The notes under the pieces: generated by a model
What the model was told of the DNA's origin: nothing
What the model saw: the letters and a program-made list of their open reading frames with translations, nothing else
Database searches by the model: none
Assembly: GCA_028869385.1 (NCBI GenBank)
Contig: JAGWSR010000049.1
Coordinates: forward strand, 1-54,547
From: a bacterium
Lineage (GTDB): Bacteria > Vulcanimicrobiota > Vulcanimicrobiia > Vulcanimicrobiales > Vulcanimicrobiaceae
Length of the DNA stretch: 54,547 nt
Reading direction: 5' to 3'
Shown here: positions 1 to 54,547 of the stretch, piece by piece
Layout: every line of letters begins with the position of its first letter
Position numbering within the stretch: position 1 is the first letter of the stretch
Program-made: the position numbers and the translations under genes

Positions 1-125
1 GAAGGGTCAGGGTGACACAATATCGCCTTTAGTCCTGAGCGAGCGAAGCGAGTCGAAGGGTCAGGGTGACACAATATCGCCTTTAGTCCTGAGCGAGCGA
101 AGCGAGTCGAAGGGTCAGGGTGACA
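1..125. repeat. 54-bp tandem repeat, about 2.3 copies
   Basis: Two complete 54-base units (1-54 and 55-108) are identical and are followed by a partial third copy (109-125). Each unit ends in a block reading TCGAAGGGTCAGGGTGAC across the junction. This is the reverse-complement form of the GTCACCCTGA repeats seen at 40831-40940 and, in inverted orientation, at 41872-41924. The array starts at or before the window edge. It lies just downstream of the leftward DUF202 gene, in non-coding sequence. Between it and that gene is a short direct repeat (TTGGCGCGTTA twice, about 131-151). Confidence 0.9.
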
Positions 126-148
126 GGGGTTGGCGCGTTATTGGCGCG

Positions 149-523
149 TTAGCGGTAGGCGATTAGGAGCAGGGCTACGAGGAGGCCGATGGCGATGATG
201 CCTACGGAGAAGGCGTAGGCGAGTGCGCTCGGGAGCGCGCGGAAGGCGCCGGTGCGCAGTTCGCGATCGGTAGCGACGTAGCGCCACGTGCCGACGCATG
301 CGACCGCGACGCCGAAAAACGCCATCGCGATACCGAACGCCGTCGAGAGGTGCGGCGACGACACCCGAAGGTGTGCGACCGCCGCAATCTCTTCGACGAA
401 GAGCCCGAATCGCGCGATGACGAAGCCGAAGCCGATCATCGCGAGCGCGGTCCGAACGTAAGCGAGAAAGGTGCGCTCGTTTGCAAGCGCGTCGCTCGCT
501 CGCGGTTCGGCCGTCGGATACAC
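149..523 (-). CDS. DUF202 (YidH-type) inner-membrane protein
   Basis: A 124-residue protein with the YidH/DUF202 opening: a short polar N-terminus with the pattern ANERTFLAYVRTALAMIGFG, followed by three hydrophobic segments (about 27-45, 62-80 and 100-121). The family is a small inner-membrane protein of unknown function, and the length is normal. The GTG start overlaps the TAG stop of the upstream gene by one base (TAGTG), so the two are probably translated from one message. Its 3' end faces the 54-bp tandem repeats. Family assignment is firm; the role is unknown. Confidence 0.85.
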   Translation of the reverse strand: MYPTAEPRASDALANERTFLAYVRTALAMIGFGFVIARFGLFVEEIAAVAHLRVSSPHLSTAFGIAMAFFGVAVACVGTWRYVATDRELRTGAFRALPSALAYAFSVGIIAIGLLVALLLIAYR

Positions 524-1011
524 TAGTGCGGCGGGCCTCCCATCGGACCCATCGGGCCCATCGGATGTGACGACATCATCAGCAGCATCGCGCCCGGGTC
601 GTTCATCGAATGGTGATACATCGGATGGCCCATCGCGCCGCCCGGCGGCTGATGATCTCCGTGCTGCTGTTTCATCAACGATTCCATCTGCTTGCGCATC
701 GCGTCATGGACGCCGAGAATAGCCTGTTTCTCCGCGGGCGTGAGCGCCGCGTCGAGCTCTTTGGCGGCGGCGCCGTAATCGGGGTTCTCCGCGGTGCCGA
801 GGTTGCCGAGGATGCGCGCGAGCAGCGCTTTGTGGGCCGGCGAGAGTTCGGCGAGCATCTTGGTGCGGGCCGCCGCGTGCATCTGCTGCATCTGCTGCAT
901 CTGCGCCGAGGAGGGACCGCCCATGCCGGGAGCGCCCGGCGGGACTTGAGCGAGAGCACTCACCGGCGCTGCCGCGAGCGCGGCGACGAGTGCGAACGTT
1001 GCGATCTTCAT
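523..1011 (-). CDS. small secreted Met/Pro/Gly/His-rich protein (Spy/CpxP-like in style)
   Basis: 162 residues with a clear signal peptide (MKIATFALVAALAAAPVSALA, cleavage after about residue 21). The mature part has a helical, Gln/Met-rich section (about 33-115) containing the pattern LSPAHKALLARILGNL and a second helix around LTPAEKQAILGVHDAMRKQM. The tail is rich in His, Met, Pro and Gly. This looks like the small periplasmic Spy/CpxP-type helical proteins, but no LTxxQ motif is certain. A Met/His-rich tail could bind metal; that is inference. It is the first gene of a two-gene leftward unit with the DUF202 protein and diverges from the aminopeptidase gene. Confidence 0.65.
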   Translation of the reverse strand: MKIATFALVAALAAAPVSALAQVPPGAPGMGGPSSAQMQQMQQMHAAARTKMLAELSPAHKALLARILGNLGTAENPDYGAAAKELDAALTPAEKQAILGVHDAMRKQMESLMKQQHGDHQPPGGAMGHPMYHHSMNDPGAMLLMMSSHPMGPMGPMGGPPH

Positions 1012-1106
1012 ACCTCGAGTTAAACCTCATCCGCCTTGAGCAAATCTGTGAGTCGCGAGGCTCCTTTGCCGGGGGTTCCCGCAGCGCCGAATCGAAACCC
1101 GCCGTC

Positions 1107-2546
1107 ATGTCCGCCGAAGAACTGCAACAGCGCCCCGACACGAGCAAAGCAAGCCACGATCCCGACACGCCGCCCGCGCTCGTCGCCTTCATGGCGAGCG
1201 ACTGGCTCGACGTACCCCCGGCCAGCGCCGCGCACCCGCAGCTCGCGCGCCTGCGCGCGCGCCGCGAAGCGCTCTCGCGCGCGTACCCCGGCGTCACGCT
1301 GGTGATCCCGGCCGGCCAAGAGCACGTCCGCGCGAACGACACCAACTTCCGCTTTCGCCCGTCGAGCGACTTCGTCTATTTCATGGGCGACGGCGAGCCG
1401 GGCGCGCTGCTCGTGCTCGAACCCGACGGCGCGGCGCACCGAACGCTGCTCTTTGCGCCCGCGCACAACCGCGGCACCGCCGACTTCTTCACCGACCGCG
1501 TGCACGGCGAACTGTGGGTCGGTCGCCACCGCGGGCTCGACGAGAGCCGCAGCTACTACGGCGTGGACCGCACCGCACCGCTCGGCGAGATCGGCGCGTA
1601 TCTGCACGACCTCTTCGCCTCGAAGGTTCCGGCGGTCGTGCTGCACGGGCACAATCACGCGCTCGACGCGATGCGCGCGCCGACCGATGCCGATCGCGAG
1701 TTCGCGACGCACTGCTCGGAGATGCGCCTGATCAAAGACGAGTACGAAATCGCCGAACTGCGCAAGGCGTGCGAGATCACCAAGCGCGGTTTCGAAGACG
1801 CGATCCGTCTCTTTCCGCGCGTGAAGAGCGAGCGCGAAATCGAAGCGGCGTTCTGGAGCCGCGCGCGCATCGAAGCCAACGACGTCGGCTACCTCACGAT
1901 CGCCGCCGCCGGACATCACGCCTGCACGCTGCATTGGAATCGCAACGACGGCACCGTCGAGCCGCGCGCGCTGCTCTTACTCGATGCGGGCGTGGAGTGC
2001 GACTCGCTCTACACCGCCGACGTTACGCGCACGCTGCCGATCTCGGGACGCTACACGCCCGAACAGCGCGCCGTGTACGATATCGTGCTCGAAGCGCAGC
2101 GCGTCGGCATCGATGCCGTCGCCCCGGGCGTGGACTTTCTCGAGCCGAACCGGCGCGCGATGCGCGTGCTCGCCGAGGGGCTGCTCGATCTCGGCATCCT
2201 GCGCGTCTCGCTCGACGAGGCGCTCGATCCCGAGCGTCAATACTACCGCCGCTACACGCTCCACAACGTGAGCCATATGCTCGGCCTCGACGTGCACGAT
2301 TGCGCGGCGGCTCGCGCCGAACACTATCGCTACGGCGCGCTGCGCGAGGGCATGGTGCTCACCGTCGAGCCGGGACTCTACTTCCAGCCCGACGACGCGA
2401 CCGTTCCCGAGCGCTTCCGCGGAATCGGCGTGCGCATCGAAGACGATATCGTCGTCACCGCGAACGGACGAGAGAACCTTTCGGGGATTCTCCCGTCGCG
2501 CGCCGACGCGGTAGAACGCTGGATCGCGGAGCTTACGTCGTCATAG
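1107..2546 (+). CDS. pepP: Xaa-Pro aminopeptidase (aminopeptidase P, M24B)
   Basis: A 479-residue cytoplasmic metallopeptidase predicted to release N-terminal residues that precede proline. An N-terminal aminopeptidase-P domain (about 40-180) precedes the pita-bread catalytic domain. All five dinuclear-metal ligands are visible: D293 (LLDAGVE), D305 (TADVTRT), H390 (NVSHMLGLDVHD), E421 (TVEPGLYF) and E445 (GVRIEDD). The frame is open from 990, but the 1107 ATG is preferred because upstream codons do not look like the family and lie in the divergent promoter region. The 3' end overlaps the next, convergent gene by 14 bases. Confidence 0.93.
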   Translation: MSAEELQQRPDTSKASHDPDTPPALVAFMASDWLDVPPASAAHPQLARLRARREALSRAYPGVTLVIPAGQEHVRANDTNFRFRPSSDFVYFMGDGEPGALLVLEPDGAAHRTLLFAPAHNRGTADFFTDRVHGELWVGRHRGLDESRSYYGVDRTAPLGEIGAYLHDLFASKVPAVVLHGHNHALDAMRAPTDADREFATHCSEMRLIKDEYEIAELRKACEITKRGFEDAIRLFPRVKSEREIEAAFWSRARIEANDVGYLTIAAAGHHACTLHWNRNDGTVEPRALLLLDAGVECDSLYTADVTRTLPISGRYTPEQRAVYDIVLEAQRVGIDAVAPGVDFLEPNRRAMRVLAEGLLDLGILRVSLDEALDPERQYYRRYTLHNVSHMLGLDVHDCAAARAEHYRYGALREGMVLTVEPGLYFQPDDATVPERFRGIGVRIEDDIVVTANGRENLSGILPSRADAVERWIAELTSS

Positions 2547-2841
2547 GCGGACCGCCGTGCGGGCCTCCGCCGGGCGGCATGCCCGCATGCTGCTGCTGCA
2601 TCTCGTTCGGCCAGGTGCCGAAGGCCAGGATCAGGATGCAGATCAGAAAACCAAAGGACGGAATCAAGTTCAGCAGCGCGAGCGCGCCGTTGAACCCGGC
2701 CTTGGTGAATATCCGCCAGAAGAGCCAGATGGTGAACGCGAGGAAGGCGAGCCCGATGATGAGGAACGTGCCGATCATCGCGCTCATCGCCGCAAGAGCT
2801 TGAGCGGTATCGGCCTGCGCATCGGCCAGAATGGGGACCAT
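2533..2841 (-). CDS. small two-helix membrane protein with Pro/Gly/His tail
   Basis: 102 residues. Two hydrophobic segments (about 20-42 and 52-73) are separated by a short polar turn (WRIFTKAGFNGALAL). The C-terminal tail has the pattern MQQQHAGMPPGGGPHGGPPM and closely resembles the tail of the secreted protein at 523-1011. An AGGAGG ribosome-binding site lies six to seven bases before the ATG, so this start is well supported. I do not recognise a family. It overlaps the 5' end of the divergent NCS1 permease by 11 bases and the 3' end of pepP by 14. Confidence 0.7.
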   Translation of the reverse strand: MVPILADAQADTAQALAAMSAMIGTFLIIGLAFLAFTIWLFWRIFTKAGFNGALALLNLIPSFGFLICILILAFGTWPNEMQQQHAGMPPGGGPHGGPPMTT

Positions 2842-4255
2842 GACAACCTCCTCTTCGGTGTACAGAGATCAGGTTCTTGAGATCGAGCCGACGGGTATCG
2901 AACCCGTCGGTGACGCTCAGCGCCACGGATCGCCGCGCGATCTCTTCGGGGTCTGGTTCTCGGCGAACGCCGAGATCGCCACGTGGATGGTCGGCGTCTT
3001 CGTTACCTCTCTCTACGGCACCGACCTGCGCAGCGCGATCGTCGGAATCGTACTCGGGAACGTCGCCGGATTCGGATTGCTCGGCATCCTTGGGACCTTC
3101 GGACCACGCTACGGCGTGCCGCAGATGGTCGCTTCGCGGCTCGCATTCGGGCGCACGGGCAATGCCGCACCGGCGGGCTTGAGTTTTCTCGCCGGCATCG
3201 GCTGGTTCGCGATCAACACCGTCTTCGGCGCGTACGCCCTGCAGACGATCGCCGGCATCGGCTATTTCGTGGGGCTCGCGATCATGCTCGTGTTGCAGAT
3301 CGCGCTCGCGATCTACGGGTACAACATGATCCACGCGTTCGAGCGCGCGAGCGTCGCCTTGCTGGCCGCGGGGTTTCTCTTGCTCGGCGCGGCGACGATC
3401 GCGCACGCGAATTGGAGCGCTCCCTTCAACGCGCACGCGCCGCTCGCGAACGGAGGCGCGCTTGCGGGATTTATTTACGCAACGGCGCTCGCGTTCTCGT
3501 ACGCCACGGGATGGGTTCCGTGCGCGTCGGATTACTCGCGCTATCTCCCGCGTGCGACCGATCCGCGCGCGATTTGGCGCTACTCGTTTCTCGGTTGCGC
3601 CATCCCGTGCATCGCGCTCGAAATCCTCGGTGCGGCGACGGTGAGCGCGACGCCGATGAATCTCGGCAACGCGCTGCCGACCGATGCGATCTCGCATCTA
3701 CTGGGATCGGGAATCGTGGCGAAGCTCGTGCTCGCGACGGTCGTGCTCGGAACGCTCACCGCGAACTGCATGAACCTCTACTCGGGCGCGCTCGCCGCAC
3801 TCGTGGCGTTCGACGTACGCGTGAAGCGCGCGATCGCGGCGGCGGTCGTCGGCGTCGTCGGCGCGTTGCTCGCGACGGGCGGCGGTCATCCGCGCGAGAC
3901 CGCGGAACTCTACACGAACTTTCTGCTCGTCCTCTCGTATTGGGCCGCACCGTGGGCGGGCGTCGTACTCGTCGATTGGGCGCTCGCACGCGGCGTCGAA
4001 CGCGATCCCGAGCGCGTGCGCGGCGTGCGTGCGGGCTTCTTCGCGTGGCTGATCGGTCTCGCCGCATCGCTGCCGTTTTGGAATCAAGCCTGGTTCACCG
4101 GACCGCTCGCGCGCGCGTTCCCGCAGATCGGCGATCTCTCGTATTACGTGGGACTCTGCGCGGCCGCGCTCGCGATGTGGGCGCTCGAAACGCTACGGCG
4201 TCGCGACGACGCCGAGCCCGCTCGCGGCGAGCTGCGCGCCGCGGCGAACGACTAG
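2831..4255 (+). CDS. NCS1-family nucleobase (cytosine/purine) permease
   Basis: 474 residues with about 12 hydrophobic segments. The opening pattern (GIEPVGDAQRHGSPRDLFGVWFSAN, about 21-46) is the standard NCS1 entry. The GxxxxRYGVPQMVASRLAFG segment (around 95-115) matches the family's first inverted repeat. NCS1 proteins are cation-coupled importers of cytosine, purines, allantoin, hydantoin or thiamine; the exact substrate cannot be read here. The start is uncertain: ATG 2831, ATG 2840 and GTG 2858 are all in frame and none has a clear Shine-Dalgarno. The 3' end overlaps the convergent anchored beta-domain gene by about 63 bases. Confidence 0.88.
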   Translation: MGTMTTSSSVYRDQVLEIEPTGIEPVGDAQRHGSPRDLFGVWFSANAEIATWMVGVFVTSLYGTDLRSAIVGIVLGNVAGFGLLGILGTFGPRYGVPQMVASRLAFGRTGNAAPAGLSFLAGIGWFAINTVFGAYALQTIAGIGYFVGLAIMLVLQIALAIYGYNMIHAFERASVALLAAGFLLLGAATIAHANWSAPFNAHAPLANGGALAGFIYATALAFSYATGWVPCASDYSRYLPRATDPRAIWRYSFLGCAIPCIALEILGAATVSATPMNLGNALPTDAISHLLGSGIVAKLVLATVVLGTLTANCMNLYSGALAALVAFDVRVKRAIAAAVVGVVGALLATGGGHPRETAELYTNFLLVLSYWAAPWAGVVLVDWALARGVERDPERVRGVRAGFFAWLIGLAASLPFWNQAWFTGPLARAFPQIGDLSYYVGLCAAALAMWALETLRRRDDAEPARGELRAAAND

Positions 4256-5206
4256 CCGCACCTGAAGTTCCTTGCGTCGTCCGAAGCGCGGAAGCTGAAG
4301 CGTCGTGACGCCGCTCGCGTTCGTCGGAGCCTCCGCCCAAATCGTTCCCTGTGCATCGGTCGCGAGCACGTCGCCGCGTTCGGCGTCCACGCGATAGCGC
4401 GCGACGATCGTTCCACCGTCGCGCACGTCGTTCGCGTCGAGTGAGAACTCCGTGATGCGCGGCGGATCGTTCGACGGCGCGGGCGTCTCGACGACGAGCG
4501 GCCGCGTGGCATCCGCGCTGCCGAAGGCGTTGCGTTCGCTCACGCGCAGTACGTAGGTGCGTTCGCGATCCGCGCGCGGCGCGGCGATCGTCACGACGCT
4601 CGCACCGCCCGCGAGCGCGCCGCCGTCCACGCGCGAGCCGTCGAGACCCTCGAGGCTCCACGTCCGCGCGCCCGGACCGCGCGCCGCAAAGCGCAGGTCG
4701 AAGTGCGAACCCGCCACCACGCGACTCGGCGCGTCGAGCGCGACGACGCGCGGTTGGAGCGCGAGCCAGAGGTAACCACCGACAAGTACGAGGAGGGCTC
4801 CCGCGAGAAACCATAACGGCGCGAGCAGCCGGGGCATCGCGGCCTCGACGCGTTGATGCACGTGACGACTCTGCAGTCGCGCCGATATCGCGCGCGTGCC
4901 GAGCATCGCGAGCCACGGCACCGGAAGATCGAGCGTCGCGTGGGTTCCGGCATCGACCCACAGCGAGAACGGTGAGAGCGGAACCTCGGTGCCGTCGCGC
5001 ACGTGCGCGTAGAATGTCACGAGCAGCGGTTCGCGCGTCGCGTTGATCGCGCGCAGCGCGAAGGTGATGCGCCCCGCGCGCAACGCACCGAGACGCAGCG
5101 AGGCATGCACGGCACCGTTCGCGCTCTCGTAGAGCAGCACGGCGCCGCCGGGCGCCGCGTCTATCGGAAGCAACTGCGACTCGCTCACGCAGGGGCGTTT
5201 AGTCAC
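4193..5206 (-). CDS. single-pass membrane-anchored beta-domain protein (paralogue of 7576-8679)
   Basis: About 337 residues from the GTG at 5206 (GTG 5188 is an alternative). The longer open frame upstream runs into the divergent ABC ATPase gene and is not credible. An N-terminal all-beta region (about 15-120) is followed by one strong transmembrane helix (about 128-148, LAGALLVLVGGYLWLAL). After it come Ig-like beta repeats, the first about 155-235 and the last ending near the C-terminus with the pattern ATDAQGTIWAEAPTNASGVT. The protein at 7576-8679 shows the same order and the same closing pattern (GAGRVWAHERTNVRGTTTL), so I call them paralogues. Function unknown; extracytoplasmic exposure of the Ig-like part is inferred. 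Confidence 0.7.
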   Translation of the reverse strand: MTKRPCVSESQLLPIDAAPGGAVLLYESANGAVHASLRLGALRAGRITFALRAINATREPLLVTFYAHVRDGTEVPLSPFSLWVDAGTHATLDLPVPWLAMLGTRAISARLQSRHVHQRVEAAMPRLLAPLWFLAGALLVLVGGYLWLALQPRVVALDAPSRVVAGSHFDLRFAARGPGARTWSLEGLDGSRVDGGALAGGASVVTIAAPRADRERTYVLRVSERNAFGSADATRPLVVETPAPSNDPPRITEFSLDANDVRDGGTIVARYRVDAERGDVLATDAQGTIWAEAPTNASGVTTLQLPRFGRRKELQVRLVVRRGAQLAASGLGVVATP

Positions 5207-5242
5207 GCAAGATGCGCGCACCCTTTTAGGGAAGAGCGCCGC

Positions 5243-6145
5243 ATGCTTGAAGTTGATCACGTTCGCAAGGAGTTCGGCTCGGTACGCGCGGTCGGCGACG
5301 TCCATTTCCGCATCGAGGACGGCGCCACGTTCGGCTTGCTGGGCCCGAACGGCGCGGGCAAGACCACGACGATGCGCATGATTCTCGGCATCCTCACGCC
5401 CGACGGCGGAGCGATCCGCTGGAACGGCGCCGCGGTCACCGCGCGGAGCCGCCGTCACTTCGGCTACCTGCCGGAGGAGCGCGGCATTTACGGCAAGCTG
5501 AAGGTGCGCGAGCAGATCGCCTACTTCGGCAAACTGCACGGCATGAAGGAGCCTGCGATCGGCAAGCGCGTCGCCTGGTGGATCGAACGGCTCGGGCTCG
5601 GCGTCTATGCCGACCGTCCGTGCTCGGAGCTCTCGAAAGGGAACCAGCAAAAGGTTCAGGTCGCTTGCGCGGCGGTTCATCAGCCGCAATTACTGGTGCT
5701 CGACGAGCCGTTCTCGGGCCTCGATCCCGTCAACGCGGAGACGCTGATTGCGGTGCTGCACGAATTGAAGGCAGCCGGCACCACGCTCGTGCTCTCGAGC
5801 CATCAGATGTGGCAGTTGGAAGAGCTCTGCGGCGAGTTCGTCATCATCGCCGGCGGAGCCAATCGCGCCGCGGGTACGCTCGCGGAGCTGCGCAGCGCGT
5901 GGCCGACCCGCGTCGTGCGCGTCGCACCCGCGAGCGACGAGCTGCGCGCGCCGTTCGCGAGCGTCGCCGGAGCCCGCCCGCTCGCGCGCCTCGACGGAAC
6001 GATCGAATACGAAGTCCCCGCCGCGACCGACTTCGCGGCGCTGCTCAAATCGCTCGTCGCCGTCGCTCCCGTAACGCGCTTCGAAGCGATCGAACCCTCG
6101 CTGCACGAGATCTACCTGCACGCCATCGGAGAGACTGCCGCATGA
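5243..6145 (+). CDS. ABC transporter ATPase (NatA-like, ABC-2 type)
   Basis: 300 residues. Walker A GPNGAGKTT (34-42, K40), signature LSKGN (130-134), Walker B LLVLDEP (D154, E155) and switch histidine H187 (SSHQ) are all intact. The C-terminal 90 residues are an extension typical of DrrA/NatA-type ATPases. It should energise the permease encoded next, with which it overlaps by four bases (ATGA). The start at 5243 follows AGGGAAG and matches the family N-terminus (MLEVDHVRKEFG). Only 36 bases separate it from the divergent beta-domain gene, so promoters must overlap there. Confidence 0.93.
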   Translation: MLEVDHVRKEFGSVRAVGDVHFRIEDGATFGLLGPNGAGKTTTMRMILGILTPDGGAIRWNGAAVTARSRRHFGYLPEERGIYGKLKVREQIAYFGKLHGMKEPAIGKRVAWWIERLGLGVYADRPCSELSKGNQQKVQVACAAVHQPQLLVLDEPFSGLDPVNAETLIAVLHELKAAGTTLVLSSHQMWQLEELCGEFVIIAGGANRAAGTLAELRSAWPTRVVRVAPASDELRAPFASVAGARPLARLDGTIEYEVPAATDFAALLKSLVAVAPVTRFEAIEPSLHEIYLHAIGETAA

Positions 6146-7365
6146 TCGCCGACATCGTCACCGTCTTTACCGCCGAGTTTCTGCGCCGCGTCAAATCGCG
6201 CGCCTTCATGATCGGCATCGTGATCGGCACCCTCGGCATCATCTTCATCACCAAGATGCCGGCGCTGCTCGATAAGGCCTTCAACGGTCCCAACGAAATC
6301 GTACTCGTCGGCGACCGCGCGCTGCTCGATCGCGCCGCGCCGCTGCTCGCCAAATCGTATACGATCGAGGCCGAGCTTCCGCCGCAAGCGATCGACGAAG
6401 CCACGCTTCGCGCGCACCATGCGTCGTCGGCATTCGTGTTCACGCAACATGCCCGGAGCTTCTCGCTCGAGGTGTACGCGCACGACCCGGGAGCCGTAGA
6501 GGTACCGCGCATCAATCGTATGTTGATGCCCCTCGCGCTGCAAGACGCGCTCCACGCCGATGCGGCGCGCGTGAAGCAGCTCACGACCGTGCCGATCGCG
6601 ATCAAATCGCTGAGTTCGAAGTTCGCGAACTCGGCCGATGCGAACGCGGCGCGCGGCATCGCCTACACGTTGCTCTTCTTCCTGTATATGTTAATTCTGA
6701 TCAACAGCCAGCTCGTGATGGGTAGCGTCGCGGAAGAGAAGACGAGCCGAATCGCGGAGCTCTTGATCGCATCGGTCGATCCGAGCGCGCTCCTCGCCGG
6801 GAAGATCCTCGCCGGGACCGTGCTCGCCGTCCTTCAAATGGTCATCTGGATCGGCGTAGGTACGGCCTTCGGCTCGCCCGCCGGAGGCGCCGCGGCGAAC
6901 GCGTCCTCCGATAACATCTTCTCGCTCGCCGGTATCTTGAACGTCATCACGCCCGGCGTGGTGATCGCGTTCCTCGCGTTCTTCGTGATCGGCCTGCTGC
7001 AGGTCTCGACGATCTTCGCCGCCTTCGCGTCGCTTATCAATCGCACCGAAGATCTCGGCAGCGTCACGGGTCCGCTCCTCATTCCGGTCGTCGGCGCGTT
7101 CTTCATCGCGATCGCCGCGCTCGGCTCACCGGATGCGCCGTTCGCGGTCGTCGCGTCGTTCGTTCCGCTCATCGCGCCCTTCGTGATGTTCTCGCGAATC
7201 GCGGTGAGCAACGTACCGCTCTGGCAGTTCGCGGGCTCGCTCGCGATCAATCTCGCGGCACTCTACGCGATCGCCATCGGCGCGGGCAAGATCTACCGCG
7301 TCGGTATGCTGCTCTACGGCCGCGCTCCGAAGCTCTCGCAGGTTTGGGCGGTTTTGCGCTCTTGA
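6142..7365 (+). CDS. ABC-2 type permease (NatB-like)
   Basis: 407 residues. There is an N-terminal transmembrane helix (about 22-40), a large extracytoplasmic loop (about 45-170), then five or so helices beginning near 173 (TLLFFLYMLILINSQLVMG). The VAEEKTSRIAELLIASV motif after the second helix is the family hallmark of NatB/ABC2_membrane_3 permeases. With the upstream ATPase it makes a complete exporter; the closest described role is Na+ extrusion (NatAB), but substrate is not readable. It ends just before a long fold-back element that includes a terminator-like hairpin. Confidence 0.9.
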   Translation: MIADIVTVFTAEFLRRVKSRAFMIGIVIGTLGIIFITKMPALLDKAFNGPNEIVLVGDRALLDRAAPLLAKSYTIEAELPPQAIDEATLRAHHASSAFVFTQHARSFSLEVYAHDPGAVEVPRINRMLMPLALQDALHADAARVKQLTTVPIAIKSLSSKFANSADANAARGIAYTLLFFLYMLILINSQLVMGSVAEEKTSRIAELLIASVDPSALLAGKILAGTVLAVLQMVIWIGVGTAFGSPAGGAAANASSDNIFSLAGILNVITPGVVIAFLAFFVIGLLQVSTIFAAFASLINRTEDLGSVTGPLLIPVVGAFFIAIAALGSPDAPFAVVASFVPLIAPFVMFSRIAVSNVPLWQFAGSLAINLAALYAIAIGAGKIYRVGMLLYGRAPKLSQVWAVLRS

Positions 7366-7376
7366 TCGCATTGCAC

Positions 7377-7541
7377 GGCCTGGTGCGCCGCGGAGCCCCG
7401 TCCCGGAAGACGCAAGAAAGCCGCATCGTGCGGCTTTCTTGCTTCGCCGTATTTTGCGCGGAACGAAGTTTTGAAGTTCACCTCCTGTGAAGGCGCAAAA
7501 TGCGGAGACTTCCGGGCCGGAGCTCCGCGGCGCACCAGGCC
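7377..7541. repeat. 165-bp fold-back (long inverted-repeat) element, type B
   Basis: The outer arms are 7377-7409 and 7509-7541; 31 of 33 positions are complementary. Inside are two further hairpins. The first has arms 7412-7425 and 7429-7442 (14 bp, loop TCG). The second has arms ATTTTGCGC at 7451-7459 and GCGCAAAAT at 7493-7501, with an inner TTCAC/GTGAA stem (7477-7481 and 7487-7491). The layout is a long stem leading to a junction with two side hairpins. The elements at 40939-41083 and 41725-41870 have the same layout but unrelated sequence. It sits between the ABC permease and the Tad locus, and its inner hairpin could act as a two-way terminator. Confidence 0.85.
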
Positions 7542-7575
7542 TTCCATTACGTCTGGGCTAGGGATTTCTCTTAAA

Positions 7576-8679
7576 CTACGGCGTGACGGTGATGGGGGTG
7601 ATGGTTTGGTCTTGCCGTTCGCCGGTGGAGGTGGCGATGACGACGTCGTAGGTGGTGGGGGCGGCGGTTGTCGGGGCTTGGAGCGTGATGCGGGCGGTGT
7701 TTGGCGGTACGTCGCGTTGGGCGACGATCGTGCCTTGTGCATCGGTGAGTGAGACGAGTGCTTCGCCGTGCGTCGCGATGAAGCGGATCGTGATGAGATT
7801 GCCTGCGGCGACGGTCGTCGGGGCGACGGTTGCCGATGCGTGCGGTGGCTGCTCGTCATGCGGCGCGAGATTCGCGGCATCCGGGATGACGGCGACGATG
7901 CTTGCGCGTTGCTCGAATGCACCGCGCGCGTTCGTACCGACGACGACGCGGAGGTCGCGTCCGGCCGCAGATTGGGGAATGCGCAGCGTCGTCGTGCCGC
8001 GGACGTTCGTTCGCTCGTGCGCCCACACGCGACCGGCACCATCGAGCAGCCAGACGTCGCCGCGCGACGAGGGTGCGTAGCCGACGCGCAGCGTGCTGCC
8101 GGCAATCACGCGAGCGGCGCCGACGCGGATGCTCGGCTCCTCCGGGGCTCGCGCGAGCGCCGTGGACGCGCGGACGCTAGGGTGCGGCGGCGTCGCGACG
8201 ACGTGCGCGGTCGCCTCGCGTCGCGCGTGCTCGCCGAACGCGCCGAGAACGGCCGCACCGGCGAGCGCGAGCGCGGCGGCGAGCGGAGCCGCGAACGCGA
8301 GCGTGCGGAGCAGCAGCGGACGCACGCGCATCGTGACGGGCGGCGCGTCGAGCGTGAAGCCGAGGTCCTGTCCCCGCACCTCGACGATCGCGCGATCGTC
8401 CGGTCGCGCGAGCGCGGCGCGCGGTACGAGGGATTCGACGATCGAGAAGGGCGCGACGTCGAGTTCGCTCGCCGCGGCGCGCGCGCGGCCGAAGCGAACG
8501 GTTGCGCGAAGAGCGTGTTGCGAGTTGTTGGCGATACGCACCGCGTAGGCGGGCGCACCGCTGCGCGGATCGCGTCCCGCGAGCACGGCCTGCGCGCAGA
8601 CGTTTCCGCATCCGTACGGCACGTCGGCCCGCGAGCCATAGGCGATCGTTCCGGCAGCCGCGCGCGCGAGGTTCGTCAC
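7576..8679 (-). CDS. membrane-anchored beta-domain protein at the end of the minor-pilin operon (paralogue of 4193-5206)
   Basis: 367 residues. An N-terminal beta region (about 20-110) with a CGNVC cysteine pair is followed by a transmembrane helix (about 127-148, LAFAAPLAAALALAGAAVLG). Two Ig-like repeats follow (about 175-265 and 275-367), with the pattern LLDGAGRVWAHERTNVRG near 215-232. The order of parts and the repeated motif match the protein at 4193-5206. The GTG start overlaps the TGA of the TadE-like gene upstream (GTGA), so it belongs to the pilus operon. An assembly, anchoring or surface role for the pilus is inferred from position only. Confidence 0.7.
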   Translation of the reverse strand: MTNLARAAAGTIAYGSRADVPYGCGNVCAQAVLAGRDPRSGAPAYAVRIANNSQHALRATVRFGRARAAASELDVAPFSIVESLVPRAALARPDDRAIVEVRGQDLGFTLDAPPVTMRVRPLLLRTLAFAAPLAAALALAGAAVLGAFGEHARREATAHVVATPPHPSVRASTALARAPEEPSIRVGAARVIAGSTLRVGYAPSSRGDVWLLDGAGRVWAHERTNVRGTTTLRIPQSAAGRDLRVVVGTNARGAFEQRASIVAVIPDAANLAPHDEQPPHASATVAPTTVAAGNLITIRFIATHGEALVSLTDAQGTIVAQRDVPPNTARITLQAPTTAAPTTYDVVIATSTGERQDQTITPITVTP

Positions 8680-9341
8680 TGGCAGACTCCGTTGTTGTTC
8701 GGTGCCGGCGACGGATTGCTCGCACCGTTGGGGATAGGCGTCGGCGGAATGCTCGATCCCGATGCCGTCACCGCGCCGTACACGCGCGCGCGCACCTCGG
8801 TACTGCAGTAGAGGATCATGCCCGGAAACGCCGGATGCACGAAGGCTTCGCTCGCTCCCACCACGTGCGAGGTCTCACCGAGAACGTCTTGGATGTACGA
8901 CGGAACGTCAACGCCGCCGCTGATCGAGAGCGACGTGGCGCTGAAGTAGTGCGAGGCGAGAAATTGGGCGCCGCCGAGGCCGTACACGGTCGGCGTGCAC
9001 GGAGCGCTCGCCGCGGTGTCGGGTTGCCAAAACGGCGCCGCGCTCGGTTCGGGAAACGGCGAAGCGCCCGTGAGCGCACCCATCGCCGGCGTGGGGCACG
9101 GCTGCGGCATGCCGTTCGCCGAGAGGTTCTCGTAGATGTTCGCCGCGCTGTACGCGTTGCTGCCGGTGATGAATCCCGCGATTCCGCCATAGCGCAGCGC
9201 CAGTTGCGCGCGTTCGTTGACGACGCCGACGCGCGCCACGTAGATGATGCCGAAGAGCGCGATCAAAATCACCGGCAGCGCGATCACCATCTCGATGAGC
9301 GTCTGTCCGCGCTGTGCGTGTGCGCCCGATCTCAGAGACAC
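8676..9341 (-). CDS. TadE-like pseudopilin
   Basis: 221 residues from the GTG at 9341, which overlaps the upstream stop. The N-terminus carries the TadE motif QRGQTLIEMVIALPVILIALFG, with the Glu after the hydrophobic-segment boundary expected for processing by a Tad prepilin peptidase. A single transmembrane helix (about 17-38) precedes a long periplasmic part with several cysteines (PCPTP, APCTPT and a C-terminal VCQ). Proteins of this type assemble with or regulate the Flp pilus. It is one of three consecutive minor pseudopilins. The open frame upstream of 9341 is a shadow of the neighbouring gene. Confidence 0.85.
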   Translation of the reverse strand: MSLRSGAHAQRGQTLIEMVIALPVILIALFGIIYVARVGVVNERAQLALRYGGIAGFITGSNAYSAANIYENLSANGMPQPCPTPAMGALTGASPFPEPSAAPFWQPDTAASAPCTPTVYGLGGAQFLASHYFSATSLSISGGVDVPSYIQDVLGETSHVVGASEAFVHPAFPGMILYCSTEVRARVYGAVTASGSSIPPTPIPNGASNPSPAPNNNGVCQ

Positions 9342-10219
9342 GAGTAGCCTCCTTTCGAGAGCGTTCCCGCGTACGGATGCACGGCCGCCGAGGTGTACCA
9401 ATTGAGGTGCACCACGAGTTGCGAGAAATCCACCGTGTAGAGCGGCGCCTCGTAGGCGGATGCCCACTGCGGCTCTTGCGGCTGATAGGCGCCGCCCGTT
9501 GCGGGATTCGTCATCGTTCCCGGATCGAACGCTTCGCTCTGCGCGGGCACGACCGCGGCCGCGGCACGTGCGACGGCTTGATACGATGCATTCGCCGCGA
9601 ACGAGAGCAACTGCGGAACAAAATAGGCAACGTTGCGGCACGCGACGAGATCCACGCGCTGCGGCGCGAATTGATTGTTGCCTTTCGACGCGACTTGGCT
9701 CGTGTCGAGGGCGGTATAGGCGAAGCTGCAATCCACCCCGCCGCCGCTCTGTCCGCAGCCCGAACCGAACGCGGCGAGTGCCTTTCGTTCGTCGGTTTGT
9801 TGTCCGCCCTGCGAGAGTTGATCCGCCTGCCCGATGAGGTGGACGTCATCGGTGAAGCCGTTGAGCGCCACGTTATATTCGGTTACGAGCGTCTGATAGT
9901 CTCGATCGCAAGAGCCGCCGGGATCGGGATCGCAGCCCCCGGCGCCGGCGATCGTGTTGAGAATCGCCTGGTTGAGGTAGCGCAATCGATTCTCGTCCAC
10001 GGCGCCGGCATAGAGGACTGTGGACTCCTCATTCCACATGTTCGCCTGCACCGAGAGCATCGCCGATGCCGCGGAGTCCGCCGCGTTCTGTGCGTGAATC
10101 TGCCAATTCACCGCCGTCACGTAGTTGGCGAGAAAGAAGAGAAGGCCGAGCATCAGGAGCGTCCCGATGGCCCAGAACGGCAGCGTCTGTCCGCGCTCGA
10201 AGCGGTACGTCACTTGCAT
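9332..10219 (-). CDS. TadG/TadE-like Flp pilus assembly protein
   Basis: 295 residues starting at ATG 10219. It opens with FERGQTLPFWAIGTLLMLGLLFFLANYVTAV, a membrane anchor with the RGQ entry of TadE/G proteins. The sequence after it (QIHAQNAADSAASAMLSVQANMWN) is the typical 'AADAAALA' helix of TadG-type proteins. The remaining 240 residues are extracytoplasmic, with cysteines near CDPDPGGSC and CGQSGGGVDC. Both ends overlap neighbouring genes by about ten bases. The role, by family, is a minor pilin or inner-membrane component of the Tad machine. Confidence 0.82.
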   Translation of the reverse strand: MQVTYRFERGQTLPFWAIGTLLMLGLLFFLANYVTAVNWQIHAQNAADSAASAMLSVQANMWNEESTVLYAGAVDENRLRYLNQAILNTIAGAGGCDPDPGGSCDRDYQTLVTEYNVALNGFTDDVHLIGQADQLSQGGQQTDERKALAAFGSGCGQSGGGVDCSFAYTALDTSQVASKGNNQFAPQRVDLVACRNVAYFVPQLLSFAANASYQAVARAAAAVVPAQSEAFDPGTMTNPATGGAYQPQEPQWASAYEAPLYTVDFSQLVVHLNWYTSAAVHPYAGTLSKGGYSCL

Positions 10220-10878
10220 GCGTGCGACCCCGTATCCCAGCGATAGATCGCATACTCGTTCGTCCCCGGACTCTCGGGATCGAACGCCGAGCCGATCACG
10301 CCGGTCGTCGGCCGCTGCTGCGGCCAGTTCACCGACGCGTAGTACTGCTGATGGCAGCGCCACTCGGCGAACGGCCCGTTCCATCCGTTGGCGTTGCTCG
10401 CGGTGTCGACGCTCTGCGCGAGGTAGATCGCGCGCGTTCCGCACGAGCCGCGATCCGGGCAGTAATTGTCGAGCGCGGCGTCGATCGCGAAGGCGAAGGT
10501 CTGCGCCGCCCCTTGGCCGTTCGACGGCGCGAACTCCGCGTCGGCGCCGGTAAGCTGATACGACGACGCGAGACCGGGGAGCATCATGAATCCGTCCACG
10601 CGCTTCGTCACCGTCGCCTGCTCGATGTTGCCGTTGACCGCGCTCGTCACGATACCGTCGGGAGCGAAATTCGGCAACGCCGTCGCGACCACGCTCGGCG
10701 CGCTGACCGCGGCATCGAGCGCGAGCGTGTGCGCCGCGACGAACGCCGCGCCGTCGGTCGATATCTGCGAATAGCCGACGATCGCCGCTTGCACCGCGCC
10801 GAGCACGACGACGAGCGAGATGCCGATGACGAGGGCGGTTTCGGGGAGTGCGGTGCCTCGATGGAGCGCGCGCATCAC
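10210..10878 (-). CDS. TadE-like pseudopilin
   Basis: 222 residues. The N-terminus HRGTALPETALVIGISLVVVLGAVQAAI carries the RG..LPE..L pattern of pseudopilins with one transmembrane helix (about 13-35). A periplasmic domain follows, with several cysteines (NYCPDRGSCG, WRCHQQ and a final HACK). Two adjacent ATG codons (10878 and 10875) are possible starts; the second overlaps the stop of the preceding small pilin gene. Family position suggests a minor component of the Tad pilus. Confidence 0.8.
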   Translation of the reverse strand: MMRALHRGTALPETALVIGISLVVVLGAVQAAIVGYSQISTDGAAFVAAHTLALDAAVSAPSVVATALPNFAPDGIVTSAVNGNIEQATVTKRVDGFMMLPGLASSYQLTGADAEFAPSNGQGAAQTFAFAIDAALDNYCPDRGSCGTRAIYLAQSVDTASNANGWNGPFAEWRCHQQYYASVNWPQQRPTTGVIGSAFDPESPGTNEYAIYRWDTGSHACK

Positions 10879-11060
10879 GGCGGATTCGCTCCGATCGACT
10901 GCATGCCGCCGGTCGCGCTCCCTAGCGTAACGCTGGCGGTCGAGAGAATCGAGAGCGCGGCGATGATGAATGGCACCGCGATACCCGCCGCGACGAGTCC
11001 GTACTCCGCGAGCGTGGCGCCGCGGTCGTCGCAGAGCATCGCTCGCAACGCGGCGATCAT
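10875..11060 (-). CDS. small Flp/Fap-type pilin-like protein
   Basis: 61 residues: a short basic N-terminus, then DDRGATLAEYGLVAAGIAVPFIIAALSILS. The G/ATLAEYGL element is the Flp pilin processing site and helix start. It differs from the major pilin at 13386-13547 in being encoded in the secretin operon, directly after rcpA with a four-base overlap. It may be a minor or alternative pilin subunit. Length is usual for the Flp family. Confidence 0.82.
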   Translation of the reverse strand: MIAALRAMLCDDRGATLAEYGLVAAGIAVPFIIAALSILSTASVTLGSATGGMQSIGANPP

Positions 11061-12478
11061 CGCGTGACGATCTCCGGCGTCATCACGAAGACCACGTCGG
11101 TCTGTTGATTTTGATACCGCGTCGAGCGAAAGAGTTTTCCCAGCACCGGGAGATCGCCGAGCACCGGAATCTTATCGACGAAACGCTGTTCGACGCGCTG
11201 CAGAAGCCCGCCCATCACGATGGACTCGCCCGATTTCGTCACCACGTCGGTCGAAAGTTTGCTCTCTTTGAGCGCGGGAATCACGAAACCGTTCGCGCTG
11301 ATCGCGTCGGTAAAGTCGAGGTTCGAAACCTCCGGCGAAACCTTCGTCTCGATGCCGCCGTCGCCCAGTAGCGTCGGGACGACGTTGAGGCGCACGCCGA
11401 ACTCTTTGTATTGAATCGCGATCTGACCGTTCGGGCCGCCGTTGTACGGAATCGGAACCTCGCCGCCGACCAAGAACGTCGCTTCGCTCCCAGGCATCGT
11501 GACGAGGTCGGGCGCGGAGAGCAGCCGCGCGTGACCCTGCTGCACGAGCAGATTGAGCGTCGGCGCCATCGTCACCGTGCGAAAGAACGGGCCGACCTTG
11601 AGCGCGCCGCCCGGCGCCTGCGGACGCTCGACGATCGGAAACGACGGCGCTCCGACCGCGTAGGTTCCGTCGTTCAGGAAGGTTGCCGCCTGCAGCTGCA
11701 ATCCCAAATCTTGCAGCGCGGTGCGGTCCACTTCGAGGACGTACACCTTGACATCGATCTGACTCGTCGTGTCGGTGGCGATGCGATCGATCAGCTTCCC
11801 GTCGCTCGCGAGATATGGCCCCGCGAGTCCGCGCGTCTTTTCGAGCACCTCCTGCGCGGTGACGGCGTCGTGCACGTTACCGCTCACGATCACGTTCCCT
11901 TTGCCGTCGGGATCGACGCGGATGGATGCGGCGCCCGGCAGGTTTGCGATCGCGCGCTGCAGGTCGGCGATCGGATGCTGCACGGTCACCGCGTTGATGA
12001 TCGTGTCTTTCTGACTCTGCGCGTACGGCTCGAAGCGCGCCACGAGATCGTTGATGAGTTGCAGGTGCCCGCCGTCGGGAACGCTGCCGCGCACGACGAT
12101 GGAGTGATTGAAACTCAAAACCTCGATGTTCGGCTCGGCGATCGTCGTGCGCAGAATCTGCGCGATGTCGTCGAGCTGCTCTTCGGTGACGGTCACTTCG
12201 TAACTCGATCGCCCGCCCGCGCTCCAGACGACCACGGTCGTGTGACCGGGAGCCCGACCCGTTACGACGATTTGACTCGTGCCGATCGGCACGACGCCCG
12301 CGATGCGGCCATCGCCGACGGCGACGCGCGCGAGACCAGGCGTGGAGAGCACGGTCGAGTGACCGGACTGCACCGATAGCAGCGTGACCGCGGCGGCCGA
12401 GAGCGGCGCCGGCCCGAACGAGGTCGCGGTCGCAACGAGAATCGTCGCGGCGACGGCGCGCCAAAAGCGGTTGATCAT
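11057..12478 (-). CDS. rcpA: Tad pilus outer-membrane secretin (RcpA/CpaC family)
   Basis: 473 residues. A signal peptide (about 1-28, MINRFWRAVAATILVATATS, ending near LSAAA) is followed by an N-terminal pilus-secretin domain (about 30-110) and BON-like segments (115-220). The C-terminal secretin domain (about 240-470) contains GPFFRTVTMAPTLNLL, the VGGEVPIPYN motif and the closing VLGDLPVLGKLFRS. The secretin forms the outer-membrane pore through which the pilus leaves, which implies a diderm cell. Start 12478 is supported by GGAGGAATCC just before the ATG; in-frame upstream codons lie in the leader. It heads the leftward operon. Confidence 0.92.
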   Translation of the reverse strand: MINRFWRAVAATILVATATSFGPAPLSAAAVTLLSVQSGHSTVLSTPGLARVAVGDGRIAGVVPIGTSQIVVTGRAPGHTTVVVWSAGGRSSYEVTVTEEQLDDIAQILRTTIAEPNIEVLSFNHSIVVRGSVPDGGHLQLINDLVARFEPYAQSQKDTIINAVTVQHPIADLQRAIANLPGAASIRVDPDGKGNVIVSGNVHDAVTAQEVLEKTRGLAGPYLASDGKLIDRIATDTTSQIDVKVYVLEVDRTALQDLGLQLQAATFLNDGTYAVGAPSFPIVERPQAPGGALKVGPFFRTVTMAPTLNLLVQQGHARLLSAPDLVTMPGSEATFLVGGEVPIPYNGGPNGQIAIQYKEFGVRLNVVPTLLGDGGIETKVSPEVSNLDFTDAISANGFVIPALKESKLSTDVVTKSGESIVMGGLLQRVEQRFVDKIPVLGDLPVLGKLFRSTRYQNQQTDVVFVMTPEIVTR

Positions 12479-12570
12479 GGATTCCTCCGACGGTTTGGCG
12501 TCCTTCGCCCCGGGCCGGAGGCGAAAGACGTACACGAGTTATAGCATGAGGAATCCGCGATTTAGAACCA

Positions 12571-12582
12571 TTAACGCGTTAA
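12571..12582. promoter_or_regulatory. 12-bp palindrome between the two pilus operons
   Basis: TTAACGCGTTAA is a perfect palindrome in the AT-rich middle of the divergent region between rcpA and the rightward pilus operon. Its position about 90 bases from both start codons suits a regulator binding site acting on both promoters. That is inference; no regulator is identified. Confidence 0.4.
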
Positions 12583-12620
12583 CATGCAATAGTCATTTCG
12601 TAAAGATATGAACAACTAGC

Positions 12621-12686
12621 CCTCCGAGAGCTTGTATCCGTTGCGACCTTAGTGCCATGATCTGCGGCACCGACAAGACTCGGAGG
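12621..12686 (+). promoter_or_regulatory. structured 5' leader that pairs with the ribosome-binding region
   Basis: Three nested stems can form in the leader of the gene starting at 12701. CCTCCGAG (12621-12628) pairs with CTCGGAGG (12679-12686). CTTGT (12631-12635) pairs with ACAAG (12673-12677). GTGCC (12652-12656) pairs with GGCAC (12666-12670). The closing helix buries GGAGG, the only Shine-Dalgarno-like sequence before the ATG. This looks like a translation switch or thermosensor. It does not match any riboswitch consensus I could recall. Confidence 0.5.
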
Positions 12687-12700
12687 AACAGAATTCGCCG

Positions 12701-13354
12701 ATGCGCCCACTCGCCATAGCCCTCACCCTCGCCTTGACCGCGCTCCCGGCACTCGCCGGCGCGGCGAGCAGCGTGTCGCTACGGGCGGCGGCCGCAGCCG
12801 ACGGGTTCACCATGCACTGGCTCGGGCCGGAGCGCTCCGTCAGCCTTCGTCGCGACGGGCTCGCGATCGTGATGCGGCCCGGCTCCCCCGTCTACGACGT
12901 CAACAGCCGCGAAGAGATCGCGGACCGCGCCCCGGCGGCGACGCCGGAGGGCGATCTGCGCATCTCGCCACGGCTCGCGCGGCGCCTCGCGGCGCTCGCG
13001 CACGGCGTTTCGACCGCCGCCGACGCGCCGACGGGCCCGGCGTCTCGCGCGGCGGTGACCGCGGGCGTCGCGCTCGCGGTAGATGCACGGGAGCTCACCG
13101 GAGGGAGCGCGCTCGCCGTCGAGGGCAACGCGCCGCGCAACGCACGCATCACGCTCACCCTGCTCGCCACCCTCGCACCCGATCTACCCGCCGTGCTCAT
13201 CGAGCGCAGCGACGTCGCCGCCGATGCCCACGGGCACTTTGCGGCCGTCGTTCCGTTCGTGTCGGATCATCTCGCCGGCCGCGTCGTCGTCGTGACGGCA
13301 AGCACCGGCGCGAACTCCGCGAGCGCACGCGTACGGATCGACGGAGCGCTCTAA
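12701..13354 (+). CDS. secreted protein of unknown function heading the Tad operon
   Basis: 217 residues with a clear signal peptide (MRPLAIALTLALTALPALAGA). The mature part has a short region with alternating strands (about 25-70, SVSLRRDGLAIVMRPGSPVY), which resembles copper-amine-oxidase-N-like or stalk-type domains only in style. An Ala/Arg-rich helix follows (85-115), then an Ig-like beta domain (about 120-215). I do not recognise it. Its place just before the major pilin suggests a periplasmic or surface helper of the pilus. The ATG at 12701 is preceded by a leader able to hide its ribosome-binding site. Confidence 0.6.
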   Translation: MRPLAIALTLALTALPALAGAASSVSLRAAAAADGFTMHWLGPERSVSLRRDGLAIVMRPGSPVYDVNSREEIADRAPAATPEGDLRISPRLARRLAALAHGVSTAADAPTGPASRAAVTAGVALAVDARELTGGSALAVEGNAPRNARITLTLLATLAPDLPAVLIERSDVAADAHGHFAAVVPFVSDHLAGRVVVVTASTGANSASARVRIDGAL

Positions 13355-13385
13355 ACCCGCACTTGCATCACTTGGAGGACCCACC

Positions 13386-13547
13386 ATGCTGAAATCGCTC
13401 GTTTCCATGCTTCACGACGAAGAAGGCGCCACGATGGTCGAATACGGCGTGATCGTTGCGCTGATCGCCGCGGTCTGTATCGCGGTCGTCGCACTCATCG
13501 GCGGCAACATCAACTCCGCCTTCACCTCGGTCAACAGCAAGCTCTAG
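13386..13547 (+). CDS. flp: major Flp-type pilin
   Basis: 53 residues. A 13-residue leader (MLKSLVSMLHDEE) ends in GATMVEYG, the Flp processing site with the conserved Glu and Tyr. A hydrophobic helix follows (VIVALIAAVCIAVVALIGG) with a short tail containing INSAFTSVN. This is a textbook Flp pilin and the structural subunit of the Tad fibre. A GGAGG (13374-13380) lies before the ATG. A strong hairpin (13555-13593) follows directly, which could keep pilin mRNA more abundant than the downstream assembly genes. Confidence 0.93.
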   Translation: MLKSLVSMLHDEEGATMVEYGVIVALIAAVCIAVVALIGGNINSAFTSVNSKL

Positions 13548-13554
13548 CGCGCCC

Positions 13555-13593
13555 GTGCGCGGGAAGTCGACGACCGATCGGCTTCCCGCGCAC
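13555..13593 (+). terminator. hairpin after the pilin gene (attenuator or mRNA stabiliser)
   Basis: GTGCGCGGGAAG (13555-13566) is perfectly complementary to CTTCCCGCGCAC (13582-13593), with a 15-base loop. It starts eight bases after the flp stop and ends shortly before the next gene. There is no T-run, so it is probably an attenuator or a 3'-end stabiliser and not a full terminator. Confidence 0.6.
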
Positions 13594-13606
13594 GCTCGCA
13601 TCGATC

Positions 13607-14104
13607 ATGTCGCTCGCAATCCTCGTCACGCTCGCCGCGAGCTCCGCGGCCGCCGTCGCCGACCTGCGCAGTCGCCGCATTCCGAACGCGATTCCGATCG
13701 CGCTCGGGGCGTGCGGAACGCTCCTCACCGCATTCGCCGATCCGATCGGCATCTTCGCATTCCTGGGCATCGCGCTCGGCGTGCTCGTGCTCGGAAGCGC
13801 GCTCCACGCGCGCGGATTCCTCGGCGGAGGCGACGTCAAGCTCTTTGCCGCCGTGGCCGCGACGCTCGGACTGCACGATCTGCCGCTGCTCGCCGCGGCG
13901 ACACTGATCGCCGGCGGCGTACTCGGCGTCGCGTTCGCCGTCGCGCGCGGCCGACTGCGTGCCACGGCGCTCAATCTTCACGCGCTCGCGTTGCCGATGC
14001 TCGCCGGTGTGCGGCCGCTCCCGCCCCGCGACGGCACACCGATGCCGTATGCGCTCGCGATCTTCTCCGGGGTGCTCGCGGTCGCCACCACCCACGTCCG
14101 CTGA
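13607..14104 (+). CDS. tadV: Tad prepilin peptidase (TadV/CpaA, A24 family)
   Basis: 165 residues, four to five transmembrane helices. Both aspartate motifs of A24 peptidases are present: D19 in ADLRSRRIPN, and GGGDVKLFAAVAATLG near 73-88 (the Asp in GGD). The protein lacks the cytoplasmic methylase domain, as is normal for TadV. It should cleave the Flp leader at Gly-Ala and probably the pseudopilins. It lies between the pilin and CpaB genes. A second A24 peptidase occurs at 18685-19305 in the same operon. Confidence 0.9.
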   Translation: MSLAILVTLAASSAAAVADLRSRRIPNAIPIALGACGTLLTAFADPIGIFAFLGIALGVLVLGSALHARGFLGGGDVKLFAAVAATLGLHDLPLLAAATLIAGGVLGVAFAVARGRLRATALNLHALALPMLAGVRPLPPRDGTPMPYALAIFSGVLAVATTHVR

Positions 14105-14120
14105 ACGAAGGGCCACCTCG

Positions 14121-14951
14121 ATGAACGTCCGCCGCACTACCTTGATCGTCGCCGTCGTCCTCGCGATCGGCGCTGGGTGGCTCACGTTGAGTTACCTCTC
14201 CGCGCTGAAGTCGCAGAGCCAAGCCGCGGGCGCACCGCGGCAAGTGATCGTGGCCGCGACGGAGATTCCCGCGCGCGCGCCGATCACGCTCGCGATGCTG
14301 GCGCGCGTGACGCGACCAGCGTCGGCAGTGGACCCCGATGCGATCACCGACCCAAAGACGATCGTCGGATCGCTCTCGCTCATCACGATTCCGGCGGGAG
14401 CGACGATCACCGCCTCCAAGATCGGGCGTCCCGCGAACGCGGCGCTGCCGGTGCGCCTGCAGCCGGGCATGCGCGCGATCTCGATTCAGGTTGATAAGGT
14501 CAAAAGCGTGAGCGGTCTGCTGCAGCCGGGCGACCGCGTGGACGTGATCGCCGTACCCCCGAAGAGCACGAATCAGCCGCCGCCCGCGGCAACGATTCTG
14601 CGCGGCGTGCGCGTGCTCGCGATGGGTGACACGCTGGAATATTCGAGTGCCACGCCGTCACCCGATGAAGCGAACTCGACCACGATCACCCTCGAGGTGA
14701 CGCCTTCGCAGGCTGACTTGCTCGCGATGGCCGACGTCAACACGACGCTGCGTCTCGCGCTTCGCTCGCCGCGCGAGAAGCTCTCCTCGCTTCCCCCGGA
14801 GACGCTGCGCTTTCCGCAGAGCGATACGGTCGGCCCCGCACCCGCCGTCGCGCAAGCGCCGGCGAGCGCGGCGGTCGCGTCGTCCCGCGTCGAGCACCCG
14901 CGCGAGTCGAGCGTCCCCGTCATCGACGGAAGCCAAGGCGATCGCCCGTGA
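14121..14951 (+). CDS. cpaB: Flp pilus assembly protein CpaB/RcpC
   Basis: 276 residues. One N-terminal transmembrane helix (about 6-28), then a SAF domain (about 40-105, VIVAATEIPARAPITLAMLARV), then the RcpC/CpaB beta domain (ISIQVDKVKSVSGLLQPGDRVDVIAV, about 117-145). The C-terminus is a Pro/Ala/Ser-rich tail. CpaB is a periplasmic or inner-membrane Tad component. Its TGA overlaps the GTG of the next gene. The start at 14121 gives a normal N-terminus; earlier codons belong to the shadow of tadV. Confidence 0.9.
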   Translation: MNVRRTTLIVAVVLAIGAGWLTLSYLSALKSQSQAAGAPRQVIVAATEIPARAPITLAMLARVTRPASAVDPDAITDPKTIVGSLSLITIPAGATITASKIGRPANAALPVRLQPGMRAISIQVDKVKSVSGLLQPGDRVDVIAVPPKSTNQPPPAATILRGVRVLAMGDTLEYSSATPSPDEANSTTITLEVTPSQADLLAMADVNTTLRLALRSPREKLSSLPPETLRFPQSDTVGPAPAVAQAPASAAVASSRVEHPRESSVPVIDGSQGDRP

Positions 14952-17029
14952 CCGGCACGACCTTCGCATTCGTCAACGCTAAGGGCGGAAGCGGAGCGAC
15001 CACCATCTGCACGCAGCTCGCGCGACTCGCACGCGGCGACGCCGCGCTGGTGGACGGGGATCTCTCCGGGCGTCGCAACGCGGCGGTGCTCTTCGACGCG
15101 GTGCGCGCGCTCGACGTCGCGCGCGAAGGTTCGGCCGTCGCGACCGCGCGCATCGCCGGCACCACCATCGTCGAACTCGCCCCGTCGTTCGAAGCCGCCT
15201 TCACCGTAACGCTCGACGATGTCGAACGCGTGGCGTCGCTCCTCGAAGCGAGCACGTCGTTCGTGATCGCGGATCTACCGATTCCCTTCGCGGCGCCGGT
15301 ACGTCCCTTCGTCGTACGCGCCACGCGCTTCGTTGTCGTGCTCGAGCCCACGCTGCTCGGCGTAACCAGCGCGCGCGCGATGCTCGACGAATTGCATCGC
15401 TTCGGCGTACCTCCGTCGCGCGTCGTGCTCTTGCTCAACGCCCGCACGAGCGGCGGAAATCTTTCCCGCGGCGACGTGGAGCGCTCGCTCGAACGCACGA
15501 CGATCGCCGAGCTCCCGACGCTGGTCGATCGCGGCTACGCCAAAGCGCTCGCCGCGCTCGATCGCGCGCTGCGCGCGATCGCCCTCGAGCCGCGCATCGA
15601 GGCGCTTCGCCCATCGGCGCACGACGTCGTGCACGATCGGCGCGCGGAGCCGCGCGCCGAGAACGCCCCGACGCTGCCACGCGCCGCTCAAGGCACGGAG
15701 ACGCAGCGACCCACGCGCAACGGCGAATCGATACCCGCTCGCGAGCGACTGAAACTGCACATTCACGAGACGCTCGCGCAGAAGGTGGACTTGCTCGATG
15801 CGAGCCGCGCCACGACCGACTCCGCAAAGCTCGCCGAGTTGCGCGCGAAGATCGACGAAGTAGCGCAGCGCATCCTGAGCGAGCACCCCGACGTCGACTC
15901 CGCCGACGAGATCGCGCGACTCAAGATCGAGATCGTGAACGAAGCGCTCGGGCTCGGCCCGCTCGAAGATCTGATGAACGACCCGGCGGTGACCGAGATC
16001 ATGGTAAACGGACCGGCCACGGTCTACGTGGAGCGAGCCGGCAAGATCGAACGTACCGGGAAACGCTTTACGAGCGAGCAGCAGTTGCGCCTCGTGATCG
16101 AACGCATCATTGCTCCGCTCGGACGCCGACTCGACGAATCGGTGCCGATGGTCGATGCGCGTCTTCCCGACGGATCGCGCGTCAACGCGATCGTCGAACC
16201 ACTCTCGATCGACGGCGCGACGCTCACCATCCGACGCTTCGGAACGCGTCGCCTAACCGCAAGCGATCTGGTCGACAAAGCTTCGGCGAACCCGGAGATG
16301 CTCGAATTCATGCGCGCGTGCATCGAAGCGCGACTCAACGTCGTCATCAGCGGAGGAACCGGTTCCGGAAAGACGACGTTCCTCAACATCCTCTCGGGCT
16401 ACATCCCCGAGCGCGAACGCATCGTGACGATCGAAGATGCCGCCGAACTCTCGCTCGCGCAACCGCACGTCGTGCGGCTCGAAGCGCGACCGGCAAACAT
16501 CGAGGGCCGCGGTGAGATCAAGATTCGCGATCTCGTACGCAACTCGCTGCGCATGCGACCCGACCGCATCGTCGTCGGCGAGTGCCGCGGCGGGGAAGCG
16601 CTCGACATGCTGCAGGCGATGAACACCGGTCACGACGGATCGCTGACCACCGCCCACGCGAACACTCCGCGCGACGCGCTCTCGCGTCTCGAGACGATGG
16701 TGATGATGGCGGGCTTCGACCTTCCGGTGCGCGCGATACGCGAGCAGATCGCGAGCGCCGTGGATCTCATCATCCAGACCGCACGCATGCGCGACGGCTC
16801 GCGCAAGATCACGAGCATCACCGAGGTCGTCGGCATGGAGGGTGACGTGGTGACGATGCAGGAGCTCGTGCGCTTCAGCGCTCGCGGCATCGACGCAGAC
16901 GGCAAGGTTCGCGGCGAGTTCCAATACACGGGCGTTCAGCCGCAATGCCTGACGCGATTCGACGAGTACGGCGTATCCTTCGACGTGCGGCAGCTCTCCG
17001 CGCTCGCATCGGCCGGTTCGCTATGGTGA
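14948..17029 (+). CDS. tadA: fusion of a TadZ/CpaE-like domain to the TadA/CpaF secretion ATPase
   Basis: 693 residues. Residues 1 to about 225 are a MinD/CpaE-like P-loop domain with a deviant motif, AKGGSGATT (11-19): the signature K12 is kept but the lysine expected at position 17 is Ala. A polar linker (about 230-265) leads into a full CpaF ATPase. It has Walker [10 protein letters not shown] (469-477, K475), Walker B-type IVVGECRG (E545), and the [11 protein letters not shown] histidine motif. TadZ/CpaE localises the Tad machine to a pole in other bacteria; TadA drives pilus extension. In most known loci these are separate genes. GTG start overlaps cpaB. Confidence 0.9.
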
Positions 17030-17829
17030 CCGACGCGCTTCCCTGGCGCGCACATCCCGAAACGAGCGCGCGGCTCCAAGCGCTCGAGCTCACGCTCGAT
17101 CGCGCGGGCATTTACAAGAGGCCCGAAGAGCTGGCACTCTACGTCGCGATCGCCGCCGCCGCGATCTGGGTCGGACTGCTCGCGCTCGTGCGCCCGAACC
17201 CCGCGCTCGCCGCCCTGCTGCTCCTTGCGAGCGCGGGTGCGTCGCTCGGCGGCGCCGCGTGGTTCGTGCGCGCGGCGCGTGCGCGGCGCCTCAACGCTTT
17301 CGTTCAGCAGTTGGAGCTGGCGTTGCGCCTCATCGCGGGCGGCGTCCGCGTCGGCTTGGGGCTGCGTCAGGCGCTCACCGTCGTCATCGAAGAGATGACC
17401 GATCCGGCGCGCCACGAGTACATGCGCATCGTCGGACAGACGAACATCGGCATGAGCGTCTACGACGCGCTCGACGGCCTCGCCGAGCGCATGCCGAGCA
17501 ACGAAACGCTGATGATGGCGCGCGCGATCCGCATCCAATCGCAGACCGGCGGCGACCTCGGGAAGATTCTCGAGCACCTCGCCGACACGATCAAAGAGCG
17601 GCGCCGCATCCAGCGCAAGATCAACGCGATGACCGCGGAGGGACGCGCGAGCGCGCTCGTACTCGGACTCTTGCCGCCGATACTCGCACTCTTCATCTGT
17701 CTGACGCAGCCCTCGATGGGGCACGCACTGCTCTTCACGGGAATGGGGCACGTTGCGCTCGGCATCGTCGTCGTGCTCGAATTCCTCGGCGTCTTCACGC
17801 TCCTCAAGATCCTGGAGGTCGACGTCTGA
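17023..17829 (+). CDS. tadB: Tad inner-membrane platform protein TadB
   Basis: 268 residues with a type II secretion F (T2SF) domain: a cytoplasmic helical bundle with RLIAGGVRVGLGLRQALTVV and the QTGGDLGKILEHLADTIKERR motif, followed by C-terminal transmembrane helices. Two further helices lie near residues 35-75. TadB forms the inner-membrane platform with TadC. ATG 17023 overlaps the tadA stop by seven bases; GTG 17026 (GTGA overlap) is an equally possible start. Confidence 0.9.
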   Translation: MVTDALPWRAHPETSARLQALELTLDRAGIYKRPEELALYVAIAAAAIWVGLLALVRPNPALAALLLLASAGASLGGAAWFVRAARARRLNAFVQQLELALRLIAGGVRVGLGLRQALTVVIEEMTDPARHEYMRIVGQTNIGMSVYDALDGLAERMPSNETLMMARAIRIQSQTGGDLGKILEHLADTIKERRRIQRKINAMTAEGRASALVLGLLPPILALFICLTQPSMGHALLFTGMGHVALGIVVVLEFLGVFTLLKILEVDV

Positions 17830-17830
17830 C

Positions 17831-18685
17831 GTGATCCTTCCGCTCGTCATCACGCTGCTCGGCGGCATCGCCGTCTTTCTCTTCGCGATCTCGCTCGTGC
17901 CGTCGAAGAGCCCGGTCGCCCGCGCGCTCGAAGAACTGAGTTCGCGCGGTGCATCGATGCGCGACCCCGAAAGCGTACGCAAGTTCGAGGCGATGTTTTC
18001 GAAGGAGCGTCGCGGACGTCTCGAACGCAAGCTGCTCGAAGCCGGCTGGTACACGGTGAGCCCCGCGCGCATGGGCATGCGCATCGCGGGCGGCGGCGGC
18101 GCGGGCATCTGCGCGGGCCTCGCACTCGTCGCGGTGGCGCACCCGCGCTTCGCACTCGGCGCGGCGCTCGTCGCGTTGCTCGGCCTCGCCGGCGCCTACC
18201 TTCCGCTCAGTTCGCTCGACCGCGCGATCGAGAAGCGCAAGAAGCAGGTGCAGCGCGCGCTCCCGGACTTTCTCGACATGGTCGCGACGACCGTTCAGGC
18301 AGGATTGAGCGTCAACGCCGCACTCGCCTACGCGATCGACGCGGCCCCGGGTGCGCTCGGCGAAGAGATTCGCTCGGCACTCGCGGAGATACGTCTCGGT
18401 CGCGCGCGGGCCGACGCGCTCAAAGCCGCGGCCGATCGCCTGCAGCACCAGCAGTTTTCAACGACCGTCACCGCCATCGTGCAAGCAGAACGCCTCGGAA
18501 CGAACATTTCGAAGGTGCTCGGCGAACTCGCCGAAGACGTGCGAAATCATCGCATCATGCTCGTCGAGGAGCACGCGGCGAAGCTTCCGGTCAAGATGAT
18601 CTTTCCGCTTGCGTCGTTTCTCTTACCCGCGCTCTTCGTGGTGATCTTCGGAGCGCTCGCCGCGAACTATTTTTCGACGCACTGA
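17831..18685 (+). CDS. tadC: Tad inner-membrane platform protein TadC
   Basis: 284 residues, T2SF domain. Hydrophobic segments lie at about 2-22, 85-125 and 255-280. The central section has RALPDFLDMVATTVQAGLSVNAAL and the partner motif QAERLGTNISKVLGELAEDVR typical of TadC. The GTG start is two bases after the tadB stop. It pairs with TadB to anchor the ATPase and pilus base. Confidence 0.9.
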   Translation: MILPLVITLLGGIAVFLFAISLVPSKSPVARALEELSSRGASMRDPESVRKFEAMFSKERRGRLERKLLEAGWYTVSPARMGMRIAGGGGAGICAGLALVAVAHPRFALGAALVALLGLAGAYLPLSSLDRAIEKRKKQVQRALPDFLDMVATTVQAGLSVNAALAYAIDAAPGALGEEIRSALAEIRLGRARADALKAAADRLQHQQFSTTVTAIVQAERLGTNISKVLGELAEDVRNHRIMLVEEHAAKLPVKMIFPLASFLLPALFVVIFGALAANYFSTH

Positions 18686-19305
18686 TGATCACGCTCGCAC
18701 TCACCGCGCTCTGCGGATCGATCTTCTTCGGGCTCGCCGCTCTCGTCGGGGTACTCGTCGGTAACGCGGTCGCCGAGACGCTCCCTCGCTTGCCGGACGC
18801 GCCCGAGGCGTCGCGCCCGCCCGTGCGCGCACTCATCGTTGCGAGCGCGCTGCTTGGCGCGTTCGTGGCGAGCCACGCCGCGGCACCGATGCAAGTGCTG
18901 CTCGTCGCACTGCTCGTTACGGCGCTCGTCGCGCTCTGGTGCTGCGACGTGCGCACCGGTCTCGTTCCCGATCTCTTCACGCTCGTTCCGCTCGCGCTCA
19001 TGCTCGCGATCGCGCTCTGGCAGCACGAGTGGTGGATGTTCGTCTCGGTCGCGGTGCCGTTCGCGCCGTTCGCGGTTGCCGCGACGCTCTCGGGTGGACG
19101 CGGCATGGGCTGGGGTGACGTCAAGCTCGCGGCACTCGGCGGAGCGATGCTCGGCGCGCAGCTCGCGCTCGTCGCCTTCGCGCTTGCGTGCATGCTCGCG
19201 GTCGTGGTGAATTATCGGCGCGGGCGCAAGCAGGGCGCGATCGCCTTCGCCCCCTACCTTGCGGCCGCGATCGCACTCGCCATCCCCGTCGGCATGCTGC
19301 GATGA
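18685..19305 (+). CDS. second prepilin peptidase of the locus (A24 family)
   Basis: 206 residues, about six transmembrane helices. The A24 aspartates are in CDVRTGLVPDLFT (about 88-100) and GMGWGDVKLAALGG (about 143-156). Unlike TadV it has the GMG.GD form seen in type IV prepilin peptidases, but no N-terminal methyltransferase domain. It overlaps tadC (TGATG). Having two A24 enzymes in one Tad locus suggests separate substrates, for example Flp versus the pseudopilins; that is inference. Confidence 0.85.
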   Translation: MITLALTALCGSIFFGLAALVGVLVGNAVAETLPRLPDAPEASRPPVRALIVASALLGAFVASHAAAPMQVLLVALLVTALVALWCCDVRTGLVPDLFTLVPLALMLAIALWQHEWWMFVSVAVPFAPFAVAATLSGGRGMGWGDVKLAALGGAMLGAQLALVAFALACMLAVVVNYRRGRKQGAIAFAPYLAAAIALAIPVGMLR

Positions 19306-19667
19306 AGCGCTACGTCTTGCGCGACGTCGCGACCGGCGCGGCACTCGGTGCGGTCTCACGCGCCGATTCGCCGTGGGAGCGCCTCGTGGGGCTGCTCGGC
19401 TGTGCCTGCGTGCAGCCGCACGACGGACTCTGGATCGAGCCGTGTGCGGCCGTGCATACGGTCGGCATGCGCTGCGCGCTCGACCTGATCTTTCTCGATC
19501 GCGATTGCCGCGTCGTCGCGTTGCGCGAAGCGGTGAAACCCAACCGGCTCGCCGTCTTCGCGCCGGGCGCGCGCGTGACGATCGAACTCGGCGCGGGCTC
19601 GCTGCGCGCCGGGCTCGTGCGCCTCGGCGACGTGCTGCGCCTCGAGGAGAGCGCGCTGCCGTCGTGA
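19302..19667 (+). CDS. DUF192 protein
   Basis: 121 residues. It carries the DUF192 signature: WERLVGLLG near the N-terminus, then DGLWIEPCAAVHTVGMRCALDLIFLD (about 41-66) and VVALREAVKPNR. Function of the family is not known; members form a compact beta barrel and are often secreted. This one has no signal peptide. ATGA overlap at its start and GTGA at its end place it inside the pilus operon, and DUF192 genes are seen beside Tad genes elsewhere (from memory). Confidence 0.85.
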   Translation: MKRYVLRDVATGAALGAVSRADSPWERLVGLLGCACVQPHDGLWIEPCAAVHTVGMRCALDLIFLDRDCRVVALREAVKPNRLAVFAPGARVTIELGAGSLRAGLVRLGDVLRLEESALPS

Positions 19668-21055
19668 TCGTCGCGATCGGCATCGCCCTCTTCTTCGCGG
19701 CGCAATTCGCCGGGATCGGCGCCGGCGCAACGCAGAGCGAAGCCGACCTTGCATGGCAACGCTGGCTCGGCGAGACGATCCTGCGAACGCATCACCTGCC
19801 GCACGCCCTTGGGAGCGAGACCTTCAGCGCGGTCGGCGCGCGGTGGGTGCCGCAGGAGTGGTTCTTCAGCATCGTGGTCGCGCTCGCGATGCGCGCGCAC
19901 CTCTTCGCGCTCCTCGCGATGGGCGTCGCGGCGGGCAGTGCGCTCGCGTTGCTTCTTGCGGGCGCACTCGCCCGTCGCCGCGGCGCGTCGCAACCGGCCA
20001 CGTGGCTCGCGCTCTTTCTCTGCGGCATCGCCATGGAGCAACTCTTCGGCGTGCGCGCGCAGGTTGCGGTCTGGCCGCTCGCGGCCGCATACCTGTTCTT
20101 GCTCGATCTCGACGACGCGCGCGCGTTCGCCGCGATCGCGATCGCGGTGCTCTGGGCGAACGTGCACGCGAGCGCGATGCTTGCGCCCGTGCTCGCCACG
20201 CTGCGCACCGCGGCCGATGGCCTCGACGTCGGACCCTCCGATGCGAGGACGCGGCGAACGGCAACGATCGCCGCCGGAAGCGCGCTCGCGATGTTCGCGA
20301 CGCCGTTCGGCTTCGCGCTGCCGCAGTATGCACTCAGACTCTTAAGCAGCCCGATTCGCGGTGCGATCCTCGAGTGGCGGGCGCCGCATCTCACCGATCT
20401 CTCCTTTGCCTTCGGCATCCTACCGATCGCGCTCGCAACGCTCGGAATCGGCCTCGCGTCTCGACGCCTACGTCGCGGCGATGCACTCTTCGCGCTCGCG
20501 ATCTTCGCCTTTGCGCTCCTCGCCGCACGTAACCTCGCCCTCGCGGCGATCGCACTCGCGCCGCTCTGCGCGCGAGCGCTCACGCCGCTGCTTCCCGACG
20601 ACCTTCGCATCGTCTCGCTCGTACGCGAGCGTGGAACCGCCGCGGTGCTCGCCGTGGCGATCGCCGTGGGGGGCGCTGCCGTTGCCGCGCGAGCGAACGC
20701 GCTCGTCGCCGCAACGGGTACGCGTTTGCCGACCGCGTTCGTCCGCGACGCGGCGCGCCTGCCCGGCATCCGTCATCTGTACTGCGAAGATTTCGCGTGG
20801 TGCAGTCTGGCGCTCGCGAACCCACGCGTACGCACCTTTCTCGACGGGCGATGCGATCCGTTCCCGAGCGCGGTGTGGCGCGACTATCTCGCCATCGCAC
20901 GCGACCGCCGCATGCGTTCGCGGTTGCTCGAGCGAGATCGCATCGACACCGTGCTCGCGCGCTCGCGCGGACCGCTCGAGCGCTCGCTACGCGAGGGTGG
21001 GCGCTGGCGCGTCGTCGCCGTTTCCGCGCGCTACACGTTGTTCGCGCGCGAGTAG
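19664..21055 (+). CDS. polytopic GT-C-like membrane protein with C-terminal extracytoplasmic domain
   Basis: 463 residues with roughly ten hydrophobic segments and a soluble C-terminal part (about 350-463). The first loop has the pattern HLPHALGSETFSAVGARWVPQEW. This matches a common family of uncharacterised GT-C-like membrane proteins whose first loop reads 'G.lP..D.fS...G..W..hEW'. The tail contains FLDGRCDPFP, also usual for that family. A lipid-linked sugar transfer role is possible but unproven. GTG start overlaps the DUF192 gene; the 3' end overlaps the convergent GT87-like gene by 69 bases. Confidence 0.65.
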   Translation: MIVAIGIALFFAAQFAGIGAGATQSEADLAWQRWLGETILRTHHLPHALGSETFSAVGARWVPQEWFFSIVVALAMRAHLFALLAMGVAAGSALALLLAGALARRRGASQPATWLALFLCGIAMEQLFGVRAQVAVWPLAAAYLFLLDLDDARAFAAIAIAVLWANVHASAMLAPVLATLRTAADGLDVGPSDARTRRTATIAAGSALAMFATPFGFALPQYALRLLSSPIRGAILEWRAPHLTDLSFAFGILPIALATLGIGLASRRLRRGDALFALAIFAFALLAARNLALAAIALAPLCARALTPLLPDDLRIVSLVRERGTAAVLAVAIAVGGAAVAARANALVAATGTRLPTAFVRDAARLPGIRHLYCEDFAWCSLALANPRVRTFLDGRCDPFPSAVWRDYLAIARDRRMRSRLLERDRIDTVLARSRGPLERSLREGGRWRVVAVSARYTLFARE

Positions 21056-22318
21056 CGCAAAGCCGGCGAGCGCGAGTGCGAGTCCCGCCCACGTAGGCAC
21101 CTTTGCGAGCCAGATGGCCGCGCTCGCGGCGCTGTCGTGCGCGCGTATCCACGCACCCCATGAAGCCTGCGCGAGCGTGGGATCGAGCGCGGGCAGCGCC
21201 GTAGCCGGCGCGCCGGAGATCGCGTGCGCGGCGGCCGCTACGATCGACGCGCCGTAGAGCGTCGCGCCGAGCGCGACGAAGAGTGCCGCACGCGTACTCA
21301 ATCGCAGCGACGTGCGGGCGATGACGCCGCACGCGAACGCGATCGCCACGATCGAAGCGGGCGTCGAGACCAGCGCGCTCCACGGGATGGCGACGAGCGG
21401 CAGCCCCGCGCGCAGTGGAGCGCTCGCGCGTCCGGGCAAGGGCAGGAGCAACGCGATCGCCGGAAGCGCGAGCATCATCTGAGAGAGGTGGATGAAGGCG
21501 CCGCCCAGGAGCGCGCACGCGCACGGAACGAGCGCGAGCGCGGCGGGCATTCCACGGCGCTGCGCGATAAGCGCGCCGAGCGAGATGCCGATGCCGATCG
21601 CCAGCGCGTACGATACCGTTCCGATCCCGAGCGCGATGCCGGGTGCTGCGCCGAGTGCCTGCAAGATCCAGGCGAGACCGTATTGCGATGCGCGCGGCAG
21701 TTCGGCGAGCGCGTGCTGCGGGAGCACGTGCGTGAAGTAGTCGAGGCCCTCTCCACGTACCGCGAGCGCGTGGAGTGCCGCGAGCACGACGATCGCGACG
21801 GCGGCGCGCAGGCGCGTGCGTTCGAGTCCGATCGTCACGAGCATGAGCGGCAGGCCGACGTGCGGTTCGATCATGGCGATGCACGCCCACGCGACCGCGG
21901 CGCTCCAAGCCCCGCGCCGCAACGCGTCGGCACAGCAGCATGCACCCGCAAGTGCGAAGGGTGCGAGTTCGCCGAACGGGAGCGCGACGATTCCGAAACC
22001 GAGGGCGAACGGCGCGATGACGGTCGCCATGTCGCCCACACCGCAGCGAACGAGTGCGCGCAGTGCGGCGAGAGCCGCCGCAAACGAGAGCGCCACCCAG
22101 AGCAACGCCGCGACCGGCAACGGCACGATCGCAAAGAGCGCGAAGAAGGCCAGATCGTATCCGGGAAGCGGAGCCGGAAGCGCGACGCCGTCGCGCGCGG
22201 TGTAGAGCCCCGCCGACTCGGGCGCCGCTTCGCACGCATAGAGCGGCGCGGCTGCGTAGGGGTCGCCGCCACGCACCACGATCGACCCCGCGCAACGAAA
22301 TGCGCGGAAATCACCCAT
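20987..22318 (-). CDS. GT87/DUF2029-type integral membrane glycosyltransferase
   Basis: 443 residues from ATG 22318, about ten transmembrane segments. The N-terminus GDFRAFRCAGSIVVRGGDPY is the family's catalytic first loop, with an acidic residue followed by DPY. Members are polyprenyl-phosphate-dependent mannosyl or arabinosyl transferases. The frame stays open upstream of the ATG and encodes a good helix (NAIVALLVAAGLALGIG) that the family normally has, so the true start may lie near 22399 at a CTG. The 3' end overlaps the convergent neighbour. Confidence 0.75.
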   Translation of the reverse strand: MGDFRAFRCAGSIVVRGGDPYAAAPLYACEAAPESAGLYTARDGVALPAPLPGYDLAFFALFAIVPLPVAALLWVALSFAAALAALRALVRCGVGDMATVIAPFALGFGIVALPFGELAPFALAGACCCADALRRGAWSAAVAWACIAMIEPHVGLPLMLVTIGLERTRLRAAVAIVVLAALHALAVRGEGLDYFTHVLPQHALAELPRASQYGLAWILQALGAAPGIALGIGTVSYALAIGIGISLGALIAQRRGMPAALALVPCACALLGGAFIHLSQMMLALPAIALLLPLPGRASAPLRAGLPLVAIPWSALVSTPASIVAIAFACGVIARTSLRLSTRAALFVALGATLYGASIVAAAAHAISGAPATALPALDPTLAQASWGAWIRAHDSAASAAIWLAKVPTWAGLALALAGFALLAREQRVARGNGDDAPAPTLA

Positions 22319-22391
22319 GAGCGCGCCGCGATGCAGCGCGTCGCCGATTCCGAGCGCGAGCCCGGCGGCGACGAGCAGCGCGACGATCGCG

Positions 22392-23933
22392 TTACGCAGG
22401 ACGCGAGCGCGACTTGATCGTCGCGAGCAGACGCAGCGCGCCGTCTTGATTCGGTCGGATCAAACGCGCTCGATAGGCATACTCCGCCGCGTGCTGCATG
22501 TCTCCATTCGCGAAGGCGTGTTCGGCGAGACGCTCGAGCACGAGACCGAACCGGTCCTCGAGCGCGGCGGCCGCATCCTCGAACCACGGCTCGACGGCAT
22601 CTTCATCGAAGAGGCGGCCTGCGTAGATCTTCTCCGCCGCCTGATAATGCTGCGCCGCTTCGTCGGTCGAACCGGCAGCGTGGGCGGTGTCGCCGGCCAT
22701 CGCATGCGCCGTAAAGCGGCCGACGTCGGTGACGACGCTCGAGAGATCGATTGCGATCGTCGTTCCGGCACGAAAGTACCGATCGACGCGCGCGTAGCCG
22801 ACGACTGCGGCGAGCGCCTTGCGAATATTACTGCATGCCGTTCGCACGCTCTGCGTTGCGAGCGCGCGCTCCACGCGCGGCCAGAATGCCGCGGCGATCT
22901 CCGCACGCGTGGCGGACGCACCTTGTCGCACGAGCAGAAACTTCACGATCTGCGCGTCGCGACGGCGAACCCACTCGACCTCACGCCCGTGGATGGACAC
23001 GGCGAAGCGTCCGAGCATACGCACGATCATCGGAATCGACGTATCGACGTCGTGCACGGGCACGGCGCGCGCCTGATGCAGCGCGCGCAACGGGCGGATC
23101 ACGCCGCCGTCGTTGAGGACGAAGAGCCCCTCGGCCTCGAGACGGTGCAGCGCGTCGGGATCGTCGAGCATTTTGCCCCCGATGAGGGCGTGCACGAACG
23201 CACGCTCCTCGGGCTGCGCGCGCTCGAGACGCGCGTGGACGAAATCGAGAAAGATCTCGCCGTAATTGGCGCGCCAGCGTTCGTACGCGTCGGCGAGCGA
23301 ACGTTCGTCTTCGGCCGCCGCGCGGATCGCGCCACCGACGACGATGGCCCATCCGTCGCTTTCATCGAATAAGCGCGCCGATTCGGCGTGCGCGTAGGGA
23401 ACGCGGGCGGCGTCGGCGAGTTGGCCGATCTCGCTCACGTCGAATGCGAGGCGGCGCGCGTCGCAAATCGCACCGATCCCGCGCGCGACCCATTGTTTGG
23501 CGTCGACCGCGCCGCGCGTGCGCGAGCAATACACGAGCGAGACGCCCTCGGGCACGTTCTCGACGAGTTTCATCGCGAGTTCTCGCGCACCCACGCCGGC
23601 GAGGTCGAGATCGTCGATGGCGAGCACAAGGGGTCGCTCCGCGACGCGACGGAGCGCGACGAGCAATTCGACGTAGGATCCGATTCGCGTGAGGCCGAGT
23701 GCCCGTTCGACGCAACGCACGAACTGTTCCGCGTCGGCGTTTTCGGGCAGCGCGCCGTATGCGCCGAGCGGTGCCTGCACGACGTACTGCAGCGCGAGCG
23801 TGGTCTTGCCCGAACCAGGCGGAGCGACGAGCAGCCGCACGGGCAGCTCGGCATTGCTCGCGAGCCAGCGCTCGAGGCGCGGACGCCGGACCGTGGTCGG
23901 CGCGAGACGCGGAAGGTTCGGACTCAGCAGCAT
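22392..23933 (-). CDS. MalT-like ATPase with C-terminal SARP/BTAD-type regulator domain
   Basis: 513 residues. Walker A APPGSGKTT (37-45, K43) and a Walker B-type LVLAIDDLDL (about 103-112) form a STAND-type NTPase like that of MalT/LuxR-class regulators. From about 300 (MIVRMLGRFAVSIHGREVEW) a winged-helix domain follows (RRRDAQIVKFLLVRQGASATRAEIAAAFW), then a bacterial transcriptional activation (BTA) helical repeat region (about 400-505). It probably activates genes in response to an unknown ligand. Domain order is reversed from the giant regulator at 35028-38483, where the DNA-binding part comes first. It diverges from rsmI across 32 bases. Confidence 0.8.
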   Translation of the reverse strand: MLLSPNLPRLAPTTVRRPRLERWLASNAELPVRLLVAPPGSGKTTLALQYVVQAPLGAYGALPENADAEQFVRCVERALGLTRIGSYVELLVALRRVAERPLVLAIDDLDLAGVGARELAMKLVENVPEGVSLVYCSRTRGAVDAKQWVARGIGAICDARRLAFDVSEIGQLADAARVPYAHAESARLFDESDGWAIVVGGAIRAAAEDERSLADAYERWRANYGEIFLDFVHARLERAQPEERAFVHALIGGKMLDDPDALHRLEAEGLFVLNDGGVIRPLRALHQARAVPVHDVDTSIPMIVRMLGRFAVSIHGREVEWVRRRDAQIVKFLLVRQGASATRAEIAAAFWPRVERALATQSVRTACSNIRKALAAVVGYARVDRYFRAGTTIAIDLSSVVTDVGRFTAHAMAGDTAHAAGSTDEAAQHYQAAEKIYAGRLFDEDAVEPWFEDAAAALEDRFGLVLERLAEHAFANGDMQHAAEYAYRARLIRPNQDGALRLLATIKSRSRPA

Positions 23934-23965
23934 GACGCGCGCCCCCGCGCGCGGAACGGGCGAGA

Positions 23966-24814
23966 ATGCCCTTGGTGCTTGTGCCGACGCCGCTCGGCAA
24001 TCTCGGCGACGTCACGCAGCGCGCCCTCGCGACGCTGCGCGCGGCCGAACTCGTGGTGGCGGAGGACACGCGCGTCGCGCGCACACTGCTCCATGCTCTT
24101 CACATCGGCGCAAAGGAGCTCTGGAGTTACCGCGAGCAGAACGCCGCCGCGGTAACGAACGGCATTATCGAACGCGCGCGCGAGTCGCTCGTGGCGGTCG
24201 TTTCCGACGCCGGCATGCCCGGCATCTCCGATCCCGGAACGGAGCTCGTCGCCGCCGCGCGCGCGGCGGGCGTGGCCGTCGAGGTGCTTCCCGGACCGAG
24301 CGCGGCGCTCGGCGTTGCCGTGCTCTCGGGCTTTCCGCTGCGCCGCTTCTGCTTCGAAGGCTTTCCGCCACGGACGGGGAGCGCCCGGCGCTCCGCCTTC
24401 GAGCGCGCCTTCGCCCACGACGCCACGACGATTTGGTACGAGTCGCCCAAGCGCATCCGCGAAAGCCTGGCCGCGCTCGCGGCGCTCGCTCCCGACGCGC
24501 GCGTCTTTTTAGTGCGCGAGTACACCAAACGCTTCGAACAGCAGGTGCTTGGCTCGCCGACCCAGGTCGCCGAGGCACTCGAGGAGCCGATCCGCGGCGA
24601 GATCGCCTTCGCCGTCGCCCCCTACCGGCTGGAGCCGGAGACGAGCGCACCCGAGGACCTGGATACCCGGATCGACGCCCTCCTTAAAGAAGGCCGGAGC
24701 GCCAAGGAGATCGCGCGCGCGCTCGCCGCGGCCGGCGCGGGCGACCGGCGCGCGCTCTACGCGCGCGCATCGGCGCGGCGCAGCATGGGCGACGAGGGCG
24801 CTAGCGAACAATGA
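23966..24814 (+). CDS. rsmI: 16S rRNA 2'-O-ribose methyltransferase (C1402)
   Basis: 282 residues. The tetrapyrrole-methylase fold is shown by PTPLGNLGDVTQRAL (7-21), VVAEDTR (about 30-36), SDAGMPGISDPG (about 79-90) and the VEVLPGPSA segment. RsmI methylates the ribose of C1402 in the decoding site with S-adenosylmethionine. The C-terminal 60 residues include the family helix-turn DALLKEGRSAKEIARAL. Its stop overlaps the metG start (ATGA), so the two are co-translated. Confidence 0.93.
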   Translation: MPLVLVPTPLGNLGDVTQRALATLRAAELVVAEDTRVARTLLHALHIGAKELWSYREQNAAAVTNGIIERARESLVAVVSDAGMPGISDPGTELVAAARAAGVAVEVLPGPSAALGVAVLSGFPLRRFCFEGFPPRTGSARRSAFERAFAHDATTIWYESPKRIRESLAALAALAPDARVFLVREYTKRFEQQVLGSPTQVAEALEEPIRGEIAFAVAPYRLEPETSAPEDLDTRIDALLKEGRSAKEIARALAAAGAGDRRALYARASARRSMGDEGASEQ

Positions 24815-26364
24815 GCCTCCGAATGGACCGCTCGTACTACGTCACCACGCCGATCTATTATATTTCGGGGAATCCGCACATCGGTCACGCCTACACGACC
24901 GTGGTCGCGGACGTCCTCGCGCGCACCGCTCGCACGAGCGGCCCCGCGTTTTTCTTGACCGGCACCGACGAGCACGGGCAAAAGGTCGCGAACGCCGCCG
25001 CCGAGCACGGCAAGACGCCGCAGGCGTGGTGCGACGAACTCGTGCCGCGTTGGCAATCGCTCTTCGCGGCCTATCACGTCGAGTACGACGACTTCATCCG
25101 CACCACGCAGCCGCGACACGAGACCAAAGTGCAGCGCGTCTTCGAGCGACTGCGCGAGAGCGGCGACGTGTACCTCGGCAAGTACGAGGGCTGGTACTGC
25201 GTCGCCGACGAGACCTTCTGGCTCGAGTCGAAGCTCGTGAACGGCAAGTGTCCGACCTGCGGGCGCGAGGTGCAGTGGATCTCCGAAGACGATTGGTTCT
25301 TCCGCCTCTCGAAGTATCGCGACCGCCTGCTCGAACACTTCAAAGCGCATCCGCAGTGGCTTCGCCCGCAGAGCGTGTATAACGAGATGATGGCGATCCT
25401 CGAAGAGGGGCTCGACGATTTTTCGATCTCGCGTACCAACTTCGATTGGGGCATTCCCATTCCGGAAAGCTCGGGGCACGCGGGCGTGATCTACGTGTGG
25501 TTCGACGCGCTTTTGAACTACATCACCGCAATCGGTTGGTCGGAAGACGACGCGCGTTTCCGTTCGCTCTGGCCAGCGTCGGTGCAACTGATCGGCAAAG
25601 AGATCGCGCGCTTCCACACGATCATTTGGCCCGCCGTCCTGTGGGCGCTCGGCGAAGCCGCGCCCGAACTCGTCTTCGCGCACGGTTGGATCACCGTCGA
25701 CGGCCAGAAGATGGGCAAGAGCATGGGGAACGCGGTCGATCCGTTCGCGCTCGCCGAACGTTTCGGCGCCGATTCGCTGCGCTATTTTCTGCTGCGCGAA
25801 GCGCCGTTCGGCAGCGACTTTTCGTATTCGGAAGAGAAGATCGCGCAGCGTCACAACAGCGATCTCGGCAACGACTTCGGCAACCTCGCGCGCCGCTCGC
25901 TCTCGATGCTGCAGAAATACAACGACGGCATCGTGCCGCAGGTAGCCGCCGCGGAGAGCCCGTTCGCGTCGCGCTTCGCGGAACTGCCGCGGCGCGTGCG
26001 CGAGAAGTTGCTCGACCTGCGCTTTCGCGAAGCGCTCGAAGAGGCATGGGAACTCGTCACCGCGCTCAACCGGCGAATCGACGACGAGAAGCCGTGGGCG
26101 CTCGCGAAGGCGGGCGACCCGGCGAGCACCGCGCAATTGCACGCGCTGCTCTACGACCTCTGCGAAGGATTGCGCTGGCTTGCGATGCTGCTGCATCCGG
26201 TGATGCCCGAACGCACCGCGGCACTCTGGGCGCAACTCGGCCTCACGACCGGCATCGACGCCGACTGGACGACGCTGCGCTGGGGCGGACTGGCCGCCGG
26301 AACGCAGACGCACGTCGGCGACGCGCTCTTCCCACGCATCGAGCTCGCCGAGGCGCACGGCTAG
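24811..26364 (+). CDS. metG: methionyl-tRNA synthetase
   Basis: 517 residues. HIGH box PHIGH (22-26), KMSKS box KMGKS (299-303 region, K300), and an insert with CPTCG, the remaining half of a zinc knuckle. The C-terminal tRNA-binding EMAP-like domain present in some MetG is absent, so this is the short form. The ATG at 24811 overlaps the rsmI stop; ATG 24823 (MDRSYYVTTPIYY) is an alternative that fits the usual start of the family. Confidence 0.95.
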   Translation: MSLRMDRSYYVTTPIYYISGNPHIGHAYTTVVADVLARTARTSGPAFFLTGTDEHGQKVANAAAEHGKTPQAWCDELVPRWQSLFAAYHVEYDDFIRTTQPRHETKVQRVFERLRESGDVYLGKYEGWYCVADETFWLESKLVNGKCPTCGREVQWISEDDWFFRLSKYRDRLLEHFKAHPQWLRPQSVYNEMMAILEEGLDDFSISRTNFDWGIPIPESSGHAGVIYVWFDALLNYITAIGWSEDDARFRSLWPASVQLIGKEIARFHTIIWPAVLWALGEAAPELVFAHGWITVDGQKMGKSMGNAVDPFALAERFGADSLRYFLLREAPFGSDFSYSEEKIAQRHNSDLGNDFGNLARRSLSMLQKYNDGIVPQVAAAESPFASRFAELPRRVREKLLDLRFREALEEAWELVTALNRRIDDEKPWALAKAGDPASTAQLHALLYDLCEGLRWLAMLLHPVMPERTAALWAQLGLTTGIDADWTTLRWGGLAAGTQTHVGDALFPRIELAEAHG

Positions 26365-26367
26365 CGC

Positions 26368-28050
26368 GTGGCGATCGCCGAGCGAGACTCCGCGCGGTTC
26401 ATCACCCTCGGCGGCGGTACGGTCGCCGTCGCGGGCCTCGCCGTGCTCGTCACGCTCAACGCAACCTCGTTCACGCTCTACGATTGGATCGTCTCCGCGG
26501 TCGGCGCGGTGATCATGTGCTTCGCGGCGCTCTACGCGCTGCCGATTCGCGGCCTGCGCCTGCGCCGCACGGGCCAGAGCGCGGAGGCCGTCTTTCTCGA
26601 CGTCGCCGTCGCGGCGCCGCTCGTCGCAATCGGCGGAGCGGTCGGCATCACCGCGGCGGGTCTCGCCTACGCACTCGGATTCGGGGCGGCCGCGATCATC
26701 GCGCGCGGCAACGCGCCCACGAACATCGCGCGCCACGGCGTGCTGCGCGTCCTCTGCACCCTGATCTTCATCGCCTTCGTCAAGGAGATCGCGCTCGCGC
26801 GCGCGCTGCCGCCGCTCGAGAGCAATGCGATCTTTGCGCTCGCGCTCGCGCTCGTCGTCGCGCTCTTTCTCTTGGGCGTCTCCGCGCCGGTCGCAGCTTT
26901 AAGTCACCGCATCACGATCGCGCGCATCTGGGAGCGCGAGTTGAGCGATCCGCGCACGTGGATCGTCGGTTGCGGCAACGTCGTCTGGGCGCTCGTCGTG
27001 GGCGACGCGATCGCGCGCGATCACTACTACATGGCGATGGTGATGTGGCTGCCGGTCATCGTCACCTCGTTTCTGCTGCGCATCATCGACGACCAACACG
27101 CCGAACTGCACCGCTTGCGCCTGGTGCGCGACGCCGTGCAGGCGATGCTCGGCGAGCGCGATCCGCTCCCGCAGATCAACGCGATCCTCGCGACCCTGCG
27201 CGTACCCGCGCAAGACGAAACGGTCACGGTCTTCGCCGCCGCCGGCGAGCGCACCGATACGTGGCGCACCGTCACGACGCTCGGCCCGACGTTGAGTTCG
27301 GCCGGAGACGAGACGCGACGCCGCATTCTCGCTCGCTTGAAGTTCAGCGGACAGGCCGCGACGACGATCGAGGACGAGTATTACATCGCCTACGCCTTCG
27401 GTTCGCGACTCGACGGAGATATCCACGGGGCGCTCGTCGTGCATCGCCGCCACGAACGCGCACTCTCGAACGAGCAGATGTCGCAGTTCATCAACGCCGC
27501 CGCCGAACTCGCGCCCCTGCTGCGCGACATGCGAGCGATCGCGGCGACGCAGAGCGCCGCGACGATCGACGGCCTGACGGCGCTCTACAACCGCGCGAGC
27601 ACGATGGAGCGCCTGCAGATCATGCTCGACGACTCGTCCATCGCCGAGCGCGGCGCAGTGCTGATGCTCGACATCGATCACTTCAAGACGATCAACGATC
27701 AACTCGGACACGCCGCGGGCGACGAGTGCCTCAAGCGCATCGCGCAGATCATCCGCACGACCGTGCGCGGCGGCGACACCGCGGGACGCATCGGCGGCGA
27801 GGAATTCCTGGTCGTCATGCCCGGAGCAACGAGCGACGTGGCGCTGACCGTCGCCGAACGCCTGCGCCTCGCCGTCGCACTCGGCGGCATGCGCTACGCG
27901 AACGGCGAGCCCGTGACCACCTCGATCGGCATCGCCACGGCCACCGCGGGCGACACCGCCGAACTGATCATGGCGCGCGCCGACCGCGGCCTCTACGAAG
28001 CCAAGCGCCAAGGCCGCAACCGCGTCGTCGAGGAGCGGGAAACGGCATGA
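26368..28050 (+). CDS. membrane-bound diguanylate cyclase (GGDEF)
   Basis: 560 residues from GTG 26368. Seven or so hydrophobic segments form a MASE-like sensor (about 10-245). A GAF-like region follows (about 250-380) and a GGDEF domain from DGLTALYNR (about 400). The active site is GGEEF (476-480), with LDIDHFKTINDQLGHAAGD upstream. An RGGD inhibitory site (about 467-470) lies exactly five residues before GGEEF, so product feedback is expected. It should make c-di-GMP in response to a membrane signal. c-di-GMP often controls pili, but no direct link to the Tad locus can be seen. Confidence 0.9.
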   Translation: MAIAERDSARFITLGGGTVAVAGLAVLVTLNATSFTLYDWIVSAVGAVIMCFAALYALPIRGLRLRRTGQSAEAVFLDVAVAAPLVAIGGAVGITAAGLAYALGFGAAAIIARGNAPTNIARHGVLRVLCTLIFIAFVKEIALARALPPLESNAIFALALALVVALFLLGVSAPVAALSHRITIARIWERELSDPRTWIVGCGNVVWALVVGDAIARDHYYMAMVMWLPVIVTSFLLRIIDDQHAELHRLRLVRDAVQAMLGERDPLPQINAILATLRVPAQDETVTVFAAAGERTDTWRTVTTLGPTLSSAGDETRRRILARLKFSGQAATTIEDEYYIAYAFGSRLDGDIHGALVVHRRHERALSNEQMSQFINAAAELAPLLRDMRAIAATQSAATIDGLTALYNRASTMERLQIMLDDSSIAERGAVLMLDIDHFKTINDQLGHAAGDECLKRIAQIIRTTVRGGDTAGRIGGEEFLVVMPGATSDVALTVAERLRLAVALGGMRYANGEPVTTSIGIATATAGDTAELIMARADRGLYEAKRQGRNRVVEERETA

Positions 28051-28062
28051 TGCGCGACGCCC

Positions 28063-28827
28063 GTGATTGATTCGCACGCGCACATTCACGACAAGGCCTT
28101 CGACGAGGATCGCGCGGAGGTCGTCGCGCGAGCGCGCGCGGCGGGCGTCGGGCAGATCGTCACGGTCGGCTGCGATCTCGCCGATTCACAGCGCGCGCTC
28201 GACGCGGCGCGCACGTACGGCACGCTCGCCTCGGTCGGTATTCACCCGCACGAAGCGATCGACGCGCCCGACGATATCGCCGCCGCGTTCGCGCCGTTTC
28301 TTGCCGATCCGCGCGTGGTCGCGATCGGCGAGACCGGGCTCGACTACTACTACGATCACAGCCCGCGCGACGCGCAGCGCCGCGTGCTGCGCGCGCAGCT
28401 CGCGCTCGCGCGCGAGAGCGATACGCCGGTCATCTTTCACCAGCGCGATGCGTACGACGATTTTCTCGCGATTCTGCGCGAGGAGTGGCGGCCCGGAATG
28501 CGCGGCGTGATCCATTGCTTCACGGGCGACGCCGCGCAAGCGGGCACCTACGTGCGAGACTTCGGGCTGCTGCTCGGCATCGGCGGCGTCGTGACGTTCA
28601 AGAGCGCCGAGGGCCTGCGCGACGCGGTACGCGCGGTCGGGCTCGCGCCGCTCGTATTCGAGACCGACTGCCCCTACCTCACCCCGGTTCCGAACCGCGG
28701 CAAGCGCAACGAGCCCGCCTACGTAACGCTCGCGGCACAGCGCGTAGCCGAGTTGCTCGGCGTGACGCTCGACGACGCGATCGCCCACACCGACCGCAAC
28801 GCGCGCGCCCTCTTCCGGCTCGATTAA
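28063..28827 (+). CDS. TatD-family metal-dependent deoxyribonuclease
   Basis: 254 residues. All TatD metal-site motifs are present: DSHAHIH (H5 and H7 of the mature numbering), GETGLDYYYD, IFHQRDAYDDF, IHCFTG and ETDCPYLTPVPNRGKRNEP. The family trims DNA 3' ends and often lies next to metG, as here with only the GGDEF gene between. GTG start at 28063, twelve bases after the GGDEF stop. Its 3' end overlaps the convergent PLD-like gene by four bases. Confidence 0.93.
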   Translation: MIDSHAHIHDKAFDEDRAEVVARARAAGVGQIVTVGCDLADSQRALDAARTYGTLASVGIHPHEAIDAPDDIAAAFAPFLADPRVVAIGETGLDYYYDHSPRDAQRRVLRAQLALARESDTPVIFHQRDAYDDFLAILREEWRPGMRGVIHCFTGDAAQAGTYVRDFGLLLGIGGVVTFKSAEGLRDAVRAVGLAPLVFETDCPYLTPVPNRGKRNEPAYVTLAAQRVAELLGVTLDDAIAHTDRNARALFRLD

Positions 28828-29690
28828 GCCAAAGGCCGCGCGGCGCGCCACCGCGCCTCGAAGCGCGTGCGCAGCGCGCCGACGACCGCGCGCGCGTCGC
28901 TACGCAGCCCCCAATCGAGTTGATCCGGCTGCGCGAATGCCGCCGTCGCATTCGCCGACCCGATCCAGCCACGCGCGCCGGCGAGCGCGAACTTCTCGTC
29001 GTCGGCGGTGAGGCGCACGCGCACGCCGTCACGTTGCAAGCGACGCAGCGCCGACGCTTCGCGCGGATTGCGCGCCGCATCGTGCGCGTTCACCAGCAGT
29101 CGCGGCGCGGCACCCGCACGCGCCAGCGCATCGAGCGCGGCATAGACCGCGTTTCCCGCGCCGAAGCTCTCGCTCGCCACCGCGACGTCGTCGCCGCGCG
29201 CCGCGGATTGCAAGAGCCGCGCTTCGCTCGCGAGCGCGTCGCGTTTGCGCATCGCGAAGCGTCCGTGCGCGGCGTCGGCGCGGCCGTCGATCGCGTCGGC
29301 GACAACCCGGCGATCGGATACGCTCGTGTCGCGCAGAATCGTCGCGTCGCCGCGCGTCCAATTACGATCGTCGAGAAAGAGCGCGCCGTCGGCGACGAGC
29401 GCTTTCGCGTGAATCGGCGCGGGCGCGTCGGGATCGGTGTCCACGAGGCGCGCGTCGGCCCCGGCGCGCGCGAGGCGCTCGACCGCCCGACGATTGGCCA
29501 GCGCGAGGCCGCCGCGCGCATCGGCATACGGTCGCCCCTCGAGACGAACGCACACGTGCGCGCCGCGCGCCGCGGCCGCGAGCAGGGCATCCTCGACCGG
29601 ACCCGGCGGCAGCGTGTAGGCAAGCAGCGCGACGTCGCGGGCGGCGCGCAACGCGCTGCAGAGCTCGCCGGTTGAACGAAGCGTCAACAT
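28824..29690 (-). CDS. phospholipase-D-like protein with one degenerate HKD motif
   Basis: 288 residues from ATG 29690; codons further upstream cover the promoter of the divergent ubiE/menG. The first HKD site is intact: H94-A-K96 with D101 (IHAKALVADG). In the second half the expected His is Asp (D231-E-K233) and the following Asp is missing, although the GSANAT segment that follows is typical. Catalysis by PLD enzymes normally needs two HKD sites, so this may be inactive or act as a dimer. No signal peptide was seen. Substrate unknown. Confidence 0.7.
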   Translation of the reverse strand: MLTLRSTGELCSALRAARDVALLAYTLPPGPVEDALLAAAARGAHVCVRLEGRPYADARGGLALANRRAVERLARAGADARLVDTDPDAPAPIHAKALVADGALFLDDRNWTRGDATILRDTSVSDRRVVADAIDGRADAAHGRFAMRKRDALASEARLLQSAARGDDVAVASESFGAGNAVYAALDALARAGAAPRLLVNAHDAARNPREASALRRLQRDGVRVRLTADDEKFALAGARGWIGSANATAAFAQPDQLDWGLRSDARAVVGALRTRFEARWRAARPLA

Positions 29691-29773
29691 CACTCGTGCT
29701 ATCCCGACAAAGGTCGCCCTCCGCAAGGCGACCGGAGGAGAGCACCGCACGGCTTGGAAAGAGCGACGAACCG

Positions 29774-30517
29774 ATGGCCTCCCCAACCACTACCCGTCCC
29801 GCCGCAGGCGACAAGGGCACGTTCGTGCGCGAGATGTTCGCGCGCATCGCGCCGCGCTACGACGCGGCCAACCGCGTCCTGACCGCGGGCATGGACGAAC
29901 GGTGGCGCAAGCGCGCGATCGCGCTGCTCGCCCCGCCCTCGGGCGGCACGGTGCTCGACCTGTGCTGCGGAACCGGCGACGTCGTCTTCCATCTACTGCG
30001 CACCGATCCGACGCTGCACGTGACGGGCGTGGATTTTTGCGCGCCCATGCTCGACGGCGCCCGCGCGCGCGCGCCGAAAGAGGCGCGCGGCGAAGCGTCG
30101 TTCGTCGAAGGCGACGTGATGGCGCTGCCCTTCGCCGACGCGAGCTTCGACGGCGCGACGATGGGCTTTAGCCTGCGCAACGTCGTCGATATCGACCACG
30201 TGCTGCGCGAGATTCTCCGCGTGCTCAAGCCGGGCGCGCGCTTCGTCAATCTCGACGTGAGCAAGGCGCCGAACAAGCTCTGGAAGCGCATGTTCGACCT
30301 CTACTTCTACGGCGTCGTGCCGCTGGTCGGCGGCATCGTCGGCGGGTCGAAGCAAGCCTACACGTACCTGCCGAATTCGCTCACCAATCACCCGAACGCC
30401 GACGAGCTGCGCGCGCGCTTCGAGCGCGCGGGATTCGCGAACGCGGGCTTCGAGCGGATCATGGGCGGTACGATCGCCGCGCACTACGGCACCAAACCCG
30501 CCGGGACGCAATCGTGA
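29774..30517 (+). CDS. ubiE/menG: demethylmenaquinone/ubiquinone C-methyltransferase
   Basis: 247 residues, class I methyltransferase. Motifs: FARIAPRYDAANRVLTAGMDERWR (UbiE signature 1), LDLCCGTGDVV (SAM site), and YTYLPNSLTNHPNADELRARFERAGF (signature 2). It methylates the quinone ring near the end of quinone synthesis; menaquinone is more likely in this lineage but that is inference. Start 29774 is the first ATG that fits the family. It overlaps the polyprenyl synthase gene by four bases, consistent with a quinone operon. Confidence 0.92.
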   Translation: MASPTTTRPAAGDKGTFVREMFARIAPRYDAANRVLTAGMDERWRKRAIALLAPPSGGTVLDLCCGTGDVVFHLLRTDPTLHVTGVDFCAPMLDGARARAPKEARGEASFVEGDVMALPFADASFDGATMGFSLRNVVDIDHVLREILRVLKPGARFVNLDVSKAPNKLWKRMFDLYFYGVVPLVGGIVGGSKQAYTYLPNSLTNHPNADELRARFERAGFANAGFERIMGGTIAAHYGTKPAGTQS

Positions 30518-31470
30518 TCGACGCGATCCGCAGCGACGAGTCGAACCTCTACGAACTCGTCGAGACGTTCTTCCGTTCCACGTTTTCGACCGACAACGCG
30601 CTCATTACCGAAGCCGTGCGGCGGATGCTCGCCGCCGGCGGCAAGCGCCTGCGCCCGCGCATGACGCTGCTCGGCGCGAGCGCCTGCGGCGGCGATCCCG
30701 TCACGCACCTGCATCTCGCCGCGTACATGGAGCTGATCCACGTCGCGACGCTCATCCACGACGACGTCGTGGACAACGCGCAGACGCGCCGCGGCGTGAA
30801 CGCCACGGCGGTGGACTTCGGCAACCGCGTGAGCGTGCTCGCGGGCGACTACCTCTTCGCCTGGATCTTCAAGAACGTCACCGCCGACTATCCGCACCCC
30901 GTGCCGCACATTCTCTCGGCGACGCTCGCCGCGATCTGCGACGGTGAGGTGCTGCAGTTGCGCGCGCTCGGCGATCTGGAGACGACGCTCGACGCCTACG
31001 TCGAGACCGCGCGCAAAAAGACCGCGACCCTCTTCGCCGCCTCGGCCGAGTGCGGCGCGATCATGGGCGGCGGCTCGCCCGAGCAGATCGAAGCGTTGCG
31101 TGCCTACGGCGACGCCTACGGCATCGCGTTCCAAATGGCCGACGATCTGCTCGACCTCGAAGCGGACGAGCGCACGATCGGCAAACCGGTCGGCAACGAC
31201 CTCACCGAACGCAAGATGACGATTCCGTTAATTCTGGCGCTCGCTCGCGGCGGCGCGGCATTCCGCGACGACGTTGCGCGTTTCTACGCCGGAAGCGGGA
31301 CCGACGGCATCGAGACGATCGTGGCGGGCATCGCCGCGGCGGGCGGCCTCGACGCGACCCGCGGCGAGATCCATCGTTTCGTCACGAGCGCCAAGGACGC
31401 GCTGAAGCCATTAGCGCCGAGCGCGGCGAAAGAAGAGCTGTACCGCCTGGCCGACGCGCTCGTCGGATAA
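30514..31470 (+). CDS. polyprenyl diphosphate synthase (trans-prenyltransferase)
   Basis: 318 residues from GTG 30514. Both aspartate-rich motifs are complete: IHDDVVD (D83, D84, D87) and QMADDLLD (D210, D211, D214), along with GGKRLRP near the N-terminus. The residues before the first motif are small and aliphatic, as in long-chain (HepB/IspB-type) enzymes. It most likely makes the quinone side chain, given its fusion-like overlap with ubiE/menG. Product length cannot be read with certainty. Confidence 0.9.
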   Translation: MIDAIRSDESNLYELVETFFRSTFSTDNALITEAVRRMLAAGGKRLRPRMTLLGASACGGDPVTHLHLAAYMELIHVATLIHDDVVDNAQTRRGVNATAVDFGNRVSVLAGDYLFAWIFKNVTADYPHPVPHILSATLAAICDGEVLQLRALGDLETTLDAYVETARKKTATLFAASAECGAIMGGGSPEQIEALRAYGDAYGIAFQMADDLLDLEADERTIGKPVGNDLTERKMTIPLILALARGGAAFRDDVARFYAGSGTDGIETIVAGIAAAGGLDATRGEIHRFVTSAKDALKPLAPSAAKEELYRLADALVG

Positions 31471-31494
31471 CCAGGCTCGCCAAGGAGAAGATCC

Positions 31495-31794
31495 ATGCTG
31501 CACCCCATCCTCGCGATCATTGACGCGCCGATCATCATCGGCATTCTCGTCGTCGGTGCGCTGCTCTTCGGCGCGGACAAGTTGCCGAAGCTCGCGCGTA
31601 GCGCCGGCGAGGCGAAAAAAGAGTTCATGATGGGCCAGATCGAGGCCGACGAAGCCGCCGCGCGCGCGCGCGAAGAGGCGCGCCGTCGCACCGAGACGGC
31701 GGGCGCGGACGTGATGAACAATGTCGAGGTCGGCAACATTGCCGGCGAGCCCGTTCCGCCGCCGACGCCCGGAAAGGGCACGCCGAGCGCCTGA
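31495..31794 (+). CDS. tatA: twin-arginine translocase subunit TatA
   Basis: 99 residues. A short N-terminal membrane helix (IIIGILVVGALLFG) is followed by the hinge ADKLPKLARSAGEAKKEF and an amphipathic helix, then a Glu/Ala/Arg-rich and Pro-rich tail. This is the TatA/E pattern. It forms the pore of the Tat system with TatC encoded next. No tatB was seen, so this TatA may serve both roles. GGAG lies before the ATG. The Rieske protein at 38591 carries a Tat signal and is a likely client. Confidence 0.9.
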   Translation: MLHPILAIIDAPIIIGILVVGALLFGADKLPKLARSAGEAKKEFMMGQIEADEAAARAREEARRRTETAGADVMNNVEVGNIAGEPVPPPTPGKGTPSA

Positions 31795-31798
31795 ACCT

Positions 31799-32545
31799 GT
31801 GGCCGACGATCTCTGGGACCAAAAGGAAATGCCCTTTACGGAGCACCTTCGGGAGCTCCGTAGTCGTCTCTTGGTTGCGATCGGCACGGTCGGCGGCATC
31901 GCGGTGCTGCTCTTCTGGCCCTCGCAGTTCATCATCAAGTGGATGGTGGATCAGTACTTCCACGGCATCGCGCTGCACGCGTTCGGACCCGCCGACGTCA
32001 TCTTCGCCGAGCTGAAATTCTCGGTCATCGGCGGCATCGTCGTCGGGCTGCCGATGCTCTTCTTTCAGGCGTGGATGTTCGTCGTTCCGGCCGTCAACCC
32101 GCGCACGCGCCGCATGGTGTACTCGTTCATCGTGCCGTCGCTGCTGCTCGCGTTCGCGGGCCTCGCCTTCGCGCACTTCATCGTGATCCCGCGCGTCGTC
32201 GCCGCGCTCGTCGGCATCACCGACGCGATCGCCACGCCGACGTTCGGCGTCGGCGAGACGATCGGGTTTCTTCTGATTCTGCTCGCGCTCTTCGCGCTGA
32301 TCTTTCAACTGCCGGTCGTAGTCGTCGGCCTCGCGCGCTTGGGTATCGTCAGCGGCGCGTGGCTCGGCCGCTATCGCCGCCACGCACTCTTCGGCATGGT
32401 CGTCGCGGCCGGTATCGCGGCGCCCGACGGCAATCCGCTCACCATGGCGCTACTCGCCGCACCGATGTACGTGCTCTACGAAGCCTCGATCTGGATCGTG
32501 CTCGTGCTTGAGAAGTCGTGGCGACCGGCGGAGCAAACGGCCTAG
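31799..32545 (+). CDS. tatC: twin-arginine translocase subunit TatC
   Basis: 248 residues from GTG 31799, five bases after tatA. The cytoplasmic N-terminus has the substrate-binding MPFTEHLRELRSRL, and six transmembrane segments follow. FQAWMFVVPAVNPRTRR and the loop after the fifth helix (AAPDGNPLTMALLAAP) are standard TatC features. It recognises the twin-arginine signal. Codons upstream of 31799 are a shadow of tatA. Confidence 0.93.
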   Translation: MADDLWDQKEMPFTEHLRELRSRLLVAIGTVGGIAVLLFWPSQFIIKWMVDQYFHGIALHAFGPADVIFAELKFSVIGGIVVGLPMLFFQAWMFVVPAVNPRTRRMVYSFIVPSLLLAFAGLAFAHFIVIPRVVAALVGITDAIATPTFGVGETIGFLLILLALFALIFQLPVVVVGLARLGIVSGAWLGRYRRHALFGMVVAAGIAAPDGNPLTMALLAAPMYVLYEASIWIVLVLEKSWRPAEQTA

Positions 32546-32554
32546 GCTCGTATT

Positions 32555-33946
32555 GTGACCGCCATTCGTTCATCGTACGAAGAGTTCGTCCGCACGTTCG
32601 GCAACGTGCTCTTCGCGGTGCTCCTCTTCGTGGTCTGGGGCATCCTAACGATGATCGGCGTCATCGTCGATCAGGGCAAGGACGCGGCGATCTACTTCGA
32701 TACCTACCCCGCCGCGATCGCGCGCGCGCTCCGGCGCCTGGGCTTCGACAACATCTACCACTCGCCGTGGTACATCGGGATTATTGCGCTGATCTTGATC
32801 TCGCTCACGGTCTGCACGTTCAAGCGCGTGATCCCCGCGCGGCTTCCGCCGCTACGTCCCGTGAAGATCGAAAAGATTCCGCTGCACGCGCAGATCGAGC
32901 TGCGCGGCGAAGAATCCGACGTACGCGCGCGCGTCGAAGGGTTCTTTCGGTCGCGCGGCTGGAGCGTGCGAGCGCGCGCGTTCGACGGCACCGAATGGAG
33001 CTTCGCCGACCGGCATAACTGGGCGCGGCGCGGCGTGTTGATCGCACACCTCGGGTTCGTCATCATCGCCGCCGGCACCACGCTCTATTGGGCCAAGGGC
33101 TTCTCCGGCGAGACCGCGATCGTCACGGGTCAGAGCGCGCAGATTCCGCAGACGAACGCGATCCTGCACCTCGACGACTTCCGCTACACGATCAAGCCGA
33201 TCCTCACCAAGAGCGGCATGGTCTATCAACCCGTGGACTACGTGTCGCACGTCACCGTGACCGGCCGCGACGGCGTTGCGAGACCGATGACCGTGCGCGT
33301 CAATCATCCGATCGATATCGACGGCACGCTCTACTATCAAGCGAGCTACGGATTCGCGACCGAATTCGCGTTCACGCGCAACGGCAAGGCCGTGCCCGGA
33401 TTCACCGACGTGGTGCTCAAAGAGGGCGAGCACGTCGATCTTCCCGGCACGCACGACAGCCTCGTGTACGATCGCTTCGTGCCGACGATCGATAAGACGA
33501 CGGGTATGCCCGCGGCCGATCCGCGCGTGAGCGATCCCGGCGTGATCCTCACGCTCTCGCCGGCGGGCGGTCAAGGACAGAGCGCGCTCGTGTCGCTGCG
33601 CTCGCCGATCGCGCTCGGCGGCGGTTGGAGCGTCGTACCGCAACGCTACCTGCTCTACAGCGGCTTCCAGTATCGCTACGATCCGGGCATTCCGCTCGTC
33701 GGCATCGGCGCGCTCGTGCTGCTCGCCGGGCTCGTGATCTCGTTCTACTTTCTTCCGGCGCGGCTCTACGCGCGCGTCGACGCGAGCCCCGAAGGCCGCA
33801 CGTGCACGATCGGACTCGCCGCGACGACCGTCAAAGGGTACGACATCTTCGAAACGCAGTTTCGCGACCTCGTGGACGAGCTACGCTCGCACCTCGACCC
33901 GCCGGAACCGCCACCTCACTTGCGACCCGCGGAGGCGCTCTCATGA
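32555..33946 (+). CDS. resB: cytochrome c biogenesis protein ResB (Ccs1)
   Basis: 463 residues from GTG 32555. Three N-terminal membrane segments (about 15-37, 72-90 and 160-180) and one near the C-terminus (about 388-408) surround a large extracytoplasmic domain (about 185-385), the usual ResB arrangement. The first loop and the NWARRGVLIAHLGFVII segment fit the family. ResB and CcsA together attach haem to apocytochromes (system II). It overlaps ccsA by four bases (ATGA). The likely client here is the CSSCH domain of the cytochrome b fusion at 39292. Confidence 0.9.
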   Translation: MTAIRSSYEEFVRTFGNVLFAVLLFVVWGILTMIGVIVDQGKDAAIYFDTYPAAIARALRRLGFDNIYHSPWYIGIIALILISLTVCTFKRVIPARLPPLRPVKIEKIPLHAQIELRGEESDVRARVEGFFRSRGWSVRARAFDGTEWSFADRHNWARRGVLIAHLGFVIIAAGTTLYWAKGFSGETAIVTGQSAQIPQTNAILHLDDFRYTIKPILTKSGMVYQPVDYVSHVTVTGRDGVARPMTVRVNHPIDIDGTLYYQASYGFATEFAFTRNGKAVPGFTDVVLKEGEHVDLPGTHDSLVYDRFVPTIDKTTGMPAADPRVSDPGVILTLSPAGGQGQSALVSLRSPIALGGGWSVVPQRYLLYSGFQYRYDPGIPLVGIGALVLLAGLVISFYFLPARLYARVDASPEGRTCTIGLAATTVKGYDIFETQFRDLVDELRSHLDPPEPPPHLRPAEALS

Positions 33947-34956
33947 CCGGACACCTACAAGCAGACGAACTCCTGATGATCGTCTCGATTGCGTGCTACA
34001 TCATCGGTGCGCTCGCGCTGCTCGTGTACTTCTTCTCGCGCGAGGAGTGGCTGCGCAATCTCGGCGCGCCGCTCGCGATCGTGGGGTGCGCCGCGCAGTT
34101 CGCGCAGTTGATCGTGCGCTACGAACTCACCGGCATCTGGCCGCTGCTCAACCTCTACGGCTCGCTCTCGCTCTTTGCGGCGATGTCGGTCGCGATCTTC
34201 ATCTTCTTCGCCTTTCGCTACAAAGCGTGGTACGCGGGCGGCTTCGTGCTCGCGATCGCCGGCATCGCCCTCGCGTACGGCGTGACGTGGAACGAAGGAA
34301 CGATGCCGCCGGTGCCGTCGCTGCAGTCGTACTGGGCGAAGATCCACGTACCGATCGTCGTCTCGTCGTACGCGGCGTTCCTGGTGGCCTTCGTCTTCTC
34401 GGTCATCTACCTCGTCAAGTACTACGCGGAAGCGCGCATCGCTGGACAGAAGAATCTCCTATCGCAAATCGGTTCGGATCTCGTGGGGACCGCTATGCGC
34501 CTTTCTCCCGAATATATGGTCGCGTCGGCCGCACTCGCCGACGCCGGCATCGGTTCGCAAGCGGTAACGGTTCGCGGCGAGACGCCCGCGCTCGACGCGG
34601 CTGCGGCGCAGGGTAATGCGCTCGCGCAGTGGCTCGCCTCGCTGCCCACGCTCGCGCAGCTCGATGTGATCGTCTATCGCGCGGTCGCAATCGGGTTACC
34701 CCTGATCTCGCTCGGCATCATCACCGGCGCCGCGTGGGCCAAGGAGGCCTGGGGCGCGTACTGGCAGTGGGATCCCAAAGAGACCGCCGCCCTCGCGACG
34801 TGGATCGTTTACCTCGCGTACATGCACTTGCACACGCGCAACGCCTGGCGTGGGCTGCGCACCAATTGGGTGAGCGTCCTCGGCTTCGCGATCGTCGTCT
34901 TCACCTATCTCGGCGTCAACATCTGGATCAGCGGCCTGCACAGCTACAAAATGTAG
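33943..34956 (+). CDS. ccsA: cytochrome c biogenesis protein CcsA (ResC)
   Basis: 337 residues with about eight transmembrane segments. The haem-handling tryptophan-rich loop is clear (AWGAYWQWDPKET, about 268-280). An insert rich in Ala/Gln (about 205-240) between helices is longer than in many homologues. CcsA carries haem across the membrane for ligation with ResB. After its stop there are 71 bases without obvious structure before the giant regulator. Confidence 0.92.
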   Translation: MTGHLQADELLMIVSIACYIIGALALLVYFFSREEWLRNLGAPLAIVGCAAQFAQLIVRYELTGIWPLLNLYGSLSLFAAMSVAIFIFFAFRYKAWYAGGFVLAIAGIALAYGVTWNEGTMPPVPSLQSYWAKIHVPIVVSSYAAFLVAFVFSVIYLVKYYAEARIAGQKNLLSQIGSDLVGTAMRLSPEYMVASAALADAGIGSQAVTVRGETPALDAAAAQGNALAQWLASLPTLAQLDVIVYRAVAIGLPLISLGIITGAAWAKEAWGAYWQWDPKETAALATWIVYLAYMHLHTRNAWRGLRTNWVSVLGFAIVVFTYLGVNIWISGLHSYKM

Positions 34957-35027
34957 CTAAGCTTTCTTAACTCTGGTCCACCTTTCCCGAGGACCCCGCT
35001 TGCGGCTCGGCGCATAGCTGGAAGGCC

Positions 35028-38000
35028 GTGTCGCGACTCGAGATCCGCCTCTTCGGTGAGTTTGCCGTCCTCCTCGACGACGAACCGCTGCCGGTCTGGG
35101 TACCGCCGAAATCGCTTTCGCTCCTGGCGCTGCTCGCGTTGCGCGAGCGTCCCTCGCCGCGAGCCGCCCTCGCCGCCGAGCTGTGGCCCGATGAATCCGA
35201 GAGCGACGCGCGCGCCAACCTCCGCCGCCATCTGCACCGACTCACCCGCGCGCTCCCCGACATCGACGGCGTCGCATGGCTGCACGCCACGGCGAGCGAC
35301 GTCGCGTGGAATCGTGCGGCGCCGGCCGCAATCGACGCGGCCCGCTTCGCCGCGCTCGCGAAGACTCCGGCGCGCTACGCCGAGGCCGTCGCGCTCTATC
35401 GCGGGGACCTGCTTGCGCGCGATCTCGACGACGCGATCCTGCTCGAACGCGAACGACTGCGCGCGCTCTACGTCACGATGCTGCTCGAACTCGCGCAGCG
35501 CGCGCGACTCGCACGCAATTACGCCGCAACCGCGACGCACGCCGAAGCGATCCTCGCGACCGACGAGTTTCGCGAGGACGCCCTGCGTTTGGTGATGTGG
35601 GCGCGCTACGCCGCAGGCGACCGCGCCGCGGCACTCGGCGCCTACGACCGCTACGCACGTGCGCTGCGCGACGACCTTCACGCGGAGCCCGCGGCGGAGA
35701 CGCGCGCACTACGCGAGGCGATCCTGCGCAACGCCATCGTCGCCGATCCGATCGAGGACGGCGAGCGCCAGGGCGACGCGCGCCCGCTCGTCGGACGCGC
35801 CGATGAGACGCGGCGCGTCGCGGACCTGTGGCAACGGGCCGCGCGCGGCTCGGGCAACGTGCTCTTTCTCGCCGGCGAAGCGGGCATCGGCAAATCCCGC
35901 CTCGCGCAGCATCTCCTCGCACACGTCGAGGCGCGGCAAGGGCGCGGAGCGCTCGGACGCACCTCGTCACCGCAGGCGATGACCTACCAGCCGATCGTCG
36001 AGGCGCTTCGCCAGCTCTTGCCGTTCGTGGCGCGCGACGCGCGCGACGACGGCTGGATGGCCACGCTCGCGCCGCTGATTCCCGAACTGCGCCGCGTCCA
36101 CCCCGACCTGCCCGAGGTCGCACCGCTCGACGGCGAGCGCGCGCAGCTGCGCGTGCAGGACGCCGTGGTGCGGGCCCTCGCGGCGTGCGCGCGCGTGCGC
36201 CCGACGGCGCTCGTGTTGGAAGATCTTCACCTCGCGCAAGCGGATACGATCGAGATGCTCGGCGCGATCGCCGAGCGCGTCGCGAGCATGCCGCTGCTCT
36301 TGGTCGCCACCTATCGCAGCACCGACCTCGAGCCCGATGCGCCGCTGCGCACGCTGCGACGCAGATTGCAGCGCGCGCAGCATGCCGAGCATCTCGCACT
36401 CGCGCGGTTGGGCGAGCACGATGTCGGCGAACTCGTCGCGGCGGCGCGCCCCGGCGAGACGTCGCGCGAACTCGTCGCGCGGGTGTGGGAGTTGAGCGAA
36501 GGCAACCCGCTCTTCGCGTGGCAGTTGATCGCGCAGCACGCGGAGCGACCCGAGGGTCTCGATCTCGACGCGGCGATTCGTTCGGTCGGCGACGCCATCC
36601 GTACGCGCTTGGAGTATCTGCCGAGCACGACGCGCGCGATCGCCGACGTCGCCGCGACGATCGGCGACACGTTCTCGATCGAGGAGATCGCGGCGGTCGG
36701 CGGGTGGGACGAGGCGCACGTCGTCGAGGCGATCACGCTGCTGCTCGACCGGCAACTCGTCGCGGAGCGCGCGGGCGCCTCGTTCGACTACGGGTTCACG
36801 CACGCACTTGTGGGGAGCGCGATCTACGACGCAACGCCGGCGGCGGCGCGCGCGCGGCGACATCGTCGCGCGGCCGAGGTGCTGCAGCGCACCCGCGCCG
36901 AGCACGGTCGCGGCATCGCGCTCGTCGCCCAGCATTGGGAGCGAGCGGGCGAGTGCGCGCGCGCCTGCGAGGCCTACGTGCAGGCGGCACGCGCCGCGCT
37001 CGCGAGCTACGCGCGCGCCGAAGCGCGGATCTTCGTGCAGCGCGCGCTCGGATACGAACTCGACCCGCGCACGCGCTTCGAGGCATATAAGATTCTCGTC
37101 GCCGCGACCGATCGCGCGGGAGACGTCGAGACCGCGGAACGCGCGCTCGCGGAACTCGAATCGCTCGCGGAGCGACTCGAACCGGCGCAACGCTACGACG
37201 CGATGGTGACGCGACTGCGCTTTCACGAGAACCACTCGCAGCGCGCCGCGCAAGAAGCGACGCTCGATCGTCTCGCCCGATTCGCCGACGAGCACGATTC
37301 CGACGCGTGGCGCGTCGAGACGACGATCCGCCGCACCATTCTCCTGATGCAACGCGGCGGAACCGCCGACGGCGAACGCCTGCTGCGAACCATCGCTTCC
37401 GACGAGGCCGTCGGCGATCGACGCATGCGCGAGCTCTACTACTCGCTCTTCGCCCAGTCGCTCTTTCGACAGGGCAAGTACGACGACGGCAACGCGATGC
37501 TCGCGCGCTTTCGGGCATTTCTCGACGTGCATCCGAGTCTCGAAGGCGAGAGCCAGTACGCGTACGCCGATCACAAGCGTTCGTGGTTCCTCGAGGATGC
37601 GATCGAAATCAAGCGCACCGCGACGCGAATCGTGGAGCTCGCGCTGCGTCGCGGCGACTTGCTCGACGAAGCCAACGGCCGCATAGATCTCGCCTACGTC
37701 ACGCATCAGCTCCACGACACCGCAAGCGCGCGCGAAGAGTTCGAGCGCGCGTTAGAGCTCTTCGCCCGCTGTCGCGCGTGGCAAGGGTGGGTCAACACGC
37801 GCATCAACTATGGCGTCGTCGAGTTCGAGGTGGGGCACGTCGAGCGTGCGATGCGGTACTGGCGCGAGGGGCACGCCAAAGGCGTCGAGATCGGCGTCCG
37901 CTCCGCACTCGCCGTCGTCGAGTCGAACTTCGCCGATCTCGCGATCAATCGCGGCGACTACGCCGATGCGCTCGTACACGCGCGCGCGGCGCACGAGCGC

Positions 38001-38483
38001 ATCGTCGGCTCGGGCGAGCGGCGCATGCTCTCCGAAACGACCGTGCTCGTGGGCGTCGCGCTCTGCGGGAGCGGCGAGACCGCCGAGGGCCTCCGCTGCC
38101 TCGACGATGGACTCGCGATTTCGCGCGAGCTGATCCAACCGCGCACGCTCGCGAATCATCTCGCGCTCGCCATCGGTGCCGCGCTCGAAATCGGCGCACG
38201 CGGCCGCCTCCCCGCCTACCGCGACGAACTCGCGCGCCTGTTCGAAGAGGATCCGCTCGACCACCAGCATCCCGGGCGCATCTGTTGGGCGCTCGCGCGC
38301 GCCTGCCTCGCACTCGGCGATGCCGAAGCGGCCGCGGGATGGGCGAAACGCGGGCGAGAGACCGTCGAAGACCGCCTCGCCGCGCTGGCCGATCCCGAGG
38401 ATCGCGCCGCCCTGGGGGCCACCCATCCCAACGCCGCGTTGCTGGCCGGAGCGGTTCCGAAGGCCGAGAGCGCGGTCGGCTGA
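35028..38483 (+). CDS. giant BTAD transcriptional activator with AAA/STAND ATPase and TPR-like repeats
   Basis: 1151 residues from GTG 35028. N-terminal winged helix (about 1-90, LEIRLFGEFAVLLDDEPL), then a bacterial transcriptional activation domain (about 95-245). A predicted ATPase follows with Walker A GEAGIGKS (283-290) and Walker B-type LVLEDLHLAQADT (about 395-407). The rest (about 600-1130) is helical, with TPR-like spacing. Such proteins act as one-component signal-integrating regulators and are frequent in Eremiobacterota-like and actinobacterial genomes (from memory). Targets are unknown; the respiratory genes on both sides are candidates by position. Confidence 0.85.
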   Translation: MSRLEIRLFGEFAVLLDDEPLPVWVPPKSLSLLALLALRERPSPRAALAAELWPDESESDARANLRRHLHRLTRALPDIDGVAWLHATASDVAWNRAAPAAIDAARFAALAKTPARYAEAVALYRGDLLARDLDDAILLERERLRALYVTMLLELAQRARLARNYAATATHAEAILATDEFREDALRLVMWARYAAGDRAAALGAYDRYARALRDDLHAEPAAETRALREAILRNAIVADPIEDGERQGDARPLVGRADETRRVADLWQRAARGSGNVLFLAGEAGIGKSRLAQHLLAHVEARQGRGALGRTSSPQAMTYQPIVEALRQLLPFVARDARDDGWMATLAPLIPELRRVHPDLPEVAPLDGERAQLRVQDAVVRALAACARVRPTALVLEDLHLAQADTIEMLGAIAERVASMPLLLVATYRSTDLEPDAPLRTLRRRLQRAQHAEHLALARLGEHDVGELVAAARPGETSRELVARVWELSEGNPLFAWQLIAQHAERPEGLDLDAAIRSVGDAIRTRLEYLPSTTRAIADVAATIGDTFSIEEIAAVGGWDEAHVVEAITLLLDRQLVAERAGASFDYGFTHALVGSAIYDATPAAARARRHRRAAEVLQRTRAEHGRGIALVAQHWERAGECARACEAYVQAARAALASYARAEARIFVQRALGYELDPRTRFEAYKILVAATDRAGDVETAERALAELESLAERLEPAQRYDAMVTRLRFHENHSQRAAQEATLDRLARFADEHDSDAWRVETTIRRTILLMQRGGTADGERLLRTIASDEAVGDRRMRELYYSLFAQSLFRQGKYDDGNAMLARFRAFLDVHPSLEGESQYAYADHKRSWFLEDAIEIKRTATRIVELALRRGDLLDEANGRIDLAYVTHQLHDTASAREEFERALELFARCRAWQGWVNTRINYGVVEFEVGHVERAMRYWREGHAKGVEIGVRSALAVVESNFADLAINRGDYADALVHARAAHERIVGSGERRMLSETTVLVGVALCGSGETAEGLRCLDDGLAISRELIQPRTLANHLALAIGAALEIGARGRLPAYRDELARLFEEDPLDHQHPGRICWALARACLALGDAEAAAGWAKRGRETVEDRLAALADPEDRAALGATHPNAALLAGAVPKAESAVG

Positions 38484-38590
38484 CTTTCCCGATAGCCCCC
38501 GCGAAGAGGGCGACCGTACAATTCGTGAGGAATGGGCACTAGCGGACTGGTTCGCTGGTCCCATCATCACCCTTCCGGAGAGTGTGAGAG

Positions 38591-39274
38591 TTGTCCAAGC
38601 ATGCTGAGGGCGCTTCTGAAGGCGCCCAGCGTAAGATTTATAGTGCCTATGACGACCCCGGCACGGCTGAAGAGATCAGCCGCCGGCAGTTCATGGCCAA
38701 GGCGACCCTGACGGTGAGTGGTCTCATCGGTCTGGGCCTCGTCATTCCGATCGTCGGTTCGTTACTGCCCGAGGGCAGCACGGCCGCCGGCAACTGGGCT
38801 CCGCTGACGGCCGACGAGCTGAAAACGCTCGAAGCCGCGACGGCGAAGCCGATCAAGCTGACCTTCGCACTCAAGGCGAAGGACTCGTACCTTCCCGAGC
38901 AGACCTCGCAAGAGTACGTCTGGGGCATCAAGACGGACGAGCAGAAATTCATCCAGGCCCGTCCCGACGTCTTCACCAACGGCCCGACCGGCAAGCCGGA
39001 CGTTCCGTACGACGTCGTCAACATGGGCTTCGTGATCTTCAGCCCGCTCTGCCCGCATCTCGGCTGCCGCTTCAACTGGGATGACTCGGCGAACAAGTTC
39101 CTGTGCCCGTGCCACGGTTCGCAGTACACGTTCGAAGGCGAGCACGTCGCCGGCCCGGCCAACCGCGGCCTCGATCCGCTCCCGCTTCGCGAGCAGAGCG
39201 GCGTCGCCGAGATCATGTGGATTCGCTACAAGTCGACGGTTGCCGATCGCATCGTCATCTCGTACCAGTCGTAG
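38591..39274 (+). CDS. Rieske iron-sulphur protein of a bc-type complex, Tat-exported
   Basis: 227 residues from TTG 38591, which follows a GGAG. A twin-arginine motif SRRQFMAK (30-37) precedes the single membrane anchor (about 38-60). The Rieske boxes are complete: CPHLGC (C154, H156, C159) and CPCHGS (C172, C174, H175). C154, H156, C172 and H175 bind the 2Fe-2S cluster, and C159-C174 should form the disulphide. The folded protein would be exported by TatAC, encoded 6 kb upstream. It passes electrons from quinol to the cytochrome c domain encoded next door. Confidence 0.93.
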   Translation: MSKHAEGASEGAQRKIYSAYDDPGTAEEISRRQFMAKATLTVSGLIGLGLVIPIVGSLLPEGSTAAGNWAPLTADELKTLEAATAKPIKLTFALKAKDSYLPEQTSQEYVWGIKTDEQKFIQARPDVFTNGPTGKPDVPYDVVNMGFVIFSPLCPHLGCRFNWDDSANKFLCPCHGSQYTFEGEHVAGPANRGLDPLPLREQSGVAEIMWIRYKSTVADRIVISYQS

Positions 39275-39291
39275 GAAGGACCCGCAACACG

Positions 39292-40764
39292 ATGCTCAAT
39301 TGGATCGAGTCGCGCACCGGCTTCGTCTCGATGGCGAAGGACTTCCTCACGGAAGACATTCCCGGCGGCGCCAGCTACTGGTACGTCTTCGGCAGCGCGA
39401 CCATCTTCGCGATGTCGGTGCAGATCGTCACCGGCATCTTTTTGACGTTCTTCTACGCGCCGTCGGCAACGACCGCATGGGAATCGACGCGCGCCATCTA
39501 TCTCAACCCGTTCACGCACTTCCTGATCTCGATTCACTATTGGGGCGCGAGCGCGATGATCGCACTCGTGTTCTTGCACATGCTGCAAGTGCTGATCTGG
39601 GGCGCATATAAATCGCCGCGCGAACTGCAATGGATCGTCGGCGTCATTCTGCTCGTCGTGACGCTCGTGCTCGGTCTCACCGGCTACCTGTTGCCGTGGG
39701 ACATGAACGCGTACTTCGCCTCGCAGGTCGCGCTGAACATCACCGGTACCGCGCCGATCGCCGGCCCGCTGATTCAGAACATCGCGCAAGGCGGCGGCGT
39801 CATGGGCACCAACACCATCAACCGCTTCTTCGGTCTGCACGTGTGGCTGATGCCCGCCGCGCTCGTCGCGCTCGTCGGCGCGCACCTCGCGATCTTCCGC
39901 CACAACGGCCCGGCCGGCCCGATCTCGGAAGACCCGCGCACGCTCAAGCCCGGCCGCTTCTGGCCGGACCAGATGTTCATGGACGGGTTCATCTCGTTCC
40001 TGATCTTCCTCGTCATCGTGGCGCTCGCGATCTTCTCGCCGCCGTTCCTCGATGCCAAGGCCGATCCGACGAACAGCACGTTCGTGGCCTACCCGGCGTG
40101 GTATTTCTTGTTCCTCTTCGAGGCGCTCGATCTCACGCCGCCGGCATTCCAGTTGCTCACCACGATCGTCGGGCCGACGCTCGGCCTGATCGTGATCATC
40201 CTGTTGCCGTGGCTCGACCGCAGCACGACGCGCAGCATCGCCTCGCGTAAGGGCGTGATCTGGGCGACGATCATCGTCGTGGCCGGCATCATCACCCTCT
40301 CGACGATGGCGCAGCTCCGCATTCAGCACGAGCAATCCTTGGCCGGCCCGGCCGAGTCACAGGCGCAGATCCTCGCCGCAGCCGAACCGGCAGCGGCAGC
40401 CGAGACCACCGGCAGCGCAGCCGCGACCGGCGGTGCGGCCGCCGGCGGCGCCGACCTGGCGCACGGGCAGCAAGTGTTCTCGCAGAACTGCTCCAGCTGC
40501 CACGGCGCGAACGGTCAGGGTCAGGCCATGGTCGCTCCGCCGCTCGCCGGCAATCCGATGGTGACCGGCGATCCGAAGGCCGTCATCGGCGTGCTCGTCA
40601 ACGGCCTCCACGGTCAGACGATCATGGGCCAAAGCTACGCCGCACAGATGCCCGCCTGGAAGGGCCAGCTCTCGACCAAGGACATCGCGGACGTCATCAG
40701 CTACATCCGCGGCGGCCTCGGCACCAACAAAGCCGCGCCCGTGAAAGAGTCCGACATCAAGTAA
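39292..40764 (+). CDS. cytochrome b (b6-type spacing) fused to subunit IV and a C-terminal cytochrome c domain
   Basis: 490 residues. Cytochrome b core with haem ligands H82/H96 and H183/H198; the 14 residues between the last pair are the b6-type spacing. A subunit IV-like part follows with the quinol-site motif PAWY (268-271), where the usual Glu of PEWY is Ala. After the last helix, an Ala/Gly/Thr-rich linker (about 348-385) leads to a class I cytochrome c domain with CSSCH (400-404) and a Met in AAQMPAWKG. The fusion takes the role of cytochrome c1/f. It lies 17 bases after the Rieske gene and is followed by a strong terminator. Confidence 0.93.
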   Translation: MLNWIESRTGFVSMAKDFLTEDIPGGASYWYVFGSATIFAMSVQIVTGIFLTFFYAPSATTAWESTRAIYLNPFTHFLISIHYWGASAMIALVFLHMLQVLIWGAYKSPRELQWIVGVILLVVTLVLGLTGYLLPWDMNAYFASQVALNITGTAPIAGPLIQNIAQGGGVMGTNTINRFFGLHVWLMPAALVALVGAHLAIFRHNGPAGPISEDPRTLKPGRFWPDQMFMDGFISFLIFLVIVALAIFSPPFLDAKADPTNSTFVAYPAWYFLFLFEALDLTPPAFQLLTTIVGPTLGLIVIILLPWLDRSTTRSIASRKGVIWATIIVVAGIITLSTMAQLRIQHEQSLAGPAESQAQILAAAEPAAAAETTGSAAATGGAAAGGADLAHGQQVFSQNCSSCHGANGQGQAMVAPPLAGNPMVTGDPKAVIGVLVNGLHGQTIMGQSYAAQMPAWKGQLSTKDIADVISYIRGGLGTNKAAPVKESDIK

Positions 40765-40787
40765 CGACGCGAACTCTCCGGAAACCG

Positions 40788-40816
40788 AAACGGGCGGTGC
40801 AATGCACCGCCCGTTT
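40788..40816 (+). terminator. Rho-independent terminator of the Rieske-cytochrome b operon
   Basis: CGGGCGGTGC and GCACCGCCCG (40791-40800 and 40804-40813, loop AAT) form a perfect 10-bp stem extended by AAA/TTT pairs, ending in TTTT. It begins 23 bases after the cytochrome b stop. It is the clearest intrinsic terminator in the window. Confidence 0.9.
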
Positions 40817-40830
40817 TCATTCCCCACACC

Positions 40831-40940
40831 GTGTCACCCTGACCCGGTGTCACCCTGACCCGGTGTCACCCTGAGCCTGCCCCGTGTCACCCTGAGCTTG
40901 TCGAAGGGTCACACCGTGTCACCCTGAGCGTGTCGAAGGG
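40831..40940. repeat. cluster of five GTGTCACCCTGA repeats
   Basis: Five copies of GTGTCACCCTGA follow each other with spacers of 2 to about 30 bases. The last two continue into GCTTGTCGAAGGGTC and GCGTGTCGAAGGG. The final copy abuts, or overlaps by about two bases, the left arm of the fold-back element at 40939. Related units form the 54-bp array at 1-125 and, inverted, the pair at 41872-41924. The sequence resembles short intergenic repeats seen in many environmental bacteria (from memory); function unknown. Confidence 0.88.
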
Positions 40941-41083
40941 TTTGCGGTGCCTACGGGCTCCATCGGGGGACGCCCGCGTTTTCACGTCGTGTGAAAACGC
41001 TACTCGCTGAAATTCGCCTCTCGCCATCCTGGCTTCGGCGAATTCTCAGACGCCCCCGACGGAGCCCGTAGGCACCGCAAACC
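40939..41083. repeat. 145-bp fold-back element, type A, copy 1
   Basis: Outer arms 40939-40971 and 41051-41083 are complementary apart from one mismatch (A versus the expected G at 40962) and one bulged A (40970). Inside, GCGTTTTCAC and GTGAAAACGC (40976-40985 and 40991-41000) make one hairpin. AATTCGCC and GGCGAATT (41011-41018 and 41037-41044), with an inner GCCA/TGGC stem, make a second. The fold is a long stem opening to two arms. It lies 23 bases from the end of the toxin gene. Copy 2 (41725-41870) is inverted relative to it. Confidence 0.92.
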
Positions 41084-41106
41084 AGCAACGTCGTGTGGCG
41101 AGCTCG

Positions 41107-41454
41107 TTAGCGTTCGACGAGCCGTGCGACTTGGTCTCGGAGCGTCTCCAGTTGCGCGTCCGTCACGCGTGCACGGGTGTTGCGAACGCGAGCGATTGGT
41201 ACGGTCTGCGCGTTCCACGCGAGCGCGTACGAGCGCTGCGAACAGCAATTCTCCGGAGACGGCGCGATCTCGAGCGTCGCACCATGGAGTGCGAGCGACG
41301 CGACCGTCGTCATGGGAACGACCAGCAAGTAGCCGAACGCGTCGTGAAAGAGGTCCGCGCCACCGACGACGACCGCCGGGCGCGTCTTGTTCGGCTCACC
41401 GGAGCCGTGCAGCGCGTCACGCCAATCCACGACGACGATGCTGCCGGGCGTCAT
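41107..41454 (-). CDS. MazF/PemK-type mRNA interferase toxin
   Basis: 115 residues from ATG 41454. The start MTPGSIVVVDW, the GEPNKTRPAVVVG motif and VVPMTTVASLALHGATLEI are the core of the MazF/PemK fold, including the Arg of KTRP and the Thr pair proposed for RNA cleavage. A longer start (41466) is less likely because 41454 overlaps the antitoxin stop (ATGA), the usual coupling. The toxin frame is intact. It lies between two inverted fold-back elements, and its upstream antitoxin gene has an early stop codon. Confidence 0.88.
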   Translation of the reverse strand: MTPGSIVVVDWRDALHGSGEPNKTRPAVVVGGADLFHDAFGYLLVVPMTTVASLALHGATLEIAPSPENCCSQRSYALAWNAQTVPIARVRNTRARVTDAQLETLRDQVARLVER

Positions 41455-41684
41455 CCGTGAAACCACTCCGACGGCTCATCCGGCCAGCCATCCGGATGCT
41501 CGCGAACGTGCTCGGCGATCCGGCGTGCGTCGGCCTGTACGCGCGCCGTCTCGCTCTGCCAGTAGGCGGCGATGGCACGACGCACGATCTCCGTATCGGA
41601 TGTGCCGGCCGCGCGCGCCAGCTGCTTGATCTGGCGCTCTTGCTCCGTGTCGAATTAGATCATCTTCCTAAAAGCCTTCGCCAT
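41451..41684 (-). pseudogene. ribbon-helix-helix antitoxin gene with an in-frame stop at codon 10
   Basis: Read from ATG 41684, the frame gives MAKAFRKMI, a TAA (41655-41657), then FDTEQERQIKQLARAAGTSD and a RHH-like helix pair, ending in EPSEWFHG at a TGA that overlaps the toxin ATG. The stop falls in the beta strand that such antitoxins use to bind DNA; one change from CAA would create it. No in-frame start occurs between it and the GTG about 22 codons further on, which would skip that strand. Either the antitoxin is broken, restarted, read through, or this is a sequencing error. Confidence 0.75.
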
Positions 41685-41689
41685 AACAG

Positions 41690-41704
41690 CATAGTAGCAC
41701 TATG
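41690..41704. promoter_or_regulatory. inverted repeat upstream of the toxin-antitoxin genes
   Basis: CATAGT-AGC-ACTATG is a perfect six-base inverted repeat with a three-base spacer, five bases before the antitoxin start. Its place and symmetry suit autoregulation by a ribbon-helix-helix antitoxin. This is inference from position. Confidence 0.5.
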
Positions 41705-41724
41705 ACATCACAACCCCGCATCAA

Positions 41725-41870
41725 GGCTTGCGAGGCCCTGGGCTTCGGTCGGGGGCGTCTCTAGAATTCGCCGAAGCCAGGATGGCGAGAGGCGAATTTC
41801 AGCGAGTAGCGTTTTCACACGATGTGAAAACGCGGGCGTCCCCCGAGCGAAGCCCAGGGCCTCGCAAGCC
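41725..41870. repeat. 146-bp fold-back element, type A, copy 2 (inverted)
   Basis: Outer arms 41725-41757 and 41837-41870 pair with the same mismatch and bulge positions as copy 1. In reverse complement its core is almost identical to copy 1: the GCGTTTTCAC hairpin, the TACTCGCTG spacer and the AATTCGCC hairpin are all present, with three or four changes. The distal arms differ from copy 1 at about ten of 23 positions, yet each stays complementary to its own partner. It lies 41 bases upstream of the antitoxin start and next to a repeat pair. Confidence 0.92.
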
Positions 41871-41871
41871 G

Positions 41872-41924
41872 CCCTTCGACACGCTCAGGGTGACACGGGG
41901 CCTTCGACACGCTCAGGGTGACAC
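41872..41924. repeat. two inverted GTCACCCTGA-type repeats
   Basis: Copies at 41872-41896 and 41901-41924 read CCTTCGACACGCTCAGGGTGACAC, the reverse complement of the repeat end at 40921-40940. Together with the cluster at 40831-40940 they bracket the fold-back elements and the toxin-antitoxin genes symmetrically. The second copy supplies the stop codon of the glycosyltransferase gene. Confidence 0.88.
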
Positions 41925-43568
41925 GGGGCAGGGGGGGCCGGAGATGAGGTAGAGGGCGCCGCTGCCGGAGGTGACGATGGTGCGGCGGGTGCGGCCGTAG
42001 AGCGGGTCGAGGGTGGGGCGCTTCTCGGGGGCGACGAGCCAGATGCGCGGGTGCGTGCAGAGGACCGTGCGTGGATCGGGGCCTTCGTCGCTCTTCGTGG
42101 AGCCGGGCGGCGCGATGCCGTACACCGGCGGCTGCGTGTAGAAGAGCAGCGCGTTCGCACCGCGGAAACTCTGGATCGCCACCACGTCGCCGGGCATGCG
42201 CTCGCGATCGATCACCTTGGCGAAGACGGGAATCGGCTTGAACTGCTCCGCGTGCGGCAGGGCGACGACGGCCAAGATATCCACGGCGACCAACATCGCC
42301 GCACCGAGCGCGTACGGCGCGATCGCGAGCGTCGCGCGGCGCGCGAGCAAGATCGTCGTAACGACCGAGCCGATGAAGATGGCGGTTCCCATCTTGATCA
42401 GATCGGGCTCGACCGAGAGCGCCGACGACGTGAGTTTGTTGTCGCGCACGAAGAGCGCGATTGCGAACGCGCAGAGGCCGATGAAGATGGGAACCGTCGC
42501 GGCGGAGATGATGACCGAGCGGCTCGCACCGCGTCGCACGACGCCGTCGAAATAGAGCGCGATGACGAGCGCGAAGGCCGGAAATTCGAGCGCGATGTAG
42601 TTCGGCAACTTCGTCTTTGCGAAGCTGAAGAAGAGCAGCGGCACCACGATCCAGACGAACGCGAGGCGCCACAACCGCGCGTGATTCGGCGGCGTGGCCG
42701 ACGAGCGCAGCGCGGCGACACCGCGCACGATCGCCATCGGCAGAAACGCGATCCACGGGAAGAGTCCGAGGATCACGACCGGGAGGTAGTACCATACCGG
42801 CCCCGCTTGATTCTCGATGACGCCGGTGTAGCGACCGACCGTGTAGTGGCCGATCAGTTCGACGAGCGCGTGCGGCCCGGAGTGGATCGCGATGCCCACG
42901 AGCCACGGCGCGATCACGAGCGCGGTGAGCCCGAGTCCCGCGAACCACGCGCGCGGCGACGGCATGTGCGTCGGTTCCTCGCGCGCGTTCCAAAGCGCGT
43001 AGGGCACGATCACGAGCAGCGCCACGACGGGCGCTACCGGACCCTTGGCGAGGAACCCGAAGGCGGCGGCGATCCACCCGTAGATGAAGTACCGATCGCG
43101 CCCGGTTTCGAGCGCACGGAACCACCAGAAGACCGAGAGCGCGACCGCGACGTCGAGCAGCGCATCCATGATCGCGAGTCGCCCGATCACCGCCTGCATC
43201 AAGCAGCTCGAGAGGATCACGCTCGCGTACACGCCGATCCGCGTACCCGCCTGGCGCGCGACCGCGTAGCCGGTCATCGCACCCATCCCGATCGTCGCGA
43301 GCGCCGACGGGAGGCGCAGCGCGAACGCCGTCACGCCGAAGAGCTTGGCGAAGATCGCCGCGATCCAGAAGTAGAGCGGCGGCTGCACGAACCACGGAGC
43401 CGCGTTGAGATGCATCACGACCCAATCGTGGGTCAGAAGGATCTCCCGCGCGACCTCGCCGTACGCCGTCTCGCTGTTATCCCAGAGCGTACCGACCCCG
43501 AGTCCGGGGAGCGTAATGAGCGCAGCGACGAGAGCGCCGACAAAAGCCGCACGAGCGGGTTTCTCCAT
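41913..43568 (-). CDS. PMT/ArnT-type (GT39/GT83) membrane glycosyltransferase
   Basis: 551 residues from ATG 43568, about twelve transmembrane helices. The first loop has the catalytic-type WDNSETAYGEVAREIL, then MHLNAAPWFVQPPLYFWIAA, both hallmarks of ArnT/PMT enzymes that use polyprenyl-phosphate sugars. A soluble C-terminal domain (about 440-551) lies outside. The last seven residues (PPCPVSP) and the TGA come from the spacer and a GTCACCCTGA-type repeat, so the original C-terminus has been replaced or the stop donated by the repeat. The upstream extension of the frame overlaps the divergent haem operon and is not used. Confidence 0.85.
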   Translation of the reverse strand: MEKPARAAFVGALVAALITLPGLGVGTLWDNSETAYGEVAREILLTHDWVVMHLNAAPWFVQPPLYFWIAAIFAKLFGVTAFALRLPSALATIGMGAMTGYAVARQAGTRIGVYASVILSSCLMQAVIGRLAIMDALLDVAVALSVFWWFRALETGRDRYFIYGWIAAAFGFLAKGPVAPVVALLVIVPYALWNAREEPTHMPSPRAWFAGLGLTALVIAPWLVGIAIHSGPHALVELIGHYTVGRYTGVIENQAGPVWYYLPVVILGLFPWIAFLPMAIVRGVAALRSSATPPNHARLWRLAFVWIVVPLLFFSFAKTKLPNYIALEFPAFALVIALYFDGVVRRGASRSVIISAATVPIFIGLCAFAIALFVRDNKLTSSALSVEPDLIKMGTAIFIGSVVTTILLARRATLAIAPYALGAAMLVAVDILAVVALPHAEQFKPIPVFAKVIDRERMPGDVVAIQSFRGANALLFYTQPPVYGIAPPGSTKSDEGPDPRTVLCTHPRIWLVAPEKRPTLDPLYGRTRRTIVTSGSGALYLISGPPCPVSP

Positions 43569-43620
43569 ACGGATGGCGGTGTTTGGCGCGCCGGTGCGGA
43601 ACTCATCCGACGCACAACCC

Positions 43621-45516
43621 ATGCTCCCGATCTCCCTTCACGCACGCGGCCGACACGCACTCGTCGTCGGCGGCGGCTCCGTCGCCCTGCGTAAAGCCGA
43701 AGCGCTCGTGGCCGCCGGCCTGATTCTCCACGTCGTCGCACCGCGCGTTGACGCGCGCTTGCGCGCGCTGGTCGAAGCGACCGGGGGAAGCGCGACCGAG
43801 CGCGCGTACGAGGCGAGCGATCTGCGGGGCTGCGCGCTCGCCCTCGCCGCGACCGATCGCGACGAGGTCAACGCGGCCGTCGTCGCCGATGCACGCGCGG
43901 CGAACGTGCTCGCCTGCGACGCGATCGAGCCCGAACGCGGCGACTTCACGATGCAAGCGACGCTGCGCGTCGGCGAACTGACCTTCACCGTCGATTCGGG
44001 CGGCAGCACGCCCGCGTTCTCGAAGCGTCTGATCGGCGAGTTGCGCGAACACTTTGACGCATCGTACGACGCCGCGGCACGCACGCTCGCGCGCATGCGC
44101 GCCTACGTGCGTACCGTTCTCGACGACGACGCACGGCGCGGTGCGGTGATGCGCGAACTCGCCGCGCTGCCCATCGCCGAACTCGCCGCGATGAACCCGA
44201 TCGCCGCCGAACACTGCGTCGAAGCGTGCATCGAGCGCCTCGCCGAGGGCGAAGCGCCCACGACCGGCAGCGTGTCGTGCGCGTCGCGCGCGAGCGCGCT
44301 CGCGATGACGCAGACGCGCATGGTGGCGGCGCGCCTCGCGGAGCGCCGCATCGCGACGACGATCGTGAACGTGACGACCACCGGCGATCGCGTGCAAGAT
44401 CGTCCGATCGCCGCGATCGGCAGCGAGAACGTGTGGGTGAAGGAGCTCGAAGTGGCGCTACGCGACGGGCGCGCGCACTACGCGGTGCACTCGTGCAAAG
44501 ATCTGCCCGGAGCGCTCGCCGACGATATGCGCCTGGCCGCGATCTCCGCGCGCGAGGACGCGCGCGACGCCTTCTGCAGCGAGCGCTACGCGCGGTTCGA
44601 AGATCTGCCTCCCGGCGCGATCGTCGGAACGTCGAGCTTGCGCCGCCGCACGCAGTTACAGGCGCTGCGTCCGGATCTGCGCTTCGAAGATATTCGCGGC
44701 AACGTGGATACGCGACTGCGCAAGCTGCGCGACGGGGACTACGACGCGATCGTGCTCGCGATGGCGGGATTGAACCGCCTCAACGTGCGCGCGACGCACA
44801 CCGTTGCGTTCGACCCGCAGACGCTCGTGCCGGCGGTCGCGCAGGGCGCGCTCGCGGTCGAGGTGCTCGCGACCAATCACGATCTCGCGCGCGAGCTGCG
44901 CGCGGCGGTGAATGACGACGCGACCGAACGCTGCGTGAGCGCCGAGCGCGCCGCGCTGCGCACGCTGCGCGCCGGATGCAACGCGCCGCTCGGCATCCAC
45001 GCGCGTCTCGACGGCACGACGATGACGCTCGACGCCGCGTACGCACTCGGCGATCCGCCGCGCATCGTGCGCGAACGCGTCGTCGGCGACGTCGGCGACG
45101 TGTTGGCGGCCGAGGCGCTCGGCGAGGGCATCGCGCGCGCGCTACAGGCGCGCATCGCAGCCGAAGGAGCGCGCCGGATGGTCGTGCTGCCGCGCACGCA
45201 AGCGCGCCCGAGCGGCATCGCCGAACGGCTGCGCGCGCGCGGCATCGAGGTCGTCGAGATTCGCGAAGGCGAGCTCGGGCCCGACCCGCATGCGGAGCGC
45301 CCGGATTTCGTGCTCTTCCCCTCGAGCGGCTCGGTCGCCGCCGCGGCAGCCTATCTCGACACGCTGCGCAACGCCGGTGCGCGCCCGCGGGTCGCAGCGA
45401 TGGGGCCTCAATCGGGAGCGGCCGCGAGCGCCGCGGGGTTCGCACCCGATCTCGTCTCGCCGGACGCATCGGTCGATGCGTTCGTCACGATCGTCACGGA
45501 GCACATCTTCACGTAA
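43621..45516 (+). CDS. hemC: triple fusion: precorrin-2 dehydrogenase, porphobilinogen deaminase, and half a uroporphyrinogen-III synthase
   Basis: 631 residues. Residues 1 to about 200 are a SirC/CysG-N Rossmann domain ([17 protein letters not shown], 15-31). From 216 a complete HemC follows: [42 protein letters not shown] and the cofactor cysteine C453 in RAGCNAPLG. From 518 to the end ([20 protein letters not shown]; later [17 protein letters not shown] and [17 protein letters not shown]) it resembles only half of a HemD. A full HemD is fused to CobA at 50321. The protein would make hydroxymethylbilane and oxidise precorrin-2, joining haem and sirohaem branches in one chain. Confidence 0.9.
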
Positions 45517-46487
45517 TGCACATTCGTCCGCGCCGCCTGCGGCGCTCGCCCGTCGTCCGCGCGATGGTGCGCGAACATCACGTTCGCGTCGAGGCGCTCG
45601 TCCAACCGCTCTTCGTGGTAGAGCGCGAAACCGACGCCGCGCCGATTTCGTCCATGCCGGGCATCTCGCGCTTCACCGTGGATGGCGCGGTCGCCGAAGC
45701 GCGCGAACTCTTCGCGCTCGGCGTGCGCAGCATCTTACTCTTCGGCATCCCCGAAAGCAAGGACGCGATCGCTTCGAGCAACTACGACCCGAACGGCGTG
45801 GTGCAGCGCGCGATCCGCGCGATCAAAGCCGCGCTTCCCGAGATGTACGTGATCGCCGATCTCTGTAACTGCGAGTACACCGACCACGGGCACTGCGGGG
45901 TGCTCGATCCGAACGGCGACGTGGAGAACGACGCGACCGTCGCGCTGCTCGTGCGTACCGCGATCACCTACGCCGAAGCGGGCGTGGACGTCGTCGCCCC
46001 ATCCGACATGATGGACGGACGCGTCGAGGCGTTGCGCAGCGCGCTCGACGCGCGCGGCTTCACGCAGGTCGCGATCATGGCCTACAGCGCAAAGTATGCG
46101 TCGGCGTTTTACGGTCCGTTCCGCGAGGCCGCGGATTCCACGCCGCAATTCGGCGATCGCCGCAGCTATCAGATGGACCCGCCGAACGCGCGCGAGGCGC
46201 TGCGCGAGATGGCGCTCGACGTCGAGGAAGGCGCCGACGTCATCATGGTCAAGCCCGGCTTGCCGTATCTCGACATCGTGCGACTCGCGCGTGACACGTT
46301 CGACGTGCCGATCGCCGTGTACAACGTGAGCGGCGAGTATTCGATGCTCCAAGCCGCGATCGCGAACGGCTGGCTCGACGGCGAGCGCGCGATCGACGAA
46401 ATGCTCGTGAGCTTCGTTCGCGCGGGCGCCGACATCATCATCACCTACTTCGCCAAGGAGTACGCACGACGCCATGGCGCACGCTGA
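45516..46487 (+). CDS. hemB: delta-aminolaevulinic acid dehydratase (porphobilinogen synthase)
   Basis: 323 residues. Catalytic lysines K193 ([16 protein letters not shown]) and K246 ([11 protein letters not shown]). Zinc cysteines C117, C119 and C127 ([13 protein letters not shown]) mark a Zn-dependent enzyme. It joins two aminolaevulinates to porphobilinogen, the substrate of the HemC fusion upstream. The ATG overlaps that gene's stop (TAATG). The longer open frame upstream is a shadow. Confidence 0.95.
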
Positions 46488-47052
46488 TATCGCGACCGTC
46501 ATCCTCGCCGGCGGTCGCGCGACGCGCTTTCCGGGCAAGCTCGAAGCGGCCTTCGACGGCGAGCCGCTGCTCCTGCGCGTCTATGCCAACGTGCGCGACG
46601 CGGCGCCGATCGTCATCGCCGGTCGCGGAAGTTTCACCGAGGCACTCGACGAGCGCTTAGAATGTCCGCTCGTCATCGACCGATGGCCCGATCGCGGGCC
46701 GCTCGGCGGCATCGTCTCCGCGGCGAGCGCCGTGCACGCGCCGCGCATCTTCGTCGTCGCGGGCGACGCACCGCACGTCACCACGGCCGTGCTCGACGCG
46801 CTCGCGCAAGCGTGGCAGCCGGGCGACGAAGCGGCGGTGCCGATGCACGGCACGCAGATCGAACCGCTCGCGGCGCTCTACGACCGGCTAGCTATCCTGC
46901 GCGAAGGCGCCGCGTTGCTCGCCGAGCGCGAGAGCGCCTCGATGCACGCGCTGCTCGAACGGCTGCGCGTACGTCGCGTGGTTCTCGATGCGGCGAACTT
47001 CACGAACGTCAATACCGCGAACGATCTCGTCAACTCGCAAGGAACGCCATGA
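46474..47052 (+). CDS. mobA: MobA-like molybdenum cofactor guanylyltransferase
   Basis: 192 residues. The nucleotide-binding [12 protein letters not shown] (10-21), [16 protein letters not shown] and [10 protein letters not shown] are the MobA/NTP-transferase motifs. It would attach GMP to molybdopterin to give the form used by DMSO-reductase-type enzymes. It overlaps hemB by 14 bases and hemL by four, so it is locked into the haem operon. The molybdopterin oxidoreductase that starts at 54503 is a plausible user of its product. Confidence 0.85.
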
Positions 47053-48350
47053 ACTTCGAACGCTCCATCTCCGCCTTCGCGCGCGCAAAGAACGTGATCC
47101 CCGGCGGCGTGAACTCTTCGGTCCGCGCGTTCAAAGCCGTCGGCGGCACCCCGGTCTTCATGCGCAGCGGTTCGGGCGCGACGATCGAAGATGTGGACGG
47201 GCACGCGTTCATCGACTACGTGCTCTCGTGGGGCCCGCTGATTCTCGGTCACGCGCATCCCTCCGTCGTCAAAGCCGTGCAGGCCGCCGCGGCGCGCGGA
47301 AGTTCGTTCGGGACGCCGACCGAGGCGGAGAGCGAGCTCGCGGAGTTGATCGTGGCGATGGTGCCGAGCATCGAGCGCGTGCGTTTCACGTCGAGCGGCA
47401 CCGAGGCGACGATGAACGCGATCCGCCTCGCGCGCGGCTACACGCGGCGCGAGAAGATCGTGAAGTTTTCGGGCTGCTATCACGGCGCCGCCGACGGGTT
47501 CTTGATCGCGGCCGGCTCGAGCGCGCTGACGCTCGGCGTGCCGAACTCACCCGGCGTGCCGAAGAGCACGGCGAGCGACACGCTCGTCGCGCCGTACAAC
47601 GACGTGGCCGCGCTCGAAGCGCTCTTCGCGCAGTACGCGGGCGAGATCGCGGGCGTCATCATCGAGCCGTATGTCGGCAACATGGGGCTCGTGCTGCCGC
47701 GCGAGGGCTATCTCGAGCGCGTGCGCGAGCTCTGCACGCAAGCCAAAGCGGTGCTGATCTTCGACGAGGTGATGACGGGCTTTCGCGTGGCACGCGGCGG
47801 CGTTCAGGAGCGCACCGGCATCATGCCCGACCTCACGACGCTCGGCAAGGTGATCGGCGGCGGACTCCCCGTGGGCGCCTTCGGCGGCCGCGAGGAGATC
47901 ATGGCCTATCTCACGCCCGAGGGTCCGGTCTTTCACGCGGGCACGCTCTCGGGCAACCCGCTCGCGATGGCGGCGGGCATCGCGACGCTCAAGCTCGTTC
48001 GCGACGACGCGACGCTCTACGACCGGCTCGAGGTCCTGACGCGCCTCCTCACCGACGGCATGCGCGAGATCTTCACCAAGCACGGCGTGCCGCACACCAC
48101 CGCGTACGCCGGCTCCATGTTCGGCTTCTTCTTCCATCCGGGGCCCGTCGTGGATTTAGAGAGCGCGATGAAGTCGGATACGGCCCTCTACGCGAAGTTC
48201 TTCCACGCCATGTTGGATCGCGGAATCTACCTCGCGCCCTCGCAGTTCGAAGCGGGCTTCGTCTCGAGCGCCCACGGCACGCGCGAGGTCGAGCAGACGC
48301 TCGCCGCCGCCGACGGCAGCCTCACGGAGATCCTTCAGGCGGCCCGATGA
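47049..48350 (+). CDS. hemL: glutamate-1-semialdehyde 2,1-aminomutase
   Basis: 433 residues, class III PLP aminotransferase fold. IPGGVNSSVRAFKAVGG near the N-terminus, the FTSSGTEATMNAIRLARGYT phosphate-binding segment, IFDEVMTGFR and the PLP lysine K267 (TLGKVIGGG) are all present. It makes aminolaevulinate from glutamate-1-semialdehyde, the product of HemA encoded two genes later. The C5 route of haem synthesis is therefore complete to uroporphyrinogen in this operon. ATGA overlap with mobA. Confidence 0.95.
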   Translation: MNFERSISAFARAKNVIPGGVNSSVRAFKAVGGTPVFMRSGSGATIEDVDGHAFIDYVLSWGPLILGHAHPSVVKAVQAAAARGSSFGTPTEAESELAELIVAMVPSIERVRFTSSGTEATMNAIRLARGYTRREKIVKFSGCYHGAADGFLIAAGSSALTLGVPNSPGVPKSTASDTLVAPYNDVAALEALFAQYAGEIAGVIIEPYVGNMGLVLPREGYLERVRELCTQAKAVLIFDEVMTGFRVARGGVQERTGIMPDLTTLGKVIGGGLPVGAFGGREEIMAYLTPEGPVFHAGTLSGNPLAMAAGIATLKLVRDDATLYDRLEVLTRLLTDGMREIFTKHGVPHTTAYAGSMFGFFFHPGPVVDLESAMKSDTALYAKFFHAMLDRGIYLAPSQFEAGFVSSAHGTREVEQTLAAADGSLTEILQAAR

Positions 48351-48988
48351 TCGATCCGGCCATTCCCCGGCTCTACGCCTACCATCGCGCCCTGCGCGAG
48401 GCGCAGGCCGCCGGCAAGAGCACGATCACCTCGGACGGCCTCGCCGCCCTGCTCGGCGACGCCATCGCCCCGAGCCAGATTCGTAAAGATCTCTCCGCAT
48501 TGGGCCCCCTCGGCCGCCGCGGGCGCGGCTATGCTATCAATCCGTTAGTCGAGCAGCTCGCCTGGGTCTTAGGATTGGAGCATGACTGGCGGATCGCGAT
48601 CGTTGGATTCGGATACCTGGGCCACGCCTTTGCGACGTTCATCACGGCGCGCGAAGCCCGTTTCCGGATCGCGGCGATCTTCGATCGGTCGCCATCCGTG
48701 ATCGGGCAACACTGGGAGGGCGTTCCGGTGCGGGACGTCGCCGAGATCGACACGGTCGTGCGCGAGCTCGGCTGCAACATCGGCGTGATCGCCGTTCCGG
48801 CCGCCGCCGCGCAATCGAGCGCGCAACGGCTCGCCGGCGCCGGCGTGCGCGCCATCCTCAACTTCGCACCAACGTCGCTTCGGCTGCGCGAGCCCGTCAT
48901 CGTGCGCAACATCGATCTCGCGGGCGAGATGTCGATCCTGACCTCGTGGCTCACCTCGTCCGAGACGCCGCGCGAGGCGCGCGCCTGA
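48347..48988 (+). CDS. rex: redox-sensing transcriptional repressor Rex
   Basis: 213 residues. Winged helix at 1-75 (DGLAALLGDAIAPSQIRKDL, then GRRGRGY) and an NAD(H)-binding Rossmann domain with VGFGYLGHAF (about 84-93). The C-terminal helix for domain swapping is present. Rex leaves DNA when NADH/NAD rises and usually controls respiratory and fermentation genes. It overlaps hemL and hemA by a few bases. Rex-hemA neighbours are known in other bacteria; here Rex sits in the middle of the operon. I did not find a convincing Rex operator. Confidence 0.92.
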   Translation: MIDPAIPRLYAYHRALREAQAAGKSTITSDGLAALLGDAIAPSQIRKDLSALGPLGRRGRGYAINPLVEQLAWVLGLEHDWRIAIVGFGYLGHAFATFITAREARFRIAAIFDRSPSVIGQHWEGVPVRDVAEIDTVVRELGCNIGVIAVPAAAAQSSAQRLAGAGVRAILNFAPTSLRLREPVIVRNIDLAGEMSILTSWLTSSETPREARA

Positions 48989-50328
48989 TGCCGCTGGTCT
49001 GCCTCGGACTCTCGCATCACACCGCGCCAGTGGAAGTGCGCGAACACCACGCCTTCCCGGCGGCGCGCGTGGTGGAGGCGCTCGTCGCGCTGCGCGATTA
49101 CTCCGCGATCGGCGAAGCCGTGATGCTGCAGACGTGCGGACGACTCGAGATCTACGCCGAGATCGACGATTACGAGGCCGGCGTCGCACAACTGCGCTCG
49201 TTCCTCGGAAATTTCGGGCACGGTGCCGCGCGCGAACGGTACGATCTCGACTCCTATCTCTACACGCTCCTCGGCCGCCAAGCGATCGAGCATCTCTTCC
49301 GCGTCGCGACCGGACTCGACTCGATGCTGATCGGCGAAGCCGAGATTCTCGGTCAAGTCAAAGATGCGTACATCCAAGCGCAGCACGCGAAATCGCTCGG
49401 CAAGATTCTGCATCGCCTCTTCCGCGAAGCGCTGAACGCCGGCAAACACGCGCGCACGCAGACGCGTATCGGCGATGAATCCACCTCGATCGCGACCGCC
49501 GCAATCGAGGCCGCGAAGGCGCGGCTCGGCTCGCTCGAAGGCCGCTCGGTGCTGGTAATCGGCGCGGGCAAGATGGGGCGCACCGCCGTCAAGCGCTTGC
49601 GGCAAGAGGGCGCGCACAAACTCATCGTTACCAACCGCACGCTGTCGCGTGCGCGCGAATTGATCGCCGAGGTCGGCTTCGGCGAGGCGGTCGAGATGCC
49701 GGGACTCACCGAGGCGCTCGCCGCGGCGGATATCGTCGTCACCTCGACGGGCGCGTCGAACTTCGTCGTCACCGCGAACCGCGTGCGCGAAGCGATGAGC
49801 GCGCGACCCGATCGCTCGCTCTTCATCATCGATATCGCCGTGCCGCGCGACGCGGATCCCGAGGTCGCGAGCGTTCCGGGCGTGACGCTCGTGGATATCG
49901 ACGGCCTCAAGAGCGTCGTGGACGAGAAGCTCGAGGTTCGCCGCGAGGCGATTCCGCAGGTCGAGGAGATCATCGACGAGTTCATCGCCCGCTTCGGCGA
50001 GTGGTATCAGTCGCGGCTCGCGATTCCGGTCATCGCCTCGCTCACGCAGAAGGCCGAGGCGATTCGCGAACGCGAACTCGCGCGGCTCTTCGCGCGCTGC
50101 CCCGACTTAAGCGAACGCGAGCGCATGCTCGTCACCGGCATGTCGATGACGATCGTCTCGAAGATGCTCCACTCCGTCGTCGTGAAGATCCGCGAGAAGG
50201 CAACGAGCAACCACGCCGAGGCGATTCTGCACGCGCGCATGCTCGACGAACTCTTCGAACTGAACTTGGCCGATCGCGTGGCCGAGTTGCTCCCGCACCT
50301 GACCGTCGCCGAAAGCACCGATGACTGA
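48988..50328 (+). CDS. hemA: glutamyl-tRNA reductase
   Basis: 446 residues. N-terminal LGLSHHTAPVEVRE, the catalytic cysteine C50 in QTCGRLEIYA (the usual motif is TCNR), and SMLIGEAEILGQVKDAY. The NADPH domain has VLVIGAGKMG (about 190-199) and the C-terminal dimerisation helix is complete. It reduces Glu-tRNA to glutamate-1-semialdehyde, the rate-setting first step. Its start overlaps the rex stop (TGATG). Confidence 0.95.
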   Translation: MPLVCLGLSHHTAPVEVREHHAFPAARVVEALVALRDYSAIGEAVMLQTCGRLEIYAEIDDYEAGVAQLRSFLGNFGHGAARERYDLDSYLYTLLGRQAIEHLFRVATGLDSMLIGEAEILGQVKDAYIQAQHAKSLGKILHRLFREALNAGKHARTQTRIGDESTSIATAAIEAAKARLGSLEGRSVLVIGAGKMGRTAVKRLRQEGAHKLIVTNRTLSRARELIAEVGFGEAVEMPGLTEALAAADIVVTSTGASNFVVTANRVREAMSARPDRSLFIIDIAVPRDADPEVASVPGVTLVDIDGLKSVVDEKLEVRREAIPQVEEIIDEFIARFGEWYQSRLAIPVIASLTQKAEAIRERELARLFARCPDLSERERMLVTGMSMTIVSKMLHSVVVKIREKATSNHAEAILHARMLDELFELNLADRVAELLPHLTVAESTDD

Positions 50329-51838
50329 CGGCCGCGTGATCCTCGTCGGCGCGGGTCCTGGCGACCCGGGCCTGCTCACCGTGCGTGCCGCCGAGGCGCT
50401 ACGCACCTGCGACGTGCTGCTCTACGACGCGCTCGCCTCCGATCCGATCGTCGCGCTCGCGCCGCCGACGTGCGAACGCGTCTACGTCGGCAAACGCGGC
50501 GGCAACCACGCGATGCCGCAGGCCGAGATCGAAGCGCTGATGGTACGCAAGGCGCGCGAAGGACACACGGTCGTGCGCCTGAAGGGCGGCGATCCGTACG
50601 TCTTTGGGCGCGGCGGCGAAGAGGCGCAGACGCTGCACGCGGCCGGCATCGCGTTCGAAGTCGTTCCCGGCATCTCGTCGTCGATCGCGGCGCCCGCGTA
50701 CGCGGGTATTCCGGTGACGCATCGCGAGCACAATACCGCGTTCACCGTCGCGACCGGACACGAAGATCCGACCAAACCCGAATCCACGATCGATTGGGCG
50801 AAGCTCGCCGATCCGCATCGCACGCTCGTGCTCTTGATGGCGATGGGCAACCTTGGCGGCATCGCCGAGCGTCTGGTCGCAAACGGACTCGCGCCGACGA
50901 CGCCGGTCGCGGTGATTCAAGACGGCACGCGCCCGACGCAGCGCACCGTCACCGGCACGCTCGCCGACATCGCGGAGATCGTCGCGCGCGAGGGATTGAA
51001 GGCGCCCGCGATCGTCGTCGTCGGCACCGTCGTCGAATTGCGCGACGAATTGCGCTGGTTCGACCGCTCGCCGCTCTTCGGCAAGCGCGTGCTGATCACG
51101 CGCCCGCAGCATCAAGCCGAATCGTTCGCACGCGCGCTCTACGCGCGCGGCGTCGAACCGATCCTCGCCTCCACCATCGCCATCGCATCGCCCGACGATC
51201 CGCACGCCGCGCACGCGGCGATCGACGATCTCGCCTCGTTCGGCTGGGTGGTGTTCACCTCGCAGAACGGCGTGGATGCCTTCTTCGAACGGCTGCAATC
51301 GCTCGATGCCGACGCGCGGTACATCGGCAAGACGCGCGTCGCGGCCATCGGCTCGAAGACCGCCGAACGCCTGCGCGAGCACGGCGTGCGCGCCGACCTC
51401 GTGCCGAGCGCCTTCGTGAGCGAAGAGATCGCGCGCGCGCTGATCGAGACGACGCACGACGGCGAGCGCGTGCTCGTCTATCGCGCGCAGGAAGCGCGCG
51501 ACGTGCTGCCCCAGATGCTCGAAGATGCCGGACGGCGCGCGCACGTCGTGGCGGCCTACAAGACGATCTTCGACGTGGATCCGGAGTTCGCGAACAAAGT
51601 CGCGCGCGCCGACATCCTCACCTTCACGAGCGCGAGCACCGTTCACGGATTCGTGGAATTGCTCGGCGGCGCCGAGCGCGCGCGCGAAGCCGCGCGCGGC
51701 AAACTCGTCGCCTGCATCGGCCCGATCACGGCCGAGGCCGCCGAGGGCACGGGTCTGCACGTCGACGTTGTCGCCGACGTCTATACGACCGACGGCCTGC
51801 TCGACGCGCTCGAAGCGCACCTGACGCTCTTCGCGTGA
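50321..51838 (+). CDS. cobA-hemD: fusion of uroporphyrinogen-III C-methyltransferase and uroporphyrinogen-III synthase
   Basis: 505 residues. N-terminal SUMT domain (1 to about 245): VGAGPGDPGLLT, RLKGGDPYVFGRGGEEA and VPGISS. C-terminal full HemD (about 255-505): VLITRPQHQAESFARAL, VVFTSQNGVDAFF and LTFTSASTVHGF. It would close hydroxymethylbilane to uroporphyrinogen III and methylate it to precorrin-2, which the SirC domain at 43621 can oxidise. This CobA-HemD fusion is known in Firmicutes and Actinobacteria. It overlaps hemA by eight bases. Confidence 0.94.
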   Translation: MTDGRVILVGAGPGDPGLLTVRAAEALRTCDVLLYDALASDPIVALAPPTCERVYVGKRGGNHAMPQAEIEALMVRKAREGHTVVRLKGGDPYVFGRGGEEAQTLHAAGIAFEVVPGISSSIAAPAYAGIPVTHREHNTAFTVATGHEDPTKPESTIDWAKLADPHRTLVLLMAMGNLGGIAERLVANGLAPTTPVAVIQDGTRPTQRTVTGTLADIAEIVAREGLKAPAIVVVGTVVELRDELRWFDRSPLFGKRVLITRPQHQAESFARALYARGVEPILASTIAIASPDDPHAAHAAIDDLASFGWVVFTSQNGVDAFFERLQSLDADARYIGKTRVAAIGSKTAERLREHGVRADLVPSAFVSEEIARALIETTHDGERVLVYRAQEARDVLPQMLEDAGRRAHVVAAYKTIFDVDPEFANKVARADILTFTSASTVHGFVELLGGAERAREAARGKLVACIGPITAEAAEGTGLHVDVVADVYTTDGLLDALEAHLTLFA

Positions 51839-52599
51839 TCGCGTTCGCGATCGGCGCGGCGTTCGCGCTCGCCGTCGCATTCGCCGCATACCGCGCGCAC
51901 GCGCTCGACCGCGGCGGCGCAATCGCCGCGTTCGCCGTCGGGACGCTCACCTTCGGCATCGGCGGCTGGCAGGCGACGCTCGTGCTCTTCGCTTTTTTCG
52001 TTCCTTCGACGCTGCTCTCGCGGCTGGGTCGCGTGCGTAAGCGCGCGCTCACCGACATCGGCAAGGGCGGCGCGCGCGATGCGTGGCAAGTCTTCGCGAA
52101 CGGCGGCGTGGCGGCGCTCGCGCTCCTCTTCGCGCGCGTTCACGACGCCGCGGCGTTCGCCGCGTTCGCGGGCGCCTTCGCCGCCGCATCGGCCGACACG
52201 TGGGGCACCGAGATCGGCACGCTCGCGCGCGGCACACCGCGCTCGATCCTCACGCTGCGGCGGCTCGCGACCGGACTCTCCGGCGGGATCACGCTGCGAG
52301 GGAGCCTCGCGACGCTCGGCGGCGCCGCCTGCGTGGCGCTCGTCGCGGGCGCCGTGCACCTCGCATCGTCGTTGCCCATCTTCATCGCGGGTGTCGTCGG
52401 CGCGTTCGCCGACTCGTTCCTCGGCGCGAGCGCGCAGGCACTGCGCTACTGCCCGGCGTGCGCCCGCGACTGCGAGACCGATCCGCATGTCTGCGGAACC
52501 CCGACCGTGCTCCGTCGCGGAATGAGCTGGCTCGGCAACGACGCCGTCAATCTCGCCGCGACGCTCGCCGGCGCAGCTATAGGCGTGCTCCTCGCCTGA
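51835..52599 (+). CDS. DUF92 (TMEM19-like) membrane protein
   Basis: 254 residues, six to seven hydrophobic segments from GTG 51835 (GTGA overlap). The motif AASADTWGTEIG (about 118-129) and a GVVGAFADSFLGA segment are diagnostic of DUF92. Plant members act as phytyl-phosphate kinase (VTE6); a polyprenyl-phosphate role is possible here, given nearby tetrapyrrole and quinone genes, but unproven. A cysteine cluster (YCPACARDCETDPHVCG) near the C-terminus is notable. It is the last gene of the haem operon before AT-richer sequence. Confidence 0.82.
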   Translation: MIAFAIGAAFALAVAFAAYRAHALDRGGAIAAFAVGTLTFGIGGWQATLVLFAFFVPSTLLSRLGRVRKRALTDIGKGGARDAWQVFANGGVAALALLFARVHDAAAFAAFAGAFAAASADTWGTEIGTLARGTPRSILTLRRLATGLSGGITLRGSLATLGGAACVALVAGAVHLASSLPIFIAGVVGAFADSFLGASAQALRYCPACARDCETDPHVCGTPTVLRRGMSWLGNDAVNLAATLAGAAIGVLLA

Positions 52600-52768
52600 C
52601 AGCGGCACGAAGTTCTCACCTCTCGATGCCATTGTGCAGCAGAGAGCCGAACCGATCAATATCGTACAATGATTCTATCTGCTTCCTCCGAAGAATGGTC
52701 CAAATGAGCGGCGTAGTTCAATATCGCTGCTTAGACTATTTTTGAACTTGATACGGGGGTGTCAAGCG
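52600..52768. other. AT-richer junction between the haem operon and the DUF262 gene
   Basis: Composition changes visibly from GC-rich to AT-richer directly after the DUF92 stop. No terminator, direct repeat or tRNA end was seen at the border. Promoter-like AT stretches (around 52724-52745) may serve the next gene. Confidence 0.5.
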
Positions 52769-54373
52769 TTGGCCGACTTAAGCATTCGTGAAATCTTAGA
52801 ACAGGTAGGGCGCGGGCAGATTAGGATTCCCGCTTTTCAGCGCGGTTTTGTATGGGATCCTGATCGCGTTGCCTATCTGATGGACAGCATCTACAAGAAG
52901 TATCCGTTCGGGTCAGTGTTGTTTTGGAGGACACGCGAGAAACTACGCTTTGATAGAAAGCTTGGCCCATTCACCCTACCAGAGCCTGTCATTGACTATC
53001 CAATTGATTACGTCTTAGACGGACAGCAAAGAATCACGTCAATCTTCGGAGTCTTTCAAAGCCAGTTACCGCAGCCGGGCCCTGGCGACGACTGGCTCCC
53101 TATCTACTTCGATCTGTCCGCTGAGCCGAATGCGCAAGAGAGTCAATTTGTTGCCCTTGCGGACGGTGACGTTGACACAAGGAGACACTTCCCTTTAGCG
53201 ACTCTTTTCGACACGGTTTCCTATCGGCGCGCAAACGAAGGCCGCTCCGACGAACAAGTAGAGCGAATTGACAGAATGCAAGAGATCTTCAAGGAAGCGC
53301 GTGTTCCGGTTCAAAGCTCTGCAACTGACGACAAAGGGACAGTCGCTATCATCTTCGAGCGGGTCAATCGGCAAGGCGTGGAACTCGACACGTTACAGCT
53401 CTTATCAGCTTGGACTTGGAGCGAAGATTTTCAACTCCAAGACGCGTTTGCAGAACTCTCGGCGGACCTCGCTCCTTTCGGCTTCCAGGAGATCGGGACG
53501 GACACCAACCTACTGCTGCGGTGTTGCTCCGCGATTTTAAAAGGCGACGCCTCTCCCGAAGCTTTGATGGACATGAATGGAAGCGAGGTCAGAGCTAATT
53601 TTGACCGTGTCACAAATGGCGTCAAATACGCGGTTGATTACGTCCGGGCAAATTTCCGGGCAGAGAAGCTTTCTAACCTTCCTTTCACGACTCTCCTCGT
53701 CCCGCTCTCGGTCTTCTTTGCGGCAAGTGGGACAACCGAATTAACTTGCACGCAAGAACAACGATCACGAATAAATCGCTGGTTCTGGCGTGCTGCATTT
53801 TCGCGCCGTTATAGCGCTGGCACTCTCAGAAACCTTAATTCTGACATCGAACAAATGCGCAGCCTCAGCCGAGGTGAAGCGAATTCTCTTGGCGATTTTG
53901 ACCCAGAGCTAACGCCAGCATTTTTTACGAACAACACATTCGTAGTAAGCAACGTCAACACAAAGACCTTCATTTTACTTCTCGCATCACAACATCCACG
54001 ATCATTTATTTCTGGCCAACCTGTTGATCTAGCAGAAACCCTTAAGCGCGCGAATCGAACCGAATTCCATCATCTCATGCCGAGGGCATTCTTACGTAAC
54101 GCGACGAGCGCTGGCGAATCAGCTCTTGCACCACATGAAAGCGCGCTCGCAAATTTCGCATTTCTCTCAAGGGCAGACAACCGAGCTTTAGGTGGCGTTG
54201 CCCCCTCTGAATATCGAAAAAAAATGCCTGGAGATATTGTGGACATTTTGTCAAGCGCAGTAACTTCGGAAATTCTTTTTGAAGATGACTATGAGCGATT
54301 TATCGTCGACCGAACGTCAAAGCTCATGGGCGTCGCTCAGCAGCTATGCGCAATCCAGACACTTCCATTATAG
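52769..54373 (+). CDS. DUF262-DUF1524 protein (GmrSD-like, putative defence nuclease)
   Basis: 534 residues from TTG 52769, with GGGGGTG before it (TTG 52742 is an in-frame alternative). The ParB-like DUF262 domain has PAFQRGFVW (21-29), SIYKKYPFGSVLFW and DGQQR (84-88), predicted to bind or hydrolyse nucleotide. The C-terminal DUF1524 HNH-like nuclease has EFHHLMPRAFL (H434, H435) and LANFAFLSRADNRALGG. GmrSD-type enzymes cut modified phage DNA; many stand-alone relatives are anti-phage. Codon use and base composition differ from all neighbours, suggesting acquisition. No partner gene is visible inside the window. Confidence 0.85.
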   Translation: MADLSIREILEQVGRGQIRIPAFQRGFVWDPDRVAYLMDSIYKKYPFGSVLFWRTREKLRFDRKLGPFTLPEPVIDYPIDYVLDGQQRITSIFGVFQSQLPQPGPGDDWLPIYFDLSAEPNAQESQFVALADGDVDTRRHFPLATLFDTVSYRRANEGRSDEQVERIDRMQEIFKEARVPVQSSATDDKGTVAIIFERVNRQGVELDTLQLLSAWTWSEDFQLQDAFAELSADLAPFGFQEIGTDTNLLLRCCSAILKGDASPEALMDMNGSEVRANFDRVTNGVKYAVDYVRANFRAEKLSNLPFTTLLVPLSVFFAASGTTELTCTQEQRSRINRWFWRAAFSRRYSAGTLRNLNSDIEQMRSLSRGEANSLGDFDPELTPAFFTNNTFVVSNVNTKTFILLLASQHPRSFISGQPVDLAETLKRANRTEFHHLMPRAFLRNATSAGESALAPHESALANFAFLSRADNRALGGVAPSEYRKKMPGDIVDILSSAVTSEILFEDDYERFIVDRTSKLMGVAQQLCAIQTLPL

Positions 54374-54502
54374 TAAAACGATAAACTGTATACACCTAAA
54401 ATGAAGCAAAAATTGATAGAAAAAGCGCTCAATAGCGCTCGGCTCGACTCACTGAGGCACGACAACCGCTAGTCACCACTGATCCAAGGAGGCTCCGCGA
54501 AG
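54374..54502. other. AT-rich tail of the island, with a 23-codon mini frame
   Basis: Composition returns to GC-rich near 54440-54470. A short frame (54401-54472, MKQKLIEKALNSARLDSLRH...) begins in AT-rich and ends in GC-rich sequence; it has no ribosome-binding site and may be a remnant. AAGGAGG at 54485-54491 belongs to the next gene. Confidence 0.4.
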
Positions 54503-54547
54503 ATGCTGCACTATCGCGCCTGCAATCTGTGCGAGGCGATCTGCGGA
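54503..54547 (+). CDS. molybdopterin-dependent oxidoreductase, N-terminus only
   Basis: Only 15 codons are visible before the window ends: MLHYRACNLCEAICG. The HYR.CNLCEA.CG start is characteristic of formate dehydrogenase/nitrate reductase-type molybdoenzymes with a 4Fe-4S-binding CxxCxxxC N-terminus. AAGGAGG lies 11 bases before the ATG. The gene starts right after the AT-rich island. MobA at 46474 would supply its cofactor. Confidence 0.75.
   Translation, partial: MLHYRACNLCEAICG

Follow-up and report, generated by a model that had tools for sequence, protein, structure and literature searches.

The window analysed here, a stretch of 54,547 nucleotides, contains between two genes a long palindromic element whose inverted arms enclose two hairpins, which raises the question of what kind of element this is and how it arose. 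Upstream lies an ABC-2 permease gene (stop 7363-7365; Pfam ABC2_membrane_3) and downstream a converging minus-strand ORF (7576-8679, stop at 7576), to which a Pfam search assigned no family, while an Rfam search of the window returned no match to any curated family. A sequence-only reading had grouped this element with two others, at 40.9 and 41.7 kb, as members of one family recognised by shape, not by sequence.

Structure and sequence kinship of the elements

The described layout of the 7.4 kb element, with a 33-bp outer stem (31 paired), an extra A, two hairpins and an inner stem, is confirmed at 7377-7541 (Table 1). The unpaired A directly follows the left arm, and the arms reach a score of 27 (+1/-2 scoring; 31 pairs, 2 mismatches). 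The minimum free energy is -78.2 kcal/mol, compared with -39.0 +/- 3.5 for shuffles (z = -11.2; 0/200 shuffles fold as well), and the fold is far beyond chance. The 40.9 and 41.7 kb elements fold in the same way, as had been proposed, and all three exceed what shuffled DNA yields: among 30 dinucleotide-shuffled versions of the window, 1.64 Mb in all, the highest-scoring arms separated by 60-140 nt reach 17, against 27, 28 and 28 for the real elements. The outcome named beforehand as refuting the sequence-only reading, no excess over shuffled DNA, did not arise.

Table 1. Features of the palindromic elements in the window
Feature	Coordinates	Strand	Basis
Type B palindromic element	7377..7541	.	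inverted-repeat search, fold, genome search, shuffles
Left arm, 33 bp, 31/33 paired with right arm	7377..7409	+	inverted-repeat search
ACGC junction, common to types A and B	7410..7413	+	sequence
Hairpin 1, 13 bp, loop ATCGT	7412..7442	+	fold and sibling comparison
Hairpin 2, branched inside; start and end approximate	~7444..7508	+	fold
Inner tip of hairpin 2, TTCAC-CTCCT-GTGAA, in conserved type B block	7477..7491	+	fold and siblings
Right arm	7509..7541	+	inverted-repeat search
Type A element, 31-bp arms, 83-nt core, hairpin 1 first	40939..41083	+	fold, core model
Type A element, core 95% identical to 40.9 kb core, orientation opposite	41725..41870	-	fold, core model

The accompanying view that the three elements have no sequence likeness in any part holds for the arms and stems of the 7.4 kb element, which are indeed unlike those of the other two, but not for the junction and tips. 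The 7.4 and 41.7 kb elements (the latter on the reverse strand) both carry ACGC directly behind the left arm and C-ATCGT-G as the loop of hairpin 1, and the inner tip CTCCT of the former resembles ATCCT, the tip seen in type A. Nor is the family defined by shape alone. The 7.4 kb element, here called type B, is one of three copies found in a search of this genome (3.08 Mb, 152 contigs), namely itself, a sibling with a core 80% identical and different arms (G000:C76:12251), and a degenerate third copy; type B is present in 10/61 genomes of the bacterial family, where the arms are again unique and reach 47 bp. The 40.9 and 41.7 kb elements represent a second core type, type A, which is recovered by its core model.

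A structure scan (arm score >= 18, 60-140 nt between arms) covered 836 kb from this genome and its sister species (about 14% of G000 and 396 kb of G001), and every palindrome passing it was type A, type B or an unrelated short repeat, GTGTCACCCTGAGC..GTCGAAGGG. That unrelated sequences arrived independently at the same fold is therefore given almost no credence: the arms and stems of the two types are not alignable, as this idea would have it, but the scan contained no member related by shape alone, and both types recur as sequence families sharing ACGC and C-ATCST-G-like tips. The sequence-only reading was nonetheless right that ordinary repeat finding would miss such elements when applied to them whole, since each copy has arms almost entirely its own; most letters differ among the three. 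Tools for repeats and transposons that are keyed to conserved ends would likewise miss such families.

Core types, distribution and genomic placement

Type A cores are 71-95% alike and 83-85 nt long in most copies, with arms mostly of 25-39 bp that differ between copies; the arms of the 41.7 and 40.9 kb elements are only weakly alike. The covariance model, whose E-values are rough, finds 14 type A copies in this genome, 15 and 5 in two others of the genus, and at least one copy in 75/149 genomes of the phylum. In both types ACGC follows the left arm and the hairpin tips are close to C-ATCST-G; a near form of CATCSTG occurs on one strand in 69/80 cores. Type A additionally has GTAG before hairpin 1 and CGTC at both core ends.

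Named records assign the family to Candidatus Eremiobacterota, a little-known bacterial phylum, and a search for palindromic repeats of Eremiobacterota in the literature covered returned no earlier description; the repeat family is best read as undescribed. Related cores also occur in a few planctomycete-labelled and other MAGs, with short arms and a less certain assignment; six loci in Planctomycetota/Kuenenia-labelled MAGs (L039, L069, L072, L081, L084 and L098) have similar cores with arms of 10-21 bp, and this resemblance hints at a wider family. Viral contigs and plasmids searched for cores contained no copies. The sole match in a phage search was a 32-nt stretch of type B hairpin 1, at unannotated sites in three Pseudomonas phage records.

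Several variants were also observed. G061-G065 (L228-L241) contain a third type of core, both tips of which are GCCATCCTGGC-like; in two closely related species the arms of this type can be aligned, and the outer flanks TTATGCGACGGTCC / CGCACCAAACCA are common to both. At L085 and L091 the core plus one arm is duplicated in tandem (139 and 161 bp steps). One type A copy (L118; G000:C70:1-294) has arms of at least 105 bp running to the contig end, which may reflect either a long palindrome or a fold-back in the assembly. Between the oppositely oriented type A elements of the window (41084-41724) lies a PemK/MazF-like toxin gene (minus strand, 41107-41466; Pfam PF02452), and G001 has a similar module without the elements.

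With neighbour orientation taken from simple ORF finding, convergent neighbours surround 6/8 type B copies (p = 0.0013) and 15/29 type A copies (p = 0.00016), against a 20% baseline, and many arms start no more than about 20 nt from a stop codon. Such placement may reflect either the removal of copies from promoters and genes or a role in termination. In type B, hairpin 1 is symmetrical in the manner of a bidirectional terminator, with an A-tract, a GC stem and a T-tract, also in the siblings, which makes a terminator function plausible from the sequence; a terminator scan called none at 7.4 kb. Another copy lies in a putative atpG-atpD gap, the gene names being read from the sequence.

The one intragenic site verified by homology is in the DNA polymerase III alpha gene, where a type A copy lies in frame in three species and in both core orientations; most of the family members that were read have a short loop alone at this position. 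The same gene also holds in-frame GTGTCACCCTGAGC(C/T)TGTCGAAGGG repeat arrays (ANASDAC..., CHPEHSER...; L112 (G000:C127), L106 and L154). In G000/G001 these arrays occupy a second site that is permissive, in L154 they lie in the loop of the element itself, and G002 lacks them.

Evolution of arms and cores, and its likely cause

Many copies occupy orthologous sites in different species, and at other orthologous sites relatives have no palindrome at all, which indicates insertion: the 40.9/41.7 kb site is empty in G001 and G002, the L119/L135 site in G000 and G002, and the L113 site in G002. For the 7.4 kb copy there is no empty site, since genus relatives are alignable to the permease end alone and lose synteny beyond it. 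No target-site duplication was seen when element borders were checked by eye, the empty sites being too diverged for comparison. Two long, almost loopless palindromes (G000:C58:40946 and G001:C33:259298), orthologous to full elements in other species, keep GGGGCGTCCCC or a close form and are core-less relics. A search for a mobiliser or active copy of the family, in which the transposase search covered PF01797 alone, found neither.

In 19 orthologous pairs, which partly share genomes and so are not fully independent, and which come from MAGs of varying quality, mean identity is 0.94 in the core, 0.90 in the flanks, 0.83 in the arms between species and 0.92 between the two arms within an element (p = 1e-5 for core against arms, 5e-4 for arms within an element against arms between species, 0.016 for flank against arms and 0.004 for flank against core). 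Conservation of the core exceeds that of the flanks, whereas the arms change faster than the flanks, and both arms change together. In 20 orthologous comparisons, one of them redundant, arm substitution columns are 84 matched and 81 unmatched, and gap columns 26 matched and 2 unmatched (the L058/L087 alignment being poor); a 4-bp arm indel in L215/L216 (= L062/L078) is an example of a matched change. The core is inverted relative to the flanks in three orthologous pairs (L106/L111, L221/L226 and L058/L087), which belong to the pairs whose arms have diverged most. Between unrelated copies the arms have a mean z of 0.23, with no common ancestry in deep comparisons, so that inherited arms are supported for recent copies only; the arms of the 40.9 kb element and G000:C3:18580 reach z = 5.6.

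Template switching between inverted repeats is reported to homogenise the arms and to invert the spacer (PMC8604942), and is also known to create and maintain stems (PMC8794818). The first two of these effects are seen here, in arms homogenised with matched multi-base changes and in spacers inverted with flanks unchanged. We infer from this pattern that template switching operates in these elements, and consider it probable that they are a dispersed, MITE/RPE-like family of non-coding palindromic repeats of Eremiobacterota whose arms are rewritten by replication template switching. Each copy has a conserved 83-99 nt two-hairpin core, type A or B, within 25-50 bp inverted arms. During replication the nascent strand would switch template across the palindrome, copying one arm as the other and sometimes inverting the core, and the arms would thereby stay complementary within a copy while drifting apart between copies. 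Copies may persist mainly where they do little harm, beside stop codons, above all where two genes converge, or in a protein loop that tolerates them, and type B hairpin 1 may also serve as a bidirectional transcription terminator. Counting against this reading, about half of the arm substitution columns are unmatched, and no switch event was directly observed, the species compared (78-97% flank identity) being too distant for single events. The lack of common ancestry among the arms of unrelated copies and the negative searches for a target-site duplication, a transposase or an active copy also count against it, as does the reliance of the neighbour calls on simple ORF finding.

Compensatory evolution offers another route to co-varying stems, if the elements were conserved structured RNAs or terminators under selection on RNA pairing. 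Covariation is indeed strong in every helix, the loops are conserved, copies sit at gene ends, often convergent, and type B hairpin 1 both resembles a bidirectional terminator and has its counterpart in the phage records. However, G·U intermediates are almost absent: type A pairing changes comprise 111 double-sided and 4 one-sided (G·U) cases, and among 1842 arm pairs the mismatches are 45 G.T and 37 A.C, G.T thus being hardly commoner than A.C and giving no sign of G.U tolerance at the RNA level. Selection on RNA also accords poorly with cores inverted relative to flanking genes, with matched multi-base indels, with a copy that lies within a reading frame in either orientation, and with the negative Rfam search and a terminator scan that called nothing at 7.4 kb. 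We regard it as unlikely; the matched arm indels, core flips and scarce G·U changes fit template switching better.

Two further proposals concern how an element might be formed. In snap-back insertion, the core would join a target end and its GGGG/CCCC ends would pair and prime copying of the flank, so that the arms of each copy are an inverted copy of its own target. Arms that differ among copies with near-identical cores, the conserved inner GGGG/CCCC and arms beginning a few nt from a stop codon accord with this; recent copies with alignable arms and common outer flanks (the G061/G062 set; 40.9 kb against G000:C3:18580) do not, and empty sites at 75-90% identity lack a clear single-copy arm, a weak objection given intergenic divergence. 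We therefore think this course improbable. The related idea of de novo inverted target duplication, suggested by the unique arms, is weakened because recent copies have alignable arms. Alternatively, an HUH single-strand element (IS200/IS605 or REP/RAYT) could insert the core at CGTC in the tip of a pre-existing palindrome, as GTAG before hairpin 1, CGTC at both type A core ends and orthologous sites holding core-less palindromes that end in GGGGCGTCCCC or a near variant would allow, GTAG/CGTC-tagged palindromes being already a known class (PMC3733652). Yet a PF01797 (Y1_Tnp, RAYT) profile search of this genome gave no match while its control search worked, the GGGCGTC direct repeat permits plain deletion, and G002 has no palindrome at one core-less site. 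The REP/RAYT form is rejected in the absence of Y1_Tnp from this genome, and HUH insertion as a whole seems very unlikely.

Template switching, if it is the cause, would have many natural replicates here, in half of the sampled phylum genomes, although it is usually studied in palindromes site by site. Near-perfect covariation in a repeat family need not denote a functional RNA, and the G·U test and core flips can tell the two apart. A bolder possibility, which we hold to be improbable, is that heritable identity resides in the two-hairpin core, with arms that replication keeps rewriting, each from the other as well as from the locus, and with spread or renewal proceeding without a conventional transposase.

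Comparison with known systems

Rickettsia palindromic elements (RPE) are, like the present elements, about 150 bp long, palindromic and dispersed, also in frame within protein genes, and RPE families encode a conserved peptide (PMC10969869). Unlike RPE, the elements here have nearly copy-specific arms, cores that flip and a single intragenic site verified by homology.

Bacterial MITEs (ERIC, BOX, Nezha and QMITE) share with them a short, non-coding, dispersed form with terminal inverted repeats and with filled and empty sites. In MITEs the terminal repeats are normally preserved from copy to copy and correspond to a transposase, whereas here no part is less conserved than these repeats, which can be aligned in recent copies only, and neither a transposase (PF01797 searched) nor a target duplication was found.

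GTAG- or CGTC-tagged REPs and REP dimers likewise have paired hairpins with GTAG or CGTC beside the stem. REPs measure 20-40 bp (PMC3733652), in contrast to the 145-165 bp of these elements, which hold two hairpins in an outer stem, have 25-50 bp arms and occur in a genome without RAYT.

Quasi-palindrome template switching in E. coli and yeast has the same products, arm homogenisation and spacer inversion (PMC8604942). While the yeast cases are isolated short repeats with arms from 7 bp and a spacer of up to 70, the elements described here form a whole repeat family with 25-50 bp arms and an 83-99 nt spacer.
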